This document shows, in pieces, positions 1 to 64,000 of a stretch of DNA of 64,000 nt; position 1 is the stretch's first letter; each line of letters opens with the position of its first letter. The DNA is from Gordonia aichiensis NBRC 108223 (GTDB lineage: Bacteria > Actinomycetota > Actinomycetes > Mycobacteriales > Mycobacteriaceae). The notes beneath the pieces were generated by a model. That model worked only from the letters and a program-made list of their open reading frames with translations. It did no database searches and was not told the origin of the DNA. The stretch covers positions 620,001-684,000 of the forward strand of contig NZ_BANR01000003.1 in NCBI RefSeq assembly GCF_000332975.1, in the 5' to 3' direction. The position numbers and the translations under genes were made by a program.

Positions 1-456
1 TCGTTTCTGATCGTCGGTCTCGGGCACGAGCGGCGGCACGGCGTGCGGGCGTCCGTCGTCGCCCATCGCGACCATCGTGAAGTAACAGCTGTTGGTGTGG
101 CGGCGGATTCCGGAATGAATGTTCTCGGTCTCGACCCTGATGCCGACCTCCATCGAGGTGCGTCCGGTGTGATTGATCGAGGCCGACAGGATGAGGAGCT
201 CGCCGACGCGGATCGGTTCGCGGAAGATCACCCGATCGACCGACAGCGTGACCGCGTATCGACGGGAGTACCTGCTCGCGCACGCGTAGGCCACCTCGTC
301 GAGCAGTTTGAGAAGGGTGCCGCCGTGAACGTTCCCGGTGAAGTTGGCCATGTCGGGTGTCATGAGCAACGACATCGACAGCGTCGACCGGTCGGCGTCG
401 GAGACGTGGTGGCCCTGCGTGGGCTGATCGTCGGGCAGAGGGTGTCCGGCGTCCAT
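1..456 (-). CDS. Acyl-CoA thioesterase, hotdog fold (3' end outside window)
   Basis: Predicted to hydrolyse acyl-CoA to free acid and CoA in the cytoplasm. Residues GNVHGG followed by LDEVAY match the active-site helix of the BACH/YciA hotdog thioesterases, and the downstream strands (VDRVIFREPIRVGE, then TSMEVGIRVETEN) fit that fold. The gene runs off the left edge, so its C-terminus is unseen; about 152 residues are visible. The ATG was chosen because a TACGAT -10 hexamer sits 6 nt before it, which fits a leaderless mRNA. The substrate chain length cannot be told. Confidence 0.85.
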   Translation of the reverse strand, partial: MDAGHPLPDDQPTQGHHVSDADRSTLSMSLLMTPDMANFTGNVHGGTLLKLLDEVAYACASRYSRRYAVTLSVDRVIFREPIRVGELLILSASINHTGRTSMEVGIRVETENIHSGIRRHTNSCYFTMVAMGDDGRPHAVPPLVPETDDQKR

Positions 457-462
457 GCGCCG

Positions 463-468
463 ATCGTA
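463..468 (-). promoter_or_regulatory. Leaderless -10 (TACGAT) of the thioesterase gene
   Basis: TANNNT hexamer with 6 nt to the ATG, as in actinobacterial leaderless promoters. No clear -35. Confidence 0.5.
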
Positions 469-529
469 GCGGGTGCATCGTTGCAGCGTGCGGTGCGTTC
501 GACGACCCCGGTGGCCCGACCGGATGTCG

Positions 530-1354
530 TCAGCCTGCGGGCTGTTCGTCGTTGGAGCGTTCCTCGTCGATCAGTTCCTTCGTCCGCAGCAGCCGAAGCG
601 ATGTCACGAGGACGACCCCGCCGAGGATGTTGAACACCACCGCGTACCAGAACCACCCGAGCCAATCGGCGTAGCCGACATCGGCGCCGGAGAAGATGGC
701 ACCGAAGATCAGGAGCGAGTCGAGCACCGAGTGGAACAGCTGCAGTCCGGCGAGCAGGAACGCGGCACCGACGCAGGCGATGATCCGCGCGACCGGTGAG
801 TCGGTGCCCTGCTGCATCCTTGTCAGCAGCGTCATCGTGCTGCCGCCGAGAACCGCCAGGCAGATCGACTGGAGGTTGAGCGGGGCGTGCACGAAATGTT
901 CGGCGGACTCGGCGAGCGTGGCACTCCACTCGGGGAACGCCCTGGTCACGATCCACATCATGATCGCGCCGCCGACAAGGTTGGCGGCCAACGTGCCGAT
1001 CCACAGCTTCGCAAGGTCGCGAAGTCTGCCGTCGCGGGCCGCGACGGCTGCGATCGGCATCAGGAAATCCTCGGTGAACAGCTCGCTGTGGGCGAGGTAG
1101 ATGGCGACGAGCCCGATGGAGAACGCCAGGCCTGCGAGAAGGTGATTGTCTGTCTCGTGGAGCACCGCGAGCATCGCCATGATGCCCACGGACACCTCGA
1201 TCCCGCCGAACAGCCCGGTGACCAGGATCGTGCGCGCCGTGCGGTGCAGTCGCTCAGAGCCTTCGGTGACCACGGCATCGAAGCTGCGCTCGAGTTCGTC
1301 TTCGACGGGTCCGTCATTGCGTCCGACGCGGCGTCGTTCTGCTTCGTCACTCAT
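530..1354 (-). CDS. Formate/nitrite transporter (FNT) family protein
   Basis: A 274-residue inner-membrane protein of the FNT family (pentameric channels for formate, nitrite or hydrosulfide). A hydrophilic N-terminus of about 40 residues precedes six hydrophobic segments. The stretch VAIYLAHSELFTEDFLMP lies in the conserved re-entrant loop region, and FHSVLDSLLIFGAIFSG is a second conserved element. The closest architecture is the YfdC-like, acid/stress-linked FNT branch rather than FocA. It stands alone; a long hairpin separates it from the upstream rpf gene. The transported ion is not decidable from sequence alone. Confidence 0.85.
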   Translation of the reverse strand: MSDEAERRRVGRNDGPVEDELERSFDAVVTEGSERLHRTARTILVTGLFGGIEVSVGIMAMLAVLHETDNHLLAGLAFSIGLVAIYLAHSELFTEDFLMPIAAVAARDGRLRDLAKLWIGTLAANLVGGAIMMWIVTRAFPEWSATLAESAEHFVHAPLNLQSICLAVLGGSTMTLLTRMQQGTDSPVARIIACVGAAFLLAGLQLFHSVLDSLLIFGAIFSGADVGYADWLGWFWYAVVFNILGGVVLVTSLRLLRTKELIDEERSNDEQPAG

Positions 1355-1444
1355 TGCGTCCTAGTACTCGGGTCACAGCTCGATCGTAGAGGTCGACGGA
1401 GAGGAGGTAGTGCTGCTCGCGCGTCCCGACGTGCGCGCGACACG

Positions 1445-1508
1445 ACAACGCCCCGCGAGGGTGGATACGCATCGGTGATGCATATCCCACTCACTCGCGG
1501 GGCGTTGT
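1445..1508. terminator. Long perfect hairpin between rpf and the FNT gene
   Basis: The outer arms are an exact 15-bp inverted repeat (ACAACGCCCCGCGAG at 1445-1459 against CTCGCGGGGCGTTGT at 1494-1508). Inside is a second near-perfect stem (GATACGCATC / GATGCATATC) around a 3-nt GGT loop. It follows the rpf stop, so it probably ends rpf transcription. There is no U-tract. A palindromic mobile or structural element is the alternative. Confidence 0.6.
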
Positions 1509-1592
1509 GACACTGAAGGGCCGGGCCTCATCGACATCGACGATGTCGGCCAACCCGAAGCAGCCGGAGTCACCGGCCGTCAGGGCCAGCGG

Positions 1593-2226
<634 letters not shown>

Positions 2227-3011
2227 ATGTCTGAGATGAGCAGCGCGATGGTCACCGTCTCGTACGACGGCCCGATCGGCCACCTCACACTGGCCGATCC
2301 GCGTCGGCGTAACCCTCTTTCGACGTCGACGATGCAGGCGGCGACGACGGCGCTCGGTGAGTTCGACGCCAACCGGGACGTGCGGGTTGTCGTGATCCGT
2401 GCCGAGGGACCTGCGTTCTCGGCAGGGCACGACCTCACCGAACTCGTCGACCGCACCCTCGAAGACGAGGAGGCGGTGTTTGCGACATGCGTCGACTTGA
2501 TGACAGCGATCCACGAGATCCGGCAACCGGTCATCGCGCAGGTCGCGGGTCCGGCCTTCGCCGCGGGTTGCCAACTTGTGGCCACGTGCGATCTCGCCGT
2601 GGCCTCCACGCACGCCTCGTTCAGTACGCCAGGGGTACGCATCGGGTTGTTCTGTTCGACCCCGATGGTTGCGTTGACCAGGGCGATCGGGCGGAAACGA
2701 GCGATGAAGATGCTGCTCACCGGCGATCCGATCGACGCGGCAACGGCCGCCGAGTGGGGCCTGGTCAACGACGTCGTCGACCCTGACGATCTCGACGCCG
2801 CGGCACGGGATCTCGCGCTGCGGATCGCGTCGTCGAGCGCGTCGACCCTCGCGATGGCAAGAGGGCCTTCTATCGGCAGATCGACGAGTCGGAACCGGAC
2901 GCCTACCGCTCGATGAGTTCGACGATGGCGACCAATGCGATGACCTGTGACGCACAGGAGGGCATGACGGCATTTCTGGCCAAGCGTGACCCGGTCTGGT
3001 CGGATCGCTGA
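2227..3011 (+). pseudogene. Enoyl-CoA hydratase/isomerase family gene with a -1 frameshift
   Basis: A crotonase-fold protein (enoyl-CoA hydratase/isomerase). The first frame shows the oxyanion-hole region (FSAGHDLTEL), the second crotonase motif (AGPAFAAGCQLVATCDLAVAS) and GRKRAMKMLLTGDPIDAATAAEWGLV in pieces along residues 60-190. The frame derails near 2853-2856: frame 1 continues into an unrelated tail ending at 2916. In the frame one base earlier the expected C-terminus appears (GKRAFYRQIDESEPDAY..., ending KRDPVWSDR) and stops at 3009-3011. One base is therefore missing, a real mutation or a sequencing error. If intact it would be about 260 residues, normal for the family. An alternative ATG at 2236 is possible. 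It converges on the next gene with a 4-bp gap. Confidence 0.8.
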
Positions 3012-3015
3012 GAGA

Positions 3016-4290
3016 TCAGGAGGAGACGGTGTCCTCGCCACCGTCTCCGGCGCGATGTGCCTGCTGGGCTTCCTCCCGGATGCGGGCTTGCTGCTCATTG
3101 TGTCGTCGCGCCTCCTCGACCTCGTCCGTGGTCGGTCGCCCCGAAGAGATGAGCACATCTGTCCAGCGGGTCGAGGGGTCGATATCGAGGAGGAGTGACT
3201 TGCACAGCAGGGTCAACGGGATGGCGAGAAGCGCGCCGAGTGGCCCGATCACCCAGGCCCAGAAGATCAGGGACAAGAAGGTGACCGTGGTCGTGAGGCC
3301 GACGGAGTCGCCGACGAACTTGGGTTGGATCACCGACTGGATCACGAAGTTGATCACCGAGTAGATGACGATGACCCACAGCGCGAGCATCCAGCCGCCG
3401 TCGAGGAGGGCCAGGATCGCGGGCGGGATCACTCCGAGTACGAATCCGATGTTCGGGATGTAGTTCGTGATGAACGAGAGCAGACCCCACAGCAGCGGGA
3501 GCGGAATTCCCATGAGCCACAGCGCACCCGTGTCGAAGACCGCCACGATGAGGCCGAACACGGTGGAGACGACGAGATAGTTGCGCGTCCCCGAGGCGAA
3601 TGTGTCGAAAGCGTGCGCGACGTCGGGTCGGACTCTCTTCAGGACCGCGAAACGTTCGTCGGAGTTGATCGAATCGACGGCCATGAAGAGCAGGACCGTG
3701 AGCACCAGGATGAGTGCCGACGCCGCATTCGCCGTGCTCGACACGACGTCACCGACGACGTCGAATACCTTGCCCGCGTCGACATGCGAGAGCATGTCGT
3801 TGACCTTGTCCTGCCCGATTCCGTGGTCGGACAGTGCCTGCTGGACATCGTCGATGAGGTCGTTGAACTTGTCGCTGTACTGCGGGAGGATCGTCGCGAG
3901 TCGGGCGATGCAATAGATCACCGAACCGAAGAGTCCGAGGATGATCCCGTACACGAGGAGAACCGTCGCCAGGAACGCGGTCCACTTGGGCCAGCCCTTG
4001 CGTCGCAGCCATCCTGGGACCGGCGCGACGGCGACGGTCATGATCAGTCCGAGGAAAACCGGACCGACGATCGATCCGATCGATTTGATACCGAGCACCG
4101 CGACGACGATGCCCGCGATGGTCAGCAGCACCACCGTTCCACGGGGCAACGCCCAGGTCGGCGAACCGGGATCGTCGGCGGCGCTCGGCTCAGCGACGGC
4201 AGGCGCGCTTCGCCCATCGGGCGACGCGTCGGCTGATGCGGACGACGTCTGTGCGACCTTCTCTTCTGAACCGGCGTCTTCGTCCGCCAT
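3016..4290 (-). CDS. AI-2E family (PerM-like) transporter
   Basis: A membrane permease of about 424 residues of the AI-2E/UPF0118 family. After a hydrophilic acidic N-terminus of about 50 residues come two closely spaced hydrophobic segments (WALPRGTVVLLTIAGIVV and SIVGPVFLGLIMTVAVAPV). A soluble central domain with amphipathic helices (residues about 120-190) follows, then the C-terminal membrane block with PLLWGLLSFITNYIPNIG, the family hallmark. Family members export autoinducer-2 or act as Na+/H+ antiporters, so the substrate here is open. The start ATG has AAAGG 6 nt upstream; an earlier start would add about 26 unlikely residues. Confidence 0.85.
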   Translation of the reverse strand: MADEDAGSEEKVAQTSSASADASPDGRSAPAVAEPSAADDPGSPTWALPRGTVVLLTIAGIVVAVLGIKSIGSIVGPVFLGLIMTVAVAPVPGWLRRKGWPKWTAFLATVLLVYGIILGLFGSVIYCIARLATILPQYSDKFNDLIDDVQQALSDHGIGQDKVNDMLSHVDAGKVFDVVGDVVSSTANAASALILVLTVLLFMAVDSINSDERFAVLKRVRPDVAHAFDTFASGTRNYLVVSTVFGLIVAVFDTGALWLMGIPLPLLWGLLSFITNYIPNIGFVLGVIPPAILALLDGGWMLALWVIVIYSVINFVIQSVIQPKFVGDSVGLTTTVTFLSLIFWAWVIGPLGALLAIPLTLLCKSLLLDIDPSTRWTDVLISSGRPTTDEVEEARRHNEQQARIREEAQQAHRAGDGGEDTVSS

Positions 4291-4416
4291 GTCGACCTTT
4301 CTGTCGGCGTCGGCCCCGCGCTGCTCCCCGTGACGGTCGTGAACAAGAAGTTCCGCCCGGCAAAGCATATAGACGGACGTGCCAATCGCGGGGGTGAACG
4401 CGCGTGTCGATGCGGC

Positions 4417-4989
4417 TCAGTCGATCCAGTTCCTGGTGTAGAGGTCCTGCCAGCGGATGTCGATGTGGCGGCGAGCCGTCGCGGTGATCGCAGGACCGAG
4501 AGCAGAGGCGAGCACGGTGTCGGCGACCTCGCGCACACGATCGGAGTCGGCGACCAGATCATCGTGGTACCGAGCGATCAGGCCGATGCGCACTCGGGTC
4601 ACCGCGTTGTCGGAGAGGCCGTCCTCGGCAGGATTCTCGACGCTGCCGGGTGCGTCGAGTTCCACCAGGACGACAAGTCGTCCCAGTGCATGCCGGATGC
4701 GCGTCGCGAGTAATTGTTTGACCACGCGGTCGTTGACCTGCACCCTCTCGTCATCGGTGTCGAGGGGGCGGCCGTTGCGGCGGACCCGGCCGATCTTGCC
4801 CGTGATCGACGAGATCAGCCGGGCTATGTCGCGGTCGGGTTCTTCGAGTCGACGACTCGCGTCGACCAGCCAGGCATCTGTCTGCTCGTCGTCGTAGACA
4901 TCGATTCGCCCGAGGTCGGCGCGGTTGCCCCCGGTGCTCTGCGTCCCGGTTCGGTTGCTCTGCGTCCCGGTTCGGTTGGTCTGCGTCAC
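4417..4989 (-). CDS. Gls24/Asp23-associated protein coupled to the ECF sigma factor
   Basis: A 190-residue soluble protein. Its first 20 residues are Thr/Asn/Arg-rich with a repeated NRTGTQS. The central part (residues 50-160) alternates strand and helix much as in Asp23/Gls24 domains (RVRIGLIARYHDDLVADSDRVREVADTVL in two stretches). The GTG start overlaps the sigma-factor stop codon as GTGA, so the two are translationally coupled. The divergent operon opposite encodes clear Asp23/Gls24 proteins. This argues for a role in the same envelope-stress system, perhaps as a partner of the sigma factor. Family membership is inferred from context and secondary-structure pattern, not from a sharp motif. 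Confidence 0.65.
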   Translation of the reverse strand: MTQTNRTGTQSNRTGTQSTGGNRADLGRIDVYDDEQTDAWLVDASRRLEEPDRDIARLISSITGKIGRVRRNGRPLDTDDERVQVNDRVVKQLLATRIRHALGRLVVLVELDAPGSVENPAEDGLSDNAVTRVRIGLIARYHDDLVADSDRVREVADTVLASALGPAITATARRHIDIRWQDLYTRNWID

Positions 4990-5744
4990 GGTCGTCCTCC
5001 TCTCTGCGTACTCGGTTCGGTCGGGCTCTCTCCGGGGCGCCACGGTGCCAACCGGGTTGCGAGGTATCGCCGACTTCGTTGCAGGTGGCCGCGGACCGAA
5101 CCCACCGAGATCTGCAGGACCCGGGAGATCTCGGTGAGCGAGAGGCCCTCCGCTTCTCGGAGCCACCATACGGCTCGCGACGTCTCGGGGAGGGTTGTCA
5201 GTTCGCGGCGCAACGCCTCGACGAGGGAGGTGTGCATCGCCTCGTCGGCGGGCAGCGGCCGCGGATCGGAGAGGTCGGCGAACCGTTCGTCCGCGGTCGG
5301 GACGTCGCGGCGTCGACGCCAGTGATCGACGGTTCTGCGATGTGCAATCCCGAACATCCATGTTTTGAACGAACTGCGAAATGCGAAATCGGGTAATCCC
5401 CGCCACGCGTCGAGGAGCGTGTCCTGGGCAAGGTCTTCCGCGGTTTGCGGATCATCGACCATGCGACGCAGATAGCGCAGCAGAGACGGCGAAAGTTTCT
5501 CGACCAGTACCGAGAACGCCTCGGCATTGCCCGCCGCAGCTGCCGCGGCGAGTTCGTCCTCGGAGAAATCGTTCAGTGACAGGCTCGGGTCTGGTGGCGG
5601 CGCGGGGTTCGGCGCGGACGTCCGCCGATCCCCCGAGGGGCGGCGTGGCGACGACCGGGATGCCGAGGGCGCGGCCGCAGAAACCTGTGATCCGGCACTG
5701 TGTCCGGCATCACTCGAATTCACGCGTGCAGATATCGGATTCAC
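4986..5744 (-). CDS. ECF-type RNA polymerase sigma factor
   Basis: A sigma-70 family ECF factor of about 252 residues. Region 2 is recognisable at AEAFSVLVEKLSPSLLRYLRR, then DDPQTAEDLAQDTLLDAW and SFKTWMFGIAHRRTVDHWRRR. Region 4 is the helix-turn-helix LPETSRAVWWLREAEGLSLTEISRVLQISVGSVRGHLQRSRR in consecutive pieces. A Pro/Ser-rich N-terminal extension of about 60 residues is unusual. The GTG was chosen because AAGG precedes it by 9 nt and TATAAG may be its -10; starts up to 46 codons upstream are possible. No anti-sigma factor is adjacent. The coupled downstream gene and the divergent Gls24 operon are the obvious regulatory targets (inference). Confidence 0.88.
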   Translation of the reverse strand: MNPISARVNSSDAGHSAGSQVSAAAPSASRSSPRRPSGDRRTSAPNPAPPPDPSLSLNDFSEDELAAAAAAGNAEAFSVLVEKLSPSLLRYLRRMVDDPQTAEDLAQDTLLDAWRGLPDFAFRSSFKTWMFGIAHRRTVDHWRRRRDVPTADERFADLSDPRPLPADEAMHTSLVEALRRELTTLPETSRAVWWLREAEGLSLTEISRVLQISVGSVRGHLQRSRRYLATRLAPWRPGESPTEPSTQRGGRP

Positions 5745-5915
5745 TACGACTGACCTTATACGGGTGCGACGAAGCAGCGGGCACAACTGCTGCGCGTCGC
5801 CGCCCGGTCCGGTCGTCGCCGGTCGGCGCGCAGGAGACATGCGCGTGCGCCCGAGGTCACCGGTCCAAGGTCGTCCTGTCATTCCAACCGGATGAAGTAG
5901 AGGAAAGGGAACGTC

Positions 5916-6416
5916 ATGTCAGACACCACCGCAACCACCGAGTCGAAGTCGACCACGGGCGGTACCGACAGCTCCAAGAGCGGCAGCGCCGTCGCATTGA
6001 AGGATGCGTCCAAGAGCGTGGCACCCGCGGGAGAGCGTGGTAAGACCTCCATCGCCGACCAGGTCGTCGCCAAGATCGCGGGCATCGCAACTCGCGAGAT
6101 CAACGGCGTCTACGACGTCGGCGGCGCCACCGAACGGATGGTGGGCAAGGTTCGCGAGGTGATCCCGGGTACGGGCACCAGCACCACCCAGGGCATCAAT
6201 GTGGAGGTCGGCGAGCGGCAGGCCGCTGTGGACGTCTCCATCGTCGCCGACTACGGGGTGGCCATCCACCAGCTCGCCGCGGCCATCCGTCGCAACGTCA
6301 TCACCTCCATCGAGCAGATGACCGGTCTGGAGGTCACCGAGGTGAACGTGACCGTGCACGACATCCACTTCGGCGACGAAGACGACGACTCGTCGGATAC
6401 CCCGCGAGTCCAGTGA
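5916..6416 (+). CDS. Asp23/Gls24 family envelope stress response protein
   Basis: First gene of a six-gene operon. The 166-residue protein has an acidic, Ser/Thr-rich N-terminus (1-45) and then the Asp23/Gls24 domain: TSIADQVVAKIAGIATREI, GVYDVGG, the strand INVEVGERQAAVDVSIVADYGV and the helix HQLAAAIRRNVITSIEQMTGLEVTEVNV, read in pieces. Asp23 proteins in Gram-positives form abundant membrane-anchored assemblies that respond to cell-wall stress. AGAGGAAAGGGAA lies 5-10 nt before the ATG. The stop overlaps the next start by one base (TGATG). Confidence 0.92.
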   Translation: MSDTTATTESKSTTGGTDSSKSGSAVALKDASKSVAPAGERGKTSIADQVVAKIAGIATREINGVYDVGGATERMVGKVREVIPGTGTSTTQGINVEVGERQAAVDVSIVADYGVAIHQLAAAIRRNVITSIEQMTGLEVTEVNVTVHDIHFGDEDDDSSDTPRVQ

Positions 6417-6973
6417 TGTCCGATACGACGACGCCTGCCGGCTCGACGCCCGGTGCCGCGGCCGACGACAACGGCTCGCTCGCCGAGCGGGTGGCGAACG
6501 CCGCGGTGTCGGTGCCCGGGGTGACCGGTCTGCACGCGGGTGTCTTCGGAGAGGTCGCCACCTATCTTCCCGGAAGCCGGGTGAGCGGAGTGCGTCTGTC
6601 GGAGAATTCCGGCGAAGTGCACATCGTCGTCGACATCAACCGCGATCTGCGGGCAGTCGCCGACGAGGTGGTGACAGCCGCGTCGCAGGTCGCCGGGGTA
6701 CCGATCTCGGTGGTGGTCGAGGACATCTCGACCGGATCCGCGCCGCAGGACGACACATCACGTGACGTCGTAGAAGGCGAACTCGTCGGGGGTGATCGCA
6801 CCGCAGGGGAGATCTCGCCCGGAGACGCAACACGGGGCGACGCTGCGCAGAACGATGCCCCGCAGAACGAGGCCCCCCAGAACGAGGCCCCCCAGAACGA
6901 GGCCCCCCAGAACGAGGCCCAGCACAACGACGGCACTTCAACTCGATCAACGAAGGTGAACAACGATGATTAA
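6416..6973 (+). CDS. Asp23/Gls24-like protein with a QNEAP repeat tail
   Basis: A 185-residue protein. Residues about 20-105 form an Asp23/Gls24-like domain (LAERVANAAVSVPGVTGLHAG, VHIVVDINRDLRAVADEVV, VAGVPISVVVEDI in order). The C-terminal 80 residues are acidic and disordered and end in five pentapeptide units Q-N-[DE]-A-P. It overlaps the upstream Gls24 gene and the downstream DUF2273-like gene. The soluble tail may be a spacer or interaction segment; no membrane segment is present, so it presumably depends on the membrane partners of the operon. Confidence 0.75.
   Translation: MSDTTTPAGSTPGAAADDNGSLAERVANAAVSVPGVTGLHAGVFGEVATYLPGSRVSGVRLSENSGEVHIVVDINRDLRAVADEVVTAASQVAGVPISVVVEDISTGSAPQDDTSRDVVEGELVGGDRTAGEISPGDATRGDAAQNDAPQNEAPQNEAPQNEAPQNEAQHNDGTSTRSTKVNNDD
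6848..6922 (+). repeat. Five 15-bp tandem repeats coding QN[D/E]AP
   Basis: Units of CAGAACGAGGCCCCC, in frame. The three central copies are identical, and the outer two differ in one or a few bases. The identity suggests recent slippage expansion and likely length variation between strains. Confidence 0.9.
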
Positions 6974-7148
6974 CAACGCGGTGGTCGGCCTCATCGTCGG
7001 ATTGCTCCTGGCAATCGCGGCGACGACCGGCGGGTTCAGTGGTTTCATCCTGGCCATCGTTCTCGGAGCGGTGGGTCTGGTGATCGGCCTGCACCGTGAC
7101 GGTGTTCTCGACCTCGGCCGACTGCTGAAGAGCAGGAACCGTGGCTGA
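6966..7148 (+). CDS. DUF2273-like small membrane protein
   Basis: A 60-residue protein with two hydrophobic segments (about 3-20 and 24-43, glycine-rich, separated by GGFSG) and a short basic tail. Size, two-helix layout and position between Gls24 genes match the DUF2273 (GlsB-like) proteins found in firmicute asp23/amaP operons. It probably helps to recruit the soluble Gls24 proteins to the membrane. The start overlaps the previous gene by 8 bp; AAGGTG precedes the ATG. Confidence 0.7.
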   Translation: MINNAVVGLIVGLLLAIAATTGGFSGFILAIVLGAVGLVIGLHRDGVLDLGRLLKSRNRG

Positions 7149-7713
7149 TGCGGTGACGGTCACCCGCGGCGACGTGAGCGCCGCGGCCGTCGGCACGGCA
7201 GCGCGAGCGTTGTCGCCGGAGGCCGCGGGCTCATCCGACCCGGGATCGCGCGGGCGCCTGACGCTCGACGACCGCGTCGGCGAGAAGATCGCCGAGCGGT
7301 CGGCGCTCGACGTGGACAGGGTGATCGAGTCAGACGGAAAGGGTGGCTCGGTACTCAACGCGATCAATCCGCTCTCCGGCGGGTATCCGTCCGCAACGAC
7401 GGATATGTCGCAGACCGCACCGGTCGTCACACTCACGATCGCGGTGAGTTGGCCGTGTGCTGTCGCTGCGGTGTGCGCCGAGGTTCGTGACCACGTCGCG
7501 GACGAGCTCGCGCGTCTCACCGGGGTTCGGCCCTCGCGCGTCGACGTGACGGTCGCCCAGATAGTGACCGGTGCCCAGACGAAGCGCAGGCAAGCCGGAT
7601 ACGTCGAGATCCCCAACCCGGGGGCGTCGGAGAAGTCGTCCGGCGAGCCGGGGACGGAGGAGTCATCCGGTCAGCCGGGTTCGGACAGAGACGCCGATGA
7701 GGAGGAGTCATGA
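7141..7713 (+). CDS. Asp23/Gls24 family protein with acidic C-terminal tail
   Basis: A 190-residue protein with a GTG start overlapping the DUF2273-like gene by 8 bp. The domain starts at LTLDDRVGEKIAERSALDVDRV and continues with a strand (PVVTLTIAVSWPCAVAAV) and a helix (VRDHVADELARLTGVRPSRVDVTV, in pieces). The last 45 residues are Glu/Ser/Gly-rich and disordered. It is the third Gls24-type domain in the operon and the most divergent. The following gene starts within its last codons (ATGA). Confidence 0.75.
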   Translation: MADAVTVTRGDVSAAAVGTAARALSPEAAGSSDPGSRGRLTLDDRVGEKIAERSALDVDRVIESDGKGGSVLNAINPLSGGYPSATTDMSQTAPVVTLTIAVSWPCAVAAVCAEVRDHVADELARLTGVRPSRVDVTVAQIVTGAQTKRRQAGYVEIPNPGASEKSSGEPGTEESSGQPGSDRDADEEES

Positions 7714-8360
7714 GCACGACAGACGCGGGGCCCGTCGAGTCGAAGCCGGGTGAGCAGGGTAGGGGCGAGGCGCCTCGGGTCGAGTCGCGCTCGGTTGCCC
7801 GGGCTCATGCCGCCGACACGCACAAGGGCAAGGTGTTCACTCCCGCTGCCGGCCCCAAATCCGTTGTCTCCGGGGTGATCATCGGCATTGCGTTACTTGC
7901 CCTGGTCGCGCTGGCGATACACGACCTGTTGATCCAGGCGGGCTGGGTGTCGGGCGAGGGTTGGCTGCAGGCCGCTGCCGACTGGCTCGACGGTGCGACC
8001 TGGAAGGACTGGATGTGGGCCGCCGCAGTGGGATTCGTCGTCGTGGGTCTGCTCCTGGTGTGGACAGCCGTAGCTCCGCGTCGGCGCACCCACGTGAGTC
8101 TCGGCGACTACGAGGTCCTGTGGACCCGACGCGGTGACGTGGCACGCCGATTCAGCACGGCCGCGCTGTCGGTGTCGGGTGTCGAGCACGCCACGACCGT
8201 TGTCGGCCGTAGGCGGGCCAAGGTCCTCGTCACCACCGACAGCAGCGTCGACGAGTCCGCATTGCGCGAGACGCTCGACGATGTCGCGACGTCGTTGGAG
8301 AAGCCGGTTCGTGTGAAGCTCAAGGTCGTCACCCGACACAAGAAGGAAGGATCGCGATGA
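7710..8360 (+). CDS. DUF6286-like membrane protein
   Basis: A 216-residue protein with a hydrophilic N-terminus of about 50 residues. Two membrane helices follow (SVVSGVIIGIALLALVALAI and WMWAAAVGFVVVGLLLVWTAV), separated by a tryptophan-rich external loop. A cytoplasmic C-terminal domain of about 90 residues, rich in alternating strands, ends the protein. This layout is that of the DUF6286 proteins that accompany actinobacterial Asp23/Gls24 genes. It probably forms part of a membrane platform together with the next gene. ATGA overlaps exist on both sides. Confidence 0.75.
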   Translation: MSTTDAGPVESKPGEQGRGEAPRVESRSVARAHAADTHKGKVFTPAAGPKSVVSGVIIGIALLALVALAIHDLLIQAGWVSGEGWLQAAADWLDGATWKDWMWAAAVGFVVVGLLLVWTAVAPRRRTHVSLGDYEVLWTRRGDVARRFSTAALSVSGVEHATTVVGRRRAKVLVTTDSSVDESALRETLDDVATSLEKPVRVKLKVVTRHKKEGSR

Positions 8361-8914
8361 ACCGCGGACCCGCGTCGTTCCACCGGATCACCGCTGGACT
8401 GATCGGGCTGATCTGCCTCGTCATCGGGGTGGGTGCCCTGCTGTGGAAGTTCGATGTGCCCAGGATTCGTGAGTGGTCCGATCATCTCGATTCCGGATGG
8501 CCGGCACGGCTCGACGGTACCGACTGGTGGACGGTGGCGCTGATCGTGATCGTCGTCGTCGGTCTCATCTGGGGGTGGTCACTGATCGCGAGCGCGATCC
8601 GTCCCGGCAAGGTCGACGATCTCGAGCTCGCCGGAAGCAACGACGACGGCGAGTTGGTCGTTGCGCCCAAGCTGATCGCCAATGCGGTCGCCGACGATCT
8701 CGCGGGCAACACCATGTTCAGCGATGTCTCGGCCAAGGCTGTTGATGATCGGGGACGCAAGTTGATCCGGGTCACGGTGACTGCGCCGCCGACGTACTCC
8801 TACGACGACGTCGCAGCCGTGCTCGGGCCGGAGATCGAGCTGATCCGTTCGGCCGTGGCTGGTTCGGACGTCCACGTTCAGGGACTGGTCCATCTCGAGA
8901 ATCCCAAGGACTGA
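8357..8914 (+). CDS. AmaP-like alkaline shock response membrane anchor
   Basis: A 185-residue protein with two N-terminal membrane helices (AGLIGLICLVIGVGALLW and WTVALIVIVVVGLIWGWSLI). A C-terminal domain of about 100 residues follows whose pattern (KLIRVTVTAPPTYSYDDVAAVL) resembles a Gls24-like fold. AmaP anchors Asp23 at the membrane in Staphylococcus; the position at the end of a Gls24 operon and the two-helix plan fit that role here. Sequence similarity to firmicute AmaP is not obvious by eye, so the name is positional and structural. Confidence 0.65.
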   Translation: MNRGPASFHRITAGLIGLICLVIGVGALLWKFDVPRIREWSDHLDSGWPARLDGTDWWTVALIVIVVVGLIWGWSLIASAIRPGKVDDLELAGSNDDGELVVAPKLIANAVADDLAGNTMFSDVSAKAVDDRGRKLIRVTVTAPPTYSYDDVAAVLGPEIELIRSAVAGSDVHVQGLVHLENPKD

Positions 8915-8930
8915 ACAGGACTCGGCCCGA

Positions 8931-10349
8931 ATGCGGCGATTGTCAGCGGCAGACGCGTTGCCGTACTGGATGGCGCCGATCATTCCCAACGATCAGTTCG
9001 TCGTCTACGTTTTCGGCGAAGACGACCGAGGTCGCGGCCACAGCGCTGGGGATCGGAGCGAGATCGCCGCGTGGCTCGCCCGACGTGCGGCGAGAATCGA
9101 CGACCTGACCCTTCGCGTTCTTGACGTTCCCTTTACGCTCGATCGGCCGTACTGGGTATCCACCGGGGTGCACTCACGGCAGATCGTCGTCGACGACGCT
9201 GCGCAGACCTGGCAGGAATGTCTTGCGGCACTGGCCGATCGGATGTCGGTCCCGCTCGACCCGACCGAGCTCGCCTGGCGCATCCATGTGTTCGGCCGCG
9301 TCGCCGGAGTGCCCGGCGGCGGTGACGGGCCGGGGGTTGTTGTCGCGCTTCAGATCTCGCACGCGCTCGGTGACGGTCGACGTACGGCGGAAATCGCTCG
9401 CGACTTGTTCGGCCACGCACTACCCGCTGGATCTCGTCGGCTAACCCTCACGCGTGTGGTGCCCGACTCGGCTCTACATGCGGGCACCGCACTTCTCGGT
9501 GCGCTGCGGCTGCCCGGTCAGGTCGCGTCGATGATCGCTCGTGGGTTCGTCGCCTGGCGTCGCTATCGAAGGGCGCCGGTCGAGCAGGGACGCGGCGTTC
9601 CGCTCTCGCGGTTCAATGTGCCGGCTGGGACGGCACGTACGCTGCGCACGCTCACCGTGGACAGTGATGCGCTGCGGATCGGGGGAGCGGGTGTGACGGT
9701 GGGCGCGCTGGTAGCGATCTCGATGGCACTCCCGCCGTTTCTCGGAGCGAGCGACGATCGACTCGTCGTCGAACTGACCGTCGCGCGGACGCCGAAAAAG
9801 TGGGTGCGCAACAACTTTCGCAATGTCGGTGTGGATCTGCATGTCGACCAACCGAATCTGGCCCAGCGGGCACGCCTCATCGCCGACGACATCGCAGCCG
9901 CCCGGCGCGCTGACGACGACCCGACCCGTGTCGCATCGCGCGCTGCGACCGCTGCCACGCCCGCTTTCCTCACACGCTGGGGCATAGGTCGATTCGACCC
10001 GACAGCGGTCCCCGAGCGGGTCACCGGGTTCACCGTCGTGTCGTCGGTGAACCGGGGTGCGGACGATCTGGCACTTGACGGCAGGCCGGTGCTCGCGACG
10101 ACCGGGTTCCCGGCGCTGTCACCCGCGCAGGGGCTGACGCACGGTGTGCACGGGATCGGCAATCGTGTCACGATCTCGCTGACCACCGCCCCCGGTGTCT
10201 TTCCCGACGTCGACGGCTACCTCGCCTCGTTGTCCGCAGCGATCGACGAACTCGCCGCGTGCGGAGCCGATGACGCGATCAGAGTTGGTCGTGCGGAGCC
10301 CGCGACGGATCGTGACCGCTGGGAAGGGAATTCCGCGAGCCGCGGGTGA
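8931..10349 (+). CDS. WS/DGAT-like acyltransferase domain protein
   Basis: A 472-residue protein laid out like the wax-ester synthase / diacylglycerol acyltransferase (WSD1) family: an N-terminal condensation-like half with AWRIHVFG and SHALGDGR (residues 143-150), and a C-terminal half with LVVELTVARTPKKWVRNNFRNVG. The catalytic HHxxxDG motif is reduced to SHxxxDG: the second His (H144), Asp148 and Gly149 remain and the first His is Ser. Family members make storage lipids at the membrane. Here the exact reaction is uncertain. It follows the Gls24 operon by 16 bp and may be co-transcribed. Its 3' end overlaps the convergent repeat-protein gene by 71 bp. Confidence 0.7.
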   Translation: MRRLSAADALPYWMAPIIPNDQFVVYVFGEDDRGRGHSAGDRSEIAAWLARRAARIDDLTLRVLDVPFTLDRPYWVSTGVHSRQIVVDDAAQTWQECLAALADRMSVPLDPTELAWRIHVFGRVAGVPGGGDGPGVVVALQISHALGDGRRTAEIARDLFGHALPAGSRRLTLTRVVPDSALHAGTALLGALRLPGQVASMIARGFVAWRRYRRAPVEQGRGVPLSRFNVPAGTARTLRTLTVDSDALRIGGAGVTVGALVAISMALPPFLGASDDRLVVELTVARTPKKWVRNNFRNVGVDLHVDQPNLAQRARLIADDIAAARRADDDPTRVASRAATAATPAFLTRWGIGRFDPTAVPERVTGFTVVSSVNRGADDLALDGRPVLATTGFPALSPAQGLTHGVHGIGNRVTISLTTAPGVFPDVDGYLASLSAAIDELAACGADDAIRVGRAEPATDRDRWEGNSASRG

Positions 10350-11193
10350 GGCGCTTGGGCAATCGGTCGGCGAGGCCGCCGAGCGGTGCCACGGTCTGAT
10401 TGAGCAGGTCGACGGTGTCGGCCAGTTCGTGGACGGTGTCCTGCATGGCGATCAGATTCGGTGCGAGTGTCGCGATGACCTCGGTCAGTTCGGTGATCCG
10501 ATCGAGTGTGCCGCCGGGGGTGATCGCGCGTTCGACTGCGCCGTCCTCGCCGACGAGTTGATCGAGCAGGCCCCCGTCGGTGGCGAGCCTGTCGAGCGCG
10601 CCCCCGGGTTCGGTCGCCTTGTCCAGGAGACCGCCCGGCGCGGTGAGCTGGTCGACGATCCCGCCCTCAGAGGTCAGACGTTCGAGAATGCCCTCGTTCT
10701 CCGTGAACTGATCGACCACGCCTCCTTCGCGGGTGAGCCGATCGAGCGGACCGTCCTTGGCGGTGAGCCGGACCAGGATGCCGTTCTCGTCGGTGATCTG
10801 GTCGAACAGGCCGCCGGGGGCGGTCAGCTTCTCCAGAAGACCGTCCTTCGCCGTGAGTCGATCGACGACGCCGCCAGGCGTGACCAGGCGCTCGAGCGGA
10901 CCTCCGGGCGCGATCAGCCTGCCGAGCGGGCGGTCGGGGGACATCAGGTCGCTCAGCTGGGCCAGCAGAGCGAGAGGAGCCCGCGCGCCGCCGAGTTCGG
11001 CCCCGGAGATGCCGATGGCCTGCCCGATCTCGTGCTGCACGCTCGTTGCGGTGACTCGCGCGATGGTGACCGCGGACTCGGCAGCGGTCAGCGCAACGCC
11101 GGTGATCGCGAACCCCAACCGAAACGGAAGGTCGATGGCCGAGCGCACCTCCGGACGGATGATGCCGACCTCGACGTCACGTTCTTCGACCAC
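10279..11193 (-). CDS. Decapeptide-repeat protein of unknown function
   Basis: A 304-residue protein I do not recognise. Residues 17-60 are moderately hydrophobic. Residues 94-233 are fourteen consecutive 10-residue units with no insertion or deletion, consensus T-A-x-G-G-x-[LV]-[DE]-[RKQ]-[LI]; residues 84-93 look like a degenerate extra copy. A helical C-terminal segment (TELTEVIATLAPNLIAMQ and on) and a basic tail follow. The unit is not a pentapeptide, TPR or LRR repeat. A hydrophobic position every ten residues after a GG turn suggests a solenoid or helix-turn array. The GTG start is supported by a TAGGGT hexamer 6 nt upstream. Confidence 0.75.
   Translation of the reverse strand: MVEERDVEVGIIRPEVRSAIDLPFRLGFAITGVALTAAESAVTIARVTATSVQHEIGQAIGISGAELGGARAPLALLAQLSDLMSPDRPLGRLIAPGGPLERLVTPGGVVDRLTAKDGLLEKLTAPGGLFDQITDENGILVRLTAKDGPLDRLTREGGVVDQFTENEGILERLTSEGGIVDQLTAPGGLLDKATEPGGALDRLATDGGLLDQLVGEDGAVERAITPGGTLDRITELTEVIATLAPNLIAMQDTVHELADTVDLLNQTVAPLGGLADRLPKRLTRGSRNSLPSGHDPSRAPHDQL
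10495..10914 (-). repeat. Fourteen 30-bp coding repeats (decapeptide array)
   Basis: In-frame 30-bp units encoding [TIV][ATE]xxG[x][LV][DE][RKQ][LIAF]. The units have diverged at DNA level, so this is an old expansion kept by selection, unlike the fresh QNEAP repeat near 6.9 kb. Confidence 0.85.
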
Positions 11194-11199
11194 GACGAC

Positions 11200-11205
11200 A
11201 CCCTA
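11200..11205 (-). promoter_or_regulatory. Leaderless -10 (TAGGGT) of the decapeptide-repeat gene
   Basis: Six nt separate it from the GTG start. It lies inside the end of the upstream glycosylase gene. Confidence 0.45.
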
Positions 11206-11790
11206 GCCTTTCACAGACGTCTGATTGTCGGCTTTCGCCGCGGCCTTGGCGGCCTTCTTGAAGTCCCGGACCTTCTGTAGCGAGTCGGGATCGGTCACGT
11301 CGGCCACGGACCGAAAACCCTTCTTCCCGTAGTCGCCGACCACCGACGTCCACCCCTTCGGGGTGACATCGAGTTGCTTTGCGAGCAGCGCGGTGAAGAT
11401 CTTGGCCTTCTGATCCCCGAAGCCCGGCAGTGCGCGGACTCTGTCGAAGAGTTCCTTGCCGGTGGTCGCGGTCGTCCACAGTTGTGCGGTGTCGCCGTCG
11501 TATTCGTCGACGATGACGCGCGCGAGAGCCTGCACCCGTGCGGCCATGGAGCGGCCGTAGCGATGGATCGCCGGCGGTGTCGCGCAGAGGTCGGCGAAGG
11601 CATCGGGCTCGGCGTCGGCGATGGCAACCGGGTCGAGCGAACCGAACCTGTCGCGGATCTTCGCCGGACCGGCGAACGCCCGCTCCATGGGGAACTGTTG
11701 GTCGAGCAGCATCCCGGTCAACAGAGCAAAGGGGTCGGTCGACAACAGCTCGTCCGCCGCGGGGTCCTGGGCAATCTGCAGTTTTGCCAT
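11203..11790 (-). CDS. HhH-GPD-type base-excision DNA repair protein
   Basis: A 195-residue protein. It is short for a DNA glycosylase but typical of the actinobacterial HhH-GPD repair protein group. Features are the N-terminal TDPFALLTGMLLDQQFPMERAF helix pair, the helix-hairpin-helix LFDRVRALPGFGDQKAKIFTALL (residues about 113-135) and GWTSVVGDYG, followed by a Lys/Ala-rich tail. It would excise damaged bases; which lesion is unknown. The start is supported by TAGGAT 6 nt upstream. It is divergent from the next gene, with only 32 bp between the two start codons. Confidence 0.85.
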   Translation of the reverse strand: MAKLQIAQDPAADELLSTDPFALLTGMLLDQQFPMERAFAGPAKIRDRFGSLDPVAIADAEPDAFADLCATPPAIHRYGRSMAARVQALARVIVDEYDGDTAQLWTTATTGKELFDRVRALPGFGDQKAKIFTALLAKQLDVTPKGWTSVVGDYGKKGFRSVADVTDPDSLQKVRDFKKAAKAAAKADNQTSVKG

Positions 11791-11796
11791 GGCCTC

Positions 11797-11802
11797 ATCC
11801 TA
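11797..11802 (-). promoter_or_regulatory. Leaderless -10 (TAGGAT) of the HhH-GPD gene
   Basis: Six nt from the ATG. It lies back to back with the divergent -10 at 11811-11816. Confidence 0.5.
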
Positions 11803-11810
11803 AGGACTCC

Positions 11811-11816
11811 TACACT
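11811..11816 (+). promoter_or_regulatory. Leaderless -10 (TACACT) of the secreted-protein gene
   Basis: Six nt from the ATG at 11823. This favours that ATG over the internal one nearer the signal peptide. Confidence 0.5.
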
Positions 11817-11822
11817 GACGCC

Positions 11823-12389
11823 ATGCGCAGACGGGTACGAGTGGTCGTGCGGCGTACGGCCGCGATGATCACAGTGCGGTGTAGGGCCGTGACGATCATG
11901 GTGCGGCGTAGGGCAGCGATGATCGCGGCAGCGGTCATCGCGCTGACGGTCCTGTCGACGATCGGCGTCGGGCGCGCCCAGGCGATCCCGGAGTACCCCG
12001 CTCCCGACCTCGCGACCTCGTTGAGGTGCGATAGCGCCAACCCCTGGCCGCTGGGCCCGCTCCGTATCCACGTCGACGTCTTCACGGGCATCCGGTATCC
12101 CTCCGACGGTCTGCCGCCGCCGGTCATCGAACTCGTCGGCACCGACAGGGCTAAGCCGGGACTCGTCGACTACTCCATGGAGGTCACGGTGTCGTGGCGG
12201 AACCTGGCCACCGGTCGTACCGGCGTGGTGAGTGCACCGAGCCGGGCGAGAAACATCTCCTGGCAGATCGACATCCACCCGGGTTCAGGGCCTGTCGCGT
12301 TCGTCATTCGTCAGAAGATCGGAGCGATCGCGTTCGTACCGATGGTCAATCCGCAGTTCTCGACGTGCCGCGGAACTGCAACCGCCTGA
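11823..12389 (+). CDS. Secreted protein of unknown function with repeated N-terminus
   Basis: A 188-residue exported protein. The export signal (AAMIAAAVIALTVLSTIGVG, cleavage near AQA-IPEY) is preceded by an odd basic extension made of three nine-residue copies, VRRTAAMIT, VRCRAVTIM and VRRRAAMIA. The mature part (about 140 residues) has two cysteines (LRCDSANP near its start and FSTCRG at the end) that could form a disulfide, and a beta-rich pattern. I do not recognise the family. The upstream TACACT hexamer supports the first ATG; an ATG at 11898 would give a normal-length signal peptide. Confidence 0.7.
   Translation: MRRRVRVVVRRTAAMITVRCRAVTIMVRRRAAMIAAAVIALTVLSTIGVGRAQAIPEYPAPDLATSLRCDSANPWPLGPLRIHVDVFTGIRYPSDGLPPPVIELVGTDRAKPGLVDYSMEVTVSWRNLATGRTGVVSAPSRARNISWQIDIHPGSGPVAFVIRQKIGAIAFVPMVNPQFSTCRGTATA
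11847..11927 (+). repeat. Three 27-bp tandem repeats in the signal-peptide region
   Basis: Copies at 11847, 11874 and 11901 begin GTGCGG[CT]GTA and carry GATGATC or a close variant near the end. All are in frame (9 residues each). This is a duplication within the n-region of the export signal. Confidence 0.85.
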
Positions 12390-12487
12390 ACGCCGGACTG
12401 TCACGATCTGAACTCGATCTCGCCGCGCTGTCACGGTTTCAGGCGTGGCACGGCGCAAAAGGCATTCACGCTGAACAACATTGGGTA

Positions 12488-12502
12488 ACGTGAAAATCAC
12501 GT
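12488..12502. promoter_or_regulatory. Palindrome upstream of the sugar porter
   Basis: Perfect inverted repeat ACGTGA-AAA-TCACGT, 66 bp before the sugar-porter ATG. It is a candidate operator; no regulator is named. Confidence 0.35.
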
Positions 12503-12567
12503 CGGGGCCGCTGCGTACCTGAAGGCCGGGTGTCCCCTCAAGCCGAGTATCGAGGCGAGGTCAGGCA

Positions 12568-14094
12568 ATGTCACAAGCACGTTCTGCTCCTTCATCCGAA
12601 CAACACACAGCGCGGGTCATCGGCGTCAGCGTCGCAGCAGCCGTCGGTGGCTTTCTCTTCGGCTTCGACAGCTCGGTGGTCAACGGCGCCGTCGACTCCA
12701 TCCAGCAGACATTCGGCCTCGGTGACCTGTTCAAGGGCTTCGCCGTCGCCATCGCACTGCTCGGTTGCGTCGTGGGTGCGTGGTTCGCCGGTCGACTCGC
12801 CGACATCTGGGGCCGCAAACGCGTCATGGTTCTCGGCGCCGTCATGTTCGCCGTGTCGGCCATCGGAACCGCATACACGCAAACCGTCTGGGACCTGCTC
12901 ATCTGGCGTGTGATCGGTGGCCTCGGCATCGGTATCGCGTCGGTGATCGCACCCGCCTACATTGCGGAGATCGCACCCGCTCGCTACCGCGGGGCGCTCG
13001 CCTCGATGCAGCAGTTGGCCATCACGCTCGGCATTTTTGCCGCGTTGTTGTCCGACAAGCTCTTCCAGCAGGCGGCTCCCGGTGGCGAACCGATGAACAC
13101 ACTGTGGTGGGGGCTCGAGGCGTGGCGATGGATGTTCCTCGTCGGCGTCGTGCCGGCAGTGGTGTATGGGGTTCTCGCGCTGTTGATCCCGGAGTCGCCG
13201 CGCTATCTCGTCGGACACAATCGCGACAAGGAGGCCGCCCGCATCCTCGAGGAGGTCACCGGCGAGGAGAATCCGCTTGATCGCGTCAAAGAGATCAAGT
13301 TGACCGTCAAGCGCGAGTCCTCGGCCAAGCTGTCGGATCTCCGCGGGCCGTCGTTCGGCCTGCATCCCCTTGTCTGGGTGGGCATCTGGCTGGCGATCTT
13401 CCAGCAGTTCGTCGGTATCAACGCCATCTTCTACTACTCGACGAGCCTGTGGACATCCGTCGGCTTCAGCACTGACTCGGCATTCACGACGTCGGTGATC
13501 ACCTCGGCGATCAACGTGGTGATGACGTTCGTGGCGATCCTGTTCGTCGATAGAATCGGTCGACGTGTCCTGCTGCTGTGGGGTTCGGTCGGCATGTTCA
13601 TCGGACTCATCATGGCGTGCGTGGCATTCACGCAGTCGCACTACAAGGAGTCCGGCTCCGTCGGCGACACCCAGTGCACGCCGGGCAACACGAATTCCGA
13701 TTGCCTGACACTCAACGGCCACTGGGGTGTTGTCGCGCTGATCGGAGCCAACCTCTTCGTGATCGCGTTCGCCGCGACCTGGGGTCCGGTCATGTGGGTC
13801 ATGCTCAGCGAGATGTTCCCCAACCGCATCCGTGGTGTCGCACTCGGTGTGTGTACCGCATTCAACTGGCTGGCCAACTTCACCATCTCGATGCTGTTCC
13901 CGGAGGCGAGCGCGTCACTCGGACTCGGCTGGGTCTACGGCTTCTTCGCATTCTGTGCCGCGGCGTCGTATTTCTTCGTCAAGGCGAAGGTGCGCGAGAC
14001 CAAGGGACTCGAACTCGAGGACATGGATGCCGTTGCCGCAGACGACCTCTCCCGCGTCGAGGCCACCAAACGAGCCAAGTCGGGCTCCGCGTGA
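12568..14094 (+). CDS. Sugar porter family MFS transporter
   Basis: A 508-residue, twelve-helix transporter of the sugar porter family. Signatures are GFLFGFDSSVVNGA in helix 1, GRLADIWGRKRVM after helix 2, RVIGGLGIGIASVIAPAYIAE in helix 4, PESPRYLV at the end of the N-half, QQFVGINAIFYYS in helix 7, DRIGRR before helix 9, and a PETKG-like VRETKGLELED at the C-terminus. It is probably a proton symporter for a hexose, pentose or inositol. An insertion with three cysteines and repeated Asn/Thr residues sits in the loop after helix 9. The gene is monocistronic. Only a weak SD (GAGGTCAGGCA) precedes the ATG. Confidence 0.92.
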   Translation: MSQARSAPSSEQHTARVIGVSVAAAVGGFLFGFDSSVVNGAVDSIQQTFGLGDLFKGFAVAIALLGCVVGAWFAGRLADIWGRKRVMVLGAVMFAVSAIGTAYTQTVWDLLIWRVIGGLGIGIASVIAPAYIAEIAPARYRGALASMQQLAITLGIFAALLSDKLFQQAAPGGEPMNTLWWGLEAWRWMFLVGVVPAVVYGVLALLIPESPRYLVGHNRDKEAARILEEVTGEENPLDRVKEIKLTVKRESSAKLSDLRGPSFGLHPLVWVGIWLAIFQQFVGINAIFYYSTSLWTSVGFSTDSAFTTSVITSAINVVMTFVAILFVDRIGRRVLLLWGSVGMFIGLIMACVAFTQSHYKESGSVGDTQCTPGNTNSDCLTLNGHWGVVALIGANLFVIAFAATWGPVMWVMLSEMFPNRIRGVALGVCTAFNWLANFTISMLFPEASASLGLGWVYGFFAFCAAASYFFVKAKVRETKGLELEDMDAVAADDLSRVEATKRAKSGSA

Positions 14095-14109
14095 GAAACG
14101 AGAGGGGCT

Positions 14110-14838
14110 CTAGTCGCGGGACTGTCGCGGGTGTGTCGCGTCGGCTGCGTCGGTGAGCAGGTACTGCGCAGCGAAATAGCCTCCGAGAACCCAGAGTTCG
14201 CTCAACGCGCGGGCAACGGAACCGGAAATCAGATGCCTCCGGTTGAGGATCGTGACGTCCGAGGCCAGAAAGAGCAGTCCGCCGATTCGGGCAGACGGTT
14301 GCGGTGAGTCGAGGGAGCCCGCGAGCGTCGACATCGTCGCCAATGTGGTCCCGTATGGACCGAGCACAGCCAGGGGGCGCGGTCGGTGGGCGGCGAGAAC
14401 GGCGGCCGATTCGCCGAGCACCGCCATTCTCGGTGCGAAGGCGCGCACGGTCGGCCGAGCGCCGCGGCGCCAGAACACAGAGCAATAGCACAGCTGCGCG
14501 ACACCGAAAAGCGCTGCACCGGTTGATAGTCGACGATCCTTGAGCAGACGCTCGGCCTCGGTGTCGGACGGCGAGAACTCTTCGAGCAGCATGGCGCGGT
14601 CGCCTGCCGCCGAGAACGCGATGGCGCCGACGAGTAGCGCATCGTCGATCCCCGGTCGAGCGTGGCAGTGTTGTCGACGTCGCACCGCGCGTCCGGCGAG
14701 CATGATGAGTGGGATCGGTTTGGTGATGGCTGCGGCACGCCGTGGCCCGAATGCGCCCGCGACACTCGCCGCCGTCGCGGCCAGGGCGTACACGCCGCCG
14801 AAGCGTGCCGTGGCCGAGCGCTGCCGCCCGGACGTCAA
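14110..14838 (-). CDS. YhhN-family protein (lysoplasmalogenase-like)
   Basis: A 242-residue integral membrane protein of the YhhN/TMEM86 family, whose members cleave the vinyl-ether bond of lysoplasmalogens. Family landmarks are AITKPIPLIML in helix 2, FSAAGDRAMLLE with the conserved Asp after helix 3, and GGLLFLASDVTILNRRHLI near the C-terminus. An insertion (about residues 85-105) is hydrophilic. The TTG start overlaps the stop of the upstream lipase-like gene (TTGA), so translation is coupled. Mycolata are not known for plasmalogens, so the real substrate may differ. Confidence 0.8.
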   Translation of the reverse strand: MTSGRQRSATARFGGVYALAATAASVAGAFGPRRAAAITKPIPLIMLAGRAVRRRQHCHARPGIDDALLVGAIAFSAAGDRAMLLEEFSPSDTEAERLLKDRRLSTGAALFGVAQLCYCSVFWRRGARPTVRAFAPRMAVLGESAAVLAAHRPRPLAVLGPYGTTLATMSTLAGSLDSPQPSARIGGLLFLASDVTILNRRHLISGSVARALSELWVLGGYFAAQYLLTDAADATHPRQSRD

Positions 14839-16079
14839 CGCATCACGTTCGCGACAAATGAGCGGATGTCGTTGTCTGCCATCCGGCGCGCGCCATCCTC
14901 GGACAACGTCAGATAGGGGCGTGGCGAGACCTGCCGATCGGCCAACCGTGCGTCGTTGATGTACTTCAGCGTCAGCGGAACGATGACCGACGGATCGATG
15001 AGTCCCTGGGTCATCATGACCGGCCGGGCGAAACCACGGACGGGCAGCGTCGACGCGGCCTCGAGCACACCGGCGAGTTCGCGGTTACCCGCGAGTGGCT
15101 TGGAGAACAGCGATCCCAGCGACACACCGTCGACCTCACGCGTCAGGTCTGTGACGCACAGTTGTGCGGCTCGGTTCAACCAGCTTCTGCCGCTTTCGGT
15201 GAGGTAGTCGACGACGTCGACCGACGGGCGTGCGCTGCTGATCGCGCTGAGCGTGTACAGGGCGTCGGCGGTCAGACCGGCAGGGAGGGTGACCGTACCC
15301 GGACCGAGTTTGGTGAGCAGAGCCGAGAAGTCGGCGGGTATCGACGATGCGGCAGCGCCGCGGAAGTCCAGCGCCGATCCCCCGAGGGTGGTGCCGATAC
15401 GTGCGAGGGTGACCGCGGCCGCTGCGCCCTGCCCCTGGCCGACGACAGCCCAGCGTCGCGCCACGTCGTTGCGCATGGATCGAGAGGCACGCACGGCGTC
15501 GACGATGTTGCGAGCCGTCGCGTCGGTGTCGAAATACTGTGGCGTCCCGGAGGTTCCGAGGCCTGCGTAGTCGGTGGTGACCACCGCGTATCCGCGCGAG
15601 AGCCACGCGCGGGCCTGATCGAGATCGGCGACGGCCGGCCGGACGGACGGGGCGCACCCGTCGGCCAGCCCGCGGGAGCCGTGCGCCCAGGCGATGACCG
15701 GGAATCCGCCTTCCGGTACTGCGCCGAACGGAGTCAGCAGGACGCCGCTCGACCGCTGCGGCTTGTGGTCTGCGCCCGTGGTCGCGTAGGTGAACACCGT
15801 GCCGCTCGCGGCGCCGGGTACGAGGTCCGAGCGGGGGATCGCGCGGCGCGAGTACACGGTGCCCCCCGTGGCCGACGCGGTGCTCACGGCGTCCGAGGCG
15901 GTGGTGGCGTCGGACGTCGATTGTCCGGTGCGATCACCGGCCGATGGTTGGGTGGGGGCTGCTGAGGCGACGGACGGTATCGCGAGCCCCGCGCAGAGCA
16001 GCACCGCGCACGCCGCAGACCGCATCGATCTGTGCGACGGCCGTCTGCGGGATCTCCGGCTCCGAGATGAAGTGGTCAC
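14835..16079 (-). CDS. Secreted lipase-like alpha/beta hydrolase without nucleophile serine
   Basis: A 414-residue exported protein related to the actinobacterial LIP/secreted-lipase group. A signal peptide follows a basic n-region (cleavage near SVASA-APT, residue 40). A Ser/Thr-rich linker runs to about residue 75. The hydrolase core shows VIAWAHGSRG (oxyanion region), GYAVVTTDYAGLGTSG and a late DPSVIVPLTLKYIND helix. The nucleophile elbow, normally G-x-S-x-G, reads G214-Q-G-Q-G218, so the serine is glycine (codon GGG at 15432-15434). The protein is probably catalytically dead or works as a binding protein. The GTG start overlaps the upstream stop (GTGA); the stop overlaps the YhhN gene. 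Confidence 0.8.
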   Translation of the reverse strand: MTTSSRSRRSRRRPSHRSMRSAACAVLLCAGLAIPSVASAAPTQPSAGDRTGQSTSDATTASDAVSTASATGGTVYSRRAIPRSDLVPGAASGTVFTYATTGADHKPQRSSGVLLTPFGAVPEGGFPVIAWAHGSRGLADGCAPSVRPAVADLDQARAWLSRGYAVVTTDYAGLGTSGTPQYFDTDATARNIVDAVRASRSMRNDVARRWAVVGQGQGAAAAVTLARIGTTLGGSALDFRGAAASSIPADFSALLTKLGPGTVTLPAGLTADALYTLSAISSARPSVDVVDYLTESGRSWLNRAAQLCVTDLTREVDGVSLGSLFSKPLAGNRELAGVLEAASTLPVRGFARPVMMTQGLIDPSVIVPLTLKYINDARLADRQVSPRPYLTLSEDGARRMADNDIRSFVANVMR

Positions 16080-17002
16080 TTGGCGTTCACCACGCCGACG
16101 GCGGGGAGGAAGAAGCACGAGTGGCCCGCATTGCTCGACGTGCCGTAGATCGCAGCGAGGATGGTGCCGCTGCCGGTCTTGACGGGCGCGAGCCGCACAC
16201 CGGAGAGCAGCGGCAGCAAGGCCTTCGTGCGCGGATCTACAGCCGTAAGCTTTTCGAAGCCGCCCTGCAGCGTTGAGGCGTTGAACCACGCAACCTGCAT
16301 CTGCCCGTCGTCTGTGGTTGCGGTCCCGACCGTCGTGGGTACGAACGCGAACGCGGTCTCGCCCTTGTCGACCAGATTGAGCTTCTTGGGCAGCGTGATG
16401 CCCGGAATCAGTGTGAGCAGCGGCGCGAGGGGCTCGACGGCCTTCATCTGCTCGCTCCGGATGGGCCATGGTCCGGGGGCCGCTCCCGCGGCTGCGGTGA
16501 CGATCCCGAGCGGGTTGTCGTCGGTCGGCGTGGCGCAGAAGGGGGCGATGGCCGGTGAGAACGGTTGGATTCCGAGAGTCTTGAGCACCGACTCGATGTC
16601 GGATCCCGCAGCCGGAGTTGCTGTGGCGCTGACCTCGCGTGAGGCCGACGAGCCGCCGAGAGCAACCGACAACGTGTTGAGTTTGCTCTCGATGTCGGCG
16701 GTCGAGAGTTGTCCCAGCGACGACTTCACGGCCTCGGCGGCCTTGAGGGCCAACTGGTCGACGCCGGCTGCTTTGAGTGCCTTGACCGCCTCGGCGAGTT
16801 CGTGGTCGAGGGGGACGCTGCCGAGCGCCTGAGGATCGGGCGCGAGGGTTGTCGGCGCGGTCGGCAGGTCGGGTGCCGCCGATGCGGTCGCGGGAACAAA
16901 CACCATCGCTGCGGCAATCGTTGCGCCCGCGATGCCCGTGCGGACTCGTCGGCGACTGTGCTCGCGGTCCCCGGTCATGGTGCGGCGCGCGGACATCATC
17001 AT
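16076..17002 (-). CDS. Exported conserved protein, paralogue of the next upstream gene
   Basis: An exported protein of about 308 residues. The signal peptide ends near ATASA-APD. The N-terminal half is helical (LDHELAEAVKALKAAGVDQL and following) and carries a proline/alanine linker. The C-terminal domain contains FCATPTDDNPLG, MQVAWFNASTLQGG, SGTILAAIYGT and the terminal CFFLPAVGVV. The same order of motifs occurs in the product of the gene at 17288. The role is unknown. AGGAG precedes a run of three ATG codons, so the start could be one or two codons later. It is coupled to the lipase-like gene by GTGA. Confidence 0.75.
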   Translation of the reverse strand: MMMSARRTMTGDREHSRRRVRTGIAGATIAAAMVFVPATASAAPDLPTAPTTLAPDPQALGSVPLDHELAEAVKALKAAGVDQLALKAAEAVKSSLGQLSTADIESKLNTLSVALGGSSASREVSATATPAAGSDIESVLKTLGIQPFSPAIAPFCATPTDDNPLGIVTAAAGAAPGPWPIRSEQMKAVEPLAPLLTLIPGITLPKKLNLVDKGETAFAFVPTTVGTATTDDGQMQVAWFNASTLQGGFEKLTAVDPRTKALLPLLSGVRLAPVKTGSGTILAAIYGTSSNAGHSCFFLPAVGVVNAK

Positions 17003-17227
17003 GGTTCTCCTCGACACGACAGCCAGACCACGCTGAAACGCGTGGTACTGGTGTGACAGATGTTTCTAGAGTTACAAGAGATCACGGCCAGGGCACGCGC
17101 TGCAAGTTGTGAGTCCGAGCTGTGACGTATGCGCGATCAGCACGCGATCCGTCGGTGGTGCGACGTTGTGAGGATGCATGTGCGTGGTCCCGGCGCGCGG
17201 TCATCTGCCGGTCAGGCGCTGGAAACG

Positions 17228-17263
17228 GCGAAGCCGGGGAGCCTGTGAGCTCCCCGGCTTCGC
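17228..17263. terminator. Strong GC-rich hairpin terminator
   Basis: A perfect 15-bp stem (GCGAAGCCGGGGAGC / GCTCCCCGGCTTCGC) with a 6-nt CTGTGA loop, 25 bp after the stop of the gene at 17288. There is no long U-tract, as is common in actinobacteria. Confidence 0.8.
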
Positions 17264-17287
17264 CGCACGGGTGGGTACCGCGTCCGA

Positions 17288-18118
17288 TCACACGATCGCG
17301 AGTCCGATCGTCGGGATGATGGTGCAGTTGAGCACCTTGCCCTTGGTCTTGGTGGTGACGTCGCCGTAGATGGTCGAGATCACGCGTCCCTTGCCGGTGG
17401 AAGCGATCCCGGTGAACGTGCCCGGGCCGTTGGTGGCGTTGATCAACGCATTGCGCTTGAGCTGAAGCTGCCCGGTGCGGCCGTTGTCGATGTTGACCCA
17501 ACTGACAAGCAGTTTGCGAGCCTGGTTGTTGATCGCGGGGCCGGTGCCGAGGCTGGTGTACACGTAACCGGCCTGGCCTCGCTTGGGTCCGGGGGCGGGC
17601 GCCTTTTGCGGGCCTGCCGTCACCAGGGCGCGGCCGAGCGAATTACCGCCACCGGGCATGCAACCGAAGCCGAGCGTCGGGTAGAGGAACTCCTGGATCT
17701 TCGGAGCATTGGGACCCTGTGGGATCTCCGGTTCTCCGGGTTTCGCTGCCTCGATCCGGGCTACCTGCCGGCGTCCCGGCTCGCCGAGGAAGTCGATGAT
17801 TTTCTGCCAGGTGCCTGCGACCTGCGGGGGGAGTCCCGGCTGATCGGCCATGGCGCGGGCCTGCTGCAGCAGTTCTGCATTCACCTTGCCGTCGGGTCCT
17901 GGGGTGGTGACCGAGCCGATGATCGCGGGCGCGAAAGCTCCGAGGGAGTCCAGCGTGCGTTGGTCGACCTTCGTGGTCTTGGTGGGCGCAGGCGGAGTTG
18001 CTTCGGTAGGCGCTGGCGCCGCGTGCGCGATGCTCGGGGCGGCGAGCGAGGCTGCGACGGCGACCGTTGCTGCGGCCACTGCGATGCGGGCGCGGCTGGT
18101 CAGTGCTGATAGACGCAC
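17288..18118 (-). CDS. Exported conserved protein with N-terminal helical region
   Basis: A 276-residue exported protein, with signal peptide cleavage near SIAHA-APA. A proline/threonine-rich linker is followed by a helical part (residues 50-120). The C-terminal domain has FGCMPGG, KLLVSWVNIDNGRTG, GKGRVISTIYGDV and a final LNCTIIPTIGLA. The spacing of the two cysteines and the IYG motif matches the downstream gene at 16076, so the two are tandem paralogues with a terminator between them. I do not recognise a described function; a cell-envelope role in mycolata is a guess. The GTG start has AGGACACC upstream. Confidence 0.75.
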   Translation of the reverse strand: MRLSALTSRARIAVAAATVAVAASLAAPSIAHAAPAPTEATPPAPTKTTKVDQRTLDSLGAFAPAIIGSVTTPGPDGKVNAELLQQARAMADQPGLPPQVAGTWQKIIDFLGEPGRRQVARIEAAKPGEPEIPQGPNAPKIQEFLYPTLGFGCMPGGGNSLGRALVTAGPQKAPAPGPKRGQAGYVYTSLGTGPAINNQARKLLVSWVNIDNGRTGQLQLKRNALINATNGPGTFTGIASTGKGRVISTIYGDVTTKTKGKVLNCTIIPTIGLAIV

Positions 18119-18165
18119 TTGTCGGTGTCCTGTCGGTTGTCGGTGTATGTATCGGTTTTGTCTCG

Positions 18166-18191
18166 GACACCCGGGACCCTACCCGGGTGTC
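18166..18191. promoter_or_regulatory. Perfect 10-bp inverted repeat in the divergent promoter region
   Basis: GACACCCGGG and CCCGGGTGTC around a 6-nt ACCCTA spacer, 48 bp before the exported-protein start. It is either a dyad operator or a leader hairpin of that gene. Confidence 0.45.
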
Positions 18192-18340
18192 ACCGCTCGG
18201 AAACGCCGGCGCGTCATTCTAAGCCCCGACGATGGGGCGATGTCCAGGGAGCCTAACGCCGAAGTCGAGCAACTCCTGGTGCAGGTGATGTAATTGTTAC
18301 GAATGTGACGTGCGACCAATCATCCGACACTGGTCCGACG

Positions 18341-18361
18341 ACCAGGTGCTGCGCACCTGGT
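18341..18361 (+). promoter_or_regulatory. Short hairpin in the thiB leader
   Basis: ACCAGGTGC and GCACCTGGT pair perfectly around a 3-nt TGC loop, 53 bp before the thiB GTG. No THI-box/TPP riboswitch sequence was recognised here. Confidence 0.4.
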
Positions 18362-18414
18362 TAGATCGACAACAGTTCGATCCACGTCGATTCTCCCGGA
18401 GATGAGGAGCGCTG

Positions 18415-19497
18415 GTGACAGACCAGACCGCACAGTCCAGGCGTGACCGTGAACGTCGCGGTAGCGGCAGGCGAGCGCTGATGCGCACGAGTGCAGTGGC
18501 GGTGACCGTGCTGGCGGTCGGGGCGTCGATGTTGACCGCGTGTGGCGACGACACGTCGTCGAGTTCTGAGGTCACACTGTTGACCCACGATTCGTTCGAC
18601 CTCCCTCAATCGGTGTCCGATGCGTTCACGAAAGAAACCGGCCTGACACTCAAGGTGGTCAAGAACGGGGACGCGGGGCAGCTTGCCTCGACGGTGTCGC
18701 TGACGCCCGGTTCACCCAAGGGCGATGCCGTCTTCGGGATCGACAACACCTTCGCCACCCGGCCGATCGACGCAGGCGCGCTCGAGTCCTACTCCTCGCC
18801 TGCCTTGGCAGGTGGAGCAGACCAGTACGCGGTGCCGGAGTCCCACAACGAGTTGACCGCGGTCGATCGCGGCGATGTCTGCCTCAACGTCGACGACGAG
18901 TGGTACCGGCGCGAGGGCCAGACGCCGCCGAAGAGCCTGCGCGACCTGACCGATCCCACCTACGCCAAGCAGGCGGCGCTCATCGATCCGGGCACGTCGT
19001 CGCCGGGCATGGCGTACCTACTCAGTACCGTCGGAGTCCTCGGCGACAACTGGCAGGACTATTGGCGGCAGGTCTCCGCCGCGGGCGCGACGATCGTGTC
19101 TGGTTGGGAGATCGCCTACAACCAGCTGTTCACGGCGGGGGAGGGCAAGGGCGCCAAACCGATCGTGTTGTCGTACGCGTCGTCGCCCGCGGCGACTCCT
19201 GGCACGAGCGCGCTGCTCGACAGTTGCTTCCGGCAGGTCGAGTACGTTGGCGTGCTCAAGGGGGCTGCGAACACCGCGGGGGCGCGCAAGCTCGTCGACT
19301 TCATGCTGAGTCCCACGGTGCAGAAGGCGCTTCCGTCCGCCATGTACGTGTACCCGGTGCAGAAGGACACGCCGCTGCCCGACGGGTGGGCGCAACGAGC
19401 GCCGATCCCTCAGTCGACGGTGAACCTGCCGCCCGCATACATCGCGCAGAATCGGGAGACGTGGCTCCAGCAATGGCGCAGCGCAGTAGGGCGCTGA
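18415..19497 (+). CDS. thiB: Thiamine-type ABC transporter substrate-binding lipoprotein
   Basis: A 360-residue lipoprotein. A basic N-terminus is followed by a hydrophobic stretch and the lipobox LTAC with lipidated Cys43. The mature part begins SEVTLLTHDSFDLPQSV, then AFTKETGLTLKVVKNGDAG and GDAVFGIDNTFATRPIDAG. This is the characteristic start of ThiB/TbpA thiamine-binding proteins rather than of iron or spermidine binders. It captures thiamine (or a phosphate ester) outside the membrane for the permease encoded next. GAGGAG precedes the GTG by 5 nt. The last 25 bases overlap the permease gene. Confidence 0.85.
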   Translation: MTDQTAQSRRDRERRGSGRRALMRTSAVAVTVLAVGASMLTACGDDTSSSSEVTLLTHDSFDLPQSVSDAFTKETGLTLKVVKNGDAGQLASTVSLTPGSPKGDAVFGIDNTFATRPIDAGALESYSSPALAGGADQYAVPESHNELTAVDRGDVCLNVDDEWYRREGQTPPKSLRDLTDPTYAKQAALIDPGTSSPGMAYLLSTVGVLGDNWQDYWRQVSAAGATIVSGWEIAYNQLFTAGEGKGAKPIVLSYASSPAATPGTSALLDSCFRQVEYVGVLKGAANTAGARKLVDFMLSPTVQKALPSAMYVYPVQKDTPLPDGWAQRAPIPQSTVNLPPAYIAQNRETWLQQWRSAVGR

Positions 19498-21116
19498 CCA
19501 GCAACCGCCTAGGGGGTTGGCTCACCGCGGCGGTGCCGGTGGTGTTCCTCGGCGTGCTGTTCGTGTGGCCGGTGGCCGCACTCGTCTGGCGCGCCGTGGC
19601 GCACACCGGCGACGCGCCAACGGGATCGGCGTCCCTGGGAGAATTGTTCACCCGGACCCACGCGGCTCACCTGCTCGGGACCACCATCGCCCAGGCGGCC
19701 GCGTCGACAGCGTTGGCGCTGGTGGTGGCCGCACCGATCGTCTGGCTGTCGTCCCGACTGCACGGGGCGTCGGCGATGATCCTGAATGCCGTCGTCACCG
19801 TCCCCTTCGTCCTTCCCACGGTGGTTGTCGGCGTCGCGTTCAGAGCGCTGTTCGACGGTCCGCTCGCGTTCGCGCGCATCGGTTCCGGATGGTGGGCGGT
19901 GCTGGCCGCACACGTGTTTCTCAACGTCGCAGTGGTGGTACGTGTCGTCGGGGCCGCGTGGCGGGGCCTCGACACCAGGGTGCTCGACGCGGCACGCACG
20001 TTGGGCGCCGGTCGGTTTCGGGCGTGGCGGAGCGTGATCGCGCCCGCGCTGCTGCCGGCTGTCGGTGCTGCCGCAATGCTGATCTTCTTGTTCTGTTCGA
20101 CGAGTTTCGGCGTGATCATCATCCTGGGAGGTGGCACGCTGCAGACACTGGAAACCGAGATCTACCAACAGGCCATCGGGTACTTCCGGATCCCGGAGGC
20201 GGTGGCGTTGTCACTGCTGCAGATCGTGGTCGTGGTGGTCGCGCTCGTGCTGACACGGGTCGTCACGGCGCACTCGCGGACGAGTGCGACCCGAACACGG
20301 TCACCCCGGCGCCGACGGCTCCGCGGAGGTGCGCGACTGTGGGCCGCTCTCGCATGGATCTGGACGATCGCGATACTGGTCGTTCCGATCGCCGTGCTGG
20401 CCGTACGGTCGGTTCGCCCCGGCCGCGACGGCGCATGGACGCTTGCCGGTTACCGAGCGCTGACCGAACCCGTCAATGGTGTGACACCGCTTGCGACGCT
20501 GCGCTATTCGTTTGTCTCCGCGCTCATCGCGATGGTGATCGCGGTCGTGGTCGGCGTGATGGCGGCGATCGCAGTGCACACCGCGCGGGGCGTGGCGCGG
20601 ACAGGCGGAGCGGTGCTCGCGCTCGTGCCGCTCGGGATCAGTGCTGTGACACTGGGTTTCGGGTATCTCATCGTGCTGTCCGGACTCCCGGCGCGCGTCT
20701 CGTCGTCGCCGCTGATCATTCCCTGCGTGCAAGCGCTGATCGCCATCCCGGTCGTGATCGGGATCGTCGTCCCCGCGCTCGACGCCGTTCCCGACCGTGC
20801 GCGTGCCGCCGCAGCAACGCTGGGAGCGGGGCCGGTGCGGGTGCTATGGACGATCGACCTCCCCGCGGTCGGTCGATCGTTGGCTGCGGCAGGTGGCTTC
20901 GCGTTCGTGATGGCGCTCGGCGAGTTCGGCGCGACGAGCTTTCTTGCGCGCGCCGACACCACGACGTTGCCCGTGCTGATCGGCTCCGCGTTGAACCGGC
21001 CCGGCGCAACACAATTGGCGACGGCGATGGCTGCGTCGATGGTGCTGGTTGTCGTGACGGCGGTCGCGATGCTCCTCGTGGAAGTGCTGCGTCCACGATC
21101 GGAGGTGCTCGGCTGA
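19473..21116 (+). CDS. thiP: Thiamine-type ABC transporter permease, fused double unit
   Basis: A 547-residue permease with two BPD-transport domains in one chain, as in ThiP/FbpB-type systems. Each half has an EAA-like loop (RVLDAARTLGAGRFRAWRSV near residue 170 and RARAAAATLGAGPVRVLWTI near 450). About twelve hydrophobic segments are visible. An arginine-rich linker joins the halves (residues about 270-285). It moves the ligand delivered by the upstream lipoprotein across the membrane, powered by the next gene. The ATG lies within the lipoprotein gene's end; the stop overlaps the ATPase start as TGATG. Confidence 0.85.
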   Translation: MAQRSRALTSNRLGGWLTAAVPVVFLGVLFVWPVAALVWRAVAHTGDAPTGSASLGELFTRTHAAHLLGTTIAQAAASTALALVVAAPIVWLSSRLHGASAMILNAVVTVPFVLPTVVVGVAFRALFDGPLAFARIGSGWWAVLAAHVFLNVAVVVRVVGAAWRGLDTRVLDAARTLGAGRFRAWRSVIAPALLPAVGAAAMLIFLFCSTSFGVIIILGGGTLQTLETEIYQQAIGYFRIPEAVALSLLQIVVVVVALVLTRVVTAHSRTSATRTRSPRRRRLRGGARLWAALAWIWTIAILVVPIAVLAVRSVRPGRDGAWTLAGYRALTEPVNGVTPLATLRYSFVSALIAMVIAVVVGVMAAIAVHTARGVARTGGAVLALVPLGISAVTLGFGYLIVLSGLPARVSSSPLIIPCVQALIAIPVVIGIVVPALDAVPDRARAAAATLGAGPVRVLWTIDLPAVGRSLAAAGGFAFVMALGEFGATSFLARADTTTLPVLIGSALNRPGATQLATAMAASMVLVVVTAVAMLLVEVLRPRSEVLG

Positions 21117-22165
21117 TGCTCGAACTCGAGGGAGTGCGCATTTCGTACGGGTCGCACACGGTCGTCGACGACCTCGACTGGAGCGTCGGGGCCGACGGAC
21201 TCGTGACCGCGCTGCTGGGACCGTCGGGCTGTGGAAAGTCGACGCTGATCCGCGCCATCGCAGGACTCGAAGACGTCGAGCGCGGCAGCATCCGCCTCGA
21301 CGGGAACGATCTGGTGGCTGTGCCCGCCCACCGGAGGGACTTCGGCGTCGTATTCCAGGACGGTCAGCTGTTCGGCGGCCGAAGCGTCGGCGCGAACGTC
21401 GCATACGGCCTCAAGGCCAGGCGCATGCGCAAGGCGCGGATCGCCGAGCGTGTGACCGAGATGCTCGAACTCGTGCAGTTGCCGGGATTCGAGCGACGTC
21501 CGGTCGACGAGCTCTCCGGCGGGCAGGCGCAACGTGTGGCGCTGGCACGCGCGCTGGCGCCACACCCGCGTCTACTGCTGCTCGACGAACCGCTTGCATC
21601 GCTGGACCGCAGATTGCGCGACGAACTCGCACTGGACATCGGACGCGCAGTGCGCGCGACCGACACGCCGACGATCCTCGTCACGCACGACCACACCGAG
21701 GCGGCACTCGTCGCCGACGCCATCTCGGTGATGAGGTCGGGCGACATCGTCCAGACGAGTTCCCCCGCGCGCCTGTGGAAACGGCCGGTCGACGAATGGA
21801 CCGCCCGGTTCCTCGGCTGTACGACGGTGCTGTCGGCTCAGCGTGACGACGGTGTCGTCACCACTCCGCTCGGCGTCGTGGACGCCGGTGCTCTCGGCGT
21901 CGGGGATGACCGCGAGCCACGCGAACTCGGCCTGCGCGCAGAATCGGTCTATGCGAAACCGATTGCAGCCGCGGAGTATCGGGCACGTGACCGGCCTGCT
22001 GCAGAGGGAGAGGTTGTGGCCGTCGCCGACCTCCCGGCCGGTCAGCGTGTCCGGGTTTCGACGCCGGTGGGGGAGATCGACGCGGTGTCCGAGGGGGACG
22101 TGCGAGTCGGCGACACCGTCGTGCTGCGGTTGCGTCCCGAGCACATCGCAGTGGTCGGTCCGTGA
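21116..22165 (+). CDS. ABC transporter ATP-binding protein of the thiamine-type importer
   Basis: A 349-residue ATPase. The Walker A motif GPSGCGKST is near residue 35, the Q-loop VVFQDGQLF near 80, the signature LSGGQAQR near 130 and Walker [13 protein letters not shown] near 152; the H-loop is ILVTHDH. A C-terminal regulatory extension of about 120 residues (TOBE-like, ending [11 protein letters not shown]) follows. It energises the permease in the same operon. Its start shares one base with the permease stop, and its own stop overlaps the Nudix gene (GTGA), so four genes are read as one unit. Confidence 0.88.
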
Positions 22166-22575
22166 GCGGGCGAATGGTCGTCGCAGGCGCCGTCACCTCG
22201 GCCGACGGCCGACTCCTGCTGGCACAGCGGCGGTACCCACCCGAGGTCGCGGGACTGTGGGAACTTCCGGGCGGCAAGGTCGAAGAGGGCGAGGACCCGG
22301 CTCAAGCCCTGCGGCGTGAGCTACGTGAAGAACTCGACGTCGATGTCGAGGTCGGTACACGCCTGGAGCGCTCGGTCGAACTCGCGCACGACCTGACCCT
22401 CGTCGCGCTGTGGGCACGAATCGTCGGCGGGGAGCCACGAGCCGTCGAACACTCCCGTCTGCGCTGGGTCACCGTCGACGAACTCGACGAGATGGCCGCG
22501 TCGGGCGCGATCGTGCCCGCCGACACGGTGTGGCTGCCGGAACTGTCGCTGAGGATCTCGGGCGGAGCACACTGA
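22162..22575 (+). CDS. mutT: (8-oxo-)dGTP diphosphatase, MutT-type Nudix hydrolase
   Basis: A 137-residue Nudix protein. The Nudix box spans residues 38-60 ([17 protein letters not shown], then REELDV), with the metal-binding REL-EE core intact and Asp replacing the glycine of the last G-U pair. LWELPGGK before the box and AQRRYPP are typical of MutT, so it probably sanitises 8-oxo-dGTP. The GTG start overlaps the ABC ATPase stop. Coupling a housecleaning Nudix to a thiamine importer is notable: some MutT-like Nudix enzymes degrade toxic thiamine pyrophosphate analogues, an alternative role here (inference). Confidence 0.8.
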
Positions 22576-22746
22576 TCCGCTCAAGCGCGCACGACGTTTG
22601 ATCACAGTTCGGTCATCAACCCGTGCAACCCGCCGCCCGGCGGTTTACAGTCGTACACCGAACAACGGGGGCGGTGATGGTGAGTGCCCGGTCGCGCTGG
22701 GCGACATGAACCAAATCGGTTGTGGCAGAGGAATTGAGGGGGAGCT

Positions 22747-24177
22747 GTGTCGTACTGGCGTGTGTTTCGTTCCGGTGGTGGCGGGAGGCGGCGGGCCATT
22801 GCGACCGTCGGTTGCGTCGTGGCGATCGGGGTGGCAGGGGTGTTCGGAACAGGAGGCGTCGTCGATGCCGGACGTGCTGCAGCGGCCCCGCTCGGGTCGT
22901 CGGGCAGTGGTTCGACCGGATCGTCGGACGGCACCGACACCTTCTATCGACCGCCCGCCGGCCCGCTGCCCGATGCAGGGACACTGTTACGTACGCAGTC
23001 GATGTCGACGTTCGTCACCGTCCCCAATCGAGCCGGGAGGATCCCGGCGTCGGCGACCAAGATCATGTACGTGTCGACCAACGGTCTCGGCAAGAAGGTT
23101 GCCGTCAGTGGCTACTACCTCCAGCCGTCGCGGCCCTGGACAGGGCCGGGCTCGCGGCCACTGGTCTCCTACGGGCCGGGTGCGCACGGGATGGGGGACC
23201 AGTGTGCGCCCTCGCGGCTCGTCTCCGCACCGAATCTGGCGTTCCCCGGCGGTCCGATGGCCGAGATCGAAGCGCTGATCACCTACAACCTGCTCTCGCG
23301 GGGATACGGCGTGGTGAGTACGGACTACATCGGACTCGGCACACCGGGTGATCACACCTTCGCGATGCGCGTGGACCAGGGCGACGCGGTGATCGACGCA
23401 GCGCGCGCTGCACTGCAGTTGCCGGGCGTGAACCCGCACACGAAGGTCGCGCTCGCCGGGTACTCACAGGGTGGCGCTGCGACCGCCGCCGCTGCGGAAC
23501 TGATCGACCGCTACGCTCCCGAGCTCGCCAGGCAGGTTGTCGGGATCTACGCGGGCGGCGCGCCGACGGATCTGCGCAGCCTGCTCAATCATCTCGACGG
23601 CCAGCGCCTCGGCGGTACGATCGGGTGGGCGATCGACGGTGCGATGGCGTTGTATCCCGATATGGCGCAAAAGATTCCGCCGCTACTCAACCCGGAGGGT
23701 AAGCGAATCGCGAATCTTGTTCGCGGCCAATGTATCCTGGCGACAACCGCACTCGGTTCCCCGAAGTCGAGCACCTGGACGGTCAGTGGCAAGACGATTG
23801 GCGAGATCATCGACTCCACCCCAGCGCTGGCCGAACGCGTCAACGAACAGAAGGTCGGCATGAGCAAGCCGACCGACATCCCGATTCTGCTGTCCAGCAA
23901 CCCTGTTGACCCGACGGTACCCATCTCGCAGGGCCAGAACCTGTTCGCCGAGTGGTGCGGCAAACAGCCGAGGTCGCTCGAGTACCGCACGATCACCTTC
24001 CCGGTGCTCGGTGGAACAGCCATGGGTCATATCGCGGGCGGTGTCGCCGGATACAACGAGGCCTACGACTGGCTGGCGGACAGGTTCGCGGGCAAGGCCC
24101 CCGCGAGTGGATGTGTCAGGAAGGCCCAGTCGAACGGACTGACGACGGGATCTGCGGGTTCGTCCGGGTCATCCTGA
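22747..24177 (+). CDS. Secreted LIP-family triacylglycerol lipase
   Basis: A 476-residue secreted lipase of the Candida antarctica lipase A-like LIP family (Pfam LIP). A long signal sequence ends near GRAAAAP (residue 48), then a Gly/Ser linker. The core shows YGPGAHGMGDQCAPS, GYGVVSTDYIGLGTPGDHTF and the nucleophile elbow GYS240QGG. A late SNPVDPTVP supplies the acid and TAMGHIAGGVAGYNEAYDWL the histidine. A Ser/Gly-rich tail closes the protein. Unlike the homologue at 15 kb its serine is intact. It hydrolyses extracellular acylglycerols. The GTG start was kept although the SD (GAGGGGGAGCT) overlaps it closely. Confidence 0.88.
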   Translation: MSYWRVFRSGGGGRRRAIATVGCVVAIGVAGVFGTGGVVDAGRAAAAPLGSSGSGSTGSSDGTDTFYRPPAGPLPDAGTLLRTQSMSTFVTVPNRAGRIPASATKIMYVSTNGLGKKVAVSGYYLQPSRPWTGPGSRPLVSYGPGAHGMGDQCAPSRLVSAPNLAFPGGPMAEIEALITYNLLSRGYGVVSTDYIGLGTPGDHTFAMRVDQGDAVIDAARAALQLPGVNPHTKVALAGYSQGGAATAAAAELIDRYAPELARQVVGIYAGGAPTDLRSLLNHLDGQRLGGTIGWAIDGAMALYPDMAQKIPPLLNPEGKRIANLVRGQCILATTALGSPKSSTWTVSGKTIGEIIDSTPALAERVNEQKVGMSKPTDIPILLSSNPVDPTVPISQGQNLFAEWCGKQPRSLEYRTITFPVLGGTAMGHIAGGVAGYNEAYDWLADRFAGKAPASGCVRKAQSNGLTTGSAGSSGSS

Positions 24178-24230
24178 CAACGCCGGACGGGCCCGCGAAA
24201 ATGTTCGCGCGATCGCGACACGGTGCGGAG

Positions 24231-24236
24231 TAGGTT
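24231..24236 (+). promoter_or_regulatory. Leaderless -10 (TAGGTT) of the EamA gene
   Basis: Eight nt separate the hexamer from the GTG start; no SD is present. Confidence 0.4.
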
Positions 24237-24244
24237 CGGCGGCT

Positions 24245-25141
24245 GTGACAGCACGGCGACGCCAAGAACAGAGCGGGGCAGATCGGGCCACCTCCACGCG
24301 TGACGCGCGCTGGCTGGCTCCCGCGCTGATGCTCGTCGGCGGCACGTCGATGTATCTCGGCGCGGCGATCGCGATCGATCTCTTCGATGCGGTATCGCCC
24401 GCCGGCGTCGCGTGGTTGCGAATCGCCGGTGCCGGACTCGTGCTCGCGGTGGTGGTGCGGCCCGGTCGCGACGCCTGGCGGTGGCACCGGCTGCGCCTGG
24501 CCGGGCTGTTCGGTCTGATGACCGCGGCCATGAACATCGCCTTCTACCTCGCGCTCGACCACCTGCCCCTCGGTACGACCGTCGCGCTGGAGTTCCTCGG
24601 GCCGATCGTCGTCGCCGCCGTCGGTTCACGCACCGGGCGCGACGTGGTGGCGTTGCTGGCAGCCGTGGTCGGCGTCGTACTCATCGTCGACGTGCACTGG
24701 GCGGGCAGCGTGATCGGCGTCGTCCTCGCCCTCACCGCGGCGGCATGCTGGGCGGGCTACATCCTGCTGGGGCGTCGGGTAGCCGTGCGCGGAGCCGGGA
24801 TCGAGGATCTGACAACGGGTTTCGTCGTCGCCGCGATTGTGACGTCGCCGTTGGCGCTGACCATCGGCACGGCCGTCCACGCGGGAGAGGGTCTGTGGTC
24901 GCTCATCGGACTCGGCCTCGGGCTCGGCGTGCTCTCGACTGCTGTTCCGTACGCGCTCGACCAGGTGATCCTTCGCTCGGTGGGGCCTGCGAGGTTTGCC
25001 GTGCTGTTGGCGCTACTGCCGGTGACCGCCGCTGTGGTCGGTGTCGTTGCGCTACGTCAGGTGCCCGCGGTCACCGAGGTGATCGGCATCCTCGCCGTCG
25101 CCGGGGCGATCGTGGTGCAGGCGAGCGGCAGGTCGCGGTGA
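24245..25141 (+). CDS. EamA/DMT-family exporter (RhtA-like)
   Basis: A 298-residue protein with about ten membrane helices formed by two EamA repeats. The first carries GTSMYLGAAIAIDLFDAVSPAGVAWLRI and NIAFYLALDHLPLGTTVALEFLGPI (in pieces). The second contains ACWAGYILLGRR, GLGLGVLSTAVPYALDQVIL and PVTAAVVGVVALRQVP. The pattern is close to RhtA-type threonine/homoserine or amino-acid exporters. The substrate is not certain. It stands alone downstream of the lipase gene. Confidence 0.85.
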   Translation: MTARRRQEQSGADRATSTRDARWLAPALMLVGGTSMYLGAAIAIDLFDAVSPAGVAWLRIAGAGLVLAVVVRPGRDAWRWHRLRLAGLFGLMTAAMNIAFYLALDHLPLGTTVALEFLGPIVVAAVGSRTGRDVVALLAAVVGVVLIVDVHWAGSVIGVVLALTAAACWAGYILLGRRVAVRGAGIEDLTTGFVVAAIVTSPLALTIGTAVHAGEGLWSLIGLGLGLGVLSTAVPYALDQVILRSVGPARFAVLLALLPVTAAVVGVVALRQVPAVTEVIGILAVAGAIVVQASGRSR

Positions 25142-25306
25142 GACGGCACCGATGGGTGGTGTCGACGCACGTCGGACCCGCTTGTTGCCGTGTGATCGCG
25201 CTCTCATCCTCCGAGCAGATACCCTGTTGAGCGTCGTAGAGTCCACATCCGGTGCCCGAAACCGGATCGCCGACGGCCCGCGCATGCCTTCGGGACGTCG
25301 AAAAAG

Positions 25307-27232
<1,926 letters not shown>

Positions 27233-27316
27233 TCGACCTCGTGGGTGTCGGGGTTGATGCCGGCGTAGGCGTCGGTACGCGATGGTGGGGGTGAGTGGGT
27301 GACCGGCAGGAGGCCG

Positions 27317-29242
27317 ATGCAGGTGCGAGCGGCTGAGCGCTGCGGACAACGCAGGCACCTCCTGGTTGCGGTGCTCAGCGTCCTCGTGGTGGCGACGATG
27401 GCCGGCTGCATGTCGGACCCTCCGCCGCCCGTCCGCGAGACCCAGGCGCCGCCCCAGACTCCCGCCGAGTACCCGACGGAGAAAACGATCTACGTCGCGA
27501 CCGACTCCGTCGGCCAGGGGTTCAATCCCCATCTGGCCGCCGATCAGAGTCCGGTCACCACGGCGATCGCCGCGATGACGTTGCCGAGTGCGTTCGAACC
27601 CGTGCAGACACCCAACGGCGTCGTCTGGCAGCGGTCGGATTCGTTGCTGACCTCAGCGGAGGTGACGTCGCAGCAGCCGTTCACCGTCACCTACAAGATC
27701 CACACGAACGCCCAGTGGTCCGACGGGCTCCCGGTCACCGGAGACGATTTCAGCTACCTGTGGCAGCAGATGTCGCGACAGCCCAACGTCGTCGCGCCCG
27801 CCGGCTACCGACTGATCGACTCCGTCGAGTCGAGCAACGGCGGCAAGGTGGTGACCGTCAAGTTCGCCCGCGCCTATCCGGCATGGCGCGAGATGTTCAC
27901 CTGGCTGCTGCCCAGCCACGTCCTCAAGGGCGCGCCCGCGGGCTTCCAGACCGGTATGGACAGCGGTAAACCGGTGTCGGCGGGGCCGTTCTCGGTCTTC
28001 TCGATCGACACCACCCGCGACGAGGTGCGTCTGATCCGCAACGATCGCTACTGGGTGAAGCCGTCGGTCCTCGACCAGGTGGTCCTGCGCCGCGCGGGAA
28101 CGGCGTCGCAGATGGTCGAGTCGGTACGTACGGGCGACTCGTCGATTGCCACGCTGGGCACCGGACCGGCCAGCAGCGCCGAACTCGCTGCGGTCCCCGG
28201 CATCGAGACGCAACGTTCCGCGACGTCACGGGCGCTGGGCATCAGCGTCAACGCGCGCACTCCCGTGATGAGTTCGGTATCGGTTCGGCGCGCGATTCTG
28301 GGCATGATCGACCCGGCCGTCGTCACCTACGCGGGGGCAGGCGACACCGTCGTCACGCCGTTCGCGAACACGATCCTTGCGCCATCGGATGCGGGGTACT
28401 TCCCGGTCGACCGGCAGCGCCCGGGTGCCGACCAGATCGACGAACTCCTCGCGTCCGCCGGCTACCGGCGAGGCGCCGCAGGTGCAGCGGCCTCGTCGTC
28501 CTCTGTCCCGTCGTCGGCACCGAGCTCGGGTGCGTCGGGGTCGGCAGCACCGCGTGCATCGACCGGCCCCTCGTCGGGCGTGTCCTCATCGGCACCTGCG
28601 ACGGAGGACCCCGCCTCGACCATGTCACCGGTCCCTGACGGCGTCGCGGGCTTCGAGAAGGACGGGCATGACCTGGCCGTGCGTGTCGGTGCGATCAGCG
28701 GAGATCCCAGGTCGACCGCGGCGGCCGCGAACATCGTCGACCAGCTACGCAATGCCGGTGTGCGCGCTGCGGTGGTCTCGCTGCCCAACAACGAGCTGTA
28801 CGGGGTGGCGCTGACGGATTCACGCGTCGACATGGCCGTGGGCTGGACCGGCCTCGGCGTACCGCCCGCTGCGGCGTTGGCCTCGCAGGTGGACTGCGAC
28901 CAGCCCAAGCCGGGCACCGCGCCGAGCTTGTCGACGCCGCCGACACCCACCAGCGACGCACCGGATCAGCAGGAGACCTCGACCCAGGATGTCTACGCGT
29001 CCAACCCGTCTGGTGTCTGTGATCCGGTGCTCATCGGGTTGGCTCGTGACGCGTTGTCGTCGGACGATCCGCTGCCGCAGTTGACCGAAGCCGAGCCGCT
29101 GCTCGCCGCGCAGTCGATCTATCTCCCGCTCTACCAGGACAGCATGATGGTGGGCGTGACTCGCAAGGTGGCCGACGTTCCGCTGTCGGGACCGATCCAG
29201 GTCTCGATCTTCGGCTCGGCGAGCAGATGGAATCTCTCGTGA
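27317..29242 (+). CDS. lpqW: LpqW-like lipoprotein (solute-binding-protein fold)
   Basis: A lipoprotein of about 641 residues with the SBP_bac_5 (DppA-like) fold. Lipobox MAGC31 follows a hydrophobic stretch. The body contains TLPSAFEPVQTPNG, TYKIHTNAQWSDGLPVTGDDF and RLIRNDRYWV, standard for the family. A Ser/Ala/Pro-rich insertion of about 45 residues (near 385-430) divides the second lobe. In mycobacteria LpqW (Rv1166), next to typA and mshB as here, controls the PIM/lipomannan branch point rather than peptide import; the same role is inferred. No ABC permease genes are nearby. AGGAGG lies 3 nt before the ATG; starts at 27299 or 27323 are possible. Confidence 0.85.
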   Translation: MQVRAAERCGQRRHLLVAVLSVLVVATMAGCMSDPPPPVRETQAPPQTPAEYPTEKTIYVATDSVGQGFNPHLAADQSPVTTAIAAMTLPSAFEPVQTPNGVVWQRSDSLLTSAEVTSQQPFTVTYKIHTNAQWSDGLPVTGDDFSYLWQQMSRQPNVVAPAGYRLIDSVESSNGGKVVTVKFARAYPAWREMFTWLLPSHVLKGAPAGFQTGMDSGKPVSAGPFSVFSIDTTRDEVRLIRNDRYWVKPSVLDQVVLRRAGTASQMVESVRTGDSSIATLGTGPASSAELAAVPGIETQRSATSRALGISVNARTPVMSSVSVRRAILGMIDPAVVTYAGAGDTVVTPFANTILAPSDAGYFPVDRQRPGADQIDELLASAGYRRGAAGAAASSSSVPSSAPSSGASGSAAPRASTGPSSGVSSSAPATEDPASTMSPVPDGVAGFEKDGHDLAVRVGAISGDPRSTAAAANIVDQLRNAGVRAAVVSLPNNELYGVALTDSRVDMAVGWTGLGVPPAAALASQVDCDQPKPGTAPSLSTPPTPTSDAPDQQETSTQDVYASNPSGVCDPVLIGLARDALSSDDPLPQLTEAEPLLAAQSIYLPLYQDSMMVGVTRKVADVPLSGPIQVSIFGSASRWNLS

Positions 29243-30126
29243 GCCGGGAGCAGAGCGACCGTCGAATGCTGCTGCTGCACGCGCACCCCGACGACGAGAC
29301 GATCATGACCGGCGGCACCATCGCGCGGTATCTCGCCGAAGGCGTCGACGTGCGCGTGCTGACGTTCACGCTCGGCGAGGAAGGGGAGGTGATCGGCGAC
29401 GAATGGGCGCAGTTGGTCGCCGACGGGGGTGCCGACCAACTCGGCGGCTACCGCATCCGTGAGCTGACCGACGCGCTGGCGGCACTCTCACCGGAGGACG
29501 CCGCACCGCTGCGGCCCCGATTCCTCGGCGGCGCCGGGCACTGGCGGGACTCGGGAATGGCGGGATCGCCGTCGGCCGAGCATCCCCGCGCACTCGCGCA
29601 GGCACACTTCGACGATGTCGTCGCGACCCTCGCGAACGTGATCGCCGACGTCGATCCGCAGGTACTCGTCACCTACGACACTGCCGGGACCTACGGCCAT
29701 CCCGACCACAAGATGGTCCACACCGCGTCGATGGCAGCGATCCCGTTGGTGGAGGCCAGGACCGGACGCGACCTGATCGTCTGGGAATCGGTCACCGAAC
29801 GCAGCGCCCTGCAGAACGGACTCGCGACCGCGCGCATCGTCCCGGACGGATGGCGCATGCCGAACCCGGGCGAGTTGCCCAGCTACGCCGACGACGAGAT
29901 CGATGCGGCGATCGACGTCAGCGCGGTCTACGAGCGCAAGGTCGAGGGGCTACGCGCCCACGCGACCCAGGTGACCGTCGCCCCGTCGGGCACCGAGTAC
30001 GCACTCAGCAACAACATCCTGCAGCCGATCATGCGAACCGAGCACTTCGTGCTCGGTTCGGGCAGGCGCCGCAGCGGATCCGGCCGTCGTACGACCGACC
30101 TCTTCGCGCCAGACGGAGACGCGTGA
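29239..30126 (+). CDS. mshB: N-acetyl-GlcN-inositol deacetylase of mycothiol synthesis
   Basis: A 295-residue metal-dependent deacetylase of the LmbE/PIG-L family. It removes acetate from GlcNAc-Ins to give GlcN-Ins, the second chemical step of mycothiol synthesis. Zinc ligands are visible: the AHPDDE motif (His16 and Asp19) and GHPDH (His157). Residues GEEGEVIGDEW and GYRIRELTDALAAL are typical of MshB rather than of Mca. The GTG start overlaps the lpqW stop (GTGA); an ATG four codons earlier is possible. The next gene overlaps its stop. Confidence 0.92.
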   Translation: MSREQSDRRMLLLHAHPDDETIMTGGTIARYLAEGVDVRVLTFTLGEEGEVIGDEWAQLVADGGADQLGGYRIRELTDALAALSPEDAAPLRPRFLGGAGHWRDSGMAGSPSAEHPRALAQAHFDDVVATLANVIADVDPQVLVTYDTAGTYGHPDHKMVHTASMAAIPLVEARTGRDLIVWESVTERSALQNGLATARIVPDGWRMPNPGELPSYADDEIDAAIDVSAVYERKVEGLRAHATQVTVAPSGTEYALSNNILQPIMRTEHFVLGSGRRRSGSGRRTTDLFAPDGDA

Positions 30127-30497
30127 TGCGTGTCATCGACCGTGTACTTCTCGGATTCCTGATCGTCGACGGTCTGATCGTCGGGCTACTCTCCGTTGGT
30201 TTCGTCTACCTGCGGGTGGGGGGAGCTGCGGTTCCGATCGCCGCGGTCATCGCAGGTCTGCTCAACTGCGTACTGCTGTGGTTGGCAGCGAAGTACACCG
30301 ACGGGCCGCTTCGGTACGGGCCGCTTGTCGCGTGGCTGTTGGTGCTCGCGGTGGCGGGAATGGGCGGGCCCGGCGGCGACGTCATGCTCGCGCTGCAGGG
30401 AAGCACGACGCTCGCGACCCTGCTGCTGGTGATCATCGGGCTCGGCGCGCCCGTCGCGCTGGCCTGGTCGAGGCGTCTACCCGAGGCCGAGGCATGA
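30126..30497 (+). CDS. Small membrane protein (Rv1171-like)
   Basis: A 123-residue protein with four hydrophobic segments (about 6-27, 33-50, 62-78 and 95-113) and few charged residues. It starts in the mshB stop (TGATG) and occupies the place of Rv1171 between mshB and the F420 genes in M. tuberculosis. Function is unknown; conservation of position suggests a link to envelope or mycothiol physiology but nothing in the sequence proves it. Confidence 0.8.
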   Translation: MRVIDRVLLGFLIVDGLIVGLLSVGFVYLRVGGAAVPIAAVIAGLLNCVLLWLAAKYTDGPLRYGPLVAWLLVLAVAGMGGPGGDVMLALQGSTTLATLLLVIIGLGAPVALAWSRRLPEAEA

Positions 30498-30561
30498 CGA
30501 TCTGCGCGGTGGCCGCGGGGATGTGAGCGGCAGTCGCCGCGGCGCCGACCCACGCGGTCGT

Positions 30562-30567
30562 TAGAGT
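30562..30567 (+). promoter_or_regulatory. Leaderless -10 (TAGAGT) of the CofH-like operon
   Basis: Seven nt to the ATG at 30575, with no SD. It would start the whole three-gene operon. Confidence 0.5.
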
Positions 30568-30574
30568 GTTTTGC

Positions 30575-31759
30575 ATGGTGTTGCGTGCGTGGGCGTCCGA
30601 TCGCCCCGCCCCGGTCGGAGCGGTGCGGTCGGCGTTGGCCGTTCTGCGCGCCGATCCGACGTCGGTGACCGACGCCGAGTGGGTGGCGCTGCTCGGCGCC
30701 GACGGCGACGAACTCGCCGAGTTGTGTGCGCTCGCCGACGCCGCGCGCACCGAGGTCACCGACGCCGACGTCATGACCTTCGTGGTGAACCGCAACCTCG
30801 ACACCGCGGTGGTCGGCGTCGCGCATCCGGCCGTCCCGATCGACGCGCTCGTCGCCGAGGCGTGGGAGCTGGGAGCCACCGAGATCTGCATGCAGGGAGC
30901 GCTGCCCGTTCCGGGCGGCGGTTCTGTCGGGTCTGATGACGGGTACCTCCGGATCATCGAACGTATCCACACCGCTGCGCCGGGAATCCACCTGCATGCG
31001 TTCCGGCCGCCCGAGATCCGCGACGGCGCCGCGCGCATGGGGCTCGGCGTGCCCGATTTCCTCCGCCTGGCATCCGATGCGGGACTCGGGTCGGTACCCG
31101 GAACCGCGGCCCAGATCCTCGACGACGACGTGCGCGCCGCCCTGCACCCGGCAGGGCAGCCCGCGCCCGTGTCCGAGTGGGTCGACACGATCCGCGCCGC
31201 CCATCAGGCAGGTCTGTTCTCGACCGCGACTCTGTTGTACGGACACGTCGAGACCGCCGAGCATGTGGTGGCACACCTACGTCTGCTCAACCGCATCGCC
31301 GACGAGACCCATGGCTTCCGCGAACTGATCGTGATGCCTCTTCTCCCGCAGAACGCGCCGCCACACCTCGTCGACGTGGCGACCCGCATGGTCAGCCCGC
31401 GCGAGTCCCGCGCCGTCCACGCCGTTGCCCGCCTGATGACCGTCGGCCACATCGACCACCTCCAGGTCGCCTGGACCAAACTCGATCGCGACGTCGTCCT
31501 CGACGTCCTGGCGGGAGGAGCCGACGACATCGGCGGACTCCTGCTCGACGGCGAGCTCTCGCCCGAGTCCGGCCAGGAAGCGGGCGCCACCCTGACCGTC
31601 GACGACGTCGTCGACATCGCGGCTGCGGTGGGCCGGGCCCCCCGGCAACGACGAACCGACTACGGCCCACCACCCGAGGGGCGTCGAATCGTGTTGCCGC
31701 AGAGGATCAATGCGCTGGGTACGAGTACCCTGGGCGAGAATGTGCGGGCCTGCCGGTGA
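30575..31759 (+). CDS. CofH-like protein lacking the radical-SAM cysteine motif
   Basis: A 394-residue protein clearly homologous to the C-terminal (CofH) half of FbiC. Landmarks are TFVVNRN, GATEICMQGALP, IHLHAFRPPEI, VPGTAAQILDDDVR, TATLLYGHVETAEH, PLLPQNAP, GGADDIGGLL and GRAPRQR. In CofH the stretch right after VNRN carries CxxxCxxC, which binds the 4Fe-4S cluster and SAM. Here it reads LDTAVVGVAHPA and the cysteines are gone; no other reading frame restores them. It therefore cannot do the radical 5-amino-deazaflavin coupling by the known mechanism. Its GTGA overlap with a flavin monooxygenase and the place of fbiC suggest a degenerated or repurposed F420 gene. Confidence 0.85.
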   Translation: MVLRAWASDRPAPVGAVRSALAVLRADPTSVTDAEWVALLGADGDELAELCALADAARTEVTDADVMTFVVNRNLDTAVVGVAHPAVPIDALVAEAWELGATEICMQGALPVPGGGSVGSDDGYLRIIERIHTAAPGIHLHAFRPPEIRDGAARMGLGVPDFLRLASDAGLGSVPGTAAQILDDDVRAALHPAGQPAPVSEWVDTIRAAHQAGLFSTATLLYGHVETAEHVVAHLRLLNRIADETHGFRELIVMPLLPQNAPPHLVDVATRMVSPRESRAVHAVARLMTVGHIDHLQVAWTKLDRDVVLDVLAGGADDIGGLLLDGELSPESGQEAGATLTVDDVVDIAAAVGRAPRQRRTDYGPPPEGRRIVLPQRINALGTSTLGENVRACR

Positions 31760-33276
31760 GCGAGGATCCCACGGGAGTGGATAACCCCGTCGGTCGGGGC
31801 GCTGCCGAGCCGGATGTCGACGTCGTGATCGTCGGCGCCGGATTCGCCGGAATAGGCATGGCCACCAGGCTCGCCCGACGCCGCCGCGAGTCGTTCGTGG
31901 TTCTCGAGCGGGCGGGAGCTGTCGGAGGAACATGGCGCGACAACACCTATCCCGGTATCGCCTGCGACATTCCGGCTCACCTCTACTCGTTCTCCTTCCG
32001 CCCACCAGCCGATTGGTCGTCGGTGTATCCGAGCGGCGCCGAGATTCGCGAGTACCTCGAGCGGACCGTCGTCGACGAGGGGTTCGCCGACCGACTCCGA
32101 CTCGACTGCGAGCTGCTCGACGCCGCATGGGACCCGGACTCCGCGCGCTGGACGATCACGACATCTGACGGCGAGATATCCTGTCGCGCACTGGTTCTCG
32201 CGGTAGGTCGACTGTCGGAGCCGCGCATCCCCGACATCGGGGGTCTCGATACCTTCACCGGCGAGGTGGTGCACACTGCTGCCTGGCGCGACGACCTGGC
32301 CCTTGACGGTGCACGCATCGGGCTGGTCGGCACGGGCGCGTCAGCAGTGCAGATCGCGCCGCACCTCGCCGAGAAGGCCGAAGAACTCGTCGTCTTCTGC
32401 AGGACGCCACCGTATGTCGTGCCCCGTGACGACCGGGCGTACTCGGTCGAGGAGCGTGCCGCCTATCTCGATCCCGCAGTCGCCGACGACGTGCGCGATC
32501 AACTACTGCGTGATGCCGACGCGGCGTTCCGACAGCGGCTGGCGCTGCGCCCAGACATCGACGAGATCCGTGCGCGAGCCAGCACTCACCTGCACGATCA
32601 GATCAGCGACCCGGAACTTCGCTCGGCGCTGACCCCCGACTACGAGATCGGGTGCAAGCGGATACTGCTGAGCGACGACTTCTATCCGACACTGATGCGC
32701 GACAACGTGATCGTCGAGCCGAGCGCGCTGGATACCGTGCGCGAGTCGAAGGCGCGCGCGGCCAGCGGGCGGTGTCACGATCTCGATCTGCTCGTGATGG
32801 CAACAGGTTTCGAGGCAGCGCGTCCTCCGGTGGCCACCCGCATCACCGGCGCGCGGGACGAGCGGCTCGATGCCCACTGGTCCGACGGGATGACATCGTA
32901 CGCATCCACCACCGTGCACGGCTTTCCCAACATGTTCGTGCTCGACGGTCCGAACGCCGCCCTCGGACACAACTCGGCGATCTACATGATCGAGACCCAG
33001 CTCGCCTATGTACTGGGCGCGCTCGACGTATTGGGTGCCGAGGGCATCCGATCGCTGGAGGTCACCGCCGAGGCAGAAGCGGCCTATACCGCGGAGATCG
33101 ACGAACGCGCGTCGTCGACGGTGTGGCTGACCGGGTGCAACAGTTGGTATGTCGACCCCGGGAGCGGCAGGCTCACTCTGCTGTGGCCTGGTACGGCTGT
33201 CTCATTTCGTGAGCGAAACGGTACATTCGATGTGGAGCCGTACGACGTCGAGACCCGCGAGGGGGTGTGCGGATGA
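31756..33276 (+). CDS. Flavin-containing monooxygenase, Baeyer-Villiger type
   Basis: A 506-residue class B flavoprotein monooxygenase. The FAD-binding GAGFAG is at residues 27-32. The Baeyer-Villiger fingerprint F-x-G-x3-H-x3-[WP] appears as F167-TGEVV-H173-TAA-W177. The NADPH-binding VGTGASA is near 191-197 and LLVMATGF is late in the chain. It should insert one oxygen from O2 into a ketone or similar substrate with NADPH. It sits between the CofH-like gene and cofG with 4-bp overlaps on both sides (GTGA and ATGA), so all three are translated together. The substrate is unknown. Confidence 0.88.
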
Positions 33277-34517
33277 CAACGGTGATGACTGCACGTGAAG
33301 CGCTCGACGTGGTGAGCGCCGGTGGCGATGTCGGACTCGCCGAGGTGACGGCACTGTTGTCGGCGGCCGGCGATGACCTGACCGATGTGGCGGCGGTCGC
33401 GTCCGCGGTGCGTGACGAAGGGCTGGCCGCAGCGGGCCGCGACCGCCAGATCACCTACTCGCGCAAGGTATTCGTGCCGCTGACCCGACTGTGCCGCGAC
33501 CGCTGCCACTACTGCACCTTTGTCACGGTGCCGGGAAAACTGGCCAGGGCGGGCGAGGGCATGTTCCTCGAGATCGAGCAGGTACTCGCGATTGCACGTC
33601 AGGGCGCTGCCCTCGGCTGCAAGGAGGCGCTGTTCACACTCGGCGACAGGCCCGAGGATCGCTGGCCCCAGGCGGGCGAATGGCTTGCGGCGCGCGGTTA
33701 TTCGTCGACCCTCGACTACGTGCGCGCCGCGGCGGTCGCCGTCCTCGAAGACACCGGTCTGCTGCCGCATCTCAATCCTGGCGTGATGAGCGCGGACGAG
33801 ATGTCGGTGTTACGACCGGTCGCGCCGTCGATGGGAATGATGCTCGAGACGACGTCGCGTCGATTGTTCACCGAGAAGGGGCAACCGCACTACGGCAGTC
33901 CCGACAAGGACCCGCTGGTGCGGTTGCAGGTGCTCCGCGATGCGGGTGATCTGCGGATTCCATTCACCACGGGCATTCTCGTCGGTATCGGCGAGACCGT
34001 GACCGAGCGTGCCGAATCGCTTCTCGCACTTGCCGACGTCGCGCGCGCCGGCCACATTCAGGAAGTGATCGTGCAGAACTTCCGCGCCAAACCCGACACC
34101 GCGATGCGCGGCACACCGGACGCGGAAATGACGGAGTTCCTCGCGGCAGTGGCGACGGCGCGCATCGTGCTGGGATCGCGGATGCGGGTCCAGGCGCCGC
34201 CGAATCTGGTCTCGCGCGAAGAGTGCGCTGCGTTGATCGCTTCGGGTATCGACGACTGGGGCGGGGTGTCGCCTCTGACGCCCGATCACGTCAACCCCGA
34301 GCGCCCATGGCCCAATCTGACCACACTTGCAGAGATCACTGCGGAGTCGGGATACGTTCTCGCCGAGCGGATCACGGCTCAGCCGCCCTACGTCCTCGAC
34401 GCAGACAACTGGATCGACGCCGCGCTGAGGCCGCACGTGGCGGCGCTCGCAGACCCGATCACCGGATTGGCGGCAGACGCTCGTCCGTCGGGCCGACCCT
34501 GGCCTGCCGTCGCGTGA
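33273..34517 (+). CDS. cofG: FO synthase subunit CofG (radical SAM)
   Basis: A 414-residue radical SAM enzyme matching the N-terminal half of FbiC. The cluster motif C74-RDR-C78-HY-C81 is intact. It is followed by [56 protein letters not shown] and PPNLVSREE, all diagnostic of CofG (read in pieces). CofG closes the deazaflavin ring of FO, the precursor of F420, after CofH joins tyrosine and the pyrimidine. The usual partner or fusion half upstream has lost its cluster, so an active CofH must be elsewhere if FO is made. fbiA and fbiB lie 17 kb away. Confidence 0.92.
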
Positions 34518-34540
34518 GGAACCCTGCGGGACAGCGACGC

Positions 34541-34909
34541 TCAGCCGACTGACTGCGCGGCGAGAATCGCCTGGTAGCCACCGATCACGTCGGTGGCGCG
34601 GTGCAAACCGAGTTGCTGCAGAGTCGCCGCGGCCAGCGACGAGCTGTAGCCCTCCGAGCACAGCACGATCCACCGCACGTCGTGGTCGACGGCCTCGGGG
34701 ATGCGGGCATCACTGGCCGGGTCGAGCCGCCATTCGAGCACGTTGCGTTCGAGCACGAGCGCGCCCGGATACTCGCCTTCGGTAGCGCGTTGCGCTGTCG
34801 GTCGGATGTCGACGAGGAGGCCGCCGTTCGCGAGCTCTGCCGGAAGGTCCGCGGCGTCGACTCGCTCGAGGTTCTCGCGTGCGTTGAGCAGAAGGTCATT
34901 GATCGTCAT
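34541..34909 (-). CDS. Rhodanese-like domain protein
   Basis: A single-domain rhodanese of 122 residues, a cytoplasmic sulfurtransferase or sulfur-relay protein. LLVDIRP marks the start of the domain. The active-site loop VLC84SEGYSS carries the catalytic cysteine. GYQAILA closes the domain. It lies 16-25 bp after the cysteine dioxygenase gene on the same strand, which suggests joint work in cysteine catabolism and sulfane sulfur handling. Alternative GTG starts lie at 34915 and 34918; TAACCT 6 nt before 34915 hints at an internal leaderless promoter. Confidence 0.85.
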   Translation of the reverse strand: MTINDLLLNARENLERVDAADLPAELANGGLLVDIRPTAQRATEGEYPGALVLERNVLEWRLDPASDARIPEAVDHDVRWIVLCSEGYSSSLAAATLQQLGLHRATDVIGGYQAILAAQSVG

Positions 34910-34933
34910 GGGCACCACGCAAGGTTATCGAGG

Positions 34934-35533
34934 TCATTCGGGTTCGTCGGTGAGTTCGGTGCGCGTGCGCCGCAGCCGACCGGTGTCGGTGACCTCGTAG
35001 AACGACATCGCGGTCAGCGGCGGCGAGTAGGCGTGCACGCTGAGCGTCGGGCCCGGCTCGTGGAGCGAACCGAGCCGGTGCGACGTGGCGTGGGACTGGT
35101 TGAGTCCGCGCAGCGGAGGGGCGCTGGCATGATGCTGGACGTCGTGCACCCACCCGAGCGGGAACGATGCCTGGTCACCCGCGGACAGGATGCGGAGCGC
35201 GAGATCATTGCCCGTCCAGCGGTACTCGCGCAACGCGCCTGACAGCACCGTCAGTGCGCCGAGCGAACCGGCGTGGTCGTGCAGGTCTGTCGACCGGTCA
35301 GGTGTCCAGCTGATCAACCAGAGGTCGAGATCGTCGTCGGATTCCAGTCGCGTGGACCAGCGTTCGACGGGATCCCAGCTCGGGGGAAGCAGGTGGTTGT
35401 ACCGACCGTCGAGTACGTCGGCGACGCCTTGGTCGGTGATGCGTAGCAGGTCGGCGGGTCGAAGTCGGGTGGGAAGGGTGGCACTAGTCGGTCGTGTCGC
35501 GGCGCGGTGCACGGGATCAAGAGTCGAGGTCAT
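34934..35533 (-). CDS. Cysteine dioxygenase family protein
   Basis: A 199-residue cupin of the thiol dioxygenase family, which oxidises L-cysteine (or a related thiol) to the sulfinic acid using non-haem iron. The metal motif H85-D-H87-AGSLGA and the later GWVHDVQHHAS (His130) supply the three histidine ligands. The flanking LWLISWTPDRSTDLHDH is typical. GGAG precedes the ATG by 6 nt; a start 19 codons upstream has no support. It is the first gene of an operon with a rhodanese, behind a possible leader peptide. Confidence 0.88.
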   Translation of the reverse strand: MTSTLDPVHRAATRPTSATLPTRLRPADLLRITDQGVADVLDGRYNHLLPPSWDPVERWSTRLESDDDLDLWLISWTPDRSTDLHDHAGSLGALTVLSGALREYRWTGNDLALRILSAGDQASFPLGWVHDVQHHASAPPLRGLNQSHATSHRLGSLHEPGPTLSVHAYSPPLTAMSFYEVTDTGRLRRTRTELTDEPE

Positions 35534-35574
35534 GAGCACTCCGGACGAAAGGTGGTGAGGGCGGGGCCGGGGGA

Positions 35575-35652
35575 TCAGCGGCGTCGACAATGCGCGATTG
35601 CCAGTCCCACGCTGATGTGCTGGACCCCGCTCCGGACGATGATCAGACTCAC
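35575..35652 (-). CDS. Putative 25-residue leader peptide upstream of cysteine dioxygenase
   Basis: A GTG-initiated frame on the same strand, 41 bp before the dioxygenase ATG. The C-terminal half reads HISVGLAIAHCRRR. Short peptides with a His-hydrophobic stretch ending in Cys-Arg are annotated as putative leader peptides before sulfur-metabolism genes in many actinobacteria, where cysteine codons may drive attenuation. The fit in size, position and ending is good, but the exact consensus spacing is off by one and no SD is evident. Confidence 0.45.
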   Translation of the reverse strand: MSLIIVRSGVQHISVGLAIAHCRRR

Positions 35653-35999
35653 CCGGTCAGGATGCGCCGGGCAGGCACGCGGCGCGAGGGTTGGCGTCAC
35701 GCTGAACACAAAGCCGTTCCGTGCTGGGCAGCGGTCCGGACGCCCGTCGAAAACTGTGATCTTCGTCGTGCCGAGTTGTCTGACCGGGGCAGATGTGTGT
35801 GCCGGTGCGGGGCGATGTGTGCCCTGGGGGTGCCGGACAGATAAGCTTGAGGACGCGTGTGCGGTCTGCGGCTGTCTCGGGGGAGGTCGAGGGGGTGTGC
35901 GCGTGCGGCGCGATCAGCCCTCGCGCCAGGTCCGCTGCCGTGTCGCACACGCAGGCCAACGCGGACACAAGCGTTTTCAGTGCGAAGAAGGAGTATGTG
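35653..35999. other. Intergenic region upstream of the ferredoxin gene
   Basis: About 350 bp. It should hold the promoter of the cysteine-dioxygenase operon on the minus strand and that of the ferredoxin gene on the plus strand (TAAGCT at 35841-35846 is the best -10). A 48-codon Arg/Cys-rich frame from a GTG at 35857 overlaps the ferredoxin start as GTGA; I regard it as probably fortuitous. Confidence 0.5.
35841..35846 (+). promoter_or_regulatory. Candidate -10 (TAAGCT) for the ferredoxin gene
   Basis: A SigA-like TANNNT in GATAAGCTTG, leaving a 5' UTR of roughly 145 nt. No convincing -35. Confidence 0.35.
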
Positions 36000-36329
36000 G
36001 TGACGTACATCATCGCGGAACCCTGCGTGGATGTGATGGATAGGGCCTGCGTCGAGGAGTGCCCTGTCGATTGCATCTACGAGGGTGGCCGCAGTCTGTA
36101 CATCCAGCCGGATGAGTGCGTGGACTGTGGTGCCTGCGAGCCGGTGTGTCCGGTGGAAGCGATCTTCTACGAGGACGACGTCCCCGACGAGTGGGAGCCC
36201 TACGTCAGCGCCAATGCCGACTTCTTCGACGACCTCGGTTCGCCCGGCGGCGCGAGCAAGGTCGGCAAGACCGACTACGATCCGCCGTTCATCAAAGCGC
36301 TCCCGCCGATGAACGAGGGCGAGGACTGA
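36000..36329 (+). CDS. fdxA: Seven-iron ferredoxin FdxA/FdxC type
   Basis: A 109-residue ferredoxin carrying one 3Fe-4S and one 4Fe-4S cluster. The N-terminus TYIIAEPCVDVMDRACVEEC is followed by PVDCIYEGG and then CVDCGACEPVCPVEAIFYE. The C-terminal extension of about 45 residues ends PPFIKALPPMNEGED, usual for mycobacterial FdxC. It supplies electrons to cytochromes P450 or other redox enzymes. GAAGGAG lies 6 nt before the chosen GTG (a GTG one codon earlier exists). It is immediately followed by dapC, as Rv1177-Rv1178 in M. tuberculosis. Confidence 0.92.
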   Translation: MTYIIAEPCVDVMDRACVEECPVDCIYEGGRSLYIQPDECVDCGACEPVCPVEAIFYEDDVPDEWEPYVSANADFFDDLGSPGGASKVGKTDYDPPFIKALPPMNEGED

Positions 36330-36330
36330 C

Positions 36331-37458
36331 TTGCACACGGCCCGTCGGGCACGTGTGAGCGAGGCCCTTCCCGATTTTCCCTGGGATTCGCTCGCGGAGG
36401 CCAAGGCGACGGCGGCAGCACACGAGGGCGGGATCGTCGATCTCTCGGTCGGCACGCCCGTCGACCCGGTCGACACCCTCATCCGTGAGGCGCTGGCGGC
36501 GGCGTCGGATTTCCCCGGTTACCCGGCGACTGTTGGCACGGCGGACCTTCGCGCGGCAGCTGCTGCGGCGTTGGCTCGGCGCTACGGCGCGACCGGGCTC
36601 GACGACTCGTCGATCCTCCCGGTGATCGGGACCAAAGAGGCCATCGCGGGGTTGTCTGCTGCACTCGGCATCGGCCCCGGCGACAACGTCGTGATCCCCG
36701 AGGTCGCCTACCCGACCTATGAGGTGAGTGCGCTGCTCGCGGGCGCTTCGGTGACGCGCGCCGATTCGACGCTGCAGATCGGCCCGGTCATGGGCAGCTC
36801 AGCGCCGTCGCTCATGTTCATCAACTCGCCGTCGAACCCGACGGGGCGCGTGCTGGGCGTCGATCACCTCCGCAAGGTGGTGTCGTGGTGCCGTGAGCAC
36901 GGAACGATCCTCGCGTCCGACGAGTGCTACCTGGGACTGTCGTGGGACACCGAGGCCGTCTCGATCCTCGACCCGCGGGTCAGCGACGGCGATCACACGG
37001 GACTGTTGGCGATTCATTCACTGTCGAAGATCTCCAACCTGGCGTCGTATCGCGCGGGCTTCTTCGCCGGCGACAGCGATCTGATCGCCGAACTCCTTGC
37101 CGTGCGCAAACATTCGGGCATGATCGTGCCATTTCCCATTCAGGCGGCCATGACCGCTGCGCTCTCCGACGACACTCACGTCGAGGCGCAGCGTGCCCGC
37201 TACCAGTTGCGTCGCTCGCGACTGCTGCCCGCCGTACGCGAGGCGGGTTTCCGCGTCGACGACTCGGAGGCCGGTCTCTATCTGTGGGCAACCAGGGGCG
37301 AAGGCTGCCGCGACACCGTGGCGTGGCTTGCCGAGCGGGGAATCCTGGTGGCACCCGGCGACTTCTACGGTCCGCTCGGGGGCAACCACGTGCGGTTCGC
37401 ACTCACCGCCACCGACGAACGCATCGACGCCGCGGTGGAGCGGCTGACGGTCGCCTGA
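36331..37458 (+). CDS. dapC: Succinyldiaminopimelate aminotransferase
   Basis: A 375-residue class I/II PLP aminotransferase. It converts N-succinyl-2-amino-6-ketopimelate to N-succinyl-LL-DAP in lysine and peptidoglycan synthesis. IVDLSVGTPVDPV opens the domain, VAYPTYEVSALLAGA and FINSPSNPTGRVLG are cofactor-side motifs, and SLSKISNLASYRAGF holds the PLP lysine. The neighbours dapD and dapE support DapC over a general aminotransferase. The TTG start is chosen from GAGGA 5 nt upstream; GTG at 36355 is an alternative. Confidence 0.88.
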   Translation: MHTARRARVSEALPDFPWDSLAEAKATAAAHEGGIVDLSVGTPVDPVDTLIREALAAASDFPGYPATVGTADLRAAAAAALARRYGATGLDDSSILPVIGTKEAIAGLSAALGIGPGDNVVIPEVAYPTYEVSALLAGASVTRADSTLQIGPVMGSSAPSLMFINSPSNPTGRVLGVDHLRKVVSWCREHGTILASDECYLGLSWDTEAVSILDPRVSDGDHTGLLAIHSLSKISNLASYRAGFFAGDSDLIAELLAVRKHSGMIVPFPIQAAMTAALSDDTHVEAQRARYQLRRSRLLPAVREAGFRVDDSEAGLYLWATRGEGCRDTVAWLAERGILVAPGDFYGPLGGNHVRFALTATDERIDAAVERLTVA

Positions 37459-37465
37459 ACACACA

Positions 37466-37525
37466 AACACGCGCTTCCGACATCAGCACGCGATGCTTCG
37501 CTCGCGGACGTCAGAAGCGCGTGTT
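37466..37525. terminator. Bidirectional hairpin between dapC and dapD
   Basis: AACACGCGCTTC (37466-37477) pairs with GAAGCGCGTGTT (37514-37525). The inner bases extend the stem, best on the minus-strand RNA where mismatches become G-U pairs. It lies 7 bp after dapC and 14 bp after dapD, which converge. Confidence 0.75.
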
Positions 37526-37539
37526 CAGGGCGCCGGATC

Positions 37540-38508
37540 TCAGTTGTTCTTGTGCAGCGCCTCGTTGAGCGCGATGCCGTCGCCCTTCCACGGCACCACT
37601 TCGACGGCGCCGGTCAGGCTGTTGCGGCGGAACAGCAGGTTCGACTGACCCGAGAGCTCACGCGCCTTGATCGACGCTCCGTCGGGTCCGGTGACCTTGG
37701 TGCCCGCGGTCACGTACAGTCCCGCCTCGATGACGCAGTCGTCGCCGAGCGGGATGCCGCACCCGGAGTTCGCCCCGAGCAGGCACCGCTTACCCAGCGA
37801 GATGATCTCCTTGCCGCCGCCCGACAGCGTGCCCATCGTCGACGCCCCGCCACCGATATCCGAGCCGTCGCCGACGACGACCCCGGCCGAGATGCGGCCT
37901 TCGACCATCGACGAGCCGAGCGTGCCCGCGTTGTAGTTGACGAACCCCTCGTGCATCACGGTGGTGCCCGGCGCGAGGTGCGCGCCGAGGCGTACGCGGT
38001 CGGCGTCGCCGATCCGTACCCCGCCCGGGGCGACGTAGTCGACCATGCGGGGAAACTTGTCGATGCTGAGCACCATTACGTGGCCGCGGGCGCGCAGGCG
38101 TCGTCGAACCTTCTCGAAGCCCTCCACCGGACACGGGCCGAAATTGGTCCACACGACGTTCGACAGCAGGCCGAAGATACCCTCGAGGTTCGCCTGGTGC
38201 GGCGCGATGAGTCGATGCGACAACAGGTGTAGTCGCAGGTAGACGTCGTAGGCATCGGTCGGTGCCGCCGACAGATCGGCAATCGAGGTGCGGATCGCGA
38301 CGATCTTGACCCCGCGCGCCTCGTCAGGCCCGACCAGGTCATTGAGGTCGGTGGGGATGTCGTCGCCCTCGAGGATCTTGGTGTCGGCCAGATCCGGCGT
38401 CGCGAGTTCGGGGTCCGGATACCAGACGTCGAGAACAACGCCGGGATCCGCCGACCCCCCGTTGGTCACCGTTGCGATGCCTGTTGCGTAAGCGCCATTC
38501 GTCGTCAC
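37540..38508 (-). CDS. dapD: Tetrahydrodipicolinate N-succinyltransferase
   Basis: A 322-residue actinobacterial-type DapD that transfers succinyl from succinyl-CoA to tetrahydrodipicolinate. The C-terminal left-handed beta-helix is visible as hexapeptide-like repeats ([60 protein letters not shown]). The N-terminal domain holds [16 protein letters not shown]. The length is right for the family. The GTG start has TAAACT 7 nt upstream. It is convergent with dapC. Confidence 0.95.
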
Positions 38509-38515
38509 GGGCAGG

Positions 38516-38521
38516 AGTTTA
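38516..38521 (-). promoter_or_regulatory. Leaderless -10 (TAAACT) of dapD
   Basis: Seven nt to the GTG start; no SD in between. Confidence 0.5.
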
Positions 38522-38568
38522 CCGGCGACCTTGTTCCGCAGGAGGGGAGGTCGCCGGTAGTCACTTGC

Positions 38569-38856
38569 TCAGTGCTGGTGATACATGAGGTCGTACTCGG
38601 CGCGGTCGTGATCGCTGTTCACCGGAAAGAACGCGCTGTGGTGCATCCGGTGACTCAACGTGATCAACACCGCCGCGCTCCCGACGAATGCGGCCACCAT
38701 CACCAGAGCCCACACGATTCCTGCGGTGGGCTCGTGAGTGGCGAACATGGTCAGCGAGACCGCCAGCGACAAGAATCCGACCAGTACAAGGACGAATGCG
38801 ACGACACCCATCGGATGGTTGCCGTGCGAGACATGTGACCTGTGGAAAGTGGTCAT
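38569..38856 (-). CDS. Small two-helix membrane protein, paralogue A
   Basis: A 95-residue protein with membrane helices at about 17-39 and 47-67 and a histidine-rich N-terminus. The C-terminus RMHHSAFFPVNSDHDRAEYD corresponds to RRLNHSALLPDATSREEQHY in the next gene, so they are paralogues. The family is not recognised and the function is unknown. GAGGAG precedes the ATG by 8 nt. Confidence 0.75.
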   Translation of the reverse strand: MTTFHRSHVSHGNHPMGVVAFVLVLVGFLSLAVSLTMFATHEPTAGIVWALVMVAAFVGSAAVLITLSHRMHHSAFFPVNSDHDRAEYDLMYHQH

Positions 38857-38961
38857 GGCGCCATCTCCTCGAATCGACGACGCCCCTCACCCTAGTGTTA
38901 CCGAGGTCACATTTCGGCGGTTGAAGCGGGTAAGATTCGACAGTCAACCGCGCCCCGATCG

Positions 38962-39002
38962 CCGAGGTCGGGGCCCCGCCCAACTCGGGACCCCGACCTC
39001 GG
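38962..39002. terminator. GC-rich hairpin between the two small membrane protein genes
   Basis: Arms of 17 bp with one mismatch (CCGAGGTCGGGGCCCCG / CGGGACCCCGACCTCGG), 7-nt loop, 24 bp after the stop of the gene at 39027. It probably separates the two paralogues into independent transcripts. Confidence 0.75.
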
Positions 39003-39026
39003 TGGGTGGGACAATCGCACCGCGTG

Positions 39027-39317
39027 TCACGCGGCCTGGTGTCGATAGACCTCCAGGTAGTGCTGCTCTTCGCGCGACGTCGCGTCGGGCAGCAGTGCGC
39101 TGTGGTTCAGGCGCCGCGTCATGACCGAGACGATGCCGATGCCGACCGACATGGCGATCACCGCGACGATCGCCGCGGTGAGTGCGGCTGCCCCGTTCCC
39201 GAACGCGAGCGCGGTGAGCGCGAGTGGCGCGGCGCCGAAGCCGACCAAGAAGATCGCGAAGCCGGCGATGGCTGCGGGGTGCTGCGGGTTGTCGGTGTGC
39301 GTGCGCTGGATGGACAT
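39027..39317 (-). CDS. Small two-helix membrane protein, paralogue B
   Basis: A 96-residue protein with helices at about 15-40 and 45-68. It shares the topology and the [RN]-[HL]-HSA-x-x-P motif after the second helix with the neighbouring 95-residue protein, and the same GAGGAG SD context. No known domain is visible. Both end with a charged/histidine-rich cytoplasmic tail, which might bind metal or a partner (speculation). Confidence 0.75.
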   Translation of the reverse strand: MSIQRTHTDNPQHPAAIAGFAIFLVGFGAAPLALTALAFGNGAAALTAAIVAVIAMSVGIGIVSVMTRRLNHSALLPDATSREEQHYLEVYRHQAA

Positions 39318-39537
39318 CGAACATCATCTCCTCGACGAATGTGGTCTACACGTCCATGCTCGACCCCGGTTGCGCTGGGGGAGAGGGTCTTTCGTCCCGT
39401 CCCCGGTGGGCCTTCGGCAGCCTTGCGAGATGCGGCCCGATCAGTATGACGAGCGGCCCGCGAATGTGGGGCGTCTGTCATACCGATCGGCGACAGGTGG
39501 TGGCTGACGGTTCGGGGCGGTCGACACCCCTGGGGAG

Positions 39538-40554
39538 TCAGGGCCGCAGCAGCGTCTTGATCGCCCGGCGTTCATCCATCGCCGCGTAGCCCTGCGCAAC
39601 CTCGCTGAGCGGGAGTTCGAGGTCGAAAACCTTGCCGGGGTTGATCTCCCGGTTCGTGATGCGCGTGATGAGTTCCGGCAGGAAGCGTCGTACCGGTGCC
39701 GGTCCGCCGTGCAGATGCACGAGCTTGTAGAACAACTGGTCGCCGGGGATCTCGACGCCGTGCGCCACTCCGACGAATCCGACGTGATCGCCGGGCCGCG
39801 TCGAATCGATCGCCTGCGTCATCGACTCCTGGGTGCCCACGGCCTCGATCACCGAGTGCGCACCGAGTCCCCGTGTGAGTTCCTTGACGGCCGCCACTCC
39901 GTCGTCGCCGCGCTCGGACACGATGTCGGTGGCGCCGAATTCCACCGCGAGCTTCTGCCGCTGCTCGTGGCGACTCATCACGATGATCCGTTCGGCACCC
40001 AACTGCGCGGAGGCAAGCACCGCCAACAGGCCGACCGCGCCGTCGCCGACCACGACGACGGTCTTGCCCGGGCCTGCCTCTGCGGCCGACGCACCGAACC
40101 AACCGGTCCCGAGGACGTCGGATGCCGTGAGCAGATCCGGCACGATCTCGTCGTCGGGCACCTCCGGTGTGGCCACCAGAGTGCCGTCGGCGAGCGGAAC
40201 CCGCAGGTATTCGGCCTGTGCGCCGCGCACCGGGGCCCGATGTACGCATCCGGTCTGGTATCCGGCCAGGCAGATCTCGCAGGTGTTGTCGGAGGCGAAG
40301 AACGAGCCGATGACGAACTGTCCCGGAGCGACGGTGCGCACCGCGGACCCGACCCCCTCGACGATCCCGACATACTCGTGTCCCATGTGCACTGGCGGGT
40401 CGATCGCGTTGATCCCGCGGTAGGTCCACAGATCCGAACCGCACACGCATGTCGCGGTGAGTCGCACGATGGCATCGGTCGGTTCGTCGATCTGCGGACG
40501 TTCGACCTCCTCGAACCGGACGTCGAAGGGCGCGCGAATGACGGTGCCGTGCAT
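39538..40554 (-). CDS. Zinc-dependent alcohol dehydrogenase family protein
   Basis: A 338-residue medium-chain dehydrogenase. Catalytic zinc ligands lie in CVCGSD and [13 protein letters not shown] reduced structural-zinc region ([15 protein letters not shown]) and the Rossmann motif [14 protein letters not shown] follow. Substrate specificity cannot be read; relatives oxidise alcohols or act as glutathione-independent or threonine dehydrogenase-like enzymes. It lies divergent to dapE with 68 bp between starts. The ATG matches the family's short N-terminus ([12 protein letters not shown]). Confidence 0.85.
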
Positions 40555-40609
40555 ACAGCTCAGTCTGCCATCGTCCACGGTCGGCATCGCAACGACGGGG
40601 GCGCAGCGA

Positions 40610-40615
40610 TAAGTT
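40610..40615 (+). promoter_or_regulatory. Leaderless -10 (TAAGTT) of dapE
   Basis: Seven nt to the GTG at 40623; it selects that start over the TTG and GTG upstream. Confidence 0.5.
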
Positions 40616-40622
40616 GGTGGTC

Positions 40623-41738
40623 GTGAGTACACCCCGAACACCGGTCGCACATCTCGATCTTCGTGCCGACCCGGTCGAGTTGACCGCGGCCCTCGTCGAC
40701 ATCGAGAGCGAGTCGCACAACGAGTCCGCGATCGCCGACGCCGTGGAAAAGGCCTTGCGCGAGCAGACGATCGGGTTCGAGGTGCTCCGACACGGCAACC
40801 GTGTGTTGGCGCGCACCGACAGCGGCAAAACCAGCCGGGTCATCCTCGCCGGTCACCTCGACACCGTCCCGGTCGCCGACAACCTGCCGAGTCGACGCAC
40901 CGTCGACGACGTCGAGGGTGATGTGCTGCACGGCTGCGGCACCGTCGACATGAAGTCGGGCGACGCGGTGTTCCTCCATCTGGCGGCCACGATGGACGAT
41001 CCCGCCCACGACCTCACGCTGATCTTTTACGACTGCGAGGAGATCGCTGCCGAGTACAACGGTCTGGGGTTCCTCGAACGTGAACTGCCCGAATGGCTTT
41101 CGGGCGACGTCGCCATCCTCGGCGAGCCGACTGCCGGCCAGATCGAGGCGGGGTGCCAGGGGACGCTGCGGGTGCGGCTCACGGCCGCCGGGACACGGGC
41201 TCACTCGGCGCGATCCTGGATGGGCGACAACGCGATTCACAAATTCGCAGGTGTGCTCACCACGCTCGCGAACTACCGGCCCCGCAACGTCGACATCGAC
41301 GGCTGCGAGTACCGCGAGGGCCTGTCTGCCGTCGGTATCGGAGGCGGCGTCGCGGGCAACGTCGTCCCGGATCACGCCTGGGTCACCATCAACTTTCGCT
41401 TCGCGCCCGATCGCAGTGTCGACGACGCCCTCGACCACGTCCGCGACGTGTTCGCCTACGACCTCGACACGGGCATGATCACCCTCGAACTCACCGACGC
41501 CGCGCCCGGGGCGTTGCCAGGGCTGAGCCACCCCGCCGCTGCTGCGCTGGTCGACGCCGCGCAGGGTCGGTTCCGCGCCAAGTACGGATGGACCGATGTC
41601 TCTCGGTTCTCCGCGCTCGGCATCCCCGCGGTCAACCTCGGGCCCGGCGACCCCAATCTCGCCCATCGGGTCGACGAGCGCGTGCCCGTTAAGCAGATCA
41701 TCGAGGTGACCGAGTTGCTGCGGACGTATCTGTCCTGA
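40623..41738 (+). CDS. dapE: Succinyl-diaminopimelate desuccinylase
   Basis: A 371-residue M20-family dizinc amidohydrolase that releases succinate from N-succinyl-LL-DAP. Metal-ligand motifs are [21 protein letters not shown], the catalytic Glu pair YDCEEIAAE and [14 protein letters not shown]. The dimerisation domain lies between about 175 and 285, and the C-terminal ligand is in NLAHRVDE. Length and motifs are typical of actinobacterial DapE. It forms the dap cluster with dapC and dapD, though transcribed separately. Confidence 0.94.
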
Positions 41739-41803
41739 GCATCTCCGGTCCCGACCACCGCCGTGTCCGCTCGCGCATCGACCGTCGGGCGCCGCCGGCT
41801 TGC

Positions 41804-41809
41804 TAGCGT
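41804..41809 (+). promoter_or_regulatory. Leaderless -10 (TAGCGT) of the first LOG gene
   Basis: Seven nt to the ATG at 41817. Confidence 0.5.
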
Positions 41810-41816
41810 GACCTGC

Positions 41817-42635
41817 ATGTCCGCAACCCCTGAGAATCCGCGCGATTCCGATGTCGCCTCCCCGCGATACGACGAGGAGATCGTCGACGACACCGCTGCC
41901 TGTTACGTGGGTCCGATGCGCATCCGCAGAGATCTGCAGCGACCCGAGACCACCGATCGTCGCCTCCTGCAATGGGTCGATCCGCGCGACCGGACGCTGC
42001 GCGCCGAGCGCACGATGCGCGATTCGTGGCGGGTGCTGCGTATTCAGTCCGAGTTCGTTGCCGGGTTCGACGCCATGAACGACGTCGCCGAGGCCGTGAC
42101 GGTGTTCGGGTCGGCCCGTATCCCGGAGGGAACGCCCGAGTACGACCTGGGGGTCCGCCTGGGGAAGGCACTGGGGGAGGCGGGTTACGCGGTCATCACC
42201 GGAGGGGGTCCGGGTGTCATGGAAGCCGCCAATCGCGGTGCGGCGCATACTGATTCACGTTCTATCGGACTGAATATCGAGCTACCGTTCGAGCAGCACC
42301 TCAATCCCTGGGTGGATCTCGGTATGAACTTCCGCTACTTCTTCGTGCGTAAGACGATGTTCGTCAAGTACGCGCAGGCCTTCGTGTGTCTCCCCGGTGG
42401 ATTCGGCACACTCGACGAACTCTTCGAGGCGCTCACGCTCGTGCAGACGAAGAAGGTGGTGCGTTTTCCGATCGTGCTGCTCGGACGTGAGCACTGGGCG
42501 GGTCTGGTCGACTGGATGCGCGACCGGCTCCTGGCGGGCGGAATGATCTCCTCCGACGACCTCGACCTCTTCCACGTCGTCGACACACCCGAAGAGGCGG
42601 TGGCGATCATCGCCGACGCCACCCCGACCCGATGA
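41817..42635 (+). CDS. LOG/TIGR00730 family Rossmann-fold protein, long form
   Basis: A 272-residue member of the lysine decarboxylase-like LOG family. Signature GGGPGVMEAANRGA is followed by the nucleotide-binding PGGFGTLDELFEALTLVQ. An N-terminal extension of about 85 residues distinguishes it from cytokinin-activating LOG enzymes. The family cleaves ribose-phosphate from nucleoside monophosphates; the physiological substrate here is unknown. The shorter paralogue follows with an ATGA overlap. The ATG is supported by TAGCGT 7 nt upstream, against a start 18 codons earlier. Confidence 0.85.
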   Translation: MSATPENPRDSDVASPRYDEEIVDDTAACYVGPMRIRRDLQRPETTDRRLLQWVDPRDRTLRAERTMRDSWRVLRIQSEFVAGFDAMNDVAEAVTVFGSARIPEGTPEYDLGVRLGKALGEAGYAVITGGGPGVMEAANRGAAHTDSRSIGLNIELPFEQHLNPWVDLGMNFRYFFVRKTMFVKYAQAFVCLPGGFGTLDELFEALTLVQTKKVVRFPIVLLGREHWAGLVDWMRDRLLAGGMISSDDLDLFHVVDTPEEAVAIIADATPTR

Positions 42636-43168
42636 CCGCGATCTGTGTGTATTGCGCCTCCGGTCCGGTCGAGCAGCGCTACCTCGACCTCGCCGCCGAA
42701 CTCGGCACAGCGATCGGCGCCGCTGGACACACGCTGGTCTCCGGCGGTGGCAACGTCTCGATGATGGGTGCTGTCGCATCGGCGACGCGTGCAGCGGGGG
42801 GTGCGACGATCGGGATCATTCCGCGGGCACTGATGGAACGCGAGGTCGCCGACCTCGACGCCGATGAGCTGGTGGTCACGGAGACCATGCGACAGCGCAA
42901 ACAGCTGATGGACGAGAGGGCCGACGCGTTCATCACCTTGCCCGGAGGGATCGGCACCCTCGAAGAACTCTTCGAGACCTGGACAGGCGGGTACCTCGGT
43001 ATGCACGCCAAACCGGTGATCATCTGCGATCCCTTCGGTTTCTATGCGCCGTTGCTCGGGTGGCTGCGAGACTTGCAGGGCCAGGGATTCGTGTCGGAGC
43101 GGTCACTCTCAGGACTTCGAGTGACGGACACGGTGCCGGCCGCTCTCGCGCTTGCTACTGGGCGGTAA
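42632..43168 (+). CDS. LOG family nucleoside 5'-monophosphate phosphoribohydrolase
   Basis: A 178-residue LOG protein resembling Rv1205, which releases cytokinin-type adenines from their riboside monophosphates in M. tuberculosis. It starts AICVYCASG, has LVSGGGNVSMMGAVA and MRQRKQLMDERADAFITLPG, then GGIGTLEELFETWT, the full catalytic set (Arg and Glu of RK and PGGxGTxxE). It overlaps the longer LOG gene by 4 bp and precedes fadD6, as in M. tuberculosis. Confidence 0.9.
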   Translation: MTAICVYCASGPVEQRYLDLAAELGTAIGAAGHTLVSGGGNVSMMGAVASATRAAGGATIGIIPRALMEREVADLDADELVVTETMRQRKQLMDERADAFITLPGGIGTLEELFETWTGGYLGMHAKPVIICDPFGFYAPLLGWLRDLQGQGFVSERSLSGLRVTDTVPAALALATGR

Positions 43169-43223
43169 GGTGTCGAAGAACACGTCGACGCGTGTTGGCA
43201 ACGTAGCGGGAGGGCAGAAGTAG

Positions 43224-44996
43224 ATGTCAGGTGACGCCACCAAGGTCGTCGGACTCACGGACGTGTTGAAGGGCGTCGTCAAGATGGCTCCCGACGCCGT
43301 CGGCATGATCAAGAACGCGCCGGGGCTGATACGGCGTCCGCCCGATGCCAAGCGCACCATCGGGTCGATTTTCGCCAAGCGCGCTGCCGATCACCCCGAG
43401 CGCCCGTTCATCCGCTTCGAGGGCAAGACCATCACCTACGGCGAGGCCAACCGTCATGTGAACCGATTCGCCGCAGTCCTCACAGAAGATGGTGTGCGCA
43501 AGGGTGACGTCGTCGCGATCCTGTCGAAGAACTGCCCCACCGACCTCATGCTCATGCTCGCCACCGTCAAGCTCGGTGCGATCGCCGGAATGCTGAACTA
43601 CAACCAGCGTGGCGCCGTGCTCGAGCACAGTGTGAAGTTGCTCGGCGCCCGTGTGCTGGTCTTCGACCCCGACTGCTCAGAAGCGCTCGAATCGATCGAT
43701 TCCTCGGCCCTTCCCGCCCACGTCTACGACTTCGAACAGTTCGAGAAGGAGGCGGACGGGAAGCCGGAGAGCAACCCGTCGGTCACGGCGGAGCTACCCG
43801 CCTCCACCGAGGCCTTCTACATCTTCACCTCTGGCACGACGGGTATGCCCAAGGCCAGCGTGATGAGCCACAACCGTTGGCTCGCAAGTCTTTCCGGGAT
43901 CGGTGGTCTCGCCGTGCGTCTCAAGCACAACGACACCATGTACGTTCCGTTGCCGCTGTACCACAACAACGCGCTGAGTGTCTCGCTCTCCTCGGTCCTC
44001 TCCGCCGGTGCCTGCATCGCCATCGGCAAGCACTTCTCCGCATCGAAGTTCTGGGACGATGTGATCCGCAACCGGGCGACCGCGTTCTGCTACATCGGCG
44101 AGTTGTGCCGATACCTGCTGGCGCAGCCCGAGAAGCCCACCGACCGTGCGCACGACGTCCGCCTGATCGTCGGTAATGGGATGCGGCCGGACATCTGGGA
44201 CGAGTTCCAGCGTCGCTTCGGCATCGAGCGCATCGTCGAGTTCTACGGCGCGAGCGAACTCAACCTGGTGTTCGTCAACGCCTTCAGCGTCGAACGCACC
44301 GCAGGCTTCTGCCCGCTGCCCTACGCGATCGTCGACTACGACAGCGAGGGGAAGCCCAAGCGCAACGCCGACGGTCGACTGACCAAGGTCAAGCGCGGCG
44401 GGATCGGCTTGCTGATCTCGGGAATCAACGATCGCGTGCCGATCGATGGATACACCGACCCGGCAGAGACCGAGAAGAAGATCATCCGCGGCGCGTTCAA
44501 GGACGGCGACGAGTGGTTCAACTCAGGTGACCTCGTCCGCGACCAGGGCTTCTTCCACATCGCGTTCGTCGATCGCCTCGGCGACACCTTCCGCTGGAAG
44601 GGCGAGAATGTGGCAACCACCGAGGTAGAGGCCGGACTCGACGGTTTCGGGCAGATCAGCCAGTCAGTGGTATTCGGTGTCGAGGTCCCCGGAACCGACG
44701 GCAAGGCAGGCATGGCGGCGGTCACCCTGCGTGAGGGCGAACTCGACGGCACGAAGCTCGCAGCCCACCTCTACGACGTGCTGCCGAACTACGCGATTCC
44801 GCTGTTCGTCCGTGTCGTCGACCACCTCGAGGCGACGTCGACGTTCAAGAACCGCAAGGTCGAACTGCGCGACGAGGGTTACGCCGACACCGGCGAGGAC
44901 CCGCTCTACGTACTCAAGGGTCGCTCGGAGGGCTACGTCGAGTACTACGACGGTTACGCCGACGAGGTCGCGAACGCCAAGGTGCCCAAGAACTGA
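43224..44996 (+). CDS. fadD6: Long-chain fatty-acid-CoA ligase FadD6
   Basis: A 590-residue acyl-CoA synthetase of the ANL superfamily. AMP-binding motif YIFTSGTTGMPKASVMSH (residues about 195-212), YGASELNLV, GDLVRDQGFFHIAFVDRLGDTFRWKGENVATTEV (in pieces), and a C-terminal FKNRKVELRDEG with the acyl-transfer lysine. The FATP-like architecture and position between Rv1205-like and folP2 genes identify it as FadD6. It activates fatty acids for uptake or lipid synthesis. A purine-rich GGGAGGGCAGAAG lies before the ATG. Confidence 0.93.
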   Translation: MSGDATKVVGLTDVLKGVVKMAPDAVGMIKNAPGLIRRPPDAKRTIGSIFAKRAADHPERPFIRFEGKTITYGEANRHVNRFAAVLTEDGVRKGDVVAILSKNCPTDLMLMLATVKLGAIAGMLNYNQRGAVLEHSVKLLGARVLVFDPDCSEALESIDSSALPAHVYDFEQFEKEADGKPESNPSVTAELPASTEAFYIFTSGTTGMPKASVMSHNRWLASLSGIGGLAVRLKHNDTMYVPLPLYHNNALSVSLSSVLSAGACIAIGKHFSASKFWDDVIRNRATAFCYIGELCRYLLAQPEKPTDRAHDVRLIVGNGMRPDIWDEFQRRFGIERIVEFYGASELNLVFVNAFSVERTAGFCPLPYAIVDYDSEGKPKRNADGRLTKVKRGGIGLLISGINDRVPIDGYTDPAETEKKIIRGAFKDGDEWFNSGDLVRDQGFFHIAFVDRLGDTFRWKGENVATTEVEAGLDGFGQISQSVVFGVEVPGTDGKAGMAAVTLREGELDGTKLAAHLYDVLPNYAIPLFVRVVDHLEATSTFKNRKVELRDEGYADTGEDPLYVLKGRSEGYVEYYDGYADEVANAKVPKN

Positions 44997-45059
44997 GGTT
45001 GCGGAGAACCGACCGGCTCGACGCACGATCGCCCGGACAATCCGGCGACGACCGGTCGT

Positions 45060-45065
45060 TACGCT
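45060..45065 (+). promoter_or_regulatory. Leaderless -10 (TACGCT) of folP2
   Basis: Seven nt to the ATG at 45073. Confidence 0.5.
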
Positions 45066-45072
45066 GGCTTCC

Positions 45073-45948
45073 ATGAACGCGACCCTGTGCGGTAGGCCGG
45101 TGCCCGCCGATCGGGCCCTGGTGATGGCCATCGTCAATCGCACCCCCGACTCGTTCTACGATCGCGGGTCCTCGTTCTCCGACGACGCCGCGAAAGCTCG
45201 TATCCGCCGGGCCGTCGCCGAGGGCGCCGACATCGTCGACATCGGCGGCGTGAAGGCAGGACCCGGAGAAGAGGTCGATGCCGCCACCGAGACCGAGCGG
45301 GTGGTCCCGATGGTCGAATGGATTCGCCATGAGTACCCGGACCTCCTGATCAGCGTCGACACCTGGCGAGCCGAGGTCGCCGACCGGGCGTGTGCCGTGG
45401 GCGCCGACCTCATCAACGACACCTGGGCTGGTGCCGATCCCGACCTGGTGAAGGTCGCCGCGGCCCGACGTGCCGGAATCGTGTGTTCGCACACGGGCGG
45501 GATGGAGGTCCGCACCCGCCCGCACCGCGTCGCGTACGGCGAGAATCCCGAAGACGTGGTGGCCGCGGTGATCGCCGACGTGACGCGCGCCGCCGCGGCC
45601 GCCGAAGCCGAGGGGGTGGCCCGCGACTCGATCGTTATCGACCCGACACACGACTTCGGCAAAAACACTCACCACGGGCTGCTCCTGTTACGCCACGTAA
45701 AAGATCTTGTTAATACAGGCTGGCCGGTGCTGATGGCGCTGAGCAACAAGGATTTTGTGGGGGAGACTCTGGGGGTGGACCTCGACGACCGAGTGGAGGG
45801 GACACTGGCCGCGACAGCGTTGAGCGCCGCATCGGGAGCTCGGATCTTTCGCGTCCACGAAGTCGCCGCCACGCGTCGTGTGGTCGACATGGTCGCTGCA
45901 ATAGCGGGAACACGGCCACCCGCCCGAACAGTCAGGGGACTCGCATGA
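45073..45948 (+). CDS. folP2: Dihydropteroate synthase homologue FolP2
   Basis: A 291-residue pterin-binding TIM-barrel protein. Family motifs are MAIVNRTPDSFYDRG, DIVDIGGVKAGPGEE, ISVDTWRAEVADRA and INDTWAGADP. Its position between fadD6 and gpgS identifies it as the Rv1207 orthologue, which in mycobacteria does not replace FolP1 as dihydropteroate synthase. The actual reaction is uncertain. A short block of rare AT-rich codons (GTA AAA GAT CTT GTT AAT ACA) lies around 45698-45718. The stop overlaps gpgS by ATGA. Confidence 0.88.
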   Translation: MNATLCGRPVPADRALVMAIVNRTPDSFYDRGSSFSDDAAKARIRRAVAEGADIVDIGGVKAGPGEEVDAATETERVVPMVEWIRHEYPDLLISVDTWRAEVADRACAVGADLINDTWAGADPDLVKVAAARRAGIVCSHTGGMEVRTRPHRVAYGENPEDVVAAVIADVTRAAAAAEAEGVARDSIVIDPTHDFGKNTHHGLLLLRHVKDLVNTGWPVLMALSNKDFVGETLGVDLDDRVEGTLAATALSAASGARIFRVHEVAATRRVVDMVAAIAGTRPPARTVRGLA

Positions 45949-46988
45949 CCGAACAGGTACGACGAACCCAAGCTCGCCACAGGGCAACCGCTTCGAACAA
46001 CCGCGACCGCACCGCCATGTGGCCGGCCCCCGCCGATGCGATCGGTGAGGAACAGACATGGTCGAGTACGCACACGTGGGAACAGCCGGACTGGACCATC
46101 GACGAACTGGTGGCAGCCAAGCAGGGACGCACGGTGTCCGTCGTGCTTCCCGCTCTCAACGAGGAGGAGACCGTCGCGGATGTGATCGCGACGATCCGCC
46201 CCCTCGTCGGAACGCTGGTCGACGAACTCGTCGTGCTCGACTCCGGGTCGACCGACGCCACCGCTGAGCGCGCCACAGCCGCGGGAGCGCGTGTCATCAG
46301 CCGGGAAGAAGCCGTGCCGGAGCTCGAACCGGTGAAGGGCAAGGGGGAGGTGCTGTGGCGGTCGATCGCCGCAGTCAGTGGCGACCTCATCGCCTTCGTC
46401 GACTCCGACCTCATTGATCCCGATCCGATGTTCGTGCCCAAGATGCTCGGTCCGCTTCTCGTCAACCCGCAGATTCACCTGGTCAAGGGCTACTACCGCC
46501 GACCGCTGCGGACCGGGGACACCCAGGACGCCAATGGTGGCGGCCGGGTCACCGAACTCGTTGCACGTCCCCTGCTCGCGTCGCAGAAGCCGGAGTTGAC
46601 CGCAGTCCTCCAGCCGCTCGGGGGCGAGTACGCCGGCACCCGGGAGTTGCTCTCGGCCGTGCCGTTCGCACCCGGCTACGGCGTCGAGATCGGTCTGCTC
46701 ATCGACACCTACGACCGCTACGGTTTGCACGGGATCGGCCAGGTGAATCTGGGTGTGCGCACCCACCGCAACCGCCCGTTGATCGAGCTGGGGGTGATGA
46801 GCAGGCAGATCGTCGGCACCCTGATGCGACGCTGCGGCATCGAGGACTCAGGAGCCGGGCTCACACAGTTCACCGCGGAACCCGATGGCACCTTCACCCC
46901 GCACACCACCGACCTCTACCTCGAGGATCGTCCACCCATGAACTCCGTTCGCGGCAACGACGCGACGGCCGAGGAGATGGCCAGCTGA
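45945..46988 (+). CDS. gpgS: Glucosyl-3-phosphoglycerate synthase
   Basis: A 347-residue GT81-family glycosyltransferase that transfers glucose from NDP-glucose to 3-phosphoglycerate, the first step of methylglucose lipopolysaccharide synthesis. Motifs are SVVLPALNEEETV, VVLDSGSTDAT, the metal-binding FVDSDLIDPDP, and VKGYYRRP with TELVARPLL. It overlaps folP2 and lies in the Rv1207-Rv1208 order. The first 40 residues are poorly conserved and hydrophilic. Confidence 0.93.
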   Translation: MTEQVRRTQARHRATASNNRDRTAMWPAPADAIGEEQTWSSTHTWEQPDWTIDELVAAKQGRTVSVVLPALNEEETVADVIATIRPLVGTLVDELVVLDSGSTDATAERATAAGARVISREEAVPELEPVKGKGEVLWRSIAAVSGDLIAFVDSDLIDPDPMFVPKMLGPLLVNPQIHLVKGYYRRPLRTGDTQDANGGGRVTELVARPLLASQKPELTAVLQPLGGEYAGTRELLSAVPFAPGYGVEIGLLIDTYDRYGLHGIGQVNLGVRTHRNRPLIELGVMSRQIVGTLMRRCGIEDSGAGLTQFTAEPDGTFTPHTTDLYLEDRPPMNSVRGNDATAEEMAS

Positions 46989-47011
46989 CCTGAGGGTCAC
47001 CACGGCGGTCA

Positions 47012-47017
47012 TAGACT
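47012..47017 (+). promoter_or_regulatory. Leaderless -10 (TAGACT) of the DivIVA-domain gene
   Basis: Seven nt to the ATG at 47025. Confidence 0.5.
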
Positions 47018-47024
47018 GCTCTCC

Positions 47025-47396
47025 ATGCAGACGCTGTTGCTCTACCTGCTGATCATGGTGGTGGTCGTGGCCGCCGTGTTCGCTGTCGTGTGGTTCGCTT
47101 TCGGTCGGGGTGAACAATTGCCGCCGATCGACGACGAGACCACCCTGACCCGCCTGCCGGCCGCGGGCATCGCCGGAGACGACGTGCGGGCGCTCGTGTT
47201 CGCACAGACCGTGCGCGGTTACAAGCCGCGCGAGGTGGACTGGGCGCTGGAACGGCTCGCCGCCGAGATCGACGAGTTGCGCACGGTTGTGCTCACCCTG
47301 CAGGCGCGCGACGGGGCAGAACCCGTCCCGGCGGAGGGCAGGGTGGTTTACGACTCGACCGAATCCGACTTTCCTGCCGAGAATGGCCGCGACTAG
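47025..47396 (+). CDS. Membrane-anchored DivIVA-domain protein (Rv1209-like)
   Basis: A 123-residue protein with one N-terminal membrane helix (LLYLLIMVVVVAAVFAVVWF). A cytoplasmic segment with the DivIVA-type motif RGYKPREVDWALERLAAEID (residues about 64-84) and a short acidic tail follow. The motif is a pole/septum-targeting coiled-coil unit in larger DivIVA proteins; here it is a mini-version. Gene order agrees with Rv1209. A cell-division or polar-growth link is inferred. The rRNA and tagA gene present at this place in M. tuberculosis (Rv1210) is absent. Confidence 0.8.
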   Translation: MQTLLLYLLIMVVVVAAVFAVVWFAFGRGEQLPPIDDETTLTRLPAAGIAGDDVRALVFAQTVRGYKPREVDWALERLAAEIDELRTVVLTLQARDGAEPVPAEGRVVYDSTESDFPAENGRD

Positions 47397-47511
47397 GGGT
47401 TTCGATGTCCGTCGGTCGGCGCGATTCGGTGAACACGTATCATTGATGCGGCAGCCGTGTGCTGTCGTCGGATCCATCACGGCGAGGAGAACTCTGAAGG
47501 GAGTTGTGGAC

Positions 47512-47679
47512 ATGGCGGCGATGAAGCCACGTACTGGGGATGGCCCGCTGGAAGCAGCCAAGGAGGGGCGTGGGATCGTTGTCCGCATTCCTATCGAGGG
47601 TGGCGGTCGTCTTGTCGTCGAACTGACTGCGGACGAGGCAGCGGCTCTCGGCGAGGAACTGCGCGGAGTCGCCGGCTGA
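47512..47679 (+). CDS. DUF3117 protein (Rv1211-like)
   Basis: A 55-residue protein, MAAMKPRTGDGPLEAAKEGR and on, the near-invariant DUF3117 of actinobacteria. It is predicted to be a small beta-hairpin/helix unit with LVVELTADEAAALGEEL at its end. Function is unknown; strong conservation in Rv1211 orthologues suggests a core role. GAAGGGAG lies 8 nt upstream. The stop overlaps a CTG that appears to start the following methyltransferase gene. Confidence 0.9.
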   Translation: MAAMKPRTGDGPLEAAKEGRGIVVRIPIEGGGRLVVELTADEAAALGEELRGVAG

Positions 47680-48584
47680 ACCAGGAGGCCGGGCGATCGG
47701 ACAGCCGCTTCGCCGACCTCATCGACCTCCTCCGTTGCCCGGTCTGTGGTGACGGTCTGGCGGTCGACCATGGGGCTCGCCGTGTGCATTGTCCGCGTCG
47801 GCACTCGTTCGACATCGCCAAACAGGGGTATGTCTCGCTGCTCGACGGTCGGTCGGGAGCGCTGAGTTCAGACACCGCAGACATGGTCGCCGCGCGTCTG
47901 CGTGTTCACGACGCAGGTGTCCTCGATCCTGTTGTCATTGCGGTCGCCGCTGCGGCAGGCCACCCGACTGAGACGCGCTCAGTGCACAGCAGTGCACCGT
48001 CGATCATCGACCTCGGTTCGGGTCCGGGACACTACCTCGACGCCGCGCTCGGCGGCGTCGACGGTGCTCGCGGTGTAGGTCTCGATCTCTCCAAGTACTG
48101 CGCTCGTGCGCTGACCCGACGGGTTGCCCGAGCCGGCGCCATTGTCGCCGACGTCTGGCGAGATCTTCCGCTCGCCGACAATTCTGCCGACGTGGTGTTG
48201 TCGGTCTTCGCGCCGCGCAACGTCGATGAGACGGCCAGGATTCTGGCCCCGGGGGGCCGGTGGGTGATCGTCACACCGCAGCCGGATCATCTCGGCGAAC
48301 TGATCGAGCCGATGGCGATGTTGTCGGTGGCTGCCGACAAGACCGACGCGGTCTCCACCGCGGTCGCGCGACGCTTCGACATCATCGAGCACACGCCGAT
48401 CCGCGAATCCCGTCGTGTGTCGGCCTCGACGATTGCCGACCTCGTCGCCATGGGCCCCACCGCGTTCCATCGCAGCCCGGATGAGATCGAGCGCGCGGCA
48501 CAGGCGTTCGCACCGGGCTCCGCAACGGTCCCGGTGACGGTCGCTGTGACCGTCACCGTCTGTCAGGCGAGCGTCGACCGGTAG
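47676..48584 (+). CDS. rRNA guanine-N1 methyltransferase family protein (RlmA-like), apparent CTG start
   Basis: A SAM-dependent methyltransferase of about 302 residues. An N-terminal zinc finger (C21-P-V-C24, C39, H43) and FDIAKQGYVSLL match RlmA/TlrB-type 23S rRNA G745/G748 enzymes. The SAM-binding IIDLGSGPGHYLD follows, then FAPRN, the catalytic-loop motif of the group. No ATG, GTG or TTG lies in this frame between 47457 and the zinc finger, so translation probably starts at CTG 47676, overlapping the DUF3117 stop as CTGA with GGAG 7 nt upstream. The 3' end overlaps glgM by 22 bp. Confidence 0.82.
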   Translation: MNQEAGRSDSRFADLIDLLRCPVCGDGLAVDHGARRVHCPRRHSFDIAKQGYVSLLDGRSGALSSDTADMVAARLRVHDAGVLDPVVIAVAAAAGHPTETRSVHSSAPSIIDLGSGPGHYLDAALGGVDGARGVGLDLSKYCARALTRRVARAGAIVADVWRDLPLADNSADVVLSVFAPRNVDETARILAPGGRWVIVTPQPDHLGELIEPMAMLSVAADKTDAVSTAVARRFDIIEHTPIRESRRVSASTIADLVAMGPTAFHRSPDEIERAAQAFAPGSATVPVTVAVTVTVCQASVDR

Positions 48585-49729
48585 ACGTCGAGCGTCTGTT
48601 CGGCGATGGTCTCCCAGGAGAACTCGGATTCGGCGCGTTCGCGTCCGGCCAACCCCATCGCGGTGGCGGTCGCCGGATCCCCGACGACGTCGTTCACCGC
48701 TTCTGCGAGTCCGTGCTCGAAACCCGCAGCGTCGGTGGGTTCGTAGGGCACAAGTCGTCCGGTGACGTTGTCGCGCACCACCTCGGGAATGCCCCCGACT
48801 GCCGACGCGACCACGGCGGTCTGGCACGCCATGGCCTCGAGGTTCACGATGCCGAGTGGCTCGTAGACCGACGGACACACGAAAACATCGGCAGCGGTGA
48901 GGATCTCGCGGATTCGGGGAAGCGGGAGCATCTCGCGGACCCAGTGCACGCCGTTGCGCGCAGCAGACAACTCGGCGACGGCGGTCTCGGTCTGGGCGGC
49001 GATCTCGGGTGTGTCGGGCGCGCCGGCACACAGGACGAGTTGGATTGCGGGATCGAAGGCGTGTGCGGCAGCGATGAGATGCCCGACGCCCTTCTGGTGC
49101 GTGATGCGACCGACGAACGCGACCACGGGCCGCGAGGGGTCGACGCCCAGACGAACCAGCGTCGACTCGCCGTTGTACGGGTCGTCGACAGGATGCCAGA
49201 CGGTGGTGTCTATTCCGTTGCGCACGACGTGAACCCGCTCCGGGTTCACTCGCGGATACGCGTTGACCACGTCGGCGCGCATTCCCGAGCTGACCGCGAT
49301 GACGGCGTCGGCATACTCGACGGCGTTGCGTTCCGACCAGCTCGAGACCTGGTATCCGCCACCGAGTTGTTCGGCCTTCCATGGGCGTAGCGGCTCGAGC
49401 GAGTGGGCGGTCAAGATGTGTGGAATCCCGTACAACTGCGCGGCGAGATGCCCCGCGGTGCCGGTGTACCAGGTGTGCGAGTGCGCGATGTCGGCGTCAG
49501 CCGCTCCGCGCGTCATACGCAGATCGGTGGACAGCATCGACAACGCCGGATTGGCGTCGGCCAGCGCAGGGTCGGGGGAGTAGACGAAGGCATCGTCGCG
49601 CGGTACGCCCATGCAGTGGACGTCGACGGTGACGAGACGGCGCAGATGCCGGACCAGTTCGGTGACGTGAACCCCCGCGCCGCCGTAGACCTCGGGTGGA
49701 TACTCCCGTGTCATCATCGCCACCCTCAT
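48563..49729 (-). CDS. glgM: Alpha-maltose-1-phosphate synthase / GT4 glycosyltransferase
   Basis: A 388-residue GT4 glycosyltransferase orthologous by position to Rv1212c (GlgM, once called GlgA). It uses ADP-glucose and glucose-1-phosphate to form maltose-1-phosphate for alpha-glucan and capsule. Motifs are REYPPEVYGGAGVHVTEL, AHSHTWYTG, FVGRITHQKGVGHLI and the E-x7-E stretch YEPLGIVNLEAMAC. It is divergent from glgC, which makes ADP-glucose. TAGCGT 8 nt before the ATG suggests a leaderless mRNA. Confidence 0.93.
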   Translation of the reverse strand: MRVAMMTREYPPEVYGGAGVHVTELVRHLRRLVTVDVHCMGVPRDDAFVYSPDPALADANPALSMLSTDLRMTRGAADADIAHSHTWYTGTAGHLAAQLYGIPHILTAHSLEPLRPWKAEQLGGGYQVSSWSERNAVEYADAVIAVSSGMRADVVNAYPRVNPERVHVVRNGIDTTVWHPVDDPYNGESTLVRLGVDPSRPVVAFVGRITHQKGVGHLIAAAHAFDPAIQLVLCAGAPDTPEIAAQTETAVAELSAARNGVHWVREMLPLPRIREILTAADVFVCPSVYEPLGIVNLEAMACQTAVVASAVGGIPEVVRDNVTGRLVPYEPTDAAGFEHGLAEAVNDVVGDPATATAMGLAGRERAESEFSWETIAEQTLDVYRSTLA

Positions 49730-49737
49730 GGTTCACG

Positions 49738-49743
49738 ACGCTA
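49738..49743 (-). promoter_or_regulatory. Leaderless -10 (TAGCGT) of glgM
   Basis: Eight nt to the ATG of glgM. Confidence 0.45.
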
Positions 49744-49839
49744 GCGCCATGAGTCGGACTTCGCCATACACAGCCGTGCACACCGGCACTCGGCGAAGAC
49801 GGACCCGCGATTCGTATGGCCCTGCTGGTGGTTGACGGT

Positions 49840-49845
49840 TAAGTT
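49840..49845 (+). promoter_or_regulatory. Leaderless -10 (TAAGTT) of glgC
   Basis: Seven nt to the GTG at 49853. It supports that start over a TTG seven codons earlier. Confidence 0.5.
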
Positions 49846-49852
49846 GGGGAGT

Positions 49853-51067
49853 GTGAGATCGCAGCCGCACGTTCTCGGAATCGTCCTCGCCGGTGGCGAG
49901 GGAAAACGCCTGTACCCGTTGACCAAGGACCGCGCCAAACCGGCCGTTCCGTTCGGTGGCGCCTACCGGCTGATCGACTTCGTGCTGTCGAATCTGGTCA
50001 ACGCGGGTTACGAGCGCATCTGCGTGCTCACCCAGTACAAATCCCATTCGCTCGACCGTCACATCTCGCAAACCTGGTGGACATCGGGATTCCACGGGGA
50101 GTACATCACGCCCGTTCCGGCGCAGCAGCGCCTCGGTCCGAGGTGGTACACGGGCAGCGCCGACGCGATCTACCAATCCCTGAACCTCATCTTCGACGAA
50201 CAGCCCGAGTACATCGTGGTGTTCGGCGCCGATCACGTGTACCGGATGGATCCGTCGCAGATGGTCGAGGCACATATCGCCGCTGGTGCAGAGGTGACAG
50301 TGGCCGGCATCCGCGTGCCGCGCGCAGATGCCTCGGCTTTCGGCGTCATCGATGCCGACGACTCGGGCAATATCACGCGCTTCCTCGAGAAGCCGAGCAA
50401 TCCGCCTGGGACGCCGGACGATCCGGACGTGACGTTCGCATCGATGGGAAACTATGTGTTCACCACCGACGCCCTCGTCGAGGCGATCATCAAGGACGCC
50501 GCCGACGCCGACTCCGACCACGACATGGGCGGCGACATCATCCCGAGTTTCGTCGACCGCAAGACCGCCTACGTCTACGATTTCAAGGACAACGAGGTTC
50601 CGGGTGCCACTGAGCGTGACAAGGGGTACTGGCGCGATGTCGGTACCCTCGACGCGTTCTACGACGCGCATATGGATCTCGTGTCGGTGCATCCGGTCTT
50701 CAACCTCTACAACCGCAACTGGCCGATACGCGCCGAGTCGCTCAATGTGCCACCCGCCAAGTTCGTGCAGGGGGGTTCGGCGCAGGATTCCGTGGTGGGC
50801 GGCGGCAGCATCATCTCCGGTGGGACGGTGTCGCAGTCGGTGATCTCGGCGAACGTGCACATCGAAGACGGGGCGATCGTGGAGGGCAGTGTGCTGATGC
50901 CCGGTGTGCGGATCGGCAAGGGCGCTGTGGTGCGGCACGCGATTCTCGACAAGAACGTCGTCGTCTCCGACGGCGAGCAGGTCGGCGTCGACCTCGCTGC
51001 AGACCGCGACCGGTTCGCCGTCAGCACCGGCGAGGTGGTCACCGTCGGCAAGGGTATTCGCATCTGA
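49853..51067 (+). CDS. glgC: Glucose-1-phosphate adenylyltransferase
   Basis: A 404-residue ADP-glucose pyrophosphorylase. The nucleotide-binding [25 protein letters not shown] is near the N-terminus (in pieces), then [23 protein letters not shown] and [10 protein letters not shown]. The C-terminal beta-helix has [20 protein letters not shown] repeats and [10 protein letters not shown]. It provides ADP-glucose for GlgM opposite. The length is normal. It is the last gene of the Rv1165-Rv1213-like block. Confidence 0.95.
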
Positions 51068-51079
51068 CCCGAGACCCGG

Positions 51080-51115
51080 GTCCTACCCGGCACCCGAGTC
51101 CTACCCGGCACCCGA
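51080..51115. repeat. Two 18-bp tandem repeats downstream of glgC
   Basis: GTCCTACCCGGCACCCGA occurs twice head to tail, with a further partial copy, between two convergent genes. It lies at the join of two blocks that are far apart in M. tuberculosis. Confidence 0.85.
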
Positions 51116-51128
51116 GTCGCGGGTACTG

Positions 51129-51707
51129 TCAGCTCGGCGATCCGGGGGAGACCTGCGTCAACGCGGCGGCGACCAGCGTGGCGATCTCGGTGCCGTCGTC
51201 GGCAGGTAAATCGTCCACGGGCCACCACCGTAGGTCGTCGGATTCCGAGCTGATGTCGAACCGGGGGAGCTCGCCACCCGGCTGCGCGGGCGCGACGGCG
51301 GCGAAGCGGACGTCGAGATGTCGGGTCGGCACACCGAGCGAGCATGTGATGGGGTGGGTATGGAGTTGGGCCAGCGCGCCCAGCCGCAGCTCGTCGATTC
51401 CCGATTCCTCGCGCGCCTCACGCAGTGCGGCGTCGGCGATCGACTCGTCGGACTCCTCGCAGTGTCCACCGAGCTGAATCCATTTGCCCACCCGCGGGTG
51501 CAGCGTGAGCAGCACGTGAGTGTGCTCGGCGTCGAAGACGATCGTCGACGCGGTCAGATGCCCCGCGACGTTGCGTCGGAGACACGCATCAGGCTGGGCG
51601 TCGAGGAATGCGAGATAGGTGTGGCGCAGCGAATCCTGTTCCGGCCCGGCGGCATTCCAGGAACCGAGGAGTTCGACGGCCGAGGAGTGCACCGACTGCG
51701 AGCTCAT
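51129..51707 (-). CDS. Nudix hydrolase, third gene of the fbiAB operon
   Basis: A 192-residue Nudix protein. The box is [23 protein letters not shown], preceded by KWIQLGG. The core E-x7-REx2EE is intact, but its first glycine position is His. A long N-terminal region (residues 1-60) precedes the fold. The ATG overlaps the fbiB stop (ATGA), so it is co-translated with F420 biosynthesis genes. It might remove a nucleotide or sugar by-product of F420 or guanylyl chemistry; this is inference. The extra start five codons upstream is unlikely. Confidence 0.82.
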
Positions 51708-53083
51708 CGTTCTATCACCCATTCTTCTGTCGGTGCAGGGTCACGCACTGTCTGCGGTTGCGCGGGATGCCCGATCGCGATGGCGCCCAACGGTTCTGAC
51801 AACGGGTCGAGGTCCAGTTCGCGGCACACGACGTCGGGTGCGAAGATTGTCGATCCGACCCAGCAACTACCGAGTCCACGCGCCGACAGCGCGATGAGCA
51901 GGCTCGCGACCGCGCCGCCTGCCGCCACGGTGAACATTGTGTGTTCTGCGGTGTTCCGACGTTCATCGGGGTAGGTGTGTCTGCCGTCGCCGGTGAGGAT
52001 CGGGATCACCAGCTCCGGTGCGTCGTAGAGAATCCGGCCACGACGCACTCGCTTGGCGATCGACTCCGGCGACTTCTCGTCCGAGGCGAGATCGGCCCGC
52101 CAGGCCTGTCCCATCGCATCGAGCAGGCGACGCCGCCGCTCGGGTGAGCGCACCCAGACGAAGCGGACCGGATGGGTGTGGTGAGGTGCAGGCGCGGTCA
52201 ACGCGTCGGCGAGAGCGCCTCGGAGATCTTCTGGGGCAACCGATTCCGTCGAGAACTCCCGGATCGAACGTCTGGTGCGGACCGCCTCGAGCCTGCCCTG
52301 GGCGATCGCTTCGGCTGTGCCGAGTCGAAACAGGTCCTCGTCGGCGGGGCGGACGAGTTGCGCGGCAGACGAGCCGTCGTCGTGCACCCGTAGCCCCCGG
52401 ACCACCGCCACCGGAACACCGCCCAGCTTCCCCTTCACCAGGTCTGCGGCAGAGGCGATCTCGTCGGCAACGGCGATGTCGGTCACGACCAGCGGGTTGC
52501 CGTACGAGTCCTCGCCGCCCTCGTAGGGATGGGTCACCGCGATTCCGGACGCGCCGATGGCGACGTCGGTCTGGCCCGTTCGCCATGCGCGCCCCATCGT
52601 GTCGGTGACAATGACCGCGACCTGTCGGCCCGTGAGGCGGGCGAGTTGCGCTCGCAACTGCTGCGCGCTCCCGTCCGGGTCCTCCGGGAGCAGTGCGATC
52701 TGGTCAATTGGCACATTGGAGCCGTCGACGCCTGCGGCCGCCTGCACGAGACCCAGCTTGTTCTCGGTGATGAGTGTGCGGTTCTTGCGGGCGAGCACAC
52801 GTACCGACTCGCTGTCGACGAGCTTGCGTCGCAGGGCATCACGTTCGTCGGGATCGGTGGGGGCAGGGATCATCCGGCCCTCGGTCTTCGAGAAGACCTT
52901 GCTGGTGACGACGAGGACATCGCCGTCGCGCAACCACGGGGCGCAGCGCGTGATCTCCGAGGCGAGGTCGATCGTGGTGTCGAACTCGGGCAGACCGGCG
53001 ACCGGCATGATCTCCAGTGCCGCAGGCGCGCCGTGATCGCTACGCTGTCGCTCGGTGTCGGCAGCGGGGTTCTCCAGCGTCAT
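51704..53083 (-). CDS. fbiB: Coenzyme F420 gamma-glutamyl ligase / dehydro-F420 reductase
   Basis: A 459-residue bifunctional FbiB. The N-terminal half is the CofE-type ligase adding glutamates to F420-0 ([51 protein letters not shown]). The C-terminal half is an FMN nitroreductase-fold domain ([35 protein letters not shown]), which reduces dehydro-F420-0. Both halves are complete. Its start overlaps the fbiA stop (TAATG) and its stop overlaps the Nudix gene. Confidence 0.95.
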
Positions 53084-54126
53084 TACGCGTCACCGGCCGA
53101 GTGCTCGTAGGCGATTCTCGGAGTGTCGACGCCGACGAGGGCGCAGGCATCCCGCACCATCGCCGCGGTGGTCTGCGGATCGGTCATCAGCAGCGGTGCC
53201 GAACCGATCGCGATGCCCTCGACGTGTGCGGAGTCGCCGTCGGCGATCAGCCAGCCGTCGAGGATGCCGTTGCCGCTGCGGGCGCCGTAGTGTGCGGCGA
53301 TCGCCTCCGCGGACGACTCGACCCCGATCACCGACAGGCACTCGTCCGCCATGCCCCGCAGCGGGCGATTGTCTATCACAGGGGAGATACCCACCACCGG
53401 AGCGGCCGTGGTGCGCAGTGCGCTCCGGACGCCGGGGACACTGACGATCGCCCCGATGCTGACAACCGGATTACTCGGCGCGAGCAGGACCACGTCGGCC
53501 TCCGCGATGGCCTCGGCGACGCCGGGTGCCGGAGCCGTGTCGTCCGAGCCGACCTGCGCGAACCCGAAGGTCGGGATCTGTGCGCGATGCCGTACCCACC
53601 ACTCCTGGAAGTGAATCGCGACGCGTTCGCCGTCGCGCCCGTCGGGTGCGGCGACGACGACGTGTGTTTCGTGGCGTTCGTCGGTTGCGGGCAGGAGTCG
53701 CACACCGGGCTGCCATCGCCTGCACAGCGCGGCGGTGACGTCCGACAGGCGGTATCCCGCGTCGAGCATCTGTGTGCGGATCAGATGGGTGGCGAGGTCA
53801 CGATCACCGAGACCGAACCAATCCGGGTCGGCGCCGTATGCGGCCAGTTCCTCCTTGGCGTGCCACGATTCGTCGGCCCGGCCCCAACTGCGTTCGGGGT
53901 CGATGCCGCCGCCGAGCGTGTACATGCAGGTGTCGAGATCCGGGCAGATGCGCACGCCGTGCATCCACGCGTCGTCGCCGACGTTGACCACCGCGGTGAT
54001 CTCGTGCTCGCCACTCGGCTCGGTTCCGCTCACGGCAGGTGGAAACGGCGTCGGACCGAGCAGTGCGCGGACCCCGGACAAAAAGCGTGCGCCGCCGACA
54101 CCGCCGACGAGTACGGTCACCTTCAC
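53083..54126 (-). CDS. fbiA: Phosphoenolpyruvyl/2-phospho-L-lactate transferase FbiA
   Basis: A 347-residue CofD/FbiA protein. It joins the activated phospho-three-carbon unit to FO, giving dehydro-F420-0 (or F420-0). Diagnostic motifs are [62 protein letters not shown] and [15 protein letters not shown]. The GTG start is supported by TAGAGT 8 nt upstream. It is divergent from whiB2, as in M. tuberculosis, and leads the fbiA-fbiB-Nudix operon. Confidence 0.95.
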
Positions 54127-54543
54127 AACGACCCACTCTAGTGAGTGTCGATCGAGTCGATATCATGGACCACGACGCTCTGCCCGTCTTTCGCATCCGA
54201 TGTGACATTGATGTGTCCATGCAACACAACTCGTGTCCTGCGAGGACTTGTCGTCGGTCGATGGTATTAAGGAATATTTTCATTCAACTTGACCGGACAG
54301 GTCTCTGGCGTGTCTAATCACATCAGTGTCATTTCTGGTTCGAGATCGAGAATCGGTGCATCGCAACGAAGTTCGATCACCTGTTCGAATTCGGGAAGGT
54401 TGGTCCGACACCGTGGTGGTGCCAGATTGCGCCAGACACTTGGTGAAGATCGAGAATGTACGGGTATGAGTGGTGGTGTGGCACCGATGCCGCGCTGCCG
54501 TGACGACAGAGAACAACGACTTCCCAAACAGGAGGCGCCGACG
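54127..54543. other. Intergenic region fbiA / whiB2
   Basis: A 417-bp region holding the fbiA -10 at one end and the whiB2 promoter and 5' leader at the other. A conspicuous AT-rich patch lies at 54263-54290 (TATTAAGGAATATTTTC and on), a probable promoter or regulator site. Reading frames through the leader could extend whiB2 but lack support. Confidence 0.55.
54135..54140 (-). promoter_or_regulatory. Leaderless -10 (TAGAGT) of fbiA
   Basis: Eight nt to the GTG of fbiA. Confidence 0.45.
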
Positions 54544-54978
54544 ATGGCATTCGACAACGCGATCGGCAATCCCCTTGAGCCACGCGGACATTCCGAGATC
54601 GCGTCCCCGTCGGTCGAGGACCCGAATTACACAACCCTTGGGCCCGTTGATGATTCGATGATCGGGACGCCTGATGTGGCCTCCGATGTCGACGAGGCCG
54701 CGCAGCGGCGTCATCTCTCGTTGGTGCCCGACGATTTCGAGGGCCTGTTCGACGCGATCGAGGATCAGTGGCAGGACCGCGCCCTCTGTGCGCAGACCGA
54801 CCCGGAGGCCTTCTTCCCGGAAAAAGGTGGCTCCACCCGTGAGGCCAAGCGCATCTGCCAGGGGTGCGAGGTGAAGGCCGAGTGCCTTGAGTACGCCTTG
54901 CACAACGACGAGCGTTTCGGCATCTGGGGCGGACTCTCCGAGCGCGAGCGTCGTCGCCTCAAGCGCGGCATCGTCTGA
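54544..54978 (+). CDS. whiB2: WhiB-family transcriptional regulator WhiB2
   Basis: A 144-residue Wbl protein with the four cluster cysteines C82, C105, C108 and C114 (CQGC spacing). The G-[IV]-W-G-G turn (GIWGGLSERERRRLKRG) and a basic tail follow. WhiB2/WhmD is an iron-sulfur regulator needed for septation in mycobacteria; it acts with SigA. The first 60 residues are an acidic, poorly conserved extension. AGGAGG lies 8 nt before the chosen ATG; the frame stays open further upstream. The position opposite fbiA matches Rv3260c. Confidence 0.92.
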   Translation: MAFDNAIGNPLEPRGHSEIASPSVEDPNYTTLGPVDDSMIGTPDVASDVDEAAQRRHLSLVPDDFEGLFDAIEDQWQDRALCAQTDPEAFFPEKGGSTREAKRICQGCEVKAECLEYALHNDERFGIWGGLSERERRRLKRGIV

Positions 54979-55010
54979 ACGGCGGCGCGCTGCCGCCCGG
55001 TCGACTCCAT

Positions 55011-55568
55011 TTATTCGGGTCCGCGGTCGATGATGTCCTCGTCGAGACCGAGGTGGGTTGCCACCTGCTGCACCAGGACCTCATGCACGAGGTCGAGCAG
55101 ATCCTCACCCTTCTTGGCCCTGCTCTCCAGTGGTCGGCGAAAGAGGATGATCTGCGCCCTGGTCGGAGCTCCGTGGACGTCGACCCCGGCGGGCATCAGC
55201 CGTGCGAGGGGGACGGCTCCGTCTGCGGTGACCTCGTCGGGCCATTGGACGGTCTCGGGGTCGCGGGGGAGAAGGCGGGGGATCTCGTCGACGGCGACGT
55301 CGAGCCCCGAGAGTTGATCATGCCAATGAGCGTCGATCTCCGCGAATGCCTCGAGCGCGACGGCGTCGAACTCGTCGGACTTGCTGCGCCACGCGGGCAC
55401 TCCCTGCGGCAGCAGTGGTGAGCGTAGGCCTCGGCCCCGCCGGTCGCGCCGCGCGCGTGCGGCAGCACGGGCGACGGACAGCCGCATATCGGACACCCGG
55501 TTCTCCGTAGCGCGCATCGGGGCGCCCTGGCCCCTGTCCCGCGTGGTGCGGCGCCGCTCGATACGCAT
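55011..55568 (-). CDS. Metallopeptidase-family protein (Rv3259-like)
   Basis: A 185-residue protein whose position and C-terminal pattern match the Zincin_1-type family of Rv3259. An Arg-rich N-terminus (residues 1-45) precedes FDAVALEAFAEIDAHWHDQL and ALEIP-like VDEIPRLLP. The expected zinc motif HExxH is degraded to HEVLVQQVATH near the C-terminus, so peptidase activity is doubtful. The ATG is supported by TACAAT 6 nt upstream. It is divergent from the DUF3499 gene. Confidence 0.75.
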   Translation of the reverse strand: MRIERRRTTRDRGQGAPMRATENRVSDMRLSVARAAARARRDRRGRGLRSPLLPQGVPAWRSKSDEFDAVALEAFAEIDAHWHDQLSGLDVAVDEIPRLLPRDPETVQWPDEVTADGAVPLARLMPAGVDVHGAPTRAQIILFRRPLESRAKKGEDLLDLVHEVLVQQVATHLGLDEDIIDRGPE

Positions 55569-55574
55569 GCCGAG

Positions 55575-55580
55575 ATTGTA
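55575..55580 (-). promoter_or_regulatory. Leaderless -10 (TACAAT) of the Rv3259-like gene
   Basis: Six nt to the ATG; close to the best -10 consensus in the window. Confidence 0.5.
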
Positions 55581-55653
55581 AGTCTCCATGCAACGGTGTC
55601 GCCTCTGACGCCTCGCGCCGCGTGTCGCCTCTCCGTTCACCTGAGCGTGGGTC

Positions 55654-55659
55654 TAATCT
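55654..55659 (+). promoter_or_regulatory. Leaderless -10 (TAATCT) of the DUF3499 gene
   Basis: Seven nt to the GTG at 55667. Confidence 0.5.
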
Positions 55660-55666
55660 TTTTGCT

Positions 55667-56137
55667 GTGAAGCTTCCCCGACAATGCTGCCGCCCGGCTT
55701 GCTCCCGGTCGGCGGTCGCGACCTTGACCTTTGTCTACGCCGAATCGACGGCGGTCATCGGTCCCCTCGCGACGTCGGATGAGCCGCATTCGTGGGATCT
55801 GTGTGAGGAGCATGCGCGCCGGATCACGGTTCCGCGCGGGTGGGAGATGTTGCGCAGCGAGCGGGCCTTCTCGGCGCCCGTCGCCGAAGATTACGAGCTG
55901 ACAGCGTTGGCCGAAGCCGTGCGAGAGGTCGGTGCGCGCGGGATCGCGGGAGCAGTCGGCCGCGCGCCTGGGTTCGACCAGGAGGCATTCGACGAGGTGC
56001 GCGCGGGCCGTCATCGCGCGGGAGCACCGACGTCGGACGCTCGTTCGGGGCCGGAATCCCCACGTCGAAGTGGGGCTGTCAAGCCGCGTCCCGGCCGCCG
56101 GGGGCATCTGCGAGTGCTTCCCGACCCGGTCGACTGA
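55667..56137 (+). CDS. DUF3499 protein (Rv3258c-like)
   Basis: A 156-residue protein. The N-terminus RQCCRPACSRSAVATLTFVY has a CCxxxC cluster. WDLCEEHARRITVPRGWE adds Cys and His, so it looks like a zinc-ribbon-type fold (residues 5-65). The remainder is Arg/Gly/Pro-rich and disordered. DUF3499 is conserved next to whiB2 and mannose genes in actinobacteria; the function is unknown. In M. tuberculosis manB follows at this point but here it is missing. Confidence 0.85.
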   Translation: MKLPRQCCRPACSRSAVATLTFVYAESTAVIGPLATSDEPHSWDLCEEHARRITVPRGWEMLRSERAFSAPVAEDYELTALAEAVREVGARGIAGAVGRAPGFDQEAFDEVRAGRHRAGAPTSDARSGPESPRRSGAVKPRPGRRGHLRVLPDPVD

Positions 56138-56210
56138 AGACATCCGCGGGTCGACTGTGGGAATGTGCCGGTATGTGGCGGCGGCCCCGCGCCTCGCCAG
56201 GTATTGCAGC

Positions 56211-56216
56211 TAGGCT
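56211..56216 (+). promoter_or_regulatory. Leaderless -10 (TAGGCT) of the TobH-like gene
   Basis: Six nt to the ATG at 56223. Confidence 0.5.
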
Positions 56217-56222
56217 GATTCC

Positions 56223-57347
56223 ATGCGTACGGGTGCCGCCGACCTCGATGATGTCGATGATCTGATCGCGGGGGACAGCGACGGTCTGCTGCAGGCGGCG
56301 GCATTGGCGGGTGCGCAGGTGCGCGCGGTCGCCGAAGCCATTCGCGAGGGCGTTCTCGGACCGCTGGCCACGCTGCGGCCGCGAAGCGTGGTCGTCGTGC
56401 ACGGGGACTCCGGTGTCGCTCGCGACGCCGTCGCGCTCATCGTTGCGTGCCTGGCGAGTCGCGTCGACGTCCCGATCGTCTCCGCCCCCGGCCTGCCGGG
56501 ATGGGTCGGCCCGCTCGATGTCGTGGTCGTGGCCGGTGATGACGCGGGCGATATGGCACTGGCCGACGCCGCAGCACGAGCTCAGCGGCGACGTGCCGAG
56601 GTCGTCGTCGCAGCGCCACTCGAGGGGCCGTTGCGAGATGCCCTGGGCGGTGGCGGAATCGATATGTCACCGCGTGTGCAGGTCGATCCGCGATTCCGTT
56701 TCATCGGCTACGTTGCGACGTTGTTGGCGGTGTTCACGTCGCTGTCGGACGTACGGTTCACCGGTACTGTGCCGCTGGTCACCGACATCGCCGATGCACT
56801 CGACGACGAGGCCGCGACAGACCATCCGGCGCGCGAGACGTTCCACAACCGCGCCAAGTTGTTGGCAGCGGGATTGGCGGATCGTCGAGTGGTGTGGACA
56901 GGTGACAGTCCTGCTGCATCGGTGGTCGCAGCCCGGAACGCCACATCTGTGCTCGCACTGTCCGGAAAGATCTGTGGCGCGGCCGATATCGACGACGTCG
57001 CGCGTATGTCGCTGCAGTCGTGGGCCGCCGGCGGCCCGTCTGCAGTGGATTCGATCTTCCACGACCCGCAGATCGACGGTCCCCTGACCGACGAACCGCC
57101 ACGGGTGATGGCGGTGACGACCGCGACGAGGCAGTGGTACACGCAGCGCCGGATCGCAGGCATTCCCGACGCGGACACCGTGATCGGTGACCCCGATAGG
57201 GACGACGCCGCGACGCATCCTGTAGCTGCCCCGGGCTCCGACGACCTCGCGGATGGTCCGGCTGACCTGGCGGGCTATATGCTTCTCGCTCTGCGCGTCG
57301 ACATTGCTGCGGTGTATCTACACCTGACCGGAATCGGAGACCGATGA
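56223..57347 (+). CDS. TobH-like SIS-domain protein (Rv3256c-like)
   Basis: A 374-residue protein with a sugar-isomerase (SIS) layout. The first Rossmann-like half has SVVVVHGDSGVARDAVALIV and LDVVVVAGDDAGDMALADAA. The second half has RRVVWTGDSPAASVVAARNA. It lies directly before manA with an ATGA overlap, as in M. tuberculosis, so it probably acts in mannose/GDP-mannose supply, possibly as a phosphosugar isomerase or regulator. Catalytic residues of known SIS isomerases are not evident. Confidence 0.82.
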   Translation: MRTGAADLDDVDDLIAGDSDGLLQAAALAGAQVRAVAEAIREGVLGPLATLRPRSVVVVHGDSGVARDAVALIVACLASRVDVPIVSAPGLPGWVGPLDVVVVAGDDAGDMALADAAARAQRRRAEVVVAAPLEGPLRDALGGGGIDMSPRVQVDPRFRFIGYVATLLAVFTSLSDVRFTGTVPLVTDIADALDDEAATDHPARETFHNRAKLLAAGLADRRVVWTGDSPAASVVAARNATSVLALSGKICGAADIDDVARMSLQSWAAGGPSAVDSIFHDPQIDGPLTDEPPRVMAVTTATRQWYTQRRIAGIPDADTVIGDPDRDDAATHPVAAPGSDDLADGPADLAGYMLLALRVDIAAVYLHLTGIGDR

Positions 57348-58624
57348 GACTGCTTGACGGAGTGGTTCGGCCCTACGCCTGGGGGTCTCGAACTGCGATC
57401 GCTGCGCTGCGTCAGAAGCCGGTTCCCTCGCCGCACCCGGAAGCAGAACTCTGGTTCGGTGCGCACACCGAGGGCCCGGCAACGGTTCTCGGTCCCGACG
57501 GCGAGTCGGAGGGAAACCTTCTCGACGCGATCGACGACGACCCGGCGCGGGCACTCGGCGCTGCGACGACCGATCGGTTCGGCGGCCGATTGCCATTCCT
57601 GCTCAAGGTGCTCGCAGCCGATGAACCGCTGTCGCTGCAGGCACATCCCAGTGCAGAACAGGCACGGGAGGGATTCGCACGCGAGGAGGCCGCGGGGATT
57701 CCGATCGATTCACCGACGCGCAATTACAAGGATGCCTCCCACAAGCCGGAGTTGATCGTCGCGATCTCCGAGTTCGATGCACTGGCCGGCTTCCGTGATC
57801 CGGCACGGACGATCGAGCTGTTGCGGGAATTGCAGGTCAGCGAACTGGATCCGTATCTGGGGCTGCTGGCCGGGCAGCCCGACGCCGAAGGGCTCCGCGC
57901 GGTGTTCACCACCTGGCTGACGCTGCCCGAGTCGAGATTGCGGGCCGTCGTTCCCGCCGTGCTCTCCGCCGCAGTCGACGCGCTCAACGCTGGATCGCGG
58001 TTCGGCCAGGAACTGCGGACAGCACTCGAACTCGGCGAGCTCTATCCGAATGACCCAGGGGTATTGGCGTCGTTGCTGCTCAACCGGATACACCTGTCGC
58101 CGACCGAGGGGCTCTATCTACCGGCAGGCGTACTGCACGCCTATCTGAGCGGCACCGGCGTGGAGATCATGGCCAACTCCGACAACGTGCTGCGCGGCGG
58201 GCTGACCCCCAAGCACATCGACGTGCCCGAGCTGTTGCGGGTCCTCGACTTCACGCCGGTCGACGTCGACGACCTCAGGCCGAGAGTTCAGACGGTGGGA
58301 GCAGAACGGATCTACCTCACCCCTGCTCCCGAGTTCCGGCTCTCGCGCGTCGAGCTCGAGGGCACCGGGTTGCATCAGCCGTCGTCGATCTGCTTCGACA
58401 TGCCGGGTCCGCAGATCCTCGCGACCCTCGGCGGAACCATCGAGGCGCGACTGTCGGGCGACGTACCGTTGTCGGTCGCGTGTGGCCGTGCGGTCTGGAT
58501 CCCCGACGATGACCCGGATGTCGTCGTGCGTGCGTCGTCGAGTCGTGCGCTGTTCTTCCGCGCCAGGGTTCCCGTCGACGACGTGGCCGGTCGGGCGTCG
58601 GACCGGCAGATTCTCGGCCGGTAG
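57344..58624 (+). CDS. manA: Mannose-6-phosphate isomerase, class I
   Basis: A 426-residue type I phosphomannose isomerase interconverting fructose-6-P and mannose-6-P for mannan, PIM and mycothiol-unrelated glycan synthesis. Zinc-site motifs are LSLQAHPSAEQA (Gln/His), YKDASHKPELIVAISEFDALAGFR (Glu) and LYLPAGVLHAYLSGTGVEIMANSDNVLRGGLT (His, read in pieces). The length is normal. It is coupled to the SIS gene by ATGA and is the last gene of the Rv3262-Rv3255-like block. Confidence 0.93.
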   Translation: MRLLDGVVRPYAWGSRTAIAALRQKPVPSPHPEAELWFGAHTEGPATVLGPDGESEGNLLDAIDDDPARALGAATTDRFGGRLPFLLKVLAADEPLSLQAHPSAEQAREGFAREEAAGIPIDSPTRNYKDASHKPELIVAISEFDALAGFRDPARTIELLRELQVSELDPYLGLLAGQPDAEGLRAVFTTWLTLPESRLRAVVPAVLSAAVDALNAGSRFGQELRTALELGELYPNDPGVLASLLLNRIHLSPTEGLYLPAGVLHAYLSGTGVEIMANSDNVLRGGLTPKHIDVPELLRVLDFTPVDVDDLRPRVQTVGAERIYLTPAPEFRLSRVELEGTGLHQPSSICFDMPGPQILATLGGTIEARLSGDVPLSVACGRAVWIPDDDPDVVVRASSSRALFFRARVPVDDVAGRASDRQILGR

Positions 58625-58627
58625 GCC

Positions 58628-60361
58628 TCAGACAGGCTGGGGAACACCCGTCGTGTCGGGAAAGACGCGTGTCCGCTGCACCGGCGGGTCGCTGAATCGT
58701 GCTTCCTCGGGGGTCGCGACCGTCGTGACACACACCGAAGTGACTGGTGTGCGCAGTACCACCCGATCCGGTTGGGTGAGGTTCTGCGTCAATTCGATTG
58801 TGGCAGCGGGGAGGTCGTTGGTCGTCTGACGGAGGTCGGCCACGACGATTCGGGTCGCTCCAGGAGTGACGACACGAGGGCTGACGCCGTCGAAGAGGTG
58901 AATCCGCCTATCGGCATCACTGCCACCGGTCGGATCGGCAAACGACAGCAGACGAGAGTCGCCGACACGGGCGACGAGGTGCTGCCACCGCTCCGGACGC
59001 GAAGTGTGCACTGCGACGGTGCCTCCGGTAGCGACGACTCGCAGCACAATCTGCGCGGCCAGGCGCGCGTCACCGCGCACGGAGACCTCGGATACACCCG
59101 GGCCGAAGAGACGTGCCGTGACGGCGCGGCCGGCGTGATCGGCACCGATCAACTGGCCGCATCCACTGACCTCCATCTGAAGTGCGTCGAGTAGCGCATC
59201 CGCCTCTGTGTCCGACGTCGCGTGCAGCCCGCGGCGCACCCGGTGCGCGGTCGCGCAGGGGAGCGATACCGCAAGGGCGTCGAAGTGGAGGCCATCGAGC
59301 GGGGTGACGCCAGCGGGCCACGCGCGGACCGTTCGACCCGCGTCGGGGGCGTCGTCGACCCGCAGCAGTGCGCGTACCAGCAGTTCGCGGTCGTGTCCTC
59401 GGGAGAGCGTGAGTGTCACCGTCGCAGCGAGTGCGGCCGGCTGCGGTGTACGCAGAACCCGCTGTAGTTGGTGCGGATCGATGGCCGCGCTCCGTGACCG
59501 GATCGGGCCGACATTGACCTGGGCCCATTCTTCGTGCATCGATCCCAACTCTGCGCCATGGGTCAATTGCTTTGTGACCGAATCGATCTCGGTGGCGCCG
59601 AGTGGCGTGGCGACGAGTCCGCACTCGCGGAGGCGCCGGGCGATGCGCCGGGTCGTGATGGTCGCGGTGCGCAGTGCCCCGGTGGCACCGCCCCCACGAC
59701 GGCTGACCGCGGTCGGGCAGGCGGCCGGGTCGAGTCGCAGGACGACGTAGGTGCTGCGGTGCGTCGTCGCGGGGAGCGGCCCGAGGGTGCGCTCGTAGAT
59801 GGCCGCAGTCTCTCCGGCACCGCCCACCCGGACACCGTGGCTGATCACGTCGATCGACGAGAGCGGGATGTCGAAGGAATCGATGCAGTCGGCGAGCGTC
59901 GTGAGCGGCACATGCGGCTCGGCCGTCTCGGAACCGAAGGGGGAGAGGAAGGTCGGGGCACCGATACCGGGGCCGATTCGCAGCATTGTGATCATCGTTG
60001 TGCCCGCCCAGCGCACGCCGATGGGACTGTCCTCGGCGCGAGCGCGCGAGGAGGACTGTCGCTGTCGATGGCTGGCTGTCGGGACGTCGAACGGCGGGGG
60101 AGCGAGCTCGCCGGGATTGCGCCGGAGTCGGAACCAGTGAAAGCCGAGTCGTCGGAGCACGGTGGTCGCGAGAGAGGCCCCGCCGGACATCGGTACGAGT
60201 GTCACTGCCGCAAGGGCCGCGACACCGAGCGCGGCGACCCCCGACCGGCCCCCTGCGATCCACCAGCCGACGAGTCCGGTGGCCAGCAGCGCCTCGATCC
60301 AGACCAGCGTCGTGAAAGCCGGTAGCCGTGAGCCCGTGGACGATCTGGTGCCGAACGCCAT
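58628..60361 (-). CDS. eccE: Type VII secretion protein EccE
   Basis: A 577-residue EccE family protein. Two N-terminal membrane helices lie at residues about 17-36 and 40-58, and a large soluble domain follows. FHWFRLRRNP after the helices, GVRWAGTTMITMLRI and the late region ERWQHLVARVG agree with EccE proteins of ESX systems. EccE sits at the periphery of the ESX membrane complex. GGAGG lies 7 nt before the ATG. It is divergent from eccB. The remaining ESX genes (eccC, eccD, mycP, esx) are not in the window; an ESX-4-like system is likely. Confidence 0.85.
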   Translation of the reverse strand: MAFGTRSSTGSRLPAFTTLVWIEALLATGLVGWWIAGGRSGVAALGVAALAAVTLVPMSGGASLATTVLRRLGFHWFRLRRNPGELAPPPFDVPTASHRQRQSSSRARAEDSPIGVRWAGTTMITMLRIGPGIGAPTFLSPFGSETAEPHVPLTTLADCIDSFDIPLSSIDVISHGVRVGGAGETAAIYERTLGPLPATTHRSTYVVLRLDPAACPTAVSRRGGGATGALRTATITTRRIARRLRECGLVATPLGATEIDSVTKQLTHGAELGSMHEEWAQVNVGPIRSRSAAIDPHQLQRVLRTPQPAALAATVTLTLSRGHDRELLVRALLRVDDAPDAGRTVRAWPAGVTPLDGLHFDALAVSLPCATAHRVRRGLHATSDTEADALLDALQMEVSGCGQLIGADHAGRAVTARLFGPGVSEVSVRGDARLAAQIVLRVVATGGTVAVHTSRPERWQHLVARVGDSRLLSFADPTGGSDADRRIHLFDGVSPRVVTPGATRIVVADLRQTTNDLPAATIELTQNLTQPDRVVLRTPVTSVCVTTVATPEEARFSDPPVQRTRVFPDTTGVPQPV

Positions 60362-60637
60362 CGCCGTTCCTCCCTCCCGACCCCGTACGTCGTAGCCGAT
60401 CGTGTGTCCCCCGCACACGTATCACTCGGTAGTACAGCGTTTTCCAGGTCATTGCATGTCGAATCGGGTGTTGTCCACAGCCGACGACGCAATGCCCGAT
60501 TGCCGGTTTTGTGCGGGTCTGGTTCGGTTAGGCTACTACCGCGCCGCCGACGCGTCGCGGCATTGCACGATCGACTGTTCGCGGGGCACGGGCACCCGAT
60601 CACGCCGGTCGCGGATCCACGAAGGGGAGGGGATGCG
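60362..60637. promoter_or_regulatory. Bidirectional promoter region eccE / eccB
   Basis: A 276-bp gap between divergent ESX genes. On the plus strand TTAGGCTACT near 60528 is a plausible -10 for eccB, giving a leader of about 100 nt with the purine-rich AAGGGGAGGGG SD. No clear dyad operator was seen. Confidence 0.4.
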
Positions 60638-62173
60638 GTGGCGCGCCAGCTGACCACCAGGGCTCAGGTCAACGGGTACAGATTTCTGCTGCGCCGTCTC
60701 GACCACGCGCTGACACGCCGAGATGTGCGCATGCTCCACGACCCCATGCGGTCGCAGGGTCGCGCACTTGGGGTAGGAGCGGTGCTGGGTGTGCTCGTCC
60801 TCGCGGGCTTCGCCGTGTGGGGACTTGTCAGCCCGCAGGGCTCGGTGGGCAAGGCGACGATCATCGCTGCAAAAACAGGCGGCACCTACGTCGTCATCGA
60901 CGGCACCGTGCACCCCGTGTTGAACCTGGCCTCGGCGCGTCTGATCTCAGGGAGCGACGAGAAGCCCGCCTCGGTGTCGGAGGGCTCACTCGCTCGGTAC
61001 CCTCGCGGTCCGTTGCTCGGCATCCCGGGCGCACCGTCGGCGCTACCGGTGTCGCGCGTGTCGACCTGGACGGTGTGCGACACCGACGACGCGAGTATCG
61101 ATGGCGCGAGTACCGAGCCCGATGCGTCGTCGGTGGACGTGACGACGAGACCGGTGAGCGTCGGATCATTGTCGGTTGTCGCGGGCCAACCGCAGCTCGG
61201 AGCCGACATCCGCTCCGCCCGCCCCGACGAGGCGCTGTACGTGACCGATGGTTCGGCGGCGTTCTTGATCTACCAGCTCGATCGCGACGGCCACACCATA
61301 CCCGTTCGAGCACAGGTGGATACCGACAGTGTCCCGGTGGTGCGGGCGCTCGGACTCGAGGACCAGACGCCGCGCCCGATCAGCCGCGGATTGCTCAATA
61401 CCTTTCCCGAGGTCGATCCGTTGACGCTTCCGGACGTACCGGGTGCAGGCGGGCCGGGTCTGCTTGCCGGTGCGAGCGCGCGAGTCGGTTCGGTCATCAA
61501 GACGACCGGAGCCGATGGCGCCGTGGGTTATTACGTGGTGCTGCGCGACGGTGTTCAGCCCATCAGCGTCGCAGCGGCGCAAATTCTGCGCCTTGCCGAG
61601 CGCGACGACGCCACGCCCGTGGCTGTGGTTGCTCCCGGCGTCGTCGCGTCCACACCGATACGGGCTCGGCTGCCGATCGCCGACTTCCCGACGGTGACAC
61701 CACGTCTCGTCGCCCACACCGAGAGCACCATGTGCCGTGTCTGGGAGCGGGATGCCGATGCGGCCCGGACGTCCCTTCTCGTCGGTGACGCGCTGCCGCT
61801 GCCCGAAGACGCAACACCTGTGCGGGTCGCGAGTACCGACGGCCCCGGCCCGGGAGTCGACATGGTCTACGTTCGGCCGGGCTCGGGTGCCTACGTCCAG
61901 GTGACGGGAAATGAATCCGACAGTGCGCGTGCGGAATCGAGGTTCTACGTTGCCGATACCGGTGTGCGCTACGGAGTCTCGGACGCCGCGACAGGGTCGG
62001 TCCTTCGGCTCGGCACATCGCCGAGCCGCGCCCCGTGGGATGTGATCTCGCTACTCGTCGCCGGGCCGACGCTCTCGCGCGAGAATGCGCTCATCGCGCA
62101 CGACGGTGTGGGCGCCGACCCCGCAGGCGTTGCTGTCAGCCCGCCGGACAGTTCTCAACCCGAAGGCGGGTAG
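60638..62173 (+). CDS. eccB: Type VII secretion protein EccB
   Basis: A 511-residue EccB. The N-terminus shows RQLTTRAQVNGYRFLLRRLD and HALTRRDVRMLHDPMRSQGR, the invariant start of the family. One membrane helix follows at about 43-64, then the large extracytoplasmic repeat domain (RPxGSV-like SPQGSVGKATIIAAK, then TYVVIDGTVHPVLNLASARL). A disulfide-type cysteine pair is present (TVCDTDD and STMCRVWE). EccB forms the periplasmic face of the ESX channel. AAGGGGAGGGG precedes the GTG. Confidence 0.93.
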   Translation: MARQLTTRAQVNGYRFLLRRLDHALTRRDVRMLHDPMRSQGRALGVGAVLGVLVLAGFAVWGLVSPQGSVGKATIIAAKTGGTYVVIDGTVHPVLNLASARLISGSDEKPASVSEGSLARYPRGPLLGIPGAPSALPVSRVSTWTVCDTDDASIDGASTEPDASSVDVTTRPVSVGSLSVVAGQPQLGADIRSARPDEALYVTDGSAAFLIYQLDRDGHTIPVRAQVDTDSVPVVRALGLEDQTPRPISRGLLNTFPEVDPLTLPDVPGAGGPGLLAGASARVGSVIKTTGADGAVGYYVVLRDGVQPISVAAAQILRLAERDDATPVAVVAPGVVASTPIRARLPIADFPTVTPRLVAHTESTMCRVWERDADAARTSLLVGDALPLPEDATPVRVASTDGPGPGVDMVYVRPGSGAYVQVTGNESDSARAESRFYVADTGVRYGVSDAATGSVLRLGTSPSRAPWDVISLLVAGPTLSRENALIAHDGVGADPAGVAVSPPDSSQPEGG

Positions 62174-62187
62174 ACCGGAGTGGGGAT

Positions 62188-63345
62188 CTAGGTGACCGGC
62201 CCGCCGACGATGTTGCCGACGATGCCCCGAATGATGTTGGTGCCGTCCTCATCTCGGAGTTCGGAGTACCACTCCGCCGTCTTCTCCGGGTCCTTCGCGT
62301 GCGTCACGTCGCACCGTTTGCGGGCGCGGAGGACGAGGTCGCCCGCACGCTCGGTGCGTGCGGACTGGTAGGCGTCGAGTGCCGCGTACACGTCGTCGGG
62401 GTTGTCACGGAACGCGAACTGCAGCGCGATCGCGTCCTCCATCGCCGAGCACCCGCCCTGCCCGATATCGGGCGTGGTGTTGTGCGCGGCGTCGCCGAGC
62501 ACGGCGACACGGCCCTTGACCCAGGTGTCGAACGGGTCCAGGTCGAGGATCTCGACGCGATTGGTCGTTGCGGGATCGAGCTTCTCGATGAGCGTCTGGA
62601 CGCCGGCTGCCCAGCCGTCGAATTCCTGGGTGAGCACCTCGCGGGCGGTGCCCCGCTCGAAGGGCTGTCCCTCGGGCATCGGAACGTCGAAGAAGAAGTA
62701 GAAGCGGTCACCCGCGACGGGCATCACCGACACCCTTTTCCCGTCACCGACGTAGGTCGTCCATTCGGTCGACGGGCCGATCGCCGGGTCGGTGCTGACG
62801 AGGCCGTTGAAGTTCACGTACCCCGCGTAGCGGCGGGTCACCGGTCCGCCGAGAACGTACTCCCGGGTCAGTGATTTCGCGCCGTCGGCTCCGATGACGA
62901 TGTCGCCGCTGACGCTCGTGCCGTCGGCGAAATGGACTGTGGCAACGTCGGCCCCGTCCTCGACCGAGACCATCTTCATGCCGAAATTGATGTCGTCGAA
63001 CCCATAGGCGTTCATGAGCATCAGCTGCAGCTCGGCCCTCGCAATGGGATACGGGCGCTGGCCGACCTCGTCGATGAGCGGCTGCATGCTGAATCGGCAC
63101 ATGGTCTCGCCGGTGTGGCCGTCGACGTAGCTCATGGTGTCGACGATGCCGCCGAGCTCCGCGGTCTCTTTCTCGAGCCCGAGGTGATTGAGGCACTTGA
63201 CACCGTTGGACCACACCGAGATCGCCGCGCCGACAGGCTTGTTCTCGGTCACCTGCTCGTAGACCTCGACATCGAACCCGAGTTGTTTCAGGGCGATAGC
63301 GGCACTCATGCCGCCCATGCCCGCACCGATGATGACAGCCTTCAC
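62188..63345 (-). CDS. hpxO: FAD-dependent urate hydroxylase (HpxO-like)
   Basis: A 385-residue class A flavoprotein monooxygenase. The FAD motif IGAGMGGMSAAIALKQLG opens the protein. KPVGAAISVWSNGVKCL, YAGYVNFNGLVSTDPAI, RFYFFFDVPMPEG, TTNRVEILDLDPF, LGDAAHNTTPDIGQGGCSAMEDA and RKRCDVTHAKD track the Klebsiella HpxO sequence closely. It oxidises urate to 5-hydroxyisourate with NADH, opening purine-ring catabolism. No other purine genes are visible. GAAGGGAAAAGAAC precedes the GTG; a GTG six codons upstream is less likely. It follows eccB convergently. Confidence 0.88.
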   Translation of the reverse strand: MKAVIIGAGMGGMSAAIALKQLGFDVEVYEQVTENKPVGAAISVWSNGVKCLNHLGLEKETAELGGIVDTMSYVDGHTGETMCRFSMQPLIDEVGQRPYPIARAELQLMLMNAYGFDDINFGMKMVSVEDGADVATVHFADGTSVSGDIVIGADGAKSLTREYVLGGPVTRRYAGYVNFNGLVSTDPAIGPSTEWTTYVGDGKRVSVMPVAGDRFYFFFDVPMPEGQPFERGTAREVLTQEFDGWAAGVQTLIEKLDPATTNRVEILDLDPFDTWVKGRVAVLGDAAHNTTPDIGQGGCSAMEDAIALQFAFRDNPDDVYAALDAYQSARTERAGDLVLRARKRCDVTHAKDPEKTAEWYSELRDEDGTNIIRGIVGNIVGGPVT

Positions 63346-63482
63346 GTTCTTTTCCCTTCCCACGATGACAACAGGCTAGGGCCGATCGTCACGTAGCGCG
63401 CGGCGAGGTCGATTGTGCGAACGCAAACCGAACGACGGGGGGAAGGGTTGGAGTTCGCCCGCGGGCGATCGGCGTGGGCGGT

Positions 63483-63488
63483 TAGGTT
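63483..63488 (+). promoter_or_regulatory. Leaderless -10 (TAGGTT) of the last gene
   Basis: Seven nt to the ATG at 63496. Confidence 0.5.
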
Positions 63489-63495
63489 GGTGGGC

Positions 63496-64000
63496 ATGAT
63501 GTCGTGGCCGCGGATCCGGGGGTTGTCTTTCAGCACAATGGGTCGAACGGTGCGGGCCACGGTGTATTCGAGTGATGGGGTGACCAACTACGTGTGGTTC
63601 GCCCCGCCCACGTCGTGGCGAATCGAGAACGCGGACGGTTCACCCTGCTATATCGAGAATGCGACCGATGAGTACCGATTCGGTGAGGACGGCGTCGCTG
63701 TGCACACGTCCAAGTCTCCGAATCGGTTTGTCGCAGTCACGGGTATGTCCCCGACGGCGTTGTTCACCGCTTACCAGATGTGGGCCCCCGCGGAGATTAC
63801 AGGACGCTCGCGGTTCGGTGAACCCCGGCAGGTCGCCGAGACCGAGGTTCGGGGTCGGTGGGGTTGGCACATGGAGTTCGACGATCTCTACGGTGGTCCG
63901 ACGGTCGGTGTAGTGATCGACGCTGAACTCGGAGTCACCCTCTCCTGGATGCAAGGCGAGCAGTGGATGCAGATGGAGTCACCGGTACTCGACGACGATT
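63496..64000 (+). CDS. Unknown protein, C-terminus outside window
   Basis: An open frame of 168 residues that runs off the right edge. It starts MMSWPRIRGLSFSTMGRTVR and is rich in Trp, Tyr and acidic residues with alternating beta-strand character (VRATVYSSDG, NYVWFAPPTSWRIEN, then AELGVTLSWMQGEQW). No signal peptide, membrane helix or known motif is visible. The codon usage is normal and a TAGGTT hexamer lies 7 nt before the ATG, so it is very likely a real gene. No function is proposed. Confidence 0.7.
   Translation, partial: MMSWPRIRGLSFSTMGRTVRATVYSSDGVTNYVWFAPPTSWRIENADGSPCYIENATDEYRFGEDGVAVHTSKSPNRFVAVTGMSPTALFTAYQMWAPAEITGRSRFGEPRQVAETEVRGRWGWHMEFDDLYGGPTVGVVIDAELGVTLSWMQGEQWMQMESPVLDDD

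What the first reader, a model, noticed from the sequence alone, without database searches (positions are those of the whole stretch)
10495..10914. Fourteen uninterrupted decapeptide repeats in a protein of unknown family
Fourteen 10-residue units with consensus T-A-x-G-G-x-L-D-R-L follow each other with no length change, yet their DNA has diverged, so the register is under selection. The period and the GG turn do not match pentapeptide, hexapeptide-transferase, TPR or LRR repeats. This may be a distinct solenoid or coiled rod, flanked by a hydrophobic N-terminal region and a helical C-terminus.
Basis: seen in the sequence. Interest (0 to 1): 0.6.

Follow-up and report, generated by a model that had tools for sequence, protein, structure and literature searches.

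The report
Ten-residue repeat protein in mycobacterial relatives
A bacterial gene in Gordonia encodes a protein made mostly of fourteen ten-residue repeats; the repeat rhythm is never broken in 68 distinct arrays from its relatives, including ones next to the virulence regulator gene phoP in mycobacteria, yet no protein database describes the family and its job is unknown.

Summary
A minus-strand gene (10279-11193, 304 aa, Gordonia, nearest G. otitidis) encodes exactly fourteen uninterrupted decapeptides at 10495-10914, plus one degenerate unit before them. The register is under strong selection: dN/dS in the repeats is 0.02-0.04, and in 68 distinct arrays from relatives with 9 to 23 units the array length is always 7 modulo 10. 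There is no match in Pfam, NCBIfam, PADLOC or PDB, and no fold match.

The family has one architecture: apolar N-terminal helix, decad array (G-[LVP]-L-[DE]-[RQK]-L-T-x-x-[GD]), heptad coiled coil, basic LPKR motif. It occurs in Gordonia, Williamsia, Jongsikchunia, Tsukamurella, mycobacterial-type genomes (there divergent from phoP, so M. tuberculosis Rv0756c by synteny) and another actinomycete family.

Two AlphaFold2 runs give one six-residue helix and a four-residue turn per decad, but with low confidence and no reliable packing. Best reading: a modular, membrane-tethered, coiled-coil-oligomerised scaffold or spacer whose length is set by unit number. The mechanism is inference.

The parts
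10279..11193 (-). decad-repeat protein gene, 304 aa, GTG start, stop at 10279-10281
   Evidence: relatives in 26 named genomes; dN/dS far below 1
11017..11151 (-). apolar N-terminal helix, residues 15-59; borderline hydropathy (Kyte-Doolittle 1.2-1.8 over 19 residues in the family) with conserved E39 and R46 inside
   Evidence: (helix, but pLDDT under 50)
10945..10995 (-). second helix, residues 67-83, amphipathic in many members
10915..10944 (-). degenerate first unit, residues 84-93 (MSPDRPLGRL)
10495..10914 (-). fourteen uninterrupted decapeptide units, residues 94-233
10645..10764 (-). most conserved block, units 6-9 (TAKDGPLDRLTREGGVVDQFTENEGILERLTSEGGIVDQL), 92-98% mean identity across species; other units 67-83%
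10381..10488 (-). C-terminal heptad coiled coil, residues 236-271 (L236 I240 L243 L247 M250 V254 L257 V261 L264 V268 L271)
   Evidence: a/d positions at least 90% hydrophobic in 50 of 53 members; helix 229-277
10282..10365 (-). conserved RLPKRLTR motif, then a variable polar tail
11203..11790 (-). neighbour: HhH-GPD base-excision repair-type protein (TIGR03252), 9 bp upstream in the same direction; adjacent in the Gordonia and Williamsia loci examined
8931..10349 (+). neighbour: wax ester/diacylglycerol acyltransferase-like protein, convergent; its 3' end overlaps the repeat gene by 71 bp

Best explanation
A cytoplasmic, probably membrane-associated, modular scaffold or spacer protein. The apolar N-terminal helix would sit on or in the membrane (inferred). 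Each decad would form one short helix, with the hydrophobic positions 2, 3, 6 and 7 on one face and the D/E-R/K pair at 4-5 on the other, closed by a Gly/Asp-Gly turn (helix per unit predicted; packing inferred). The C-terminal heptad coiled coil would join copies into an oligomer (predicted from sequence), followed by a basic LPKR motif. Units are gained and lost singly or in blocks without breaking the architecture, so unit number would set the length or the number of binding sites, while units 6-9 would form a fixed, specific binding surface in Gordonia (inferred from conservation). Shown here: the gene, the register, its selection, the whole-unit indels, the family architecture and the heptads. 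Not shown: location, oligomer, partner, fold of the array.
For: 68 distinct arrays from relatives have anchor-to-anchor lengths of 87, 107, 117, 127, 137, 147, 177, 187, 217 or 227, all 7 modulo 10; lengths one unit apart occur, so one decad is the structural unit. dN/dS is 0.02-0.04 in the repeats, lower than in the N-terminal region. Orthologous units are 81% identical, paralogous units 40%, so each unit has its own conserved identity. G is present in 99%, D/E in 90% and R/K/Q in 94% of units at positions 1, 4 and 5. AF2 puts a short helix in every unit in two runs. Regular heptads at the C-terminus, which also resembles a designed coiled coil. The repeat composition lies on the folded side of the charge-hydropathy boundary.
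Against: pTM is 0.21-0.23 and repeat pLDDT about 52-73, so neither a rod nor a solenoid is demonstrated; both alignments are shallow and the two runs are not independent, being from the same family; AF2 is known to model some repeat sequences unrealistically (PMC11795689, abstract seen). The N-terminal hydropathy is borderline for a membrane helix. No experiment on any member was found in the papers held. No Trp or Cys and at most one Tyr in the five members counted, unusual for a well-packed solenoid.
Confidence: 0.42

Rival explanations
1. The decads are surface-lying amphipathic mini-helices that coat a membrane or lipid droplet, working somewhat like perilipins, apolipoproteins or synuclein, with a hydrophobic face made by positions 2, 3, 6 and 7.
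For: Each unit has a hydrophobic side and a charged side; the apolar N-terminus; the convergent wax-ester/TAG synthase-like gene in nearly all Gordonia loci; few aromatic residues.
Against: Period 10 with glycine in 99% of units and mostly G/D/E/N at position 10 cannot make the continuous 11-residue-periodic helix of those proteins; net charge of the array is -11; the acyltransferase neighbour is not found in the mycobacterial-type loci.
Confidence: 0.22
2. A cytoplasmic solenoid that is a soluble protein- or nucleic-acid-binding adaptor, with no membrane role.
For: Near-invariant units 6-9 suggest a specific ligand surface; N-terminal hydropathy is borderline and contains conserved charges; basic C-terminal motif.
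Against: Net acidic array; an apolar, Gly/Ala-rich N-terminus is kept across the family.
Confidence: 0.18
3. A disordered flexible tether of Gly-containing decads between two helical ends.
For: Low pTM and middling pLDDT; Gly, Pro and Asp at every unit boundary.
Against: Very low dN/dS and exact register: disordered linkers normally drift in sequence and length; hydropathy above the disorder boundary; a helix predicted in every unit.
Confidence: 0.13
4. Functional partner of the upstream HhH-GPD protein in DNA repair.
For: Co-directional, 9-143 bp apart in all 25 Gordonia and Williamsia loci measured; the HhH gene also lies near the Jongsikchunia member and two Tsukamurella-type members (L051, L097, L110).
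Against: Mycobacterial-type and other members sit beside phoP or HIT genes instead, with no HhH-GPD hit within the 9 kb examined, so the link is not a requirement; no DNA-binding family match.
Confidence: 0.05

Closest known systems
M. tuberculosis Rv0756c (gene divergent from phoP), by synteny
   Same: In several mycobacterial-type genomes the gene next to and divergent from phoP is a family member; papers place Rv0756c immediately upstream of phoP (PMC8912993, PMC4038636).
   Different: The Rv0756c sequence itself was not available here. Mycobacterial-type members mostly have 9-12 units (19 in one), Gordonia 11-22. Rv0756c expression was essentially unchanged in a phoP mutant (PMC4038636).
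Known short-period repeats and solenoids (pentapeptide, hexapeptide, TPR, LRR)
   Same: Tandem modular array that changes by whole units.
   Different: Period 10, Gly-anchored, predicted helical; no Pfam match at E up to 1 for the window protein.
11-residue amphipathic repeats (perilipin, apolipoprotein, synuclein; from general knowledge)
   Same: Short amphipathic units beside apolar segments.
   Different: Period 10 with a helix breaker in every unit, so no continuous helix; acidic array.
Decad repeats in Sulfitobacter/Pseudosulfitobacter plasmid proteins, one with a BapA_N domain
   Same: Very similar unit grammar, e.g. GLLGDLTGNN against GLLEKLTAPG.
   Different: Weak similarity (E 1e-3 to 6e-3), Gly/Asp-rich, different flanking domains, other phylum; likely convergent.

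Membership tests
Gordonia/mycobacterial decad-repeat family (described here) | apolar N-helix, decad array in unbroken 10-residue register, heptad C-terminus ending in a V-x-P-[LIM]-[GS]...[LI]-P motif | tested here: met
Rv0756c / phoP-side orthologue group | gene beside and divergent from phoP | tested here: not met
   the window gene lies next to HhH-GPD, not phoP; homology to phoP-side members is by sequence only
TPR, LRR, pentapeptide or hexapeptide repeats | match to the family profile | tested here: not met
   no Pfam family at E up to 1 for the window protein, only unrelated weak hits for relatives
alpha-solenoid | consecutive helices packed into a superhelix with a continuous core | tested here: inconclusive
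   helix per unit, but pTM 0.21-0.23 and no fold match
11-mer amphipathic lipid-binding helix (perilipin/synuclein-like) | 11-residue period without helix breakers | tested here: not met
   period 10, Gly in 99% of units
coiled coil (C-terminal part) | hydrophobic a/d positions over several heptads | tested here: met
   50 of 53 members with at least 90% a/d hydrophobic, and 50 with p at most 0.01 against shuffles
integral membrane protein | clear transmembrane helix | tested here: inconclusive
   maximum 19-residue hydropathy 1.2-1.8, around the usual cut-off of 1.6
membrane- or lipid-droplet-coating protein | recovered in membrane or droplet fraction | not testable with these tools
   needs fractionation or microscopy

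The most novel reading that the evidence does not exclude
The array is a new class of helical solenoid with an unusually short structural repeat, one six-residue helix and one turn per ten residues, stabilised by a ladder of D/E-R/K pairs, used as a length-adjustable membrane-tethered ruler or scaffold in mycobacteria and their relatives.
Probability: 0.2. Interest if true: 0.75.

Novelty: new variant of a known kind. Interest (0 to 1): 0.45.

Why it matters
A conserved family, found in nearly all Gordonia and all listed mycobacterial-type genomes searched and lying next to one of the best-studied virulence regulators of M. tuberculosis, has no family model in Pfam, NCBIfam or PADLOC and no solved structure. 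Its repeat is much shorter than those of the familiar helical solenoids. A single structure would decide whether a ten-residue helical solenoid exists, and a deletion in a laboratory Gordonia strain or M. smegmatis would show what the family does.

Tried and rejected
Chance or artefact: rejected. Plus-strand ORF 10195-11280: lies antisense over the conserved gene and was set aside. Phage origin: no relative in viral contigs or phage records; PHROGs hits are weak and to families of unknown function (0.013 for the window protein; 1e-4 for L051). Defence system: no PADLOC match for the window protein, only a weak 0.016 hit for L051. Known repeat or domain: none. Structure analogues: Foldseek against PDB and BFVD, and VIA-align, gave nothing useful. 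PDB sequence hits were to a designed coiled coil (C-terminus) or not significant. Literature on bacterial decapeptide repeats: nothing relevant. Two anchors (L016, L077) fell outside the array and the mycobacterial anchor was one residue early; redid this with corrected anchors, with 3 proteins left unanchored (L025, L059, L076).

Full report
Observation. The repeats are on the minus strand in a 304-residue ORF, 10279-11193. Residues 94-233 are fourteen units of ten residues; one degenerate unit precedes them. Autocorrelation at lags 10, 20 and 30 (0.35, 0.42, 0.45) exceeds the maximum of 2000 shuffles (0.22). The DNA of the units is 57% identical on average, third positions 44%, and Tandem Repeats Finder reports no array there.

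The gene is real and constrained. Relatives over most or all of the length are in Gordonia, Williamsia and Jongsikchunia (G. otitidis 95% identical). Against the three closest, dN/dS in the repeats is 0.018-0.036, in residues 1-93 0.10-0.15, in the coiled coil 0.013-0.020. In a 23-sequence alignment of the array, orthologous units are 81% identical and paralogous units 40%; units 6-9 are 92-98%.

The register is absolute. With corrected anchors, 68 distinct arrays had lengths of 87, 107, 117, 127, 137, 147, 177, 187, 217 or 227, all 7 modulo 10 (one search was a first attempt with some misplaced anchors). By the same spacing the window's 137 is 14 units, so the range is 9 to 23 units. Because lengths one unit apart occur, one decad is the structural unit. 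In L047 and L048 the extra 50 residues repeat units 5-9.

Family. A profile of the relatives finds members in 65 of 397 genomes of the order, nearly all in the window's own family, and none in two other genera of that family (g24, g27). Across the phylum 14 of 396 genomes have it, and another actinomycete family (f21) has members with the same plan. Tsukamurella has members on records deposited as plasmids. The members read in full share the plan: apolar N-terminus, decads, heptad C-terminus ending in a P-[LIM]-[GS]...[LI]-P motif.

Neighbourhood. In Gordonia and Williamsia the gene follows an HhH-GPD gene at 9-143 bp (25 of 25 loci measured) and usually faces a wax-ester synthase-like gene. 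In mycobacterial-type genomes (L094, L103, L105) and others (L098, L100) it lies next to phoP and phoR, with a HIT gene nearby; the L094 PhoP matches the solved M. tuberculosis PhoP at E about 1e-140. Papers put Rv0756c directly upstream of phoP in M. tuberculosis (PMC8912993, PMC4038636), so Rv0756c is very probably a member; this is synteny, not sequence. PhoP binds that intergenic region, but Rv0756c expression was essentially unchanged in a phoP mutant (PMC4038636).

Structure. AlphaFold2 on the full protein (27 sequences) gives helices 15-59 and 67-83, then a short helix in each unit, then 229-277; mean pLDDT 57.5, about 56-73 in the repeats, pTM 0.21. The repeat region alone (23 sequences) gives nearly the same helices; pLDDT 62.9, pTM 0.23. 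The helix-per-decad pattern is reproducible, the packing is not. No structural match was found. A paper in the library warns that AF2 can model repeats unrealistically (PMC11795689, abstract only).

Mechanism. Positions 2, 3, 6 and 7 are hydrophobic (7 mostly Thr), 4-5 are a D/E-R/K/Q pair, and 10 plus the next 1 are a Gly/Asp-Gly turn. This is inconsistent with one continuous amphipathic helix and consistent with either stacked or flexibly joined mini-helices. The coiled coil suggests oligomers; the apolar N-terminus suggests membrane association but does not prove it. I favour a membrane-tethered scaffold or spacer, at 0.42.

Verdict. Similar decad grammar in Sulfitobacter-type plasmid proteins suggests the motif may have arisen more than once.

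Noticed in passing
window 10279-10349: The wax ester synthase-like gene (plus strand) and the repeat gene (minus strand) overlap tail to tail by 71 bp.
   Followed up: partly
window 6413-8914: A run of small plus-strand ORFs, the last matching AmaP (alkaline shock membrane anchor) below its cut-off; the first ends in a QNEAP pentapeptide array (tandem DNA repeat 6848-6930).
   Followed up: partly
L111 1832-3307; L112 1637-4813: Alphaproteobacterial plasmid proteins with long decad arrays of similar grammar (DGLLGDLTGN..., DGLVGGLLGD...), one with a BapA_N domain and a long DA repeat.
   Followed up: partly
L063 (G004:C1:2073938-2074201): A second stretch in a Gordonia genome matching the decads but with 1 TGA and 4 TAG in frame; perhaps a decayed copy or a chance match to another repeat.
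   Followed up: no
L047, L048, L052, L056, L058 (+50); L054 (+80); L051 (+90): Array expansions of exactly 50 residues recur in several Gordonia; in L047/L048 it is a duplicated block of five units, so five units may be a preferred duplication size.
   Followed up: partly
L110 2794-3594: A Tsukamurella paralogue has a much shorter and irregular array and lies two genes from an HhH-GPD gene.
   Followed up: no
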